Assembly (NCBI GenBank): GCA_017640485.1 | Contig: JAEPQP010000015.1 | Coordinates: 1-34,812, forward strand | Length of the DNA: 34,812 bases | DNA from: Phycisphaerales bacterium | Lineage (GTDB): Bacteria; Planctomycetota; Phycisphaerae; Phycisphaerales; UBA1924 | Reading direction: 5' to 3' | Shown here: one piece after another, positions 1 through 34,812 of the stretch | Layout: each line of letters starts with the position of its first letter | How positions within the stretch are numbered: the first letter of the stretch is position 1 | Notes under the pieces: model-generated | Told to the model about the DNA's origin: nothing | The model's database searches: none | The model's input: only the letters and a program-made list of their open reading frames with translations | Translations under genes and position numbers: made by a program

Positions 1-492
1 GGCGGCGTGGAGGAACAGCGCGGGATCGGGCTTCCACTTGCCGACTTCGTAGGCGCTGAAGAGGGTTGGTTTGGATCGGTCAGTCGGATGGGGGAAGCGA
101 TCGAAGAGACTCGCGCCGGTCAGTGTGAGCGTGGCTTTCTTGATGGGCGCATTGGTCGCGACGCAGCGGTCGGGCGCGTCTGATCCGAGTTCGTCGAGGT
201 GGTTGAGGAGCTCGTGGATGCCTGGGATCGGGGGGACGCCTTGGGTTTCGATCTCTTGGTACATGCGCGAGCGGTAGGTGTCGAGGAGGTTTGGGAGCTT
301 GGTGTTGAGTGTGGTTTCGACATCGTGGAGGATGTCGGCGAGGTTGCGCCCCTTGAAGTGCGCGATGGAGTAGTCGGCATCGATCTCCCATCCGGCTTCG
401 GTGACGACGCGGGCGAGGACGCGGTTGGTCAGGGGTTCGGTGTCGACGAGTACGCCGTCGCAGTCGAAGATGATGAGGGTGGAGTCGAGCAT
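1..492 (-). CDS. HAD-family hydrolase, phosphoglycolate phosphatase-like (3' end truncated by window edge)
   Basis: Reading the minus strand from ATG at 492 gives MLDSTLIIFDCDGVLVDTEPLTNRVLARVVTEAGWEIDADYS...; DxDGVLVDTE is HAD motif I. No stop before the window edge. Confidence 0.85.
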   Translation of the reverse strand, partial: MLDSTLIIFDCDGVLVDTEPLTNRVLARVVTEAGWEIDADYSIAHFKGRNLADILHDVETTLNTKLPNLLDTYRSRMYQEIETQGVPPIPGIHELLNHLDELGSDAPDRCVATNAPIKKATLTLTGASLFDRFPHPTDRSKPTLFSAYEVGKWKPDPALFLHAA

Positions 493-505
493 AATCAGAT
501 CTCAT

Positions 506-1105
506 TTAGAGTGGTGTGAGGATATCCCTGAAGAGTTCTCTTCGATGGAACCAGTTCCCGCACTCCGGGCAATGGCTTTCGATGGGAAGTCCATCAAGAG
601 GGTATGAGCAGTTCGGGCAATCGAGGTCGATGCTGCACACTTCGGCGTCGGTGAGGTTTGCGAGTGGTTCTTGTTGTTCGTAGCAACAGGCGAGCGCATC
701 TGGTCCGTGCTGGTCGAATACGAGTTGCATCAGGTCGTACTTTGCTTTGCACTTGATGCATGGTCCGAATGGACGCGAGGAGCAGAGCCATGTGCCGCAG
801 GAGGGGCACTCGGGGATGTGTTCCTTTTTGAGGAGGCTTAGATCCGGACGGATATCGTTTTCCCAGTTTTCTTCGATATGTGGGGGGTTGAGTTCGAGTT
901 CCTTGAGGAGTTCGGTCGCGCGCTGGGTTGCTTTTTTGGAGGCGATCACGAGCTCGTAATCACCCTTGATCAACGCGACGTTGTAGATCGGGGTGATCGC
1001 GGAGATGGATGCGTCGATGACCCCAGCCATTACGCCGTGTTCACGGAGGTGCGCGGCATGCAGGTACGCCATCACTGATGATGTGTAGTTGGCGATGCGG
1101 TGCAT
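506..1105 (-). CDS. DUF2007-like N-terminal domain protein with multiple zinc-ribbon Cys pairs
   Basis: 199-aa ORF; CPSCG, CIKC, CPNC and CPECG knuckles; N-terminal region resembles DUF2007-type putative signalling domains. Confidence 0.65.
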   Translation of the reverse strand: MHRIANYTSSVMAYLHAAHLREHGVMAGVIDASISAITPIYNVALIKGDYELVIASKKATQRATELLKELELNPPHIEENWENDIRPDLSLLKKEHIPECPSCGTWLCSSRPFGPCIKCKAKYDLMQLVFDQHGPDALACCYEQQEPLANLTDAEVCSIDLDCPNCSYPLDGLPIESHCPECGNWFHRRELFRDILTPL

Positions 1106-1108
1106 GTA

Positions 1109-2836
1109 TTAAGCCGTAGGCTCTGCGACCGGTGCGGGTTCGTTCGCGTCGGCGCGCATGAAAAGGGGGTCGCCCTTGGTGATGGACTGGCCTTGCTTGA
1201 TCGAGTGCGTGGAGTTCCACTGCGCCAGTTCGGAGAGGGGGGCGACGAACGCGGAGTTGGGGTTGGACTGGTCGGTCAGGTGCTCGCAGTTCCACGCGTT
1301 CCAGAGTTCGGTCATCTTCTGGGGCATCGCGGGATAGAGCAGGAGCGACGCTATGCGGAGCGCTTCGGCGCACGAGTAAAGGATTGAGCGGAGCGCGTGG
1401 GGTGCGTCGTCGAGGGTGTCGAGTTGTTTGGCGAGCGTGAACGGTGCGCTGTAGGAGATGAACTCGTCAACGAAGCGGACGATCGAGCGTGCGGAGTCGA
1501 GCATAGATTCGAGGTCCATCCGCTCGAGTGCGTCGTGGTAGTCGGTTGTGGCTTTGGTGATGAACTCTTGGAAGTGGAAGGTTCGGTTTGGATCGTCGGC
1601 GGGTTTGCCAACGGATTCGAGTGCTTTGAGTGCGGTTTGGAGGGATGAGCCGTCGGGGAATCCGAACTCTCCGTTGCAGGTCGCGGGGACGGTGCCTTCG
1701 AAGTATTTCGCGACCATGTTCCCGACGCGGGACATGGAGTTCCCGATCGAGTTGGCGAGGTCCGCGTTGTAGACCTCTACGAAGCGGGCGTGCGCGAAGT
1801 CCGCGTCGTTGGCGCCCAGCGGGCCTTGGGTGGTGAGGAACCAGCGGACGGCGTCGAGGGAGTACTTGTCCGCGTACGCGGCGAGGAGGTCGATCTCGAT
1901 GAAGTTCCCGAGCGACTTGGACATTTTGGTCCCCTCGGCGATCCAGTACGCGTGGGCGTAGACGGTCTTGGGCGGTTGCTTGCCCATCGCGTGTAGCATC
2001 GCGGGCCAGATGATGGCGTGGAACCAGAGGATGTCCTTGGCCATGAGGTGGGTGACTTCGCCCTCCCAGTACTTGGTGCGCTGGTCGTTGTCGACGGTGG
2101 TGAGGTAGTTGCAGAGTGCTTCGATCCAGACATAGATCCGGTGCGAGTCGTCGCAGGGCATTTTGATTCCCCAGTCGGGGTCGCCTTCTTTGATCTGTCG
2201 GGAGACGGGAACTTTCATGAGTCCTTGCTTGAGTCTTCCAAGCACTTCGTTTTTGCGGGCGCCGGGGAGGATGGTGATCGTGTCGTCTGCGAACTGGTCT
2301 TCGAGCCAGGACTGGTATTTGTCGAGACGGAAGAAGTAGTTTTGCTCGACGCGCTTTTCGAGCGGCTTCCCGGTGACGGGGGAGTTGTAGTTGCTTTCTT
2401 TCGCGACCATCTCGGTGAGGTATTCTTCTTGGGAGGGGTCGTACCACCCTTCGTAGTCTCCCAGTTCGATGTCGCCTTGATCGAGGAGTTGCTGGATGTA
2501 CTGGGTGGCTTTGGTGGTGTGGCGGTCTTCGGTCGTGCGGACGAAGTCGTCGTTGGAGAAGTTCATGAACGCGAAGGCGTCTTTGAACCGCTCGGCGTTG
2601 ATGGTCGCCCATTCCATCGGGGTTTTGTCGTGCTCGAGAGCGGTCTTGGAGACTTTCTCGGCGTGCTCGTCGGTGCCTGTGAGGAAGAAGACATCGCGAC
2701 CAACCAGCCGCTGGGCGCGGGCGGCGACATCCGCGATGAGGGTCGTGTAGCAGTGTCCGATATGCGGACGATCGTTCACATAGTAAATCGGGGTCGTGAT
2801 GTAGTACGGCGTTTGATTGGTCTGGTCTGATCCCAT
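1109..2836 (-). CDS. metG: Methionyl-tRNA synthetase
   Basis: 575 aa; YYITTPIYYVNDRPHIGHCYTT (HIGH region), FFLTGTDEHAEKV, KMSKSLGN (KMSKS). Confidence 0.95.
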   Translation of the reverse strand: MGSDQTNQTPYYITTPIYYVNDRPHIGHCYTTLIADVAARAQRLVGRDVFFLTGTDEHAEKVSKTALEHDKTPMEWATINAERFKDAFAFMNFSNDDFVRTTEDRHTTKATQYIQQLLDQGDIELGDYEGWYDPSQEEYLTEMVAKESNYNSPVTGKPLEKRVEQNYFFRLDKYQSWLEDQFADDTITILPGARKNEVLGRLKQGLMKVPVSRQIKEGDPDWGIKMPCDDSHRIYVWIEALCNYLTTVDNDQRTKYWEGEVTHLMAKDILWFHAIIWPAMLHAMGKQPPKTVYAHAYWIAEGTKMSKSLGNFIEIDLLAAYADKYSLDAVRWFLTTQGPLGANDADFAHARFVEVYNADLANSIGNSMSRVGNMVAKYFEGTVPATCNGEFGFPDGSSLQTALKALESVGKPADDPNRTFHFQEFITKATTDYHDALERMDLESMLDSARSIVRFVDEFISYSAPFTLAKQLDTLDDAPHALRSILYSCAEALRIASLLLYPAMPQKMTELWNAWNCEHLTDQSNPNSAFVAPLSELAQWNSTHSIKQGQSITKGDPLFMRADANEPAPVAEPTA

Positions 2837-3000
2837 GGTCGGAGATTGTAGATCAGAGGTCGCGGAATGGGGCTGCTAAGGGCGAGTGGTATTTCGGAAT
2901 GTACGGTTTGATACGGCATGAAAATTGCACTACTGTTTGTGATTGGTGGGAATAGAGTTGTGAGGTTTTCCGTTGGTCACTTTGTCGAGAGGCGGGCGAG

Positions 3001-3612
3001 TTGGAACGAAGCAAGTTTGAACAACTCGCTATGCAGCATCTTGACGCTGTTTATCGCATGGCGTTTCACCTGAGCCGGGACGCGGATGTGGCGGATGAAC
3101 TGGTTCAGGAGGTCTACATGCGGGCGTTCCGGCCCGGCACGATCGAGCGCTTCGAGGACAAGAGCGCCGATGACGACCCGACTTCGGGAACTGGCGGCAT
3201 GCGTTCGTGGTTGTTTGCGATCACGCACAATGTCTTCTACTCGAAGATCAAGAAAGACAAGCGTCGCCCGATGGCGGTTGAAGAGTTCTTCAACGAATCG
3301 TCCGACGAGTTGATGCCCGATGAAGCACCGCCGGTCTATGACCGATCGTCGCTGGACTTCGAGCATGTCGATGAGAAGCTCAAAGAGGTTCTCTTCGGAT
3401 TGAAAGAGGAGTACCGCGAGGTGCTCTTGATGTGGGCGGTCGATGGTCTGAAGTACCGTGAGATTGCTGAGATTCTGGATGTCCCGATTGGGACAGTAAT
3501 GAGCCGATTGCACAGGGCTCGCAAGCTGCTCGGGGATTCACTCCTGAGCGATGAGAAGGCTGTTGAGGACCTTGGTCTCAGGGTGCTGAGTAGCGGAACG
3601 AACGATGAGTGA
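3001..3612 (+). CDS. ECF-type RNA polymerase sigma factor
   Basis: 203 aa with sigma-70 region 2 (DADVADELVQEVYMRAF) and region 4 (YREIAEILDVPIGTVMSRLHRARKLL); TTG start preceded by a purine-rich GAGGCGGG. Confidence 0.9.
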   Translation: MERSKFEQLAMQHLDAVYRMAFHLSRDADVADELVQEVYMRAFRPGTIERFEDKSADDDPTSGTGGMRSWLFAITHNVFYSKIKKDKRRPMAVEEFFNESSDELMPDEAPPVYDRSSLDFEHVDEKLKEVLFGLKEEYREVLLMWAVDGLKYREIAEILDVPIGTVMSRLHRARKLLGDSLLSDEKAVEDLGLRVLSSGTNDE

Positions 3613-4621
3613 TGCGATGTCTGATGCAACGAGTGATTCCATGAACAACAACGACCACCAACCTGACTGGCACGATGCGCACGATACAAAGAAGACGCCC
3701 TTCGTGCCTGACATTGATGCCGACGAGCTCTGCATCGCGGCGATGCTGCGTGCGTGCGCCGACGGCGAGCTGTGTCCGGAGGGATGCGAACGGCTCAAGG
3801 CGTACCTTGCTGAGCACCCCGAGGCTCAGGCGCAGGTGAATTTCGAGAAGGAGCTCAAGGGGTGCTGCGAGCGGGTGATGAAGAAGTCGCCCTGTCCTGA
3901 CGCACTGCGCGCCAAGATCGAAGCGATCGCGGCCGCGTCGATGGCAGAGAGCTCGATGGAAGCGTCGAATGCGGTCACTCGTGAAAAAAGCTTCTGGCAG
4001 CGGAGCCCGATGATGAGCGCGATGGCCGCGGTCTTGGTGCTCGCGGGTGGCGGACTGATCTGGCAGAGCTCGTCGTTGATTACCAAGGGCAGCGGGATCG
4101 GGATTGTTGAGACGACCCCGGTTGAATACGCGGAGCGTGTGGGGAACTTTGTTGCTCGCGAGCACAAGCGTTGCTGCGAAGAGCGTGCCGCAGACAAGAA
4201 GCTTGTTCATAATGACATCGATCAAGCGACGGCGTACTTCAGCGAGAAGTTTGAGAAACCGATCGTGACTCCCGCGTCGATGGATACAGATCCACTAGCG
4301 CACCAGATCCGTTTCTACGGCGGCGGGGACTGTCATCTCCCGGCGACTGACGGTTCGGGACACATGCGCTTTGATGCGGTCAATAGCAATGGAGAACGCG
4401 TCTCGCTCTCGCTCTTCATCGCGCCCGATCCTGGATTCCTCGAGATGGAGGAGGGTGTGACCTACCTGCTCAACTCGACGCAGTGCGCCGAGCAGGGCGC
4501 GAGTCTGTTCGCTTGGGTCCACGATGGGGTGATGTATCTGCTCGTATCGGAAGCGGACGAATCGATGTGCGCCCCGGTGCGTGCGATGATGAACGCTCCT
4601 GACGAGATCCGTCCGCTCTGA
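3605..4621 (+). CDS. Membrane-anchored anti-sigma factor-like protein
   Basis: Overlaps the sigma gene by 8 nt; N-terminal Cys-containing helical region, one TM segment (MMSAMAAVLVLAGGGLIW), extracytoplasmic C-terminal domain. Confidence 0.7.
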   Translation: MSDAMSDATSDSMNNNDHQPDWHDAHDTKKTPFVPDIDADELCIAAMLRACADGELCPEGCERLKAYLAEHPEAQAQVNFEKELKGCCERVMKKSPCPDALRAKIEAIAAASMAESSMEASNAVTREKSFWQRSPMMSAMAAVLVLAGGGLIWQSSSLITKGSGIGIVETTPVEYAERVGNFVAREHKRCCEERAADKKLVHNDIDQATAYFSEKFEKPIVTPASMDTDPLAHQIRFYGGGDCHLPATDGSGHMRFDAVNSNGERVSLSLFIAPDPGFLEMEEGVTYLLNSTQCAEQGASLFAWVHDGVMYLLVSEADESMCAPVRAMMNAPDEIRPL

Positions 4622-4826
4622 GAAGGTTCTGGATCTAGCAATGGTTGTTGCGCAGGTGGCTGATCCCGGCACGGGTTCGGTGGGATTCCTGTTCACAGTC
4701 TTGAGAGAACGCGGTCTGATCGCCGATTATGGGGTGGTCGGGACGGAATTGTGACTGTGGCTGTGCGTTCTTGCGAACCGGCTGGGGGGGGCGGCGAGTA
4801 TAATTGACGAGCGGAAGGAAACACCT

Positions 4827-6650
4827 ATGAAACGCGAGCAAACACTCCATTCCAGCATCCGGGTTCCCAAGATCCCATTGATCGCCGCGATCGGGTTGGT
4901 GGCGCTCGCGGGACAAGCGGCGCATGGTCAGAATGCGTTGGGTGACGGCCGGGGGCTAGAAGCGAATCCACGGCAGGGGTCCGATGGTCGGAACTTCCAG
5001 CGTCCGAGTCTCGCGGATCAGGTGCGCTTCCGCAACGCGATCTCGACAGGAAACGCGCCAGGGGGGCTGAGCTTCAGAGGCGATCTTGGCTACCAAGCGC
5101 CGGGAGAGTTTACCGGTGCGCTCGGGTCCGATGCGTTGTTCGCGTTCCGGAGGGACTCGTTGTACTCAGGGCTCGCGGGTATGGGGATCCGGGGGACCGA
5201 TGCATTGCAGTATCAGTTCTCGATGACGACCGGCTCAAGGGTGACCCAGAATCTGGTGGGGACCGGGATGGTTTCTCGGTTTGATGGTGCTTCATCGTCC
5301 TCGCTTCCCGGCGGGTACAACACCCCTGGGACAGGGGCGGCGATTGATCCAATGTCTCAGCTCCGCGCCACGGCGCCGACGAGCGGGACGCTGCGATCCA
5401 CATCGTCGTATTCATCGACGGCTGGTCTGCTCCCTGAGTTGGTCTCGGTGTACGAGAGCGGGCTCGAGCGGAATCGGTTCGGGGTTGTTTCGACGCCTTT
5501 GATGGGGTTGGTTTCGACCCCGATGCAAGCGGAGCGGAATCCGAAATCCAAGACGAACTCGTCGATTGTTTCTCCGACTTCGTATGCACAAACGATCAAG
5601 GATCTCCAGGAACGCGCCAAGGCGATCCGTGAGAGCAGGCAAGTGTCCGATGCGGGCGGGACGGATATTAGTGGCAAGACCCAAGAGGAACTCGAGAAAG
5701 AAAACAATGATTGGATCGCGCAGAAGATCCGCGAACTTCAGGAGCAGTTGCTCGGGGTTCAGGATCCGGTTACTCCTAAGGATCCGATCGATGGGACGGA
5801 CGGGATCGGTGGAGCCGAGGAGGTTGATCCGTCGGACGGTCAAGAGAGTCCGGTGAAGATCATCGATCCGATGAATCCGGGAATCGGGAATGGTGACCCG
5901 CTTGATGAAGTTTCAAATCCGCAGATCGACTTTGATCGTGGTCAGGGACTGAGTGAAAACATCGAATCGGGTGACCCGAACGGGTTGCTGTATCAGATCG
6001 ATCCCGACACACTCGAGGTGATCAAGGGGAGCGGGAACCGGGTGACCTATCTGGTTGATCCGACTGCGGCGGATCGTGATCCGTTTGCTGAGCACATGGT
6101 CGCGGGCGAGCGTTTGCTTGCGCAGGGTCGGTACTTTGATGCCGAGGAACGGTTTACCTACGCGATGTCGGTGCGGAGCGGGAACATCTCTGCTCAGCTG
6201 GGACGGCTGCACGCGCAGATCGGCGCTGGATTGGTGCTCAGCGGATCGATGAATCTACAGGCGCTGCTGACCGAGCATCTTGAGCTGGTCTCGACGCGGT
6301 ATTCTGGTGATCTGCTCCCAAGCGAGGAGCGGATCCGGAAGCTGCTCGGTGTGCTTCGTGAGCGTGCGGGCCTTGACGAGCGTCCGGCGTCTGTGCCGCC
6401 TGAACCTGAGGAGATCCGTGTCGCTTCAGGGATCCTGATCGCGTACTTGGGATTCCAGATCGGCGATGCGGAGCAGATGGAGAGCGGTCTCGCGGTGGTG
6501 CGTGAGCACGGCACGAATCCTGATCAGCGACTGGCGCGATTGCTTGGACAGATCTGGGGCGCGGTGCTCGAGGAGACCGGGCCTGGGATGGATCAGCCTG
6601 GGATCATGCGTCCGGGTGAGCGGGGTGATTCGGACGAGTCATCGCCATGA
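4827..6650 (+). CDS. Secreted/periplasmic protein with C-terminal TPR-like region
   Basis: 607 aa; N-terminal signal-like segment IPLIAAIGLVALAGQAAHGQ; C-terminal AEHMVAGERLLAQGRYFDAEERFTYAMSV resembles TPR; SD-like GGAAGGAAA before ATG. Confidence 0.65.
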   Translation: MKREQTLHSSIRVPKIPLIAAIGLVALAGQAAHGQNALGDGRGLEANPRQGSDGRNFQRPSLADQVRFRNAISTGNAPGGLSFRGDLGYQAPGEFTGALGSDALFAFRRDSLYSGLAGMGIRGTDALQYQFSMTTGSRVTQNLVGTGMVSRFDGASSSSLPGGYNTPGTGAAIDPMSQLRATAPTSGTLRSTSSYSSTAGLLPELVSVYESGLERNRFGVVSTPLMGLVSTPMQAERNPKSKTNSSIVSPTSYAQTIKDLQERAKAIRESRQVSDAGGTDISGKTQEELEKENNDWIAQKIRELQEQLLGVQDPVTPKDPIDGTDGIGGAEEVDPSDGQESPVKIIDPMNPGIGNGDPLDEVSNPQIDFDRGQGLSENIESGDPNGLLYQIDPDTLEVIKGSGNRVTYLVDPTAADRDPFAEHMVAGERLLAQGRYFDAEERFTYAMSVRSGNISAQLGRLHAQIGAGLVLSGSMNLQALLTEHLELVSTRYSGDLLPSEERIRKLLGVLRERAGLDERPASVPPEPEEIRVASGILIAYLGFQIGDAEQMESGLAVVREHGTNPDQRLARLLGQIWGAVLEETGPGMDQPGIMRPGERGDSDESSP

Positions 6651-8302
6651 AATCAGTGAGGGGAATCGGGAGCCACTCGAGTGAAGGATCGCTCCGCGAT
6701 TACTGGACCGATGGATCGGTCGCTCGCTTGTGCGCCACGCTCAGCGAACTGACCGGCGTCGTGGTGGAGCTGCGTGATGAGCGCGGGATCGTGCTGGATC
6801 CCGATCAGGACGCGGAGTTCTTCGGAGGAGCGATCAAACCTATTGAAGACGGTGCGGAGGTCTTCCCGGTCCGGCTCGGGAGCGAGGGGGGCGCGGTCAT
6901 CGGGTCTGTGGTCATCGGGAGCGGGGGGGATATCGCTCGGCCGATGCTTGATCGGATGGGCTCGCTGCTCGCGTCGATGGTCGCGGAGATGACGAGCGAT
7001 GTGTCTGAGCTTCGACTTCGTGTCAAAGAGATCGAGGTGCTCTACAAGCTCAACGCGCTGCTGGTTTCGGGGGGACGCGTTGATGAGACGCTGGAGCTGG
7101 CGCTCGAGTCTGGACTGGACACGCTGGATCTGGACGCTGGAGCGATCATGCTGCTGCCTGAGGATTCGGAGGGATTGACGAAGGTTGATAAAGAGGACGA
7201 GCTTGTTCGCAGCGCATCGATCGGGCTGAGCGAGTCGTGGTTGTCATCGCCGATGCCTTTGTCGGAGGGGCGCGAGATCGATCGCGCGAGTCTGGCGGGG
7301 AAGGTGACGGTTGTGGAGGACCTGCTTGAAGATGAGCGGATCTTGGCGCGTGATCAGGTCGAGCGCGAAGGGCTGAGGTCGTTCTTGGGGACGGGGATGG
7401 TGTTTGATGGTCATCCGATCGGGGTGATCCGATTGTACTCACGCAGCGTGCGGAAGTTCTCCGGCGCGGAGCGCCGATTAATCCGATCGATCGGTCAATC
7501 CGCGGCGATGGCGGTCGAGCAGGCGCGATTGATCAAGATGAAGGCACGCGAACGCCGCACACAGCGCTCGCTCAAGATCGCGGCGACTGTGCAGAAACGG
7601 ATGATGCCCGACACGCTCCCAGCGGTTGAGCAGCTCGACATCGCGGCGCGGTTCCGTCCCAGCTTCCAGATCGCGGGTGATTTTTACGATGTGTTCGAGG
7701 TCCGCGATAAGGTCGGGATCTTGGTCGGGGATGTGGTGGGCAAGGGGGTTGTCGCGGGTTTGCTGATGAGCGCGGTCCGCGCGACGCTGCGTGCGTACGC
7801 GGAACTGAGCGATGATCTCTCGCGCGTGATGGCGCGGACCAACGAGGCGCTGCATCGCGACACGACGGTCTCGGAGTTCGCGACGATCTGGTACGGCGTG
7901 TTTGATCCGGAGACCAACGAGCTGTGCTATGTGACCGCGGGACACGAGCCCCCGGTTGTGCTCACGCAGCGCGAAGACGGGAGATGGTCGCACCGGATGC
8001 TGACGGGGATCGGTCTGGTCGCGGGGGTCCAAGACAACGAGGAGTATGTGATGGAGCGGGTGGTCCTTGAGAAGGATCAGGTCGTCGTTGCGTACACCGA
8101 CGGGATGATGGATGCGCTGGACTTTACCGGCGAGCGCTTTGGGAGACAGCGGCTGATCTCAGCGGTGGTCGAGACGCTCAACGAGGAGCCCGACGCGAGC
8201 GCCGAGCGGGTGATCGAGCGGATTTTCTGGCATCTGCGTCAGTTCACGGGTTTGCAGCCTCAGACAGACGACGAGACCATTGTGGTGATGCGGGCGCGGT
8301 GA
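6647..8302 (+). CDS. GAF domain + SpoIIE/PP2C-type serine phosphatase (RsbU-like)
   Basis: 551 aa; C-terminal AARFRPSFQIAGDFYDVFEV...VGDVVGKGVVAGLLMSAVRATLRA...TDGMMDALDFTGERFG typical of SpoIIE phosphatases; preceding GAF-like region. 4-nt ATGA overlap with the upstream gene. Confidence 0.9.
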   Translation: MKSVRGIGSHSSEGSLRDYWTDGSVARLCATLSELTGVVVELRDERGIVLDPDQDAEFFGGAIKPIEDGAEVFPVRLGSEGGAVIGSVVIGSGGDIARPMLDRMGSLLASMVAEMTSDVSELRLRVKEIEVLYKLNALLVSGGRVDETLELALESGLDTLDLDAGAIMLLPEDSEGLTKVDKEDELVRSASIGLSESWLSSPMPLSEGREIDRASLAGKVTVVEDLLEDERILARDQVEREGLRSFLGTGMVFDGHPIGVIRLYSRSVRKFSGAERRLIRSIGQSAAMAVEQARLIKMKARERRTQRSLKIAATVQKRMMPDTLPAVEQLDIAARFRPSFQIAGDFYDVFEVRDKVGILVGDVVGKGVVAGLLMSAVRATLRAYAELSDDLSRVMARTNEALHRDTTVSEFATIWYGVFDPETNELCYVTAGHEPPVVLTQREDGRWSHRMLTGIGLVAGVQDNEEYVMERVVLEKDQVVVAYTDGMMDALDFTGERFGRQRLISAVVETLNEEPDASAERVIERIFWHLRQFTGLQPQTDDETIVVMRAR

Positions 8303-8318
8303 GTCTATGAACAAGAGA

Positions 8319-8350
8319 AAACGCTCGCGGCGTCCTTGCGGCGAGCGTTT
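8319..8350. terminator. Hairpin between convergent genes, possibly bidirectional
   Basis: AAACGCTCGC (8319-8328) / GCGAGCGTTT (8341-8350), perfect 10-bp arms flanked by A and T residues. Confidence 0.7.
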
Positions 8351-8379
8351 CGTGGTGGGGTTGATTGGGGGACGCTTGA

Positions 8380-8649
8380 TCAGGCGGCGTATGGGCCGTC
8401 GTCGTCTTCGGGTCCGGTCCACTGCGCGATCGAGTAGGATTCGATTTCCTCTTCGACGATCTCGTTGAGTTCCGCCATCTTTGATTCAGCGGCGGCGAGT
8501 GCTTGGTTTGCGAAGTCGATGGAATCCATCGCGTCCTCCTTTGAGGTTTCGTCTCCGGCTTGGCGCCAGGACGCAACCGATGTAAACGGTAACGGGGCCG
8601 GGGGATCTTCGATGGTGTCTGTTTCTCGGCAGAGTCTCAGATTCGGCAT
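8380..8649 (-). CDS. Small acidic protein with two possible in-frame starts (8649 and 8529)
   Basis: ATG at 8649 preceded by GAGGAGG; in-frame ATG at 8529 preceded by AAAGGAGGA. Short form MDSIDFANQALAAAESKMAELNEIVEEEIESYSIAQWTGPEDDDGPYAA. Confidence 0.5.
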   Translation of the reverse strand: MPNLRLCRETDTIEDPPAPLPFTSVASWRQAGDETSKEDAMDSIDFANQALAAAESKMAELNEIVEEEIESYSIAQWTGPEDDDGPYAA

Positions 8650-8874
8650 TGCAGGCCTCCTCGCACAGGGGTGAGTCCAAATGAGTCTGCAAAACAGATC
8701 GTCCAATGGTTCCTGTGAATGAAGAGCAATCCGGTGACCGGAGTCGGTTTACGCCGATGAGTCAAGACGGGTGATCCCATACAGACAGTTATCGGCACTA
8801 TGGGGGGTATGAGTTGAGCGGATCCAGTCTTGGATCCGAGCCTAGATTAGCGAAGGCGAGCGTAGAAACCGGGT

Positions 8875-9657
8875 CTACTGGGAGGGCTCGGCTGGTTCGG
8901 TTGTTGGAGGAGCGGGTGGGGTTGGCTCTGAAGAGGAGCCGATTTTGGGTTCGGTGCCGAGCATTGCTCGTTGGAGATTCCCGCGATGCTTGTAGATCAC
9001 AATCACGGCGAGGACGCTCGCGGCGATGAGGAAGGGGGTGCCTTGGAACTCGAACATTTGTTTCAGGTCTTCTGCGGGCATATCTGCGTAGCGGGGTTGC
9101 TCTCCGAATCGGCGTTCCTGGGTGGTCTCGTAGAGCCGGAACGATTGCCAAGTCCAGAGGGGAAGGGTCGCGGCGGCGGCGGATGACGCGACCCCGATCA
9201 TGCGCCAGAGGGAGAGGACGACGATAAAGACGACCGCGGCTCCGACGGCGGGGAGGGTCATCGCGGGGAGGACGCCGAGGAGGGACCCGAGTCCGGTCGC
9301 GACGCCCTTGCCTCCTTTGAATCCGAGCCAGGGGGTGAACATGTGTCCGATCGGGGACGCGAACATGACGGCGAGCCAAGCCCATGCTTGGGTGTCGGTC
9401 ATGTCCATGGATCCTAGGGTGTTGAGCAGTGCGCCCGCGACGAGTGAGGGGATCAGTCCTTTGGTGAAATCGAGGGTGAAGCAGATCGCGAAGTACTTCT
9501 TGCCGAGGATGCGTCCGAGGTTTGAGGCGCCGATGTTCCCGGAGCCTTGGGTGCGGATGTCAACGCCTTTGGATCGACCGATGAGGAATCCGAAGGGGAT
9601 GGAGCCGACCAGGAACGCGGCGATGACGAGGAGGGGGATGAGTGCATACTCGGGCAT
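8875..9657 (-). CDS. plsY: Glycerol-3-phosphate acyltransferase PlsY
   Basis: LVGSIPFGFLIGRSKGVDIRTQGSGNIGASNLGR...GFKGGKGVATGLG are PlsY motifs; ATG chosen at 9657 rather than the upstream CTG of the ORF track. Confidence 0.93.
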   Translation of the reverse strand: MPEYALIPLLVIAAFLVGSIPFGFLIGRSKGVDIRTQGSGNIGASNLGRILGKKYFAICFTLDFTKGLIPSLVAGALLNTLGSMDMTDTQAWAWLAVMFASPIGHMFTPWLGFKGGKGVATGLGSLLGVLPAMTLPAVGAAVVFIVVLSLWRMIGVASSAAAATLPLWTWQSFRLYETTQERRFGEQPRYADMPAEDLKQMFEFQGTPFLIAASVLAVIVIYKHRGNLQRAMLGTEPKIGSSSEPTPPAPPTTEPAEPSQ

Positions 9658-9720
9658 ACCGGTAGGGTAGGGAATCTGCACGGCTAAACCCAGCAACCGG
9701 GGCTCAGTTCAGAAGTCTGA

Positions 9721-11787
9721 TCACGGGCACCCCGCTCCGTACGCGGTGAGGAACGCGGAGATGTCGAAGAAGTCGAAGAGGGTGTCGTTGTTGAAGTCTG
9801 CGATGGGGTCTTGGGTTGAGAAGGCCGTGAGGAATGCGGAGATGTCGAAGAAATCGAGGACGCCATCGGTGTTGAGGTCTGATGGACAGGCTCCTGTTGA
9901 GTCAAGATAGACAACAGGCATGCTGTTGAGGAGATCGTTTTCCTCGAATGAGAACTCCCCGACTTCGAGATCCAGTGTGCTGTCACCATCGGCAATCGCT
10001 CCGAGGGTAAAGTTCGGGCTCCCTCGAATTTTGTAATACAAGTTTGACCAGTCATCGTGACCGATGTGGGTATCGATCGATTCTGGTGAGTTCATGTTTG
10101 ATTGGCTCACATCCAACTGAATGCCGACGGCTGTAGTTGATCCGTCGACATCCCAATCCACCGGCGTGTTCTGCGATCCATCTGCGATCCAGATGCGTGT
10201 ACTGCCGATAGGATTGATCGGGTTATCGTTGGCGAAAGCAAACAGGCGCCCGTTTGAGGAGGGGTGGTTGGATCCGATTCCAATAGGTTCAGAGAGTGAG
10301 GACTCGTCCACATTTGGTAGTTGGGCGCGGGAGTAGTCGAGCTGTAGGTTGCTGTTCCATCTCGGCCCCCAGTTGTCGCGTTCGAGTGCGTGCATGTAGT
10401 TCATGACGCTGAAGTAGTTTGGTTTGAAGTTGATATTGTCGCCTCCGCCGTGTCTGAGCCCGAGGTTGTGGCCGAGCTCATGCATGATTGAAGCCGCCAT
10501 ATCATTTGGGCGATCGTTGGGGTCCCGGAGAGTGACGATGAAGTCGTTTCCTGGGATTTCTCCCATGCCACCAACACGGATAGTCCGCGGCTTGGGTTTT
10601 GGGATAGCGTTTTCGTCAAGAAATGTGTAGGTTTGTAGTCCGCCGATCACTCCGTAACGATAGATCAATGACTTTGCTTTGAGCAGAACATCTGCATCAT
10701 CATCGTTTCGTTGCGCAGCTGTTCCAAAGAAAGCCCCTCGTTGTTGGCGCATCTGTGACTTTACGTTTCCTTCGTCGGTTATGTAGTTCTGGTTATAGTT
10801 GATGTTGGGAAGTGTGCTTTCGTCGAGATCCATGTGCAGAAGAATCCCATCAATGCCACTTGGGTTTGAAACAGGTGCGGCATCAAAGGATGTAATGACC
10901 CGATCAAGTAGTGATTGTTGAAGGTTGATATCGCTGTGTGTATCTATTTCAACGAACAAGTCCTTTCGGTCAACTGTTGCGCCGTCACCAGGTAGATCGA
11001 GCTCCGGATTCCCATCGATCTCAAAGTCCACGCCATCTGCTTCCCATGTATTGAACAATCCGTCTCCATCATCATCAAGATGATCAAGGCGCATCGTGAA
11101 GCGTCCAGAGATATCTGCCGGTCCCGCGGATCCTCCGAGTCCGACACCTGCGATAACGGTTGCTTGGACGACGAGTGTGTATTCGCCATCAGGGGCGATG
11201 GTCGCAATATCGATAAAGCGGAGTTCGTTGCTTTGGCCACCAATGAAAGAGGACATGACATATTGGTAGTTGATGAACTGGTCAGGGAGACTTTCGGCAC
11301 CTCCGATGAGTTGTACTCGGACATCCACTGTGTTTGGGCCAAACACACCGGTAGGAAGTGGTTGGTCGAGCACGAATGCGCCTGAGATCACGATATCTGT
11401 TGTTTCAGTAGACGAGAACATTGCAGTAATCCCGGCTCCTGAAGTGGCGTTGAGTCCGAGAGCTGAGCCGAGTGTTGCTTGGCTTGTCAGTTCGGAGATG
11501 AACCTGAATCCATTTCCATTCTGAATAATATCGTATTCAGATCTTGCAAAGGCATTCCCGCCATTGGCCTCTGATGTGGCGATGATGTCACCGATTAGCG
11601 ATCCTGATTGCTGAAGTGTTTGTTCCTCTTCATCGAGAAGAAACTCGAAATCATCGCTATTCGTGGAGGATGCTTCCACTCGAGCAACTGCTTCGAGTTC
11701 GCTAAAAGTAAGCTGTGCGAATGTGTGGCTAGTGCTTAGCGAGAGTGCGGATACGATGAATAAAACAGTTTGAGTGAGATTTTTCAC
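9721..11787 (-). CDS. Secreted zinc metalloprotease-like (metzincin HExxHxxGxxH) protein with C-terminal GC-type dockerin tail
   Basis: IMHELGHNLGLRHGGG; signal-like LTQTVLFIVSALSLSTSHTFAQ; tail CPSDLNTDGVLDFFDIS...GAGCP. Start uncertain (GTG 11787 with GGAGG close upstream, or GTG 11802). Confidence 0.8.
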   Translation of the reverse strand: MKNLTQTVLFIVSALSLSTSHTFAQLTFSELEAVARVEASSTNSDDFEFLLDEEEQTLQQSGSLIGDIIATSEANGGNAFARSEYDIIQNGNGFRFISELTSQATLGSALGLNATSGAGITAMFSSTETTDIVISGAFVLDQPLPTGVFGPNTVDVRVQLIGGAESLPDQFINYQYVMSSFIGGQSNELRFIDIATIAPDGEYTLVVQATVIAGVGLGGSAGPADISGRFTMRLDHLDDDGDGLFNTWEADGVDFEIDGNPELDLPGDGATVDRKDLFVEIDTHSDINLQQSLLDRVITSFDAAPVSNPSGIDGILLHMDLDESTLPNINYNQNYITDEGNVKSQMRQQRGAFFGTAAQRNDDDADVLLKAKSLIYRYGVIGGLQTYTFLDENAIPKPKPRTIRVGGMGEIPGNDFIVTLRDPNDRPNDMAASIMHELGHNLGLRHGGGDNINFKPNYFSVMNYMHALERDNWGPRWNSNLQLDYSRAQLPNVDESSLSEPIGIGSNHPSSNGRLFAFANDNPINPIGSTRIWIADGSQNTPVDWDVDGSTTAVGIQLDVSQSNMNSPESIDTHIGHDDWSNLYYKIRGSPNFTLGAIADGDSTLDLEVGEFSFEENDLLNSMPVVYLDSTGACPSDLNTDGVLDFFDISAFLTAFSTQDPIADFNNDTLFDFFDISAFLTAYGAGCP

Positions 11788-11936
11788 ATAGCCTCCGGAC
11801 ACAAGAATACAAAGAACAGCGCGCGTGGCGAAAGGTTGAACTCAAAGTATCAAAATCAGAGATCTGACTCAATACCCAAGGATTGAATAGATAAGAAATT
11901 CGAATGAATCGGATTCAGGATTGGCGAACGCTAAGT

Positions 11937-12647
11937 CTACAAAGAGCAAAAGCGAGCTGTCAGGACCTCGATGATGTTGGTAAACACATCGATCTGCGAG
12001 CCTGTCGCGTCAACACGCAGGTATCGCTCTGCGTCAGGGTCCGATGCGATCAGGTCCTGATACCCTTTGCGGACCTTTGCGTGGAACGCTGCGCCCTTGG
12101 CTTCCATGCGATCAAGGAGCGGATTGAGTCGGCTCGCGGCGGTGTCTTGGTCGACATCGAAGATCAGCGTCGCGTCGGGTTGGGTGCCTTGCATCGCGAT
12201 CTGTGCGGCGGCGTCGATCTCTTGGATCGGGATCCCGCCTGCGGTCCCTTGATATGCGTATGTGGACGAAACAAAGCGGTCGGCGATGACCAGCTTCCCC
12301 GCTTGAAGTGCAGGGGCGATGACCTGCTCACAGAGCTGGGCGCGGGAAGCCATGTAGAGGAGCATCTCGCAGCGGAGGGACATGGTCTCTCTGTTGAGGT
12401 GTCCGAGCAGCGCGTCGCGGATCTTTTCGCCCACCTCCGTGCCTCCCGGCTCGCGGACCTCGGCGACCTCGATCCCCGCTTTGCGGACAGCGTCGATGAA
12501 CATGGAGAGTTGTGTGGACTTCCCGGAACCGTCGGGGCCGTCGAAGACGAGGAACTTTCCGCGCAGCGCGGTCTGCAATGCTTGCGGGAGTTCTTGGGGT
12601 GGGGGGGTCATGACAGGGACGGCTTCGATGGTTGATTGGGCGCTCAC
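11937..12647 (-). CDS. tmk: Thymidylate kinase
   Basis: KFLVFDGPDGSGKSTQLSMF (P-loop), EVREPGGTEVGEKIRD, VIADRFVSSTYAYQG; GTG start overlapping the upstream stop (GTGA). Confidence 0.93.
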   Translation of the reverse strand: MSAQSTIEAVPVMTPPPQELPQALQTALRGKFLVFDGPDGSGKSTQLSMFIDAVRKAGIEVAEVREPGGTEVGEKIRDALLGHLNRETMSLRCEMLLYMASRAQLCEQVIAPALQAGKLVIADRFVSSTYAYQGTAGGIPIQEIDAAAQIAMQGTQPDATLIFDVDQDTAASRLNPLLDRMEAKGAAFHAKVRKGYQDLIASDPDAERYLRVDATGSQIDVFTNIIEVLTARFCSL

Positions 12648-15262
12648 GGCTCAGAGTGTAGCGTATTTGCGACGCGTGTGAGCCGGAATCGGTAGGGTTC
12701 TGGACCGAGGTTTTGATCGATAAGTTTGAGTCGGGTGAGGTGGGCGCGTGCGGCGGCGCGGTCGCGCTGGTTGCCGTGCTCGAGGGTGGTTTCGAGGATG
12801 AGTGTCCAGCAGTGCCAGAAGTGTTTGGAGGCGTTGTTGTTGAGTGAAGCGGAGAGGGAAGTGAGCCGGGAGAGGGCTTGTTCGTGGCGCTGATCTCCCA
12901 GAAGCGCCCGCGCGTAGATCAGTTCGAGATCGGGGTCATTGGGATCCGGATTTTTTTGGATGAGTTTCGACAAGCGCGAAGCCGCGGATCGTGGGTCGGT
13001 GGATATCTCAAGCTCCGCGGCGGTTCGGTGCCATCGGACAGCGAGCGGGGAGCGGAGTGCGTCGAGGGTTGACGCGGTGCTGATCGCGTGGCTGAGCGGA
13101 TCGGATGTATTGGCATCGAGCGCGTTCTTGTGGAGGATCTCGGCGCCCAGATCAGATTCACGCGTCGCGGGGGTGAGCGATTTGATCAGTTCGAACTGTT
13201 CTGGACCACTGGTCTGCTGGATGAGTTCGAGTCTCCAGAGGTCGATCTCGATGCGATCCGGGAAGAGCGCGATGGTTTGGCGCAGGAGCGGGACCAGCCG
13301 AGGATCGCGCTGTGCGCGGGCGGCGTCGATGGCGCCCGCGAGTGCGTCGGCTGCGCCTGGATGGTGTGGGAACCGGCTCGCGAGCACGGTCGCGGCGGAG
13401 ATGAGTCTGGAGGTTGAGGCGCGCGAGTTGAGCGCACGCGATCCGAGACACGCGATCCAGAGAGATTCCTCCGCGAGTGATTCGTCGGTCGAATCCGTGA
13501 GACCAAGAAGAGCGTCTATCGCGTGCAATCGATCCTCGTCCGTTCCTTGTGTGATGTTCGCACGGGCGATGATGAAGCGTGCGAGTTCGGGGAGGGTGCC
13601 TAGATCCGGGGATTCGTGCTTGACGATCCGCTGGATCGAAGCATCGATCTGCGGGACCAGGGGTTCGTAGTTGGATCGGAGATCGAGCAGTGGTTCGAGC
13701 GGATCGGGGTGAGCGCTTTGGAATCGGAAGGCTGTCTGTGACTCAGCGAGCAGCAGCGCCCATGCGGGATCCGTGGTGAACGGGGGCTGATTGACCACAT
13801 CGCTGGGGATGGGTTGGGTGCTGCTCAGGATCAGGATCGCGTGGGCGGAGATGATCGGGGAGTAGTTGAGGGTGTTCTGCTCGTCGAGCAGTGTTTGAAG
13901 ATCGGAAGTATCGGAAGTGAGCTGCGCGAGCGCGATCCGTCTTCGCGCATCCAGATCCGGCGAGACGAACACCGCTTCGGTGAGCGAGTCGATGAGTGTG
14001 GTGATGGATTCGTTGGTTTGATTTGGTGTCTGCTTGAGCAAGACCGTTTCCGCGAGGAGTAGGGCGCTGCGCGGATCTGATGGGTCTGCTCCTTCGAGCA
14101 TCGCATTGATTCGTCGGAGTGCATTCTCGATGGAGTCGAGGTCCGCTTTGGATGGGATCGAGGAGGTGGCTCGGTAGTAGGAACCCGCGGCTTTGAGTGC
14201 TGCGAGTTGCTCATCTGCGGCCGTGAGTCGGTTGTCGGTGGTGGTCGGGGGCGCGGGGGCGGGTTCGGGATCGGGTGAAACGAGCTGGTTGTAGGTGATC
14301 ACTTGGTGGTCGTTGTGTCCGTCGCCGTGGAAGACACCAATAGTGCGCATGATCCCGGTGGGGTCCTCGTCGAGGAGTTGGATGGTTTTGATGACAGCGG
14401 GTCGCGTGCCTGAGATTGGGTCGAGTGGGTTGAGTTCGTCGAGTCGCTGTCGAACAGATTTGAGTCCCCCTGCCCAGGGTGCTTCGGTGCGTTCGATCCC
14501 GCGCGAGATCAGGAGGATCATGTCGGGCTCGAGTTCGAGGGCCGCGGCGAGTCCGTCGACTGGATTGGATTGACCTCGTGCGGGCATGGCGTTGAGCCAA
14601 TCCGCGACGGCTTGCTTGTTGGCGCGCGTGGCGCGTGGGAGCTTGCCCTTGGATGTCGCGAGTGTTGGAGAGGTGTGGGTGGAGTCTCCCAGTTTCCGAA
14701 ACGCGATGACTTGGAAACGCTGCGTGGGACTGAGTCGGTCGATGGATTGCAGGAGTCGCTCGCGGATATACGAGAGCGAGGTCATCGTAGCGCCGGAGGT
14801 ATCGATGACATACACGATCGAGCGGGCGGCTCCGGTCGAGACGCCTGCGAAGCTGATCGAGCTCGGCGCTGAGGAAGGTTCGGCCGAGAGTGTTGAGGAT
14901 TGATTGACCAGTTGATCCAGGGTCGCGGCGCTCATCGCTTGGGACGCGATCGGGGTGGGCGATTGGAGGGATCTGGCGCTCTGATCGAGCAGGTTGGGCT
15001 GCTGCGGGGTTGGTGCTTGCTCGCGCGATGGAGATGGGTCGGGATCTTGAGAGACTTCGTCGTCGTTGGTCTCGGGGGTTGATGGGGGCGCGGCAACGAC
15101 CTCGAGTTCAGCGAGCGGGAGTGTTCTGGTCTTGGGTTCTTCGGCGATGATGGACGCGGCGCGCGATCCGATGATGATCAGCAGCGTGAGGAGAGCCGCG
15201 TGGATGATGATGGATACGCCGGGGGGGAGCGCCCATCTCAGGATCGATCGTTGGTCTCGCAC
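12644..15262 (-). CDS. Membrane-anchored von Willebrand factor A-like domain protein with long helical C-terminal repeat region
   Basis: 872 aa; N-terminal TM (GVSIIIHAALLTLLIIIGSRAA); ARSIVYVIDTSGATMTSLSYIRERLLQSI resembles the VWA MIDAS strand (DTSG, non-canonical). Confidence 0.7.
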   Translation of the reverse strand: MRDQRSILRWALPPGVSIIIHAALLTLLIIIGSRAASIIAEEPKTRTLPLAELEVVAAPPSTPETNDDEVSQDPDPSPSREQAPTPQQPNLLDQSARSLQSPTPIASQAMSAATLDQLVNQSSTLSAEPSSAPSSISFAGVSTGAARSIVYVIDTSGATMTSLSYIRERLLQSIDRLSPTQRFQVIAFRKLGDSTHTSPTLATSKGKLPRATRANKQAVADWLNAMPARGQSNPVDGLAAALELEPDMILLISRGIERTEAPWAGGLKSVRQRLDELNPLDPISGTRPAVIKTIQLLDEDPTGIMRTIGVFHGDGHNDHQVITYNQLVSPDPEPAPAPPTTTDNRLTAADEQLAALKAAGSYYRATSSIPSKADLDSIENALRRINAMLEGADPSDPRSALLLAETVLLKQTPNQTNESITTLIDSLTEAVFVSPDLDARRRIALAQLTSDTSDLQTLLDEQNTLNYSPIISAHAILILSSTQPIPSDVVNQPPFTTDPAWALLLAESQTAFRFQSAHPDPLEPLLDLRSNYEPLVPQIDASIQRIVKHESPDLGTLPELARFIIARANITQGTDEDRLHAIDALLGLTDSTDESLAEESLWIACLGSRALNSRASTSRLISAATVLASRFPHHPGAADALAGAIDAARAQRDPRLVPLLRQTIALFPDRIEIDLWRLELIQQTSGPEQFELIKSLTPATRESDLGAEILHKNALDANTSDPLSHAISTASTLDALRSPLAVRWHRTAAELEISTDPRSAASRLSKLIQKNPDPNDPDLELIYARALLGDQRHEQALSRLTSLSASLNNNASKHFWHCWTLILETTLEHGNQRDRAAARAHLTRLKLIDQNLGPEPYRFRLTRVANTLHSEP

Positions 15263-15311
15263 GAGTTATTCTAGGGAATCTGTTCTCAAGTTTTGGCTTG
15301 CGTGCGGCGTG

Positions 15312-16361
15312 TTACGGGGTCGGGTTGCTGCTGGGTGGGGGCGTGCGATCAAACGAGCTCCGATCCTGAGGCGGTGCTTCGGGGTCTGGTTTGTGCTTGA
15401 TTGGTTTCGCAGGATTGGTGTTGCTTCCTGAACCACCGGTTACATAGGGATCGCGTCGTCCTGGACGGAAGAGGATGCGGTCGATCGAGAGCGGTCCTGC
15501 ACCGAGGAGCGCGACACTGAGGGTCATGATGACGAGCGCGAACTGCCAGAGCAGGACGTTGTACGCTGTGGGCGCCCAGACATCGGCTCTGTGGGGGATG
15601 AAGCCGAGGATCGAGTTAGTGTCGTGGAGCATCGCGGGACCGATGTTGGTTGACCAGATCGCGACGAGCATGACGGTCATCAGCGAGAACGCGCTGAGGC
15701 GCGTGAGGAATCCGATGAGCAGGAACACACCCGCGGCGAGTTCGGTGATCGCGGTTGCCCATGCGGAGATGATGGGCATCTTCCCGCTCCCCATCCACTT
15801 GGGCAGCAGCGGAGTGAGTGGTTGGGAATCTTCGGTGAGCGCGGGGTTCGCGGCGTTGTCGATGAGCAGCGCGATGCCGTAGACACGCTTGATCCGGACC
15901 GGGTCGGGGTAGTCCGATCCGACGGCGGGTGCTGAGGACTGGAGCACTTGGGTGAGGGTGTAGTACGGCGTGTTGCGGGCGCGTGCTGCAGGGGCACGGG
16001 GAGAGCCTTCTTCAGTTTCGAGTTCGGACCCTGAATCTATCGGGAGCTCCTCGGCTTGATCTAAGAGATCTTCTGCTTGATCGAGATCATCGCTGTCTGC
16101 AGGGAGCGCCTCTTCGATTGTTGGTTGCGTGGTGTCAGGGAGCGGCGAGTCGGGTTCGCTCGGGGTCTGTGCTTCTGGAGTTTCGGGCTGTGGATCAGCG
16201 AGGAAGGTGACGCCGAGGTTTGCGAGTCGTGCGGCGGGGTCTCCCTGGACTGTGGTGGTGCCGAGGATTTTGCCGGCGCCTGCCCAGAGGAAGGTGATCG
16301 CGAGCGCGAGGCGCAGCAGGAAGGATGGAAGGGTCAGTGCGATGTGATCACGGCAGCGCAT
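15312..16361 (-). CDS. DoxX-family membrane protein with large acidic insert
   Basis: LLRLALAITFLWAGAGKILG and ELAAGVFLLIGFLTRLSAFSLMTVMLVAIW match DoxX-type TM segments; SD-like GGAG before ATG. Confidence 0.75.
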   Translation of the reverse strand: MRCRDHIALTLPSFLLRLALAITFLWAGAGKILGTTTVQGDPAARLANLGVTFLADPQPETPEAQTPSEPDSPLPDTTQPTIEEALPADSDDLDQAEDLLDQAEELPIDSGSELETEEGSPRAPAARARNTPYYTLTQVLQSSAPAVGSDYPDPVRIKRVYGIALLIDNAANPALTEDSQPLTPLLPKWMGSGKMPIISAWATAITELAAGVFLLIGFLTRLSAFSLMTVMLVAIWSTNIGPAMLHDTNSILGFIPHRADVWAPTAYNVLLWQFALVIMTLSVALLGAGPLSIDRILFRPGRRDPYVTGGSGSNTNPAKPIKHKPDPEAPPQDRSSFDRTPPPSSNPTP

Positions 16362-16555
16362 AGGGGGCTCCCATTTGGTGTTTCCGGAGGTCCGATGGTG
16401 CTCAGGACAGATCCTTGGTGTACCATCACTCTACATTGATATATGAGGGTGTATCGGCCAGTTGGAATGGATTCGGCCCGGAATTGGGCGGTAAAGTGTA
16501 CCGATTGGCCGGTTTGCGGGATCTTTGAGCGGATCATCGCACCTCACACACCACC

Positions 16556-16638
16556 GCGGGTGTGGCGGAACTGGTAGACGCGCCAGATTTAGGTTCTGGT
16601 GGGCATAGCCCGTGCAGGTTCGATTCCTGTCACCCGCA
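16556..16638 (+). tRNA. tRNA-Leu (anticodon UAG)
   Basis: GCGGGTG...CACCCGC-A acceptor pairing; anticodon arm CCAGA-TTTAGGT-TCTGG (TAG); T-arm GCAGG-TTCGATT-CCTGT; long variable arm GGGCATAGCCC; no encoded CCA. Confidence 0.95.
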
Positions 16639-16663
16639 TTTCTGGTCCACATGACCACACAGA

Positions 16664-16696
16664 AAAACCCCCGGCATTGTTGATGCCGGGGGTTGT
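16664..16696 (-). terminator. Rho-independent terminator for the minus-strand gene ending at 16719
   Basis: AACCCCCGGCAT (16666-16677) / ATGCCGGGGGTT (16683-16694) with a T-run on the minus-strand 3' side (GGTTTTTCT). Confidence 0.85.
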
Positions 16697-16718
16697 TGGT
16701 TTTGGGTGGGGTCTCGAG

Positions 16719-19349
16719 TTATGGACACCCATTCGCAAACGAGGACAGGAAGAGTGAGATATCGAAGAAGTCGAACTCGCCGTCTTGGTTGAAGTCGGCC
16801 GCGGGGTCCATCGCGGTGAACTGGGACAGGAAAGTTGAGATGTCGAAGAAGTCGATCTCGCCGTTGAAATCGATGTCCGAATCACAGACTGCACCGATGC
16901 GGATCTCATCAGCGAAGTATCCGATCTTGTAGCTCAGGCGCGGATCGGCTGGTGGCGGGGGCGCGATGAGCGTGTCGAATGTGCCGCTGACTCCCGCGTC
17001 GGCAGTCACGATGGTCGCGACAAATGAGGTGGTCGGGACGAATCCATCGATGAGGGAGATATCGAGTGTGCCGTCGGCCTGGAAGGTGGACGATGAGTCG
17101 ATCGCGTCATGGCTCAGTGGTCCGGCGATCTCGATTTCGAGCGCGCTGGAATCAGTGAGTGTGATCGGGCTGGAGGCTGAGAGTGTCCCTGCGGAGAGTC
17201 CCGGAGCGATGGTGCCCTGATTGATGAGGGGGGTATTGATGGTTCCGATTCCAGAGATAGTGTGCGATGGGCCGTTGGTCAGGACGCGATCGAGTGTGTC
17301 GCTGTTGATCCGTGCGCGGATTGAGAATCCTGAGAGCTTGAGCTCGCCGGAGCCGTCGAGTGTGAGATCGTTCTGGAGAGTCATGAATGTGGACGCGGCG
17401 ACGTTTCCTGGATTGACATTGATCGTTTCGTTATTGGTGTGGGTGCCGCTGAGTTCAAGGGTCCGTCCCTGTTCGACAATGAGCATTGCTTCGTTCGTGA
17501 CATTCTCGAATCGGGTTGTGCCGCCTTGAACATTGAATACCCCGGTTCCTGAGGATTCGATAAAGCCTCCAGAAATGAGTGTGTTTTGGAGTTCAACCTC
17601 GGCGTCGTTCGCAGCGATGGATGCTCCGGAATTTTGGATCACGCTTGATCCAGTGCTGATTTCAAGGATCGCGTTGTTGTTGGATTGGATCGTGTTGTTA
17701 TTCATGATCTCGACATTGTCGATGAAGAGTTCTTGGCCTGGTTCTTCGGCAAGGATCTGGCCGTTATTAATCATATTTGCGTCGATGCGCCCGAAGCCTT
17801 GGATGGTGTGATTTGGACCATTCGTGATGGTGAATGTCGAAAGAACAGAGACGATTTGAGCTCTGGTCGAAACGCCGTTGAGGGTTACGGTTCCGTTGCC
17901 ATTGAATGAGCCTGAGTCCATGAATCGCAGGTTTGTTTGGGCGGCGATATTGGTCGGGTTGATCAGGATGTTCCCGTTGTTGGTGATGGAGCCTCGGATT
18001 TGAAGCGCATCGCCAGCAGTGACATGAACTTGTGCTTCGTTGACCACGGACCGGAGTTCGGTGACGAATACCACTTCGTGGATTCCGGTTCCGCTGGTGA
18101 GGGTTCCACCCTCGATTTCGGGGCCGTTGTACCTGATGTTGCTTCTATTCGCGTCGAGAGATCCACCAGCGGTCTGGTCGAGTGTGATGTTGTTGATCTC
18201 AAGGATGCCGTCATCGGCTGACATGGTGCCGTTGTTCGTCTTGTTTTCACCGGAGCACAGGAGGGTTACGCCTGGGACATTGGCGGTGATGAGTCCGTTG
18301 TTCACAACACTGCCGAAGATTCGTCCAAAGCCGTCGATGGTGTGGTTGACATCGTTAGTGATGACTCCGCCGCCGGCGGTGGTGATCTGGGCGCGTGTCG
18401 AGACGCCGTTGAGTTTGACGACCCCTGACCCGGTGAGCAGGACATCGTTATCCGCATCGAGCGTGGTTACTGCTGCGATATTGTTCGGGTTCACGAGGAT
18501 TTCGCCTGAGTTTGTGATGGTGTCGGAGAGATTCAGGGTTCTCCCGGTATCGACGAGGACATCCCCGTTGGTCTCGAGGTCATCAAAGATTGGCGAACCT
18601 GTCGAGGTGACAACACCTCCGTTGATGCCTTCGACGGTGCCTCCAGAAATGGTGGCGCTTTGGATATTGACCGATCCGCCGTCTGCTCGGATGACGCCGG
18701 AGGGGGTTTGATTGATCAGAAGGGTGTCGAAGTTCAGATGGAGGATGCCGTCGTTGGTCGCTCCGATGATGCTGTTGTTATTGATGTTTCCAAAGCGGAA
18801 ATCGAGCGTGTTGAACGGGCTATTGGCGCCGATGGTGCCGTTGTTGTTGATGTCTCCGAAGAGCTGCCCGAATCCCTCAATAGTGTGTCCTGCGCCTTGG
18901 GTGAGTGTGGAACCGGCTTCGATGATGAGGCGTGCGCGTGTGGATAGTCCGTTGAGGACGATCGACCCGCTCCCGTTGAGACTCGCAGAGTCTTTCCAGA
19001 AGAGCGAGGTCTGCGCGGCAGCGCTGGTGGAGTTGATGACATAGGTGCCCTCGTTTTCAAAGTCTCCAAAGAGCTCGTGCTGGCGACCGAACTGGAGTTC
19101 GATCGTCGCGTCGGGATTCATGTTGTCGATGTCGTTGGTGTCGAAGTTGCCGCCGATGGTGATTGTGTAGAGCCCATTGTTGGGGATCACCGCGTTGTTG
19201 GTTGAGTTGATTGGCGCGATCGTGGGGCTCCAGTTGGTCGGGATGGACCAGAACCCGTCCGTGGTGAGATCCCAGGTCGATGTCTGTGCGAGCCCCGCGC
19301 TGTTGACCATCGCGAGGGCGGATACGGCTGAAACGAACTTGATGTGCAT
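16719..19349 (-). CDS. Secreted beta-repeat surface protein with GC-type dockerin tail (paralog A, about 4 repeats)
   Basis: ATG 19349 preceded by GGAGAG; signal MHIKFVSAVSALAMVNSAGLAQ; four LNG-x-STRA-type repeat signatures; tail CDSDIDFNGEIDFFDIS...NGCP. Confidence 0.85.
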   Translation of the reverse strand: MHIKFVSAVSALAMVNSAGLAQTSTWDLTTDGFWSIPTNWSPTIAPINSTNNAVIPNNGLYTITIGGNFDTNDIDNMNPDATIELQFGRQHELFGDFENEGTYVINSTSAAAQTSLFWKDSASLNGSGSIVLNGLSTRARLIIEAGSTLTQGAGHTIEGFGQLFGDINNNGTIGANSPFNTLDFRFGNINNNSIIGATNDGILHLNFDTLLINQTPSGVIRADGGSVNIQSATISGGTVEGINGGVVTSTGSPIFDDLETNGDVLVDTGRTLNLSDTITNSGEILVNPNNIAAVTTLDADNDVLLTGSGVVKLNGVSTRAQITTAGGGVITNDVNHTIDGFGRIFGSVVNNGLITANVPGVTLLCSGENKTNNGTMSADDGILEINNITLDQTAGGSLDANRSNIRYNGPEIEGGTLTSGTGIHEVVFVTELRSVVNEAQVHVTAGDALQIRGSITNNGNILINPTNIAAQTNLRFMDSGSFNGNGTVTLNGVSTRAQIVSVLSTFTITNGPNHTIQGFGRIDANMINNGQILAEEPGQELFIDNVEIMNNNTIQSNNNAILEISTGSSVIQNSGASIAANDAEVELQNTLISGGFIESSGTGVFNVQGGTTRFENVTNEAMLIVEQGRTLELSGTHTNNETINVNPGNVAASTFMTLQNDLTLDGSGELKLSGFSIRARINSDTLDRVLTNGPSHTISGIGTINTPLINQGTIAPGLSAGTLSASSPITLTDSSALEIEIAGPLSHDAIDSSSTFQADGTLDISLIDGFVPTTSFVATIVTADAGVSGTFDTLIAPPPPADPRLSYKIGYFADEIRIGAVCDSDIDFNGEIDFFDISTFLSQFTAMDPAADFNQDGEFDFFDISLFLSSFANGCP
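17314..18940 (-). repeat. Tandem ~180-aa coding repeats within paralog A
   Basis: The LNG.STRA codon block starts near + strand 17314, 17860, 18391 and 18934 (spacing 546, 531, 543 nt). Confidence 0.75.
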
Positions 19350-19445
19350 TACTCTCTCCATTGAATGCAATATGAACTGTGTGTGTGAATTACACATACA
19401 CCCCCAGCAGTGTGCTACAAAGGGGCATGTTGATAACGAACGATC

Positions 19446-22400
19446 TTACGGACACCCGTTGGCGAACAACGACAGGAAGAGCGAGATGTCGAAGAAGTCG
19501 AATTCTCCGTCCTGGTTGAAGTCCGCGGCCGGATCCATCGATGTGAACTGAGACAAGAAGATTGAGATGTCGAAGAAGTCAATCTCTCCATTGAAATCGA
19601 TGTCCGAATCACAGACTGCACCGATGCGGATCTCGTCTTCAAAGTAGCCGATCTTGTAGCTCAGGCGTGGATCCGCTGGTGGTGGGGGCGCGATGAGTGT
19701 ATCGAAGGTCCCGGTGACACCCCCGTCGGCGGTCACGATCGTTGTGACGAAGGATGTGGTCGGGACGAATCCATCGATGAGTTGGACATTGAGCACGCCG
19801 TCTGCGTGGTAAGTGGATGTGGAATCGATCCGGTCATTGCTTGACGCGCTCGCAATCTCGACCTTATAGGTGCTTGTGTCTGAAAGCGTGATTGGTTGCG
19901 ATGCGCTCAAGACTCCGACGGACAGCCCCGGCGCGAAGGTGCCGTGGTGGGTGAGCGGTGCGTTGATCTGACCGATTCCCGAGAGGGTCTGGTCCGCTCC
20001 GAGTGTGAGCCCGGCGCCGGTGATCTGTGATCGAGAAGTGGAACCGTTCAGGATGATATCGCCCATCCCGTCGATCATCGCGGGAGCGGATGATGTCAGT
20101 GGGGTTGCGAATCCTCCGTTGGTGTTGTTTATGGTGATGGTGTTGTGATTGGTCAGGGTTCCAGCGACCTCAATCGATGACCCGCTGTTGCTGCTCATCG
20201 GTGCGAGATTCACGACATCTTCGAGCACTGCTGAACTGATGACTCTGGTTGCTCCTGAAGCGAGTGCATCGAGGGTGCCGCCCTTGATGGCGGCGCCTGT
20301 GAGTGTGAGCAGGCCGTCGTTATTGAGGATCTGTCCGCCGGCGGATTGGTCGATCTCGATATTTTGTACAGTGATCGCTGAGGTCGGCTGGATCTGGATG
20401 AGTGTGTTGTTCACCTTGTTCTGGATCTGCAGAGTCATCGTCTGGTTCGGGACTTCAGAACTGATCAAGCCGTTGTTGATCAAGGATGCGTTGACCTGAC
20501 CCATCCCTCGCACGGATTGGAGGCTGTCGATCGTTCCGGTTTGACCCGGATCGGAGTTGAGCTGCGATCGGCTGCCGGTGCCGTTGAGCACGATGGACCC
20601 TGTCCCGCTGATCGAGGATGAGTCGGTGAATACCAGTGAAGTGGGGAAGCCTCCGTTGGAGTTGTTGACGATGATTGTGTCGTTGTTCTCTATGCCGTTG
20701 GGGATTCTGAGCACGGTCCCGGTGTTCATCGATGTCGCGGCGTTATTGACGACTTGGTCATAGGTCGTGATGCCGGAGTTCAGGAGCACTGACCCGGCGC
20801 TCGCGTTGATGGTGCCATCGATAATGTCGGTGGTATCGAGGGTCAGGAGTCCATCCCCGACATTGATTTGTGCCGCGGGGTCTTGTGTGATGGTGATGTT
20901 GCTAATGTTGATGGTGGAGTCGGGTTGGATAGAAATCAGGTTGTTGTTGACCTTGTCATTGACGCGGAGGAACATGGTCTGACTTGATCCGGAGGAATCG
21001 ATCTGTCCGTTGTTGATTAATGAAGCGTTGATCTGACCGAATCCATTGACGAGATGGTCACCCGCGATGGTCATGGTGTGACCGATATCGGTATTGAGCT
21101 GTGCTCTGCTTCCCGAACCGTTCAGGAGGGTGTTCCCTGTACCTGATAGAGTCGTGGAATCTTTAAACTGGATCGGTGTCGGGAATCCGCCGTTTGAGTT
21201 ATTCACGGTGATAGTCGAGTTGTTGATCAGTCCGTCGGTGACTTCCAGTACAGTGCCGGTGTTCATGGAGAGTGGTGAGTTCAGTTCCATGCTGTCAAAT
21301 GCGTTGACACCTGAGTTCAGTCGTGCGAATCCGATGGTTGAGTTGATTGATCCATCCAGGATCGTGGTCGAGTTCATATCGAGCAGGCCTTCGTCGATCT
21401 GGATACTGCCCCCACCTGTCTGATCCACTGTAATCGGATTTAGGGTCATGATTGAGTCGTTGATAATCCGGTAGATGTTGTTATTGACTTGATCTGCTGA
21501 GTTAAAGAGGAGCGAGGTTGATGGGAAGTTTGCGACGATCTCGCCGTTGTTGGCGATCGTGCACTGGATGACGCCCTGTCCCAGGATGGTGTGGGTGGAT
21601 GCCTGGGTGACCAGGTCGGCCGGGTCGAGCGCAAAGAGAATTGATCGTGTTCCTACTCCGTTGAGAAGAATGCTCCCTGTTCCGTTGAGCGCAAATGGGT
21701 TCTGAAACTGGATTGCGGATTGGAATCCGCCGTTGCTGTTGTTGATGGTGAGTGTTCCATCGTTCTGAACGGTATCGATGAGGTTCAACAGGACTCCGGT
21801 AGTGGTTTCTCCGTTCCCAGTGAGTTGCACGGAATCAAATGTATTGGTGCCTTGGTTGGCGGTCCAGTTGAAACCAGGCATGGATTGGATCGTTCCGTTG
21901 GTGACGACTGAGTTCTGGAAGTTGAGATTCCCGTCAACCACACTGATTGTGCCGCTCGGAGATTGTGTGATGTCCAGGGTCACGAGGTTCATGATCGAGC
22001 CGTTGATAACTTCGATGCTGTTGTTGTTGGTCCAGGCACCGGTCCGCACATCCAATAGCGTGCTCGGCGTGCTGGCACTGATGGTACCATCGTTCACGAA
22101 ATCCCCGATGATGCGTCCGATGCCGTTGATGGTGTGTCCAGCGCCATTGGTCACCACTGCGCCTCCGGCGGACACGACCTGAGATCGTGTCCCTGAGCCG
22201 TTGAGCGTGATGGTCCCGGTTCCTGAGATCATTCCGGTGCTGTTGAAATTGAAGTTGGATGCGAATCCTCCGTTGGAGTTGTTGATGAGGATGAGCCCGT
22301 TGTTGATGATGCCGTTCTGGACTCCCAGCGTGACACCAGTGTTGGTCGAGAGGGTGCAGTCGGGATCAAAGATGCTGACGGATCCGAGTCCATTGGTGGT

Positions 22401-22610
22401 GACATTGAGTGTCGCGGTGTAGGCCCCCCCGATCGAGAAGACGGCGGTCTCGGTCACCATGCTCGGGACGGTCGCGGGTGTCCAGTTTGCAGGGGCGTTC
22501 CAGAGTCCACCGGCTCCGTTGTTCCAGTTGATATTCTGCGCGCTGGCGCTGGTGGCCGCGGTCCCTGCGAGTGCGATGAGTGCGAGTGCTTTGGTGGGGA
22601 GGGTATTCAT
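19446..22610 (-). CDS. Secreted beta-repeat surface protein with GC-type dockerin tail (paralog B, 5 repeats)
   Basis: ATG 22610; signal MNTLPTKALALIALAGTAATSASAQ; five LNG-x-G(T/S)R-type signatures spaced 537-540 nt; tail nearly identical to paralog A. Confidence 0.85.
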   Translation of the reverse strand: MNTLPTKALALIALAGTAATSASAQNINWNNGAGGLWNAPANWTPATVPSMVTETAVFSIGGAYTATLNVTTNGLGSVSIFDPDCTLSTNTGVTLGVQNGIINNGLILINNSNGGFASNFNFNSTGMISGTGTITLNGSGTRSQVVSAGGAVVTNGAGHTINGIGRIIGDFVNDGTISASTPSTLLDVRTGAWTNNNSIEVINGSIMNLVTLDITQSPSGTISVVDGNLNFQNSVVTNGTIQSMPGFNWTANQGTNTFDSVQLTGNGETTTGVLLNLIDTVQNDGTLTINNSNGGFQSAIQFQNPFALNGTGSILLNGVGTRSILFALDPADLVTQASTHTILGQGVIQCTIANNGEIVANFPSTSLLFNSADQVNNNIYRIINDSIMTLNPITVDQTGGGSIQIDEGLLDMNSTTILDGSINSTIGFARLNSGVNAFDSMELNSPLSMNTGTVLEVTDGLINNSTITVNNSNGGFPTPIQFKDSTTLSGTGNTLLNGSGSRAQLNTDIGHTMTIAGDHLVNGFGQINASLINNGQIDSSGSSQTMFLRVNDKVNNNLISIQPDSTINISNITITQDPAAQINVGDGLLTLDTTDIIDGTINASAGSVLLNSGITTYDQVVNNAATSMNTGTVLRIPNGIENNDTIIVNNSNGGFPTSLVFTDSSSISGTGSIVLNGTGSRSQLNSDPGQTGTIDSLQSVRGMGQVNASLINNGLISSEVPNQTMTLQIQNKVNNTLIQIQPTSAITVQNIEIDQSAGGQILNNDGLLTLTGAAIKGGTLDALASGATRVISSAVLEDVVNLAPMSSNSGSSIEVAGTLTNHNTITINNTNGGFATPLTSSAPAMIDGMGDIILNGSTSRSQITGAGLTLGADQTLSGIGQINAPLTHHGTFAPGLSVGVLSASQPITLSDTSTYKVEIASASSNDRIDSTSTYHADGVLNVQLIDGFVPTTSFVTTIVTADGGVTGTFDTLIAPPPPADPRLSYKIGYFEDEIRIGAVCDSDIDFNGEIDFFDISIFLSQFTSMDPAADFNQDGEFDFFDISLFLSLFANGCP
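20029..22189 (-). repeat. Tandem ~180-aa coding repeats within paralog B
   Basis: The LNGxGxRS codon block starts near + strand 20029, 20566, 21103, 21643 and 22183 (spacing 537, 537, 540, 540 nt). Confidence 0.8.
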
Positions 22611-22701
22611 GGCGAGTTCTCTCTTGGTGTGTGTCTCTCTCAAGTGTCGATCTATGGACCGATAGACCAAGTTTATAAGGGAAATGCACTAAGCCAAAAG
22701 A

Positions 22702-22727
22702 AAAAACCCGTGAGAACACGGGTTTTT
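22702..22727 (-). terminator. Rho-independent terminator for the gene ending at 22750
   Basis: AAAAACCCGTG (22702-22712) / CACGGGTTTTT (22717-22727), followed on the minus strand by a T-rich tract. Confidence 0.85.
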
Positions 22728-22749
22728 GGGGTTTGGGGGGGAGTTTGCT

Positions 22750-25044
22750 TTATGGGCAGCCCGCGCTGAACGCCGTCAGGAAGCCTGAGATATCAAAGAA
22801 GTCGAATGCGCCGTCTCCTGAGAAATCTGCGGATGGGTCCTGAGCACCGAAAGCTGTAAGGAATCCGGAGATATGGAAGAAGTCGCGCACGCCGTCGTCG
22901 TTGAAGTCGGCGATGCAGTCTGGAGCATCGACACAGGACGCGAGTTCGATCTTCACGGCATCGACCCCCGCTTCGACGACGGATCCATCACCCGTATCTC
23001 CGGCACGGAATCGGATCCGGACCTGGGTCGATGGGTTGGTGTAGATCTCGCTGAGATCGAAGCTGTAGACATTCCATCCGCCTCCGGCGTTCGGGTGACC
23101 CGGTCCGATGGTGTCGAGGGATTGCCAGTTCGCGCCGTTGTTGTTGGAGATGTCCACAAACATGGTGTCGTCGGTGACGCCGATGTTGTTGGAATACCAG
23201 AGCGCGTAGGAGAGGATGGGGGTGCCTTCACCGGTTGCGTCGAGCGCGGGGGAGGTGAGTGTGGTGGTCCCACCGTCCACATCGGAGTTGCCCTCTTCGT
23301 TGTCGGTCAGGTAGCAGCGTCCGGAACCATCGAAGTCGGTTGGTGGATCGCCGCGTCCGCCTCCGCCGTTAGGTACGCCGCGTTCCCAGGCGCCGTCGTC
23401 AACCGATCCGGAGACCGACCAGCCGCCGTTGGTTTGGAAGTTCTGGGAGTAGGTTTCTTCGAATCCCGATGCGACGGAAGCGGAGTAGAACTCGCTGGGT
23501 GCGTTGACCGGGAGGGTTTTGGTTTCGCCGTCGCTATCCGTTGCGCGGAAGTAGTAGCGGAACTCTTCGCCGCAGTCGATCTGCGGGGACTGCGCCGATG
23601 CGGTGCCGTCGCCGTTGTTGATCATTGCGATCGGTGTGAATCCCGAGCCATCGACATCAACGAACATCTCGATGGCCTGGAAAGTGGTGCCGTCGCGGGT
23701 CACGATGTTGACATTGATCGGGTTTCCACCTTCGGGGAGGACATTCTCTGGGAGACCGTCGGCTTGCTGGAGTGCGAAGCCATCAAGGTCTGCGTCCAGA
23801 CGGACGAGGAACAATCCACGCTCGATGTCTGAGATCGCGATGGTTCCTGATGGGAAGAACGGGTAGTTCGACCACGCACCATTGAAGTTGCTGCTGTTGG
23901 ATCCTGGATATGTATCGAAGTATGCGACCTCAACCGGATTGGTTGGATCGAGTGCGTCAAAGACACGGAGTCCCGAACGGTAGTTGGACTCGTAGATGAC
24001 CGAGTCGCGTGTGTAGAGGTTGTGGTCTGCGGCTCCGAGTCCGCTGGTGAAGCCTCCGATGAACTGTGGGTTCTCGAGGTCTTCGACATTGATCATGCGT
24101 GTCGTGGTGACGGGAACCTGTCCGCCTTGCTCGTCGAGTTCGTCGTTGAGATAGAGGATCGTGCGATCGGTCGAGAGCCAGCACTGGTGGGAGTAGGACG
24201 AGTTTGGGTAGAAGAGTGTCGACAGGGTGATCGGGTTGTTGGGATCGGTCACATCCGCAATACGGAGACCGGTTTCGGTCGCGCCGTTGCCGAATCCGGA
24301 GGAGAGGAACGCGATCTCGCGTCCATCGTACTCGCCGCCTTCCCAAATGACGACCTGTGCGTCGTGGACATACATCTCGGTCCATCCATTATTGAGTGAT
24401 GGGAGCGCGGGGTTGGAGATGTCGATGTTGATCAGTCCGCCGTTGCCGATGTTGGCGCCGCAGATCCAGAGCGACCCGGAGTCTTGATTGACAACGATGT
24501 TGTGTGTTGAGGAGTATCCGCCGCTGGTCCAGTTGCGGACGAGGGTGACATTCCCGTTGTCGATGTTGGAGAGGTTCATGACCTGGATGCCCGAGCCGCC
24601 TTCGGAGACGCCGTATGCGTACTGCCCGACGACTTTGACATCGTGCCAGAGTGAGGATGGTCCGGAGATGGTGTCGACGACGACGGGATTGATCGGGTCG
24701 GTGATCTCGACGAATCCGTATCCGCCTTCGAGACCCATGATGACATATTCGCGCCCGGATGGGGAGACATATCCCCAGCAGTCGTTGCCCGAGTTGCGGT
24801 TGACGCCTGGGAAGTTATTGAGCGGGATATTGGCGAGCAGGGTCATGTTCTGGAAGTCGAACAGCCCGCGGTTTTGGGTCGAGTCGCCGGCGGTCCAGAT
24901 CGGCCCGAAGACCGGTGGTTGGCGATCGAGGAGTTTGAGGTAATCGTCGTCGTGTGCGCTTGCAACGGTCGAGCAAGCAAGCGTGAGGGAGATCGCGGTA
25001 AGGGTTTGGCGAGAACGCGATCCCTGGGAGGACTGGTGACGCAT
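22750..25044 (-). CDS. Choice-of-anchor B family / LVIVD-repeat secreted protein with GC-type dockerin tail
   Basis: GYVSPSGREYVIMGLEGGYGFVEITDPINPVVVDTISGPSSLWHDVKVVGQYAYGVSEGGSGIQVMNLS resembles choice-of-anchor B proteins; signal peptide; tail CIADFNDDGVRDFFHIS...AGCP; SD-like AAAGGAAAA. Confidence 0.85.
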   Translation of the reverse strand: MRHQSSQGSRSRQTLTAISLTLACSTVASAHDDDYLKLLDRQPPVFGPIWTAGDSTQNRGLFDFQNMTLLANIPLNNFPGVNRNSGNDCWGYVSPSGREYVIMGLEGGYGFVEITDPINPVVVDTISGPSSLWHDVKVVGQYAYGVSEGGSGIQVMNLSNIDNGNVTLVRNWTSGGYSSTHNIVVNQDSGSLWICGANIGNGGLINIDISNPALPSLNNGWTEMYVHDAQVVIWEGGEYDGREIAFLSSGFGNGATETGLRIADVTDPNNPITLSTLFYPNSSYSHQCWLSTDRTILYLNDELDEQGGQVPVTTTRMINVEDLENPQFIGGFTSGLGAADHNLYTRDSVIYESNYRSGLRVFDALDPTNPVEVAYFDTYPGSNSSNFNGAWSNYPFFPSGTIAISDIERGLFLVRLDADLDGFALQQADGLPENVLPEGGNPINVNIVTRDGTTFQAIEMFVDVDGSGFTPIAMINNGDGTASAQSPQIDCGEEFRYYFRATDSDGETKTLPVNAPSEFYSASVASGFEETYSQNFQTNGGWSVSGSVDDGAWERGVPNGGGGRGDPPTDFDGSGRCYLTDNEEGNSDVDGGTTTLTSPALDATGEGTPILSYALWYSNNIGVTDDTMFVDISNNNGANWQSLDTIGPGHPNAGGGWNVYSFDLSEIYTNPSTQVRIRFRAGDTGDGSVVEAGVDAVKIELASCVDAPDCIADFNDDGVRDFFHISGFLTAFGAQDPSADFSGDGAFDFFDISGFLTAFSAGCP

Positions 25045-25237
25045 CGAATTTTCCTTTCAAGACCCACCGATCTGACTGGATCGGCGTACAACTGGAGCGA
25101 TGGCCTCGAGCGAGGCGTCTCTGTATACGCTGAATCGTCGTTTCCGGTTGCTTTTTTCGCGGAATCCGGAGAATCTAGTGCGAATTACGCGTCAACGATT
25201 GCACGGCCCTCGTATGGGGATCCGAAAGGAGATCTGG

Positions 25238-26188
25238 ATGCAGAGAACAGTGGTATATTGGACGCTGATTCTGTTCATGACGAGCGTTTCCGCTTCGTTC
25301 GCACAGTCGGAATCCGACAATCTGCGCCGATCCCTGTTGGTTGCTCAGCAAGAGGTTGAGCCGACGGTGACGATCCGATGGTTGAGTAAGACCGGCCCTC
25401 GCGTGCTCAAAGGCACACTGCCGTACGGCCCCCCAATGGGTGGCGAAGTCCTCAACCGGGTCGAGGTCGACAGCGAGGATGCTGAGTCAACCGATGCGAG
25501 CAGTAACATCCGGGCATATATGGCGCTGGGCGGTTCCCGCGTGGATACCGGTGCGGGACATCCCAAAGGCGTGGTGGTGCGAGTGGGGTTGACGAAGGTT
25601 GATTCGGCTCGTCCATTCTTTGCGAAGATCGTCCCCGGGACATCGGTTGTGATCGAGCTCGAAGGGGTCGCGCTGACCCAGCCCGTCAAGTTCCACGAGG
25701 GTACGGCCCTGATGCACATGAAATACGCGATCGGGGATCTGGAAGCGTGTTCACTGCCTGGGACCGCTCGGAACCAGTACCTGCTCTCCCATCCGGACGA
25801 CACACTCGCGGGACGCGTGACAGAGGGGCTCAACGCGACGCGTGGCGCGTTTGAGGATCGGGGAGCGGGAATGCTCCACGGCGACTTTCGTATCAATATC
25901 AATGAGAACGAAGACGGCGCCGAACGCGTTGGGTTCCGATTCGAAGTGCCGTATGGCATGTTCCGGCATCTTCAAGATCCTTGGGACTCGGTGCTTCCGG
26001 GGACCTTCTTTGAACCGATCCACCTGCATGCGGAAGTCGAGATGCTCCCGCTCTGGGCAACCCCGATCGATCTCTCGCAGATTGTGGATACCGAAGCCGA
26101 GGTGCGCAACGAGACCAACGAGCCACGGCGTCTGAACGAGGAAGCTGTGGACGAGCCCACGACCGATTCTGAGATCAAAGACGACTGA
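25238..26188 (+). CDS. Secreted protein of unknown function
   Basis: ATG 25238 preceded by AAAGGAGAT; signal peptide MQRTVVYWTLILFMTSVSASFAQ; no family recognised. Confidence 0.7.
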   Translation: MQRTVVYWTLILFMTSVSASFAQSESDNLRRSLLVAQQEVEPTVTIRWLSKTGPRVLKGTLPYGPPMGGEVLNRVEVDSEDAESTDASSNIRAYMALGGSRVDTGAGHPKGVVVRVGLTKVDSARPFFAKIVPGTSVVIELEGVALTQPVKFHEGTALMHMKYAIGDLEACSLPGTARNQYLLSHPDDTLAGRVTEGLNATRGAFEDRGAGMLHGDFRININENEDGAERVGFRFEVPYGMFRHLQDPWDSVLPGTFFEPIHLHAEVEMLPLWATPIDLSQIVDTEAEVRNETNEPRRLNEEAVDEPTTDSEIKDD

Positions 26189-26205
26189 TCGTGTAGAGTA
26201 CGCGC

Positions 26206-26673
26206 ATGACACCACTCAGCGATCATGACCGGCGTGCGCTCGATGCGGCGTACGAGCAAGCCCTCAAATCACAGAGCGAAGGGGGGATCCCGATCGGTTC
26301 GGCGCTGATGTCGCGTGATGGAACCATCGTTGCGGTTGGTCACAACGAGCGTGTCCAGAGCGGGGATCCCACGGCTCACGCGGAAACAGTTTGTATCCGC
26401 AACGCGGGGCGCCGGCGCGATTGGCACGAGCTCACGCTCGCATCCACGCTCTCTCCATGCGCGATGTGTACAGGTACGGCGGTGCTGCACAGGATCCCGC
26501 GTGTGGTGATCGGTGAGCACGAGACATTCCTGGGTCGAGAAGATTGGCTCACGCAGGAAGGTGTCGAGGTGGTGCTCGCGGACGATCAGCGGTGCATCGG
26601 GTTGATGCGCGCGTTTATCAATGATCGGCCAGAGCTTTGGGACGAGGATATCGGCATTCCGCCGTCTGAATGA
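26206..26673 (+). CDS. Cytosine/nucleoside deaminase, resembling fungal FCY1-type cytosine deaminase
   Basis: HAE...(S)PCAMC zinc-binding motifs; EGGIPIGSAL; IPRVVIGEHETF...VEVVLADDQRC...FINDRPELWDEDIG recalls the C-terminal half of yeast Fcy1. Confidence 0.85.
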   Translation: MTPLSDHDRRALDAAYEQALKSQSEGGIPIGSALMSRDGTIVAVGHNERVQSGDPTAHAETVCIRNAGRRRDWHELTLASTLSPCAMCTGTAVLHRIPRVVIGEHETFLGREDWLTQEGVEVVLADDQRCIGLMRAFINDRPELWDEDIGIPPSE

Positions 26674-26681
26674 GCGGATGG

Positions 26682-27326
26682 TTAGACGGTGCCGTACATC
26701 CGATCGCCCGCATCTCCGAGACCCGGGACGATGTACCCCTTGTCATTGAGATGATCATCGAGCGCCGCGGCGTAGATCGTGAGTCCGGGATGATCATGCT
26801 GCAGTCGCTCGACGCCTTCGGGTGCGGCGACGAGACAGATCATGCTGATGTCTCTGGCGCCCGCTTCCTTGAGCATCGTGATCGCTGCGGAGGCGCTGCC
26901 TCCGGTCGCGAGCATCGGGTCGACGAGGATGACCGGTCCTGCGTCGATGTCGCTTGGGAGTTTGTTGAGATATGCGATTGGCTCGAGCGTATCTTCGTCT
27001 CGCGCTAGGCCGAGGTGTCCGACGCGGGCTTCAGGCATGACCTCGAGGATGCCGTCGATCATCCCGAGTCCGGCGCGGAGGACGGGAACGATCGTGATCG
27101 TCCCTTCGAGGCGCTGTGCGGTTGTCTTGGTGACGGGTGTTTGAATCTCGATGGGTTTGGTCTTGAACGAGCGGGTGACCTCGAAGACCATGAGTCCCGC
27201 GATCTGCGAGAGCGTTGCGCGGAACGGGCGATGCGTGGTCCGTTCATCTCGGATCGTGGACATCTTGTGCGCGATCAGTGGGTGGTCGAACACGACGAGC
27301 GGCGGCTGGGTGATGGTCTGGGACAT
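26682..27326 (-). CDS. upp: Uracil phosphoribosyltransferase
   Basis: HPLIAHKMSTIRDERTTHRPFR, VPVLRAGLGMIDGI, VILVDPMLATGGSASAAI (PRPP loop), YIVPGLGDAGDRMYGT. Confidence 0.96.
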   Translation of the reverse strand: MSQTITQPPLVVFDHPLIAHKMSTIRDERTTHRPFRATLSQIAGLMVFEVTRSFKTKPIEIQTPVTKTTAQRLEGTITIVPVLRAGLGMIDGILEVMPEARVGHLGLARDEDTLEPIAYLNKLPSDIDAGPVILVDPMLATGGSASAAITMLKEAGARDISMICLVAAPEGVERLQHDHPGLTIYAAALDDHLNDKGYIVPGLGDAGDRMYGTV

Positions 27327-27364
27327 GCATGAGTGTATGGAAGGAATCGGGAGTGTGCATCAAA

Positions 27365-27395
27365 AAACCCCGAGACCGCGTGGGTCTCGGGGTTT
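27365..27395. terminator. Strong hairpin terminator upstream of upp / downstream region of the 27445 gene
   Basis: AAACCCCGAGACC (27365-27377) / GGTCTCGGGGTTT (27383-27395), flanked by an A-run at 27362-27367, i.e. a T-run for minus-strand transcripts. Confidence 0.85.
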
Positions 27396-27444
27396 GGGTT
27401 TCACACATCTGAGCGTGGTGCTCAGCGAGCGGTCTCAGAGTTGA

Positions 27445-28779
27445 TTATGGGCAACCAGCTGAGAACGCGGTGAGGAATCCGGAGACATCGAAGAAGTCGA
27501 ACAGACCGTCATCGTTGAAGTCTGCAGCGGAGTCTTCGTTGCCGTAGGCAGTGAGGAACGCTGAGATATCGAAGAAGTCGAGGATGTCGTCGCCGTTCAT
27601 GTCTGCTTCACAGACGGAGTCAGCGGTCGGGACGATCGCTGCGAACGAGAGGGTATCGTTGCTCTTGAATGCTTCGGTTGAGACGGTACCGTTGGTTGGT
27701 GCAGCGTTGGTGGTGAACCAGTAGTTGTACATGGTTCCCCAGCGGACTGCGTTGCCCATGAGGTTCTCGGAAGCTTTTTCCGAGTTCCAGGTCACGCCCG
27801 ATACGCCCTCGACTGGAGCCCAGTCGGTTGGGTTGACATTCTCGTCGACGGTTGAGTGGTAGGTCACATCGTTGAACCCGAAGTTCGAGGTTGCGGATGT
27901 CACTGGGACATTGAATGATGCAACGCTGAGGTCGGAGTTCTGGTTGTAGACGCCGTAGTCATAGCGCCAGTTGCCGTCACCGAGGTCGGTTGCCTTGGAA
28001 GCGACGATGATGCGTCCTTCGCCTGGGTAGTCTTGTTCGGTGATGACGACACCAGGATCTTGTGCTTGCCAAGCATAGATTGCAGGGACTTCACGGAAGG
28101 TGGTTCCGGTGGTGTTTGCGTTGAAGCTCGACTGGTTGATGTTGAGCTGGCGGTAGGTCGCGTTGTTGAAGTTGGTGCCGAACTGTGAGTCTTGCTTGTG
28201 GACATAGACACCTTCGACGTAGTAGGTCGCGGTTGAGTCTGCGATGTCCGACTGCTTGACCTGGATGCGCTTGAAGATGTTGTTTCCGCCTTGGTTGATC
28301 CCGGTGTACGGGTAGACGAAATCAGCGGTGAAGCCGTTGACTTCGGTACGAGGACCGAGGTCGGCTTGGTTGCCGTTGAGACCAGCGCCGTATGGGTCGG
28401 AGCAGCCTGGGCCGAGGTGCGAGAAGTCGCCGCCTGGCTGACATGGCTGACAGACATTGCCCTGGAGGGAAGCGAATGAGTGCTTCACTTGGGTGACACC
28501 GAGCTGGGTAAGGCGCTCGGTTTCGTTGTCGTATTTCCAGATGGTGACCGCGATGACCGGGTGGTTTGGTGTGCCGTCGATCCATTCAGCGGGCATGTTC
28601 CCGATGTTACATGCGGTGGTACCGACTGAGTATGCGCGGATGGTTTCGCCTGCGACAACGCGGGTGCCGTGGTTCTGTACATCTGGGAGTGCTCCACAGA
28701 TGACGTCGGTGAACAGGTCACCTGCTGTAGCGGTACCGGTGCAGGCAGCCAACACGGCTGCGAGAGTCAAACGATTCAT
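27445..28779 (-). CDS. Secreted protein with GC-type dockerin tail, function unknown
   Basis: ATG 28779 with GGAGGAAT SD; signal MNRLTLAAVLAACTGTATAG; tail CEADMNGDDILDFFDIS...AGCP. Confidence 0.8.
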   Translation of the reverse strand: MNRLTLAAVLAACTGTATAGDLFTDVICGALPDVQNHGTRVVAGETIRAYSVGTTACNIGNMPAEWIDGTPNHPVIAVTIWKYDNETERLTQLGVTQVKHSFASLQGNVCQPCQPGGDFSHLGPGCSDPYGAGLNGNQADLGPRTEVNGFTADFVYPYTGINQGGNNIFKRIQVKQSDIADSTATYYVEGVYVHKQDSQFGTNFNNATYRQLNINQSSFNANTTGTTFREVPAIYAWQAQDPGVVITEQDYPGEGRIIVASKATDLGDGNWRYDYGVYNQNSDLSVASFNVPVTSATSNFGFNDVTYHSTVDENVNPTDWAPVEGVSGVTWNSEKASENLMGNAVRWGTMYNYWFTTNAAPTNGTVSTEAFKSNDTLSFAAIVPTADSVCEADMNGDDILDFFDISAFLTAYGNEDSAADFNDDGLFDFFDVSGFLTAFSAGCP

Positions 28780-28908
28780 TTTTATTCCTCCAGTGGGATT
28801 GTCAGGGGGTTTTGTTGATCCAGAGTACAGGATGAACACGGCAATTGGTAGGGCAATTCAGAGAGTTCGGGAACAATTTTCCCTGAACATTGCCCAAACA
28901 TGGATAAT

Positions 28909-30357
28909 TTACGGACAGCCTTGGTTGTAGAGGCCAACGAATGTGCTGAGATCGAAGAAGTCCAGGACGCCGTCTTCGTTGAGATCCGCGATTTCGTACT
29001 GATCGTTGAACAAACTCAGGTACAGTCCGATATCGAAGAAGTCCACATTCCCATCCTCATTCCAGTCGGCCGGGCAGAGCTCGACTTCAGGACTCAGATC
29101 GCAGGGCAGCCCATCAAGGTACTCCAGAATCGCGTCCTGGACTCGCGGGTGTAGTCGCAGATCGATGTTGGAGAGTCCTCCAGGGCAGGTGTGGCAGTAC
29201 GACATGATGGTCGAGTCGAGCGCGTCGGAGCAATCGCCGTTGCCGCACCCGTCGATGATTGGTGTGTAGGAATCGTGCGTGTGTCCGGTCCCGAAGTTAT
29301 GTCCGAGTTCATGGGCAACAACCATGATGTCCCAGTTGCTGTGGGAGTTGTCTTGGAGCGGATTGGGGAAGAACCCGTTGAGGTTGGCGCTGACCCCGAT
29401 GCTCCAGAAGTTGTCGCAGGTTGATGGGAAGTACGCGACACCACCACCCAGATCGCGGGCGCTGAGCCCGTGGACATTGGAGCGTTCGATGCTCGCTTCG
29501 GGTCCGCTGTTGAACTCGTCTTGAACGCGATCGAGGAAGACCCCGATATCGTCGCCGCCGTAGGGATCGTTGTTGGTTTCGTAGGTACGCAGGAACGAGA
29601 GTGAAACAGTCATGTTCACATCGCGGTCGTAGATCGTTGATACAGCGGCAAAGAGCGCCGAGGCATACGACGCCGCGGCTTCGGTATCCCCCGCAAACAG
29701 ATTATTTGAGAACTCAAAGTCGGTATCCACAGCGATGGTTGCGTTGCGTGGTGGACCAAACCCTTGATTTTCCGATGTTTCCGCTGCTTCACGCTTGGGG
29801 CTCATGCTCAGTCCGAGCGGATTGAATCGGGGGTTGTTGACATCGACGCCGCAGTTCTGTCCGAGTGGTTCGATCTCAAGAAGATCCGATGGGAAGACGG
29901 TCAGGTCTCCCGCGGCTTTACCGTTCTGAGAATACACACCGGTCGAGATCACATGAGGTTGTCCCTGAAACTCGATGTACCCCGAGGTCCCGAACCGGGT
30001 CACGGCGATGTACGCGATCTGCGATTCGTCGCTCGCGAGATGACCACGCAGGTGGATGTCGCTCGAGAGATCGATCGGGCGTTCGTTCCCCTGAGCATCG
30101 ACGGAAACGATCAGCGCGTTGTCTGTGAAGGGATTGAATCGTTCGAGTTCGAGCTGGATCTGGGATCCGTCGAGCATCGTAATAGGCAGTTCCACAAGAT
30201 CACCGATCCGGACTTGCGAGAGCACGCTGACATTCGTGAGCGCGGCGGTGGTTGAAGCGTGCTCGATGGTGTGGACATGGGCTGGCTGTGATCCAGCGAT
30301 GGCAGAGAGGGACATCGCCGAGGATGCGGCGGCGGCGAGAAGGAACGGCATCGACAT
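28909..30357 (-). CDS. Reprolysin-like (M12-type) secreted metalloprotease with GC-type dockerin tail
   Basis: VVAHELGHNFGTGHTHD; signal MSMPFLLAAAASSAMSLSAIAG; tail CPADWNEDGNVDFFDIG...QGCP. Confidence 0.88.
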   Translation of the reverse strand: MSMPFLLAAAASSAMSLSAIAGSQPAHVHTIEHASTTAALTNVSVLSQVRIGDLVELPITMLDGSQIQLELERFNPFTDNALIVSVDAQGNERPIDLSSDIHLRGHLASDESQIAYIAVTRFGTSGYIEFQGQPHVISTGVYSQNGKAAGDLTVFPSDLLEIEPLGQNCGVDVNNPRFNPLGLSMSPKREAAETSENQGFGPPRNATIAVDTDFEFSNNLFAGDTEAAASYASALFAAVSTIYDRDVNMTVSLSFLRTYETNNDPYGGDDIGVFLDRVQDEFNSGPEASIERSNVHGLSARDLGGGVAYFPSTCDNFWSIGVSANLNGFFPNPLQDNSHSNWDIMVVAHELGHNFGTGHTHDSYTPIIDGCGNGDCSDALDSTIMSYCHTCPGGLSNIDLRLHPRVQDAILEYLDGLPCDLSPEVELCPADWNEDGNVDFFDIGLYLSLFNDQYEIADLNEDGVLDFFDLSTFVGLYNQGCP

Positions 30358-30606
30358 CTGGTGAGACTCCGGTTTGGATCGTTGAATGGCGAATGCATGC
30401 TGTGGTTCGGGAAAACCAAGCCGTGCGGGAACAGCGCCCTGACGATCGATGAACAGAATGGTGGTACACAACGTGGGGAGAGTTCCCCTGAGTGGATATC
30501 CAATGATTCGGGGTGCTGATTCAATCGGTTCCCTCCAGCGTGCGTGAATTCGCGGTAGATTCCAACGAAATGGGTGATTTCTGGTCGATGCCGTTCGCTT
30601 GCGCGT

Positions 30607-30632
30607 AAAAAAGCCGCGATCACTCGCGGCTT
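30607..30632 (-). terminator. Terminator downstream of nhaA
   Basis: AAGCCGCGA (30611-30619) / TCGCGGCTT (30624-30632), A-run at 30607-30612 (T-run for minus-strand transcripts). Confidence 0.8.
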
Positions 30633-30660
30633 GTGGGGAGTCAGGATGGGTTTTGGGTTC

Positions 30661-32337
30661 TTACTCGTCGTCTTCGTCGCCGTCGACGAGCGGTCCCATG
30701 GTTTCGGGCTCGGGTTCCGGCGCGGACTTGCATGTGAGCAAGATGCCTGCACCACCGATTGCTGAGAGCGCGGACGCGACCAGGATCGCGAGTTTGGCGT
30801 GCTCAAGATGGGTAATGCTGTCGGCGTACGCGAGGTTGGCGATGAAGATGGCCATGGTGAATCCGATGCCGCCGAGCATGCCGGCGCCAAAGATGTGTCT
30901 CCAGCTCACGCCGCGTGGGAGCGACGCGATTCCGATCTTGCATGCGAACATGCAGAAGAGTGCAATCCCGACGGGCTTCCCGACAAAGAGGCCGAGGATG
31001 ATACCGATCGCTGCTGGATCGCTGAGATTCTCGCTGATGCCGCCGTGGATCGGGATCCCCGCGTTGGCGAGCGCAAAGATCGGAATGATCACAAACGCGG
31101 CCCATGGGTGGAGGACATGCTCCATGCGATGGAGTGGTGGGAGGACGAGGCGCGAGTTGTGCATGATCGCGTTGACCGCTGCACGGCGTTCTGAGGACTG
31201 GGTCACTGCGATATCCGGATCATCGTGTGCATTGGCAAAGACATCGAGCGCTTTGCGGGTTGAGAACACGAAATTGACCGGATTGACTCGTGCGTGCGCT
31301 GGGATGGTGACCGCGAGGAGCACGCCCGCGATGGTCGCGTGCACGCCGGACATGTAGACGCAGTACCAGAGCGGGAGACCCAGCACAAGGTACAGCGTGA
31401 TCCATCGGACACGGAGCACATTCATGAACATGAGTACCGCAATGATTGAGCCGGCGTATCCAAGATACGCCATCTCTAGGTTCTCGGTATAGAAGACCGC
31501 GATCACGACCAGCGCGCCAAGGTCATCGACGATCGCGAGACTGGTGAGGAAGACTTTGAGCGAGTTGGGGATGCGTGATCCGAGCATCGCGAGGATACCG
31601 ACGGCGAACGCGATATCGGTCGCCATGGGGATTCCCCATCCGGAGATGGTTTCTTTCCCGAAGTTGAATGCAACAAAGATCAATGCCGGGCCGACCATAC
31701 CGCCGAGAGCACCGAAGATCGGGAGTGCAGCACGCTTGGGTGATGCGAGCTCACCTACGAGGATCTCGCGTTTGATTTCAAGACCGACGACCAGAAAGAA
31801 GACCGCCATGAGGAGGTCGTTGATCCAGTGGACCATCGAGAGTCCCTGGTACCAGTGTGGTTCTTTGGGGAGCGGGTGCCAGCCGTCGCCGTGACCTGCA
31901 GCGTGATGATCGTCGTGATGAGGATCTTCGTGGTCTGCTGTGGTGTTTGTCAGATCCGCGGCGAGTTCTTGGGTTTCGTCGAGGAGCTCGTTGACGACAT
32001 CGTCGTGATCATCATGATCATCTGCGTGATCACTCCCAGCAATAGCGGCTGAATCGTGAGCGTCGTCATCGTGATGACCATCGCCGTGATCTCCCCCGCC
32101 GTGCTTATCGTGGGGGTTGTCGGCGACGGTGATGCGGATCTCGGTATCGTTGAAGATCTCTTTGTAGCTGTCGTAGTCTTTGTTCGCCCAGATCATCGCG
32201 ATCGCGGTCATGAGCAGGAGGATGATCCCACCTGAGCTGGAGAGCGATGCGAATCGTTGGAAGGGACGCGCCAAGCGTTCACCCGGCTCTGGGTTCAGGT
32301 CGGCTGCAGCGGTGGGGATGTGATGGTCGTCTGACAT
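30661..32337 (-). CDS. nhaA: Na+/H+ antiporter NhaA with long His/Asp-rich insert
   Basis: SSSGGIILLLMTAIAMIWAN, HWINDLLMAVFFLVVGLEIKREIL, GWGIPMATDIAFAVGIL, SLAIVDDLGALVVIAVFYT; TAGGAG SD. Confidence 0.94.
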   Translation of the reverse strand: MSDDHHIPTAAADLNPEPGERLARPFQRFASLSSSGGIILLLMTAIAMIWANKDYDSYKEIFNDTEIRITVADNPHDKHGGGDHGDGHHDDDAHDSAAIAGSDHADDHDDHDDVVNELLDETQELAADLTNTTADHEDPHHDDHHAAGHGDGWHPLPKEPHWYQGLSMVHWINDLLMAVFFLVVGLEIKREILVGELASPKRAALPIFGALGGMVGPALIFVAFNFGKETISGWGIPMATDIAFAVGILAMLGSRIPNSLKVFLTSLAIVDDLGALVVIAVFYTENLEMAYLGYAGSIIAVLMFMNVLRVRWITLYLVLGLPLWYCVYMSGVHATIAGVLLAVTIPAHARVNPVNFVFSTRKALDVFANAHDDPDIAVTQSSERRAAVNAIMHNSRLVLPPLHRMEHVLHPWAAFVIIPIFALANAGIPIHGGISENLSDPAAIGIILGLFVGKPVGIALFCMFACKIGIASLPRGVSWRHIFGAGMLGGIGFTMAIFIANLAYADSITHLEHAKLAILVASALSAIGGAGILLTCKSAPEPEPETMGPLVDGDEDDE

Positions 32338-32539
32338 TCCTAAAGCTCCTAGAACGCAATGGTCGGTGGAGTCCCCAAAAAGGGGGCGATATTCGTGCGT
32401 TGGTCACACTTCTATCGGGCCATGCAGAGGGGTGCATTTACCGTTGAGCGGGAAGTCAGTGTGAAAATAGGTAACCCTGCACGCGATTCAGGATCCTGAA
32501 CGCGTGAGCGGGCGATTTCTGCGCTTTGAGATGTACGAC

Positions 32540-33898
32540 TCAGTGCTGGAAGGGGTACAAGGCTGGAAGATCCAGAATCTGGGTCAGTTCGTCGAGGATC
32601 TCGATACACGACTGGGCAAGTGCCGGGTCGAGCAGATCCGACTGGTTGAGTTCATCGGGGTAGCTCCGTGAGACAAAGTCCACAAGTTTGGCGTGGAGTT
32701 CATCGGTCAGGATGACCCCCTGGTGCACCGCACCGAGTTCGGTGTCCGAGAGCGGGACGCGGAGGCGCAGACATGCGGGTCCACCGCCGTTGCGCATTGA
32801 TTCGCGAACATCCAGGTAGTGGACGGCGTTGACCGGGTTCGCGGTATCCGCGACCATCGCATCGATGAACTTGGACACGCGCGGGTTCTCAGAGGATTCG
32901 AGTGGCGCGATCAGAGCCATGGACTGATCGGGGAGTGTGACGATCTGGGAGTTGAAGAGGTACGACTTCACCGCGTCTTCAAGGGAGAAGTCGGTATCGT
33001 GCGCTTCGATCGGGATCAGGGGTTGGCCGAGCGGAGCAGCAAGATCGGTCAGCATGGATCGGGAGGTCGCGAACGCTTGCTCGTGATAGAGGAAGACCCG
33101 CTCATTTCCCGTCGCGATGACATCGTTGTGGAAAACACCCGCATCGATCGCGTCTGGGTGCTGTCGCGCGAAGACGACGCGTGACGCGTTGAGTTTGTGA
33201 TTCCGGACAATCGCTTCGCACGCGGCCCGTGTCTGTCGCGAGGGATAAGTGCGGGCGGAGTTGGACGGATCGTGGACATCGACGCCATAGACGAAGAGTT
33301 CGATCCCAGGCTCGCCGTGGGTGTTCGCAAAACGGACGTGGTTCGCGGCTCCTTCGTCGGCGAATCGTGCTTGCGTGGGGAGGGGATCATGAACAGTGAA
33401 GTGATCCGGGTTCTTGAAGATCATCCGCAGGGCGCGGGTCGTGGTGGGGTGCTCGATCGATCGGTGGAGATTTGACACGAGGTTTGCGGGGGTCAGGTGT
33501 ACCTTGTGGTCCGCGGTGTCGGGGCTCGGAGAGACCGTCGCGGCGTTGGCAGCCCACATGCTGCTGGCGCTCCAGACCGCTGCGAGCAGGGTGGGATCCG
33601 CGTCGTTGGCTTGTGCGAGCAGGTGGGCATCCGGACCTTCAAATCCGATCGCTCGGAGGAACGCGAGGTCGGGTCGTTGCTGAGGAGGGAGGACGCCTTG
33701 CGTGAGACCAAGATCCATCAGCGCCTTCATTTTCGAGAGCCCCTGGAGCGCCGCGGCTTTGGGTTTAGAGATCCCCCCGGCGTTGGAGAGCGAAGCGATG
33801 TTCCCAGCGGACAAGCCCGCGTAGTTGTGCGTCGGGCCGATGAGTCCATCGAAGTTGACTTCTTGGAAACCGCGTGGTGTCGTGTCGTTCATTGGCAT
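32540..33898 (-). CDS. astB: N-succinylarginine dihydrolase-like protein
   Basis: REVNFDGL-like EVNFDGLIGPTHNYAGLSAGNIASLSNAGGISKPKAAALQGLSKMKALMDLGLTQGVLPPQQRP is characteristic of AstB; GGGPACLRLRVPL near the C-terminus. ATG at 33898 (or 33892). Confidence 0.92.
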   Translation of the reverse strand: MPMNDTTPRGFQEVNFDGLIGPTHNYAGLSAGNIASLSNAGGISKPKAAALQGLSKMKALMDLGLTQGVLPPQQRPDLAFLRAIGFEGPDAHLLAQANDADPTLLAAVWSASSMWAANAATVSPSPDTADHKVHLTPANLVSNLHRSIEHPTTTRALRMIFKNPDHFTVHDPLPTQARFADEGAANHVRFANTHGEPGIELFVYGVDVHDPSNSARTYPSRQTRAACEAIVRNHKLNASRVVFARQHPDAIDAGVFHNDVIATGNERVFLYHEQAFATSRSMLTDLAAPLGQPLIPIEAHDTDFSLEDAVKSYLFNSQIVTLPDQSMALIAPLESSENPRVSKFIDAMVADTANPVNAVHYLDVRESMRNGGGPACLRLRVPLSDTELGAVHQGVILTDELHAKLVDFVSRSYPDELNQSDLLDPALAQSCIEILDELTQILDLPALYPFQH

Positions 33899-33934
33899 GC
33901 GAGAGGATAGGTGCAAACTTGCCGGGAGCTTGGT

Positions 33935-34812
33935 CTATTTGGGCGGGACCGGTCGGCCGTGCGGATCGATCTGGCAGTCGGAGATCGGCACGGTCGTGTT
34001 GAGATGCTCAAGATGCTCGGCGATCTCGTGGACATTGTCCGGACGGATCCCCGCTTGATCGACGAGGTACCCCTCCCAGAGCCGGTGGCGACGGATGATC
34101 CGAGCACCCTCCTGACGACCCAGATCCGTGAGTTGGATCGAGTCTTGTGATTGAGTCACGAGTCTGTTTCGGATCGCGATCGAGAGGATCTGATTGAAGT
34201 CAGCAGAATGGAGCGTCGCTCGGAGAGATTGAGTCTGGGTCAGTGTCTCTCCGATCTCGTCATTCCTGTAGAGGAGCCCGATCAGGTCTTCGACGGCGAT
34301 CGTTCGGCGGAGTGCTCGTTGGCGGGCGGCTTTCGCGATCAGCCCGTGTGTTGGTGACGCGATCGCCGCGAGCGCGACCAGGAAGCCTGACACAGTGGTC
34401 ATCACCCCTGCGGCGTTGAGCGAGCTGGGCATCCCCATCGCTTCAGGAACAAACGATGCGAGGATGTACCCGATGACTGCAGCGGAAACCGCGAACACGG
34501 CGCTGAGTTTGATCTGCATCGATAAGCGATCGGTGCACAAGCGTGCGGTCGCCGCGGGACAGATCAGCATCGCGATGACGAGGATCGACCCGACCGCTTC
34601 AAAGGACGCGACAGCGCACGCGGCGGTCATCACCATCAGCATCGTGCTCATGAGTCCTGCGTGGACCCCCTGCGTGGTCGCGAGTCCAGGATCAAACGAT
34701 GCGATCCGGAGCTCCTTGTGGAGCGCGACTTTGAACCCGAGCACGATGATCGTCAGAATGATGAGCGTTGTAACCTGTGTCGGGATCTCGGACAGCGTGC
34801 TTCGCGAGAGGA
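33935..34812 (-). CDS. Metal ABC transporter permease (ABC-3/ZnuB-MntB type) fused to a DtxR/MntR-like regulator (5' truncated by window edge)
   Basis: The frame stays open to 34812, and the upstream codons encode more membrane segment (LSRSTLSEIPTQVTTLIILTIIVLGFK). Permease region AGLMSTMLMVMTAACAVASFEAVGSILVIAMLICPAATARL; C-terminal IRNRLVTQSQDSIQLTDLGRQEGARIIRRHRLWEGYLVDQAGIRPDNVHEIAEHLEH...DCQIDPHGRPVP is DtxR/MntR-like. Confidence 0.88.
   Translation of the reverse strand, partial: LSRSTLSEIPTQVTTLIILTIIVLGFKVALHKELRIASFDPGLATTQGVHAGLMSTMLMVMTAACAVASFEAVGSILVIAMLICPAATARLCTDRLSMQIKLSAVFAVSAAVIGYILASFVPEAMGMPSSLNAAGVMTTVSGFLVALAAIASPTHGLIAKAARQRALRRTIAVEDLIGLLYRNDEIGETLTQTQSLRATLHSADFNQILSIAIRNRLVTQSQDSIQLTDLGRQEGARIIRRHRLWEGYLVDQAGIRPDNVHEIAEHLEHLNTTVPISDCQIDPHGRPVPPK

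Follow-up and report, generated by a model that had tools for sequence, protein, structure and literature searches.

Both permeases of a predicted planctomycete Mn/Fe importer end in DtxR/MntR-like modules that may serve as tethered metal sensors

The gene at the end of the window, i.e., the whole stretch of 34,812 nucleotides analyzed here (contig C59 of a Phycisphaerales bacterium), is best explained as encoding perm2, the second of the two permeases in an Mn/Fe importer of the TroA/MntABCD type, each of which ends in a DtxR/MntR-like module. We consider it rather probable that these tails are tethered metal sensors that inhibit the transporter by feedback (trans-inhibition) and probably do so as a heterodimer of the DtxR type, with transcription handled by a stand-alone MntR. 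Sensing metal at the transporter and curbing its uptake is the most likely role, since the metal site of the tails is kept, their DNA-reading sequence is not, and a separate repressor is present.

The window holds the C-terminal part of perm2 (33935..34812, minus strand), namely about 291 of the roughly 447 codons that make up this second permease gene in a metal ABC operon of the TroA type. Its single open frame (33935-34810) of 291 amino acids is stop-free up to the contig end, where it runs off. The first-pass annotation had described it as a one-frame fusion of a metal permease and a DtxR/MntR-like repressor, and this is borne out by Pfam, phmmer, AlphaFold2 and Foldseek. The Pfam family ABC-3 (PF00950) matches residues 11-126 (E-value 1.1e-18, 68.2 bits versus a cut-off of 20.1) and Fe_dep_repr_C (PF02742) matches residues 228-270 (E-value 1.4e-13, 51 bits versus 27), so that the profile search does recognize the C-terminal region as DtxR/MntR-like; a match to the DNA-binding domain PF01325 was not found by Pfam in the window protein. 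In phmmer searches the tail resembles solved DtxR-family repressors as far as its DPHG-P-P end (5zr4, E-value 2.4e-9) and the other half of the frame matches the Mn permease PsaBC. The permease part with the last transmembrane helices spans 34358..34810 (-). At the other end, the C-terminal DPHGRPVPPK (33938..33967, -) corresponds to the end of DtxR domain 2 and is followed by no SH3/FeoA domain.

The metal-binding/dimerization block H242..H269 (HRLWE ... VHEIAEHLEH; 34004..34087, -) is delimited by PF02742, the ligand positions and conservation. The DtxR ligands H79, E83, H98, E105 and H106, for which counterparts had been read by eye, are all present as H242, E246, H261, E268 and H269, and the position of C102 is indeed taken by a glutamate (E265). 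The block also contains W245, the counterpart of W82 (DtxR numbering). Upstream, D175 (34286..34288, -) aligns with D8 of MntR, which we take from B. subtilis MntR to be a helix-1 ligand, and about 90% of perm2 tails retain this aspartate.

Three further genes of the window lie on the same strand. Immediately downstream of perm2, an AstB succinylarginine dihydrolase is encoded (32540-33916, PF04996, E-value 4.2e-194), followed by an NhaA-type Na+/H+ antiporter (30661-32337, PF06965, E-value 5.6e-140). The latter has an unusually long His/Asp-rich stretch before its conserved part (GGGDHGDGHHDDDAHD...HHDDHHAAGHGDG), a composition suggestive of metal binding. A reprolysin-like M12 metallopeptidase (28909-30471, PF13688, E-value 5e-20) has a C-terminal stretch resembling a dockerin-type repeat.

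The AlphaFold2 model of perm2, built from 67 aligned fused permeases, has a mean pLDDT of 88.8, and the modeling of the C-terminal domain advised by the first-pass annotation shows the winged helix in full, together with the dimer helices. Membrane helices extend to residue 151 and are followed after about five residues by a 30-residue helix (residues 157-186; 34253..34342, -) that runs on as the first helix of the DtxR fold. The winged helix-turn-helix (HTH; 34127..34252, -) comprises helices 193-199 and 202-214 and a wing at 218-227, and the dimer helices span residues 229-251 and 257-270. Foldseek matches the model to DtxR, IdeR and the Mn repressor DR2539 (MntR), with a target TM of 0.76 across the 137-residue two-domain chain for DtxR/DR2539. 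The modeled perm1 tail of Thalassoglobus neptunius has the same fold and superimposes on DNA-bound DtxR at 1.7 Å across 118 residues. An intact HTH fold is seen in both models. The idea that a loss of DNA binding would be visible as a loss of positive charge was rejected, as the HTH blocks of the tails are slightly more basic than those of the stand-alones (net charge +3.3 versus +0.7). Given this intact fold and basic block, the modeled tails may still be able to bind DNA.

The same architecture and gene order are found in the chlamydial fusion YtgCR, whose tail undergoes cleavage and binds DNA. The tail, released or still tethered, would by this analogy be a metal-dependent repressor of its own operon, which we regard as distinctly unlikely here. 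Retention of the DtxR fold including the winged helix and the basic HTH block speak for such a repressor, yet the model has a helix continuous from the membrane into the tail instead of an exposed linker, and each transporter carries two different tails. Internal translation initiation was rejected as a source of a free tail because the window has no in-frame start codon near it.

The rest of the permease and the ATPase and binding-protein genes, to be sought beyond the contig end according to the first-pass annotation, were found in the same genome. According to a profile search, contig C27 carries the first half of perm2 at its right end (profile positions 9-120, compared to 125-240 for the half in the window, which holds about two thirds of the gene). 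These N-terminal 151 codons (L005:7903-8355; PF00950, 83.3 bits) are collinear with the window half when compared to six relatives, with about 5-6 codons absent between the contigs. The complete perm2 thus counts about 447 codons, similar to its relatives (448 in L075). No exact overlap exists between the ends of C27 and C59, and the join is based on homology. The operon on C27 (L005:4750-8355) encodes, in this order and with genes overlapping by a few bases, the substrate-binding protein (SBP), the ATPase, perm1 and the start of perm2. Its SBP belongs to the ZnuA/TroA family (E-value 4.6e-79 to the ZnuA family) and has TroA as nearest relative among solved structures (E-value 3.5e-70). Perm1 (431 amino acids) also ends in Fe_dep_repr_C (36 bits), and both permeases are consequently tailed. 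A second, unfused permease of this genome is located on contig C211 and is of the zinc type as judged by its neighborhood.

The conservation pattern within the fused proteins is uneven. Mean pairwise identities for the permease core, the HTH and the H79-H106 block are 50, 22 and 70% in perm1 and 51, 22 and 60% in perm2, while stand-alone MntR proteins reach 57% for the HTH and 62% for the block. The 22% of the tail HTH corresponds to background identity. Likewise, PF02742 is matched in 77/77 fusions from the class, 89/90 cross-phylum fusions and 46/46 stand-alone relatives, versus 0/77, 1/90 and 45/46 for PF01325. A profile of the stand-alone HTH gives a median of 0 bits in tails versus 84 in stand-alones, the latter having served as its training set. 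At the position of the recognition helix (residues 202-214; 34169..34207, -), stand-alone MntR has GVSHVTV-R. The tail HTH is thus unconserved in sequence and is not recognized as a DNA-binding domain, which argues against a repressor of the YtgCR kind. In the block, by comparison, W82, E105 and H106 are invariant and H79 is kept in at least 90% of the 77-sequence alignment. W82 is present in 73/73 class tails and 80/87 cross-phylum tails but in 6/42 stand-alones and is therefore a feature of fused tails, whereas the counts of H79, E105 and H106 in that survey follow by construction, as these residues formed the search anchor. As far as sequence conservation can tell, the pattern says that selection in most of the sampled lineages maintains the sensor but does not maintain the DNA-reading surface. 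The single PF01325-positive cross-phylum fusion originates from Chloroflexota (L161:635-2137); as the only tail scoring as a DNA-binding domain, it could represent a genuine permease-repressor in a phylum other than Chlamydiota.

The same cells encode a separate regulator. All 40 fusion-bearing class genomes tested encode a stand-alone PF01325 DtxR/MntR protein, which further disfavors a repressor function of the tails; among 42 operon loci scanned, 22 gave a match to such a protein. In the genome studied here it is a 155-amino acid E. coli-type MntR (L014:3745-4212, contig C122). Upstream of the SBP gene two tandem palindromes occur, ATGTAGCACATGCTACTT and TTGTAGCAAATGCTACAA. This pair represents the only matches to TGTAGC-N4-GCTACA, with up to one mismatch, in the 2.89 Mb genome, compared to 52 matches per strand for the reversed control pattern. 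Related palindromes are found 5' of the SBP gene in five other loci (L076, L077, L078, L082, L091). Thirteen of the 61 genomes of the order contain an exact copy, whose coordinates place it in the operon 5' region in seven of them and near an operon-linked mntR in three more. We take TGTAGC-N4-GCTACA to resemble the E. coli MntR box; a literature search for the palindrome as this box gave no match. The stand-alone MntR is thus, judging from these sequences, probably the true repressor of the operon. Together with the 22% HTH identity, the near-zero HTH scores and the lack of PF01325 in all 77 class fusions, the 40/40 stand-alones and the MntR-box-like palindromes at the promoter tell against the earlier proposal of a transporter that sheds its own repressor.

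The co-occurrence of homologous dimerization helices within one cell, with regulator genes that often adjoin the operon, could also mean that the tails capture the stand-alone MntR in mixed dimers or buffer entering metal, linking transporter load to repressor activity. We hold this to be very unlikely, as the dimer blocks of tails and E. coli-type MntR differ in length and sequence and most stand-alones lack W82.

Outside the class, PF01325 is matched above the cut-off in 25 of 30 cross-phylum genomes, one of the matches in the L161 genome being the fused protein itself; no such match was obtained in the Citrifermentans and Magnetocorallium genomes. Some single-permease lineages have a weak stand-alone DtxR match or none, and for these the tail itself may serve as repressor, or another regulator may do so. 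In Thermodesulfobacteriota, Deferribacterota and Nitrospirota, single-permease tails (L130, L168, L122, L135) mostly carry H98/H102, unlike DtxR or MntR, and several genomes of this group are without a clear stand-alone DtxR.

The double fusion is conserved in Planctomycetota. A tailed permease is present in about 39 of the 61 sampled genomes of the order (hand count of matches past query residue 345), and the same fusion as in the window was seen in a further 76 permeases of the class. Most of the 40 class operons fetched have both permeases tailed, with an untailed perm2 in L114 and an untailed perm1 in L093 as exceptions. A profile scan of genome contigs extends single or double fusions to at least 17 named phyla among the matches listed, plus four unassigned records, a listing that shows presence and not prevalence: Planctomycetota, Thermodesulfobacteriota, Deferribacterota, Acidobacteriota, Nitrospirota, Chlorobiota, Bacillota, Armatimonadota, Chloroflexota, Actinomycetota, Woesearchaeota (an archaeal metagenome-assembled genome), Pseudomonadota, Latescibacterota, Gemmatimonadota, Verrucomicrobiota, Bacteroidota and Krumholzibacteriota. 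Since many records are metagenome-assembled genomes, phyla with a single record call for caution. Cultured species are represented by Thalassoglobus neptunius (double fusion) and by Blastopirellula marina and Algoriphagus (single fusion). This recurrence in the class and across phyla indicates that the fusion is no assembly accident. According to a review (PMC5599777), such fusions were found in 11 phyla by Thompson et al. (2012), and these orthologs suggest that the chlamydial mechanism may be widespread. The architecture is thus neither new nor specific for the PVC superphylum.

Three layouts occur: one tailed permease, two tailed permeases, and a tailed perm1 with an untailed perm2 (Bacteroidota, Verrucomicrobiota), the last being, as we understand it, also the layout of chlamydial ytgABCD. 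In a permease tree from which the tail columns were excluded, clades follow operon position (perm1, 36 rows, support 100/99; perm2, 36 rows, 100/100; single permeases, 31 rows, 96/91) and at least five changes between tailed and untailed states are seen. The perm1 clade has tails in every row except one. It contains Planctomycetota and Verrucomicrobiota, among the latter those with fused perm1 and unfused perm2, but also Bacteroidota, KSB1, Latescibacterota, Gemmatimonadota and Krumholzibacteriota. Judging by this span, the fusion either predates the PVC superphylum or is more mobile than it, and the common PVC ancestry considered in the first-pass annotation proves too narrow.

Two variations on the layout deserve mention. 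In two Actinomycetota (L171:3986-5578, Sanguibacter; L182, Saccharopolyspora), a permease gene is directly followed by a separate dtxR gene, which is a plausible source of the fusion and a possible pre-fusion layout. In two single-permease fusions (L096:2592-4106, L115:4001-5515) the tail extends into an SH3/FeoA-like third domain, and their operons encode an additional protein of about 170 amino acids between SBP and ATPase; FeoA was matched in 11 of the 90 cross-phylum fused proteins.

In paired systems, the two tails carry distinct signatures, D98/D102 in perm1 and H98/E102 in perm2. The rule that perm1 has D98/D102 whenever perm2 is tailed fits most loci but was rejected, as it is broken by L114, where perm1 has D98/D102 next to an untailed perm2, and by L097-L099. 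In view of these exceptions, and since a single change on the tree is possible, the signature is no evidence for a heterodimer. It would also suit tails that are assembly or stability modules only, pairing perm1 with perm2 around a structural or vestigial metal site, as would the conservation of dimer helices and metal block. We judge this unlikely: the ligands are held more strictly than the permease itself, and many transporters have one tail, be it by an untailed perm2 (Bacteroidota, Verrucomicrobiota) or by loss of one tail (L093, L114).

In the tethered-sensor model that we favor, the DtxR-like modules of perm1 and perm2 would be held in the cytoplasm directly below the membrane domain and would form, next to the ATPases, a dimer like that of DtxR. 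In a replete cytoplasm the paired tails would bind Mn2+ (or Fe2+), and the metal-loaded tails would lock the transporter, while transcription of the operon would be controlled by the stand-alone MntR, presumably bound at the TGTAGC-N4-GCTACA sites. In single-permease systems a tail homodimer would do the same job. The start of the tail helix about five residues past the last transmembrane helix supports such a brake, and a precedent exists in the MetNI and ModABC importers, which are trans-inhibited by their substrate at a dimer of C-terminal regulatory domains (PMC10710835). The sensed metal leans towards Mn, given the sequence evidence of a TroA-type SBP, an MntR-type regulator and E102; YtgR uses Fe. 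Counting against a brake are the intact HTH fold, the location of the precedent domains on the ATPase and not on the permease, the fact that the studied fusion, YtgCR, yields a repressor, and the several single-permease fusion lineages with a weak or no stand-alone DtxR match. The fuller proposal, that an asymmetric two-tail sensor shuts the importer directly, that MntR controls the genes and that the fusions across phyla are mostly not repressors, is tentative and has in our estimation somewhat less than an even chance. If true, one metal sensor family acts at two levels on one operon, with direct metal feedback on an ABC-3 importer. Following the chlamydial example, permease-DtxR fusions have been interpreted as transporters from which a repressor is released. 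Our literature searches yielded no description of such a direct control level in Mn/Fe uptake.

Among known systems, YtgCR (CT069, encoded in ytgABCD of Chlamydia trachomatis) is closest in architecture. The resemblance pointed out by the first-pass annotation is real: in both, one frame joins an ABC-3 permease to a winged helix and a metal/dimer domain of the DtxR kind. The partner permease YtgD is, we assume, untailed. The SBP-ATPase-permease-permease operon is common to both and the DtxR metal ligands are conserved (PMC5599777). In contrast to YtgCR, whose tail is cleaved and binds DNA, both permeases are fused here, the DNA-reading helix is unconserved and a stand-alone DtxR/MntR is present; homology between YtgCR and these tails is deduced from architecture. 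The transporter itself resembles Treponema TroABCD and MntABCD/PsaABC in its SBP (nearest to TroA), permease structure (nearest to PsaBC) and operon order. Whereas the DtxR-type regulator of the tro operon, TroR, is a separate gene, here the permeases themselves carry two additional, fused DtxR-like modules. The E. coli-type MntR of the same genome belongs to the same family as the tails and shares the conserved metal/dimer block but, unlike them, has PF01325 and the family-conserved GVSHVTV recognition helix and lacks W82. The likeness to MetNI and ModABC is confined to the proposed mode of action, in which cytoplasmic substrate acts on a dimeric C-terminal domain to stop transport, and implies no membership; their regulatory domain has a different fold and resides on the ATPase subunit (PMC10710835).
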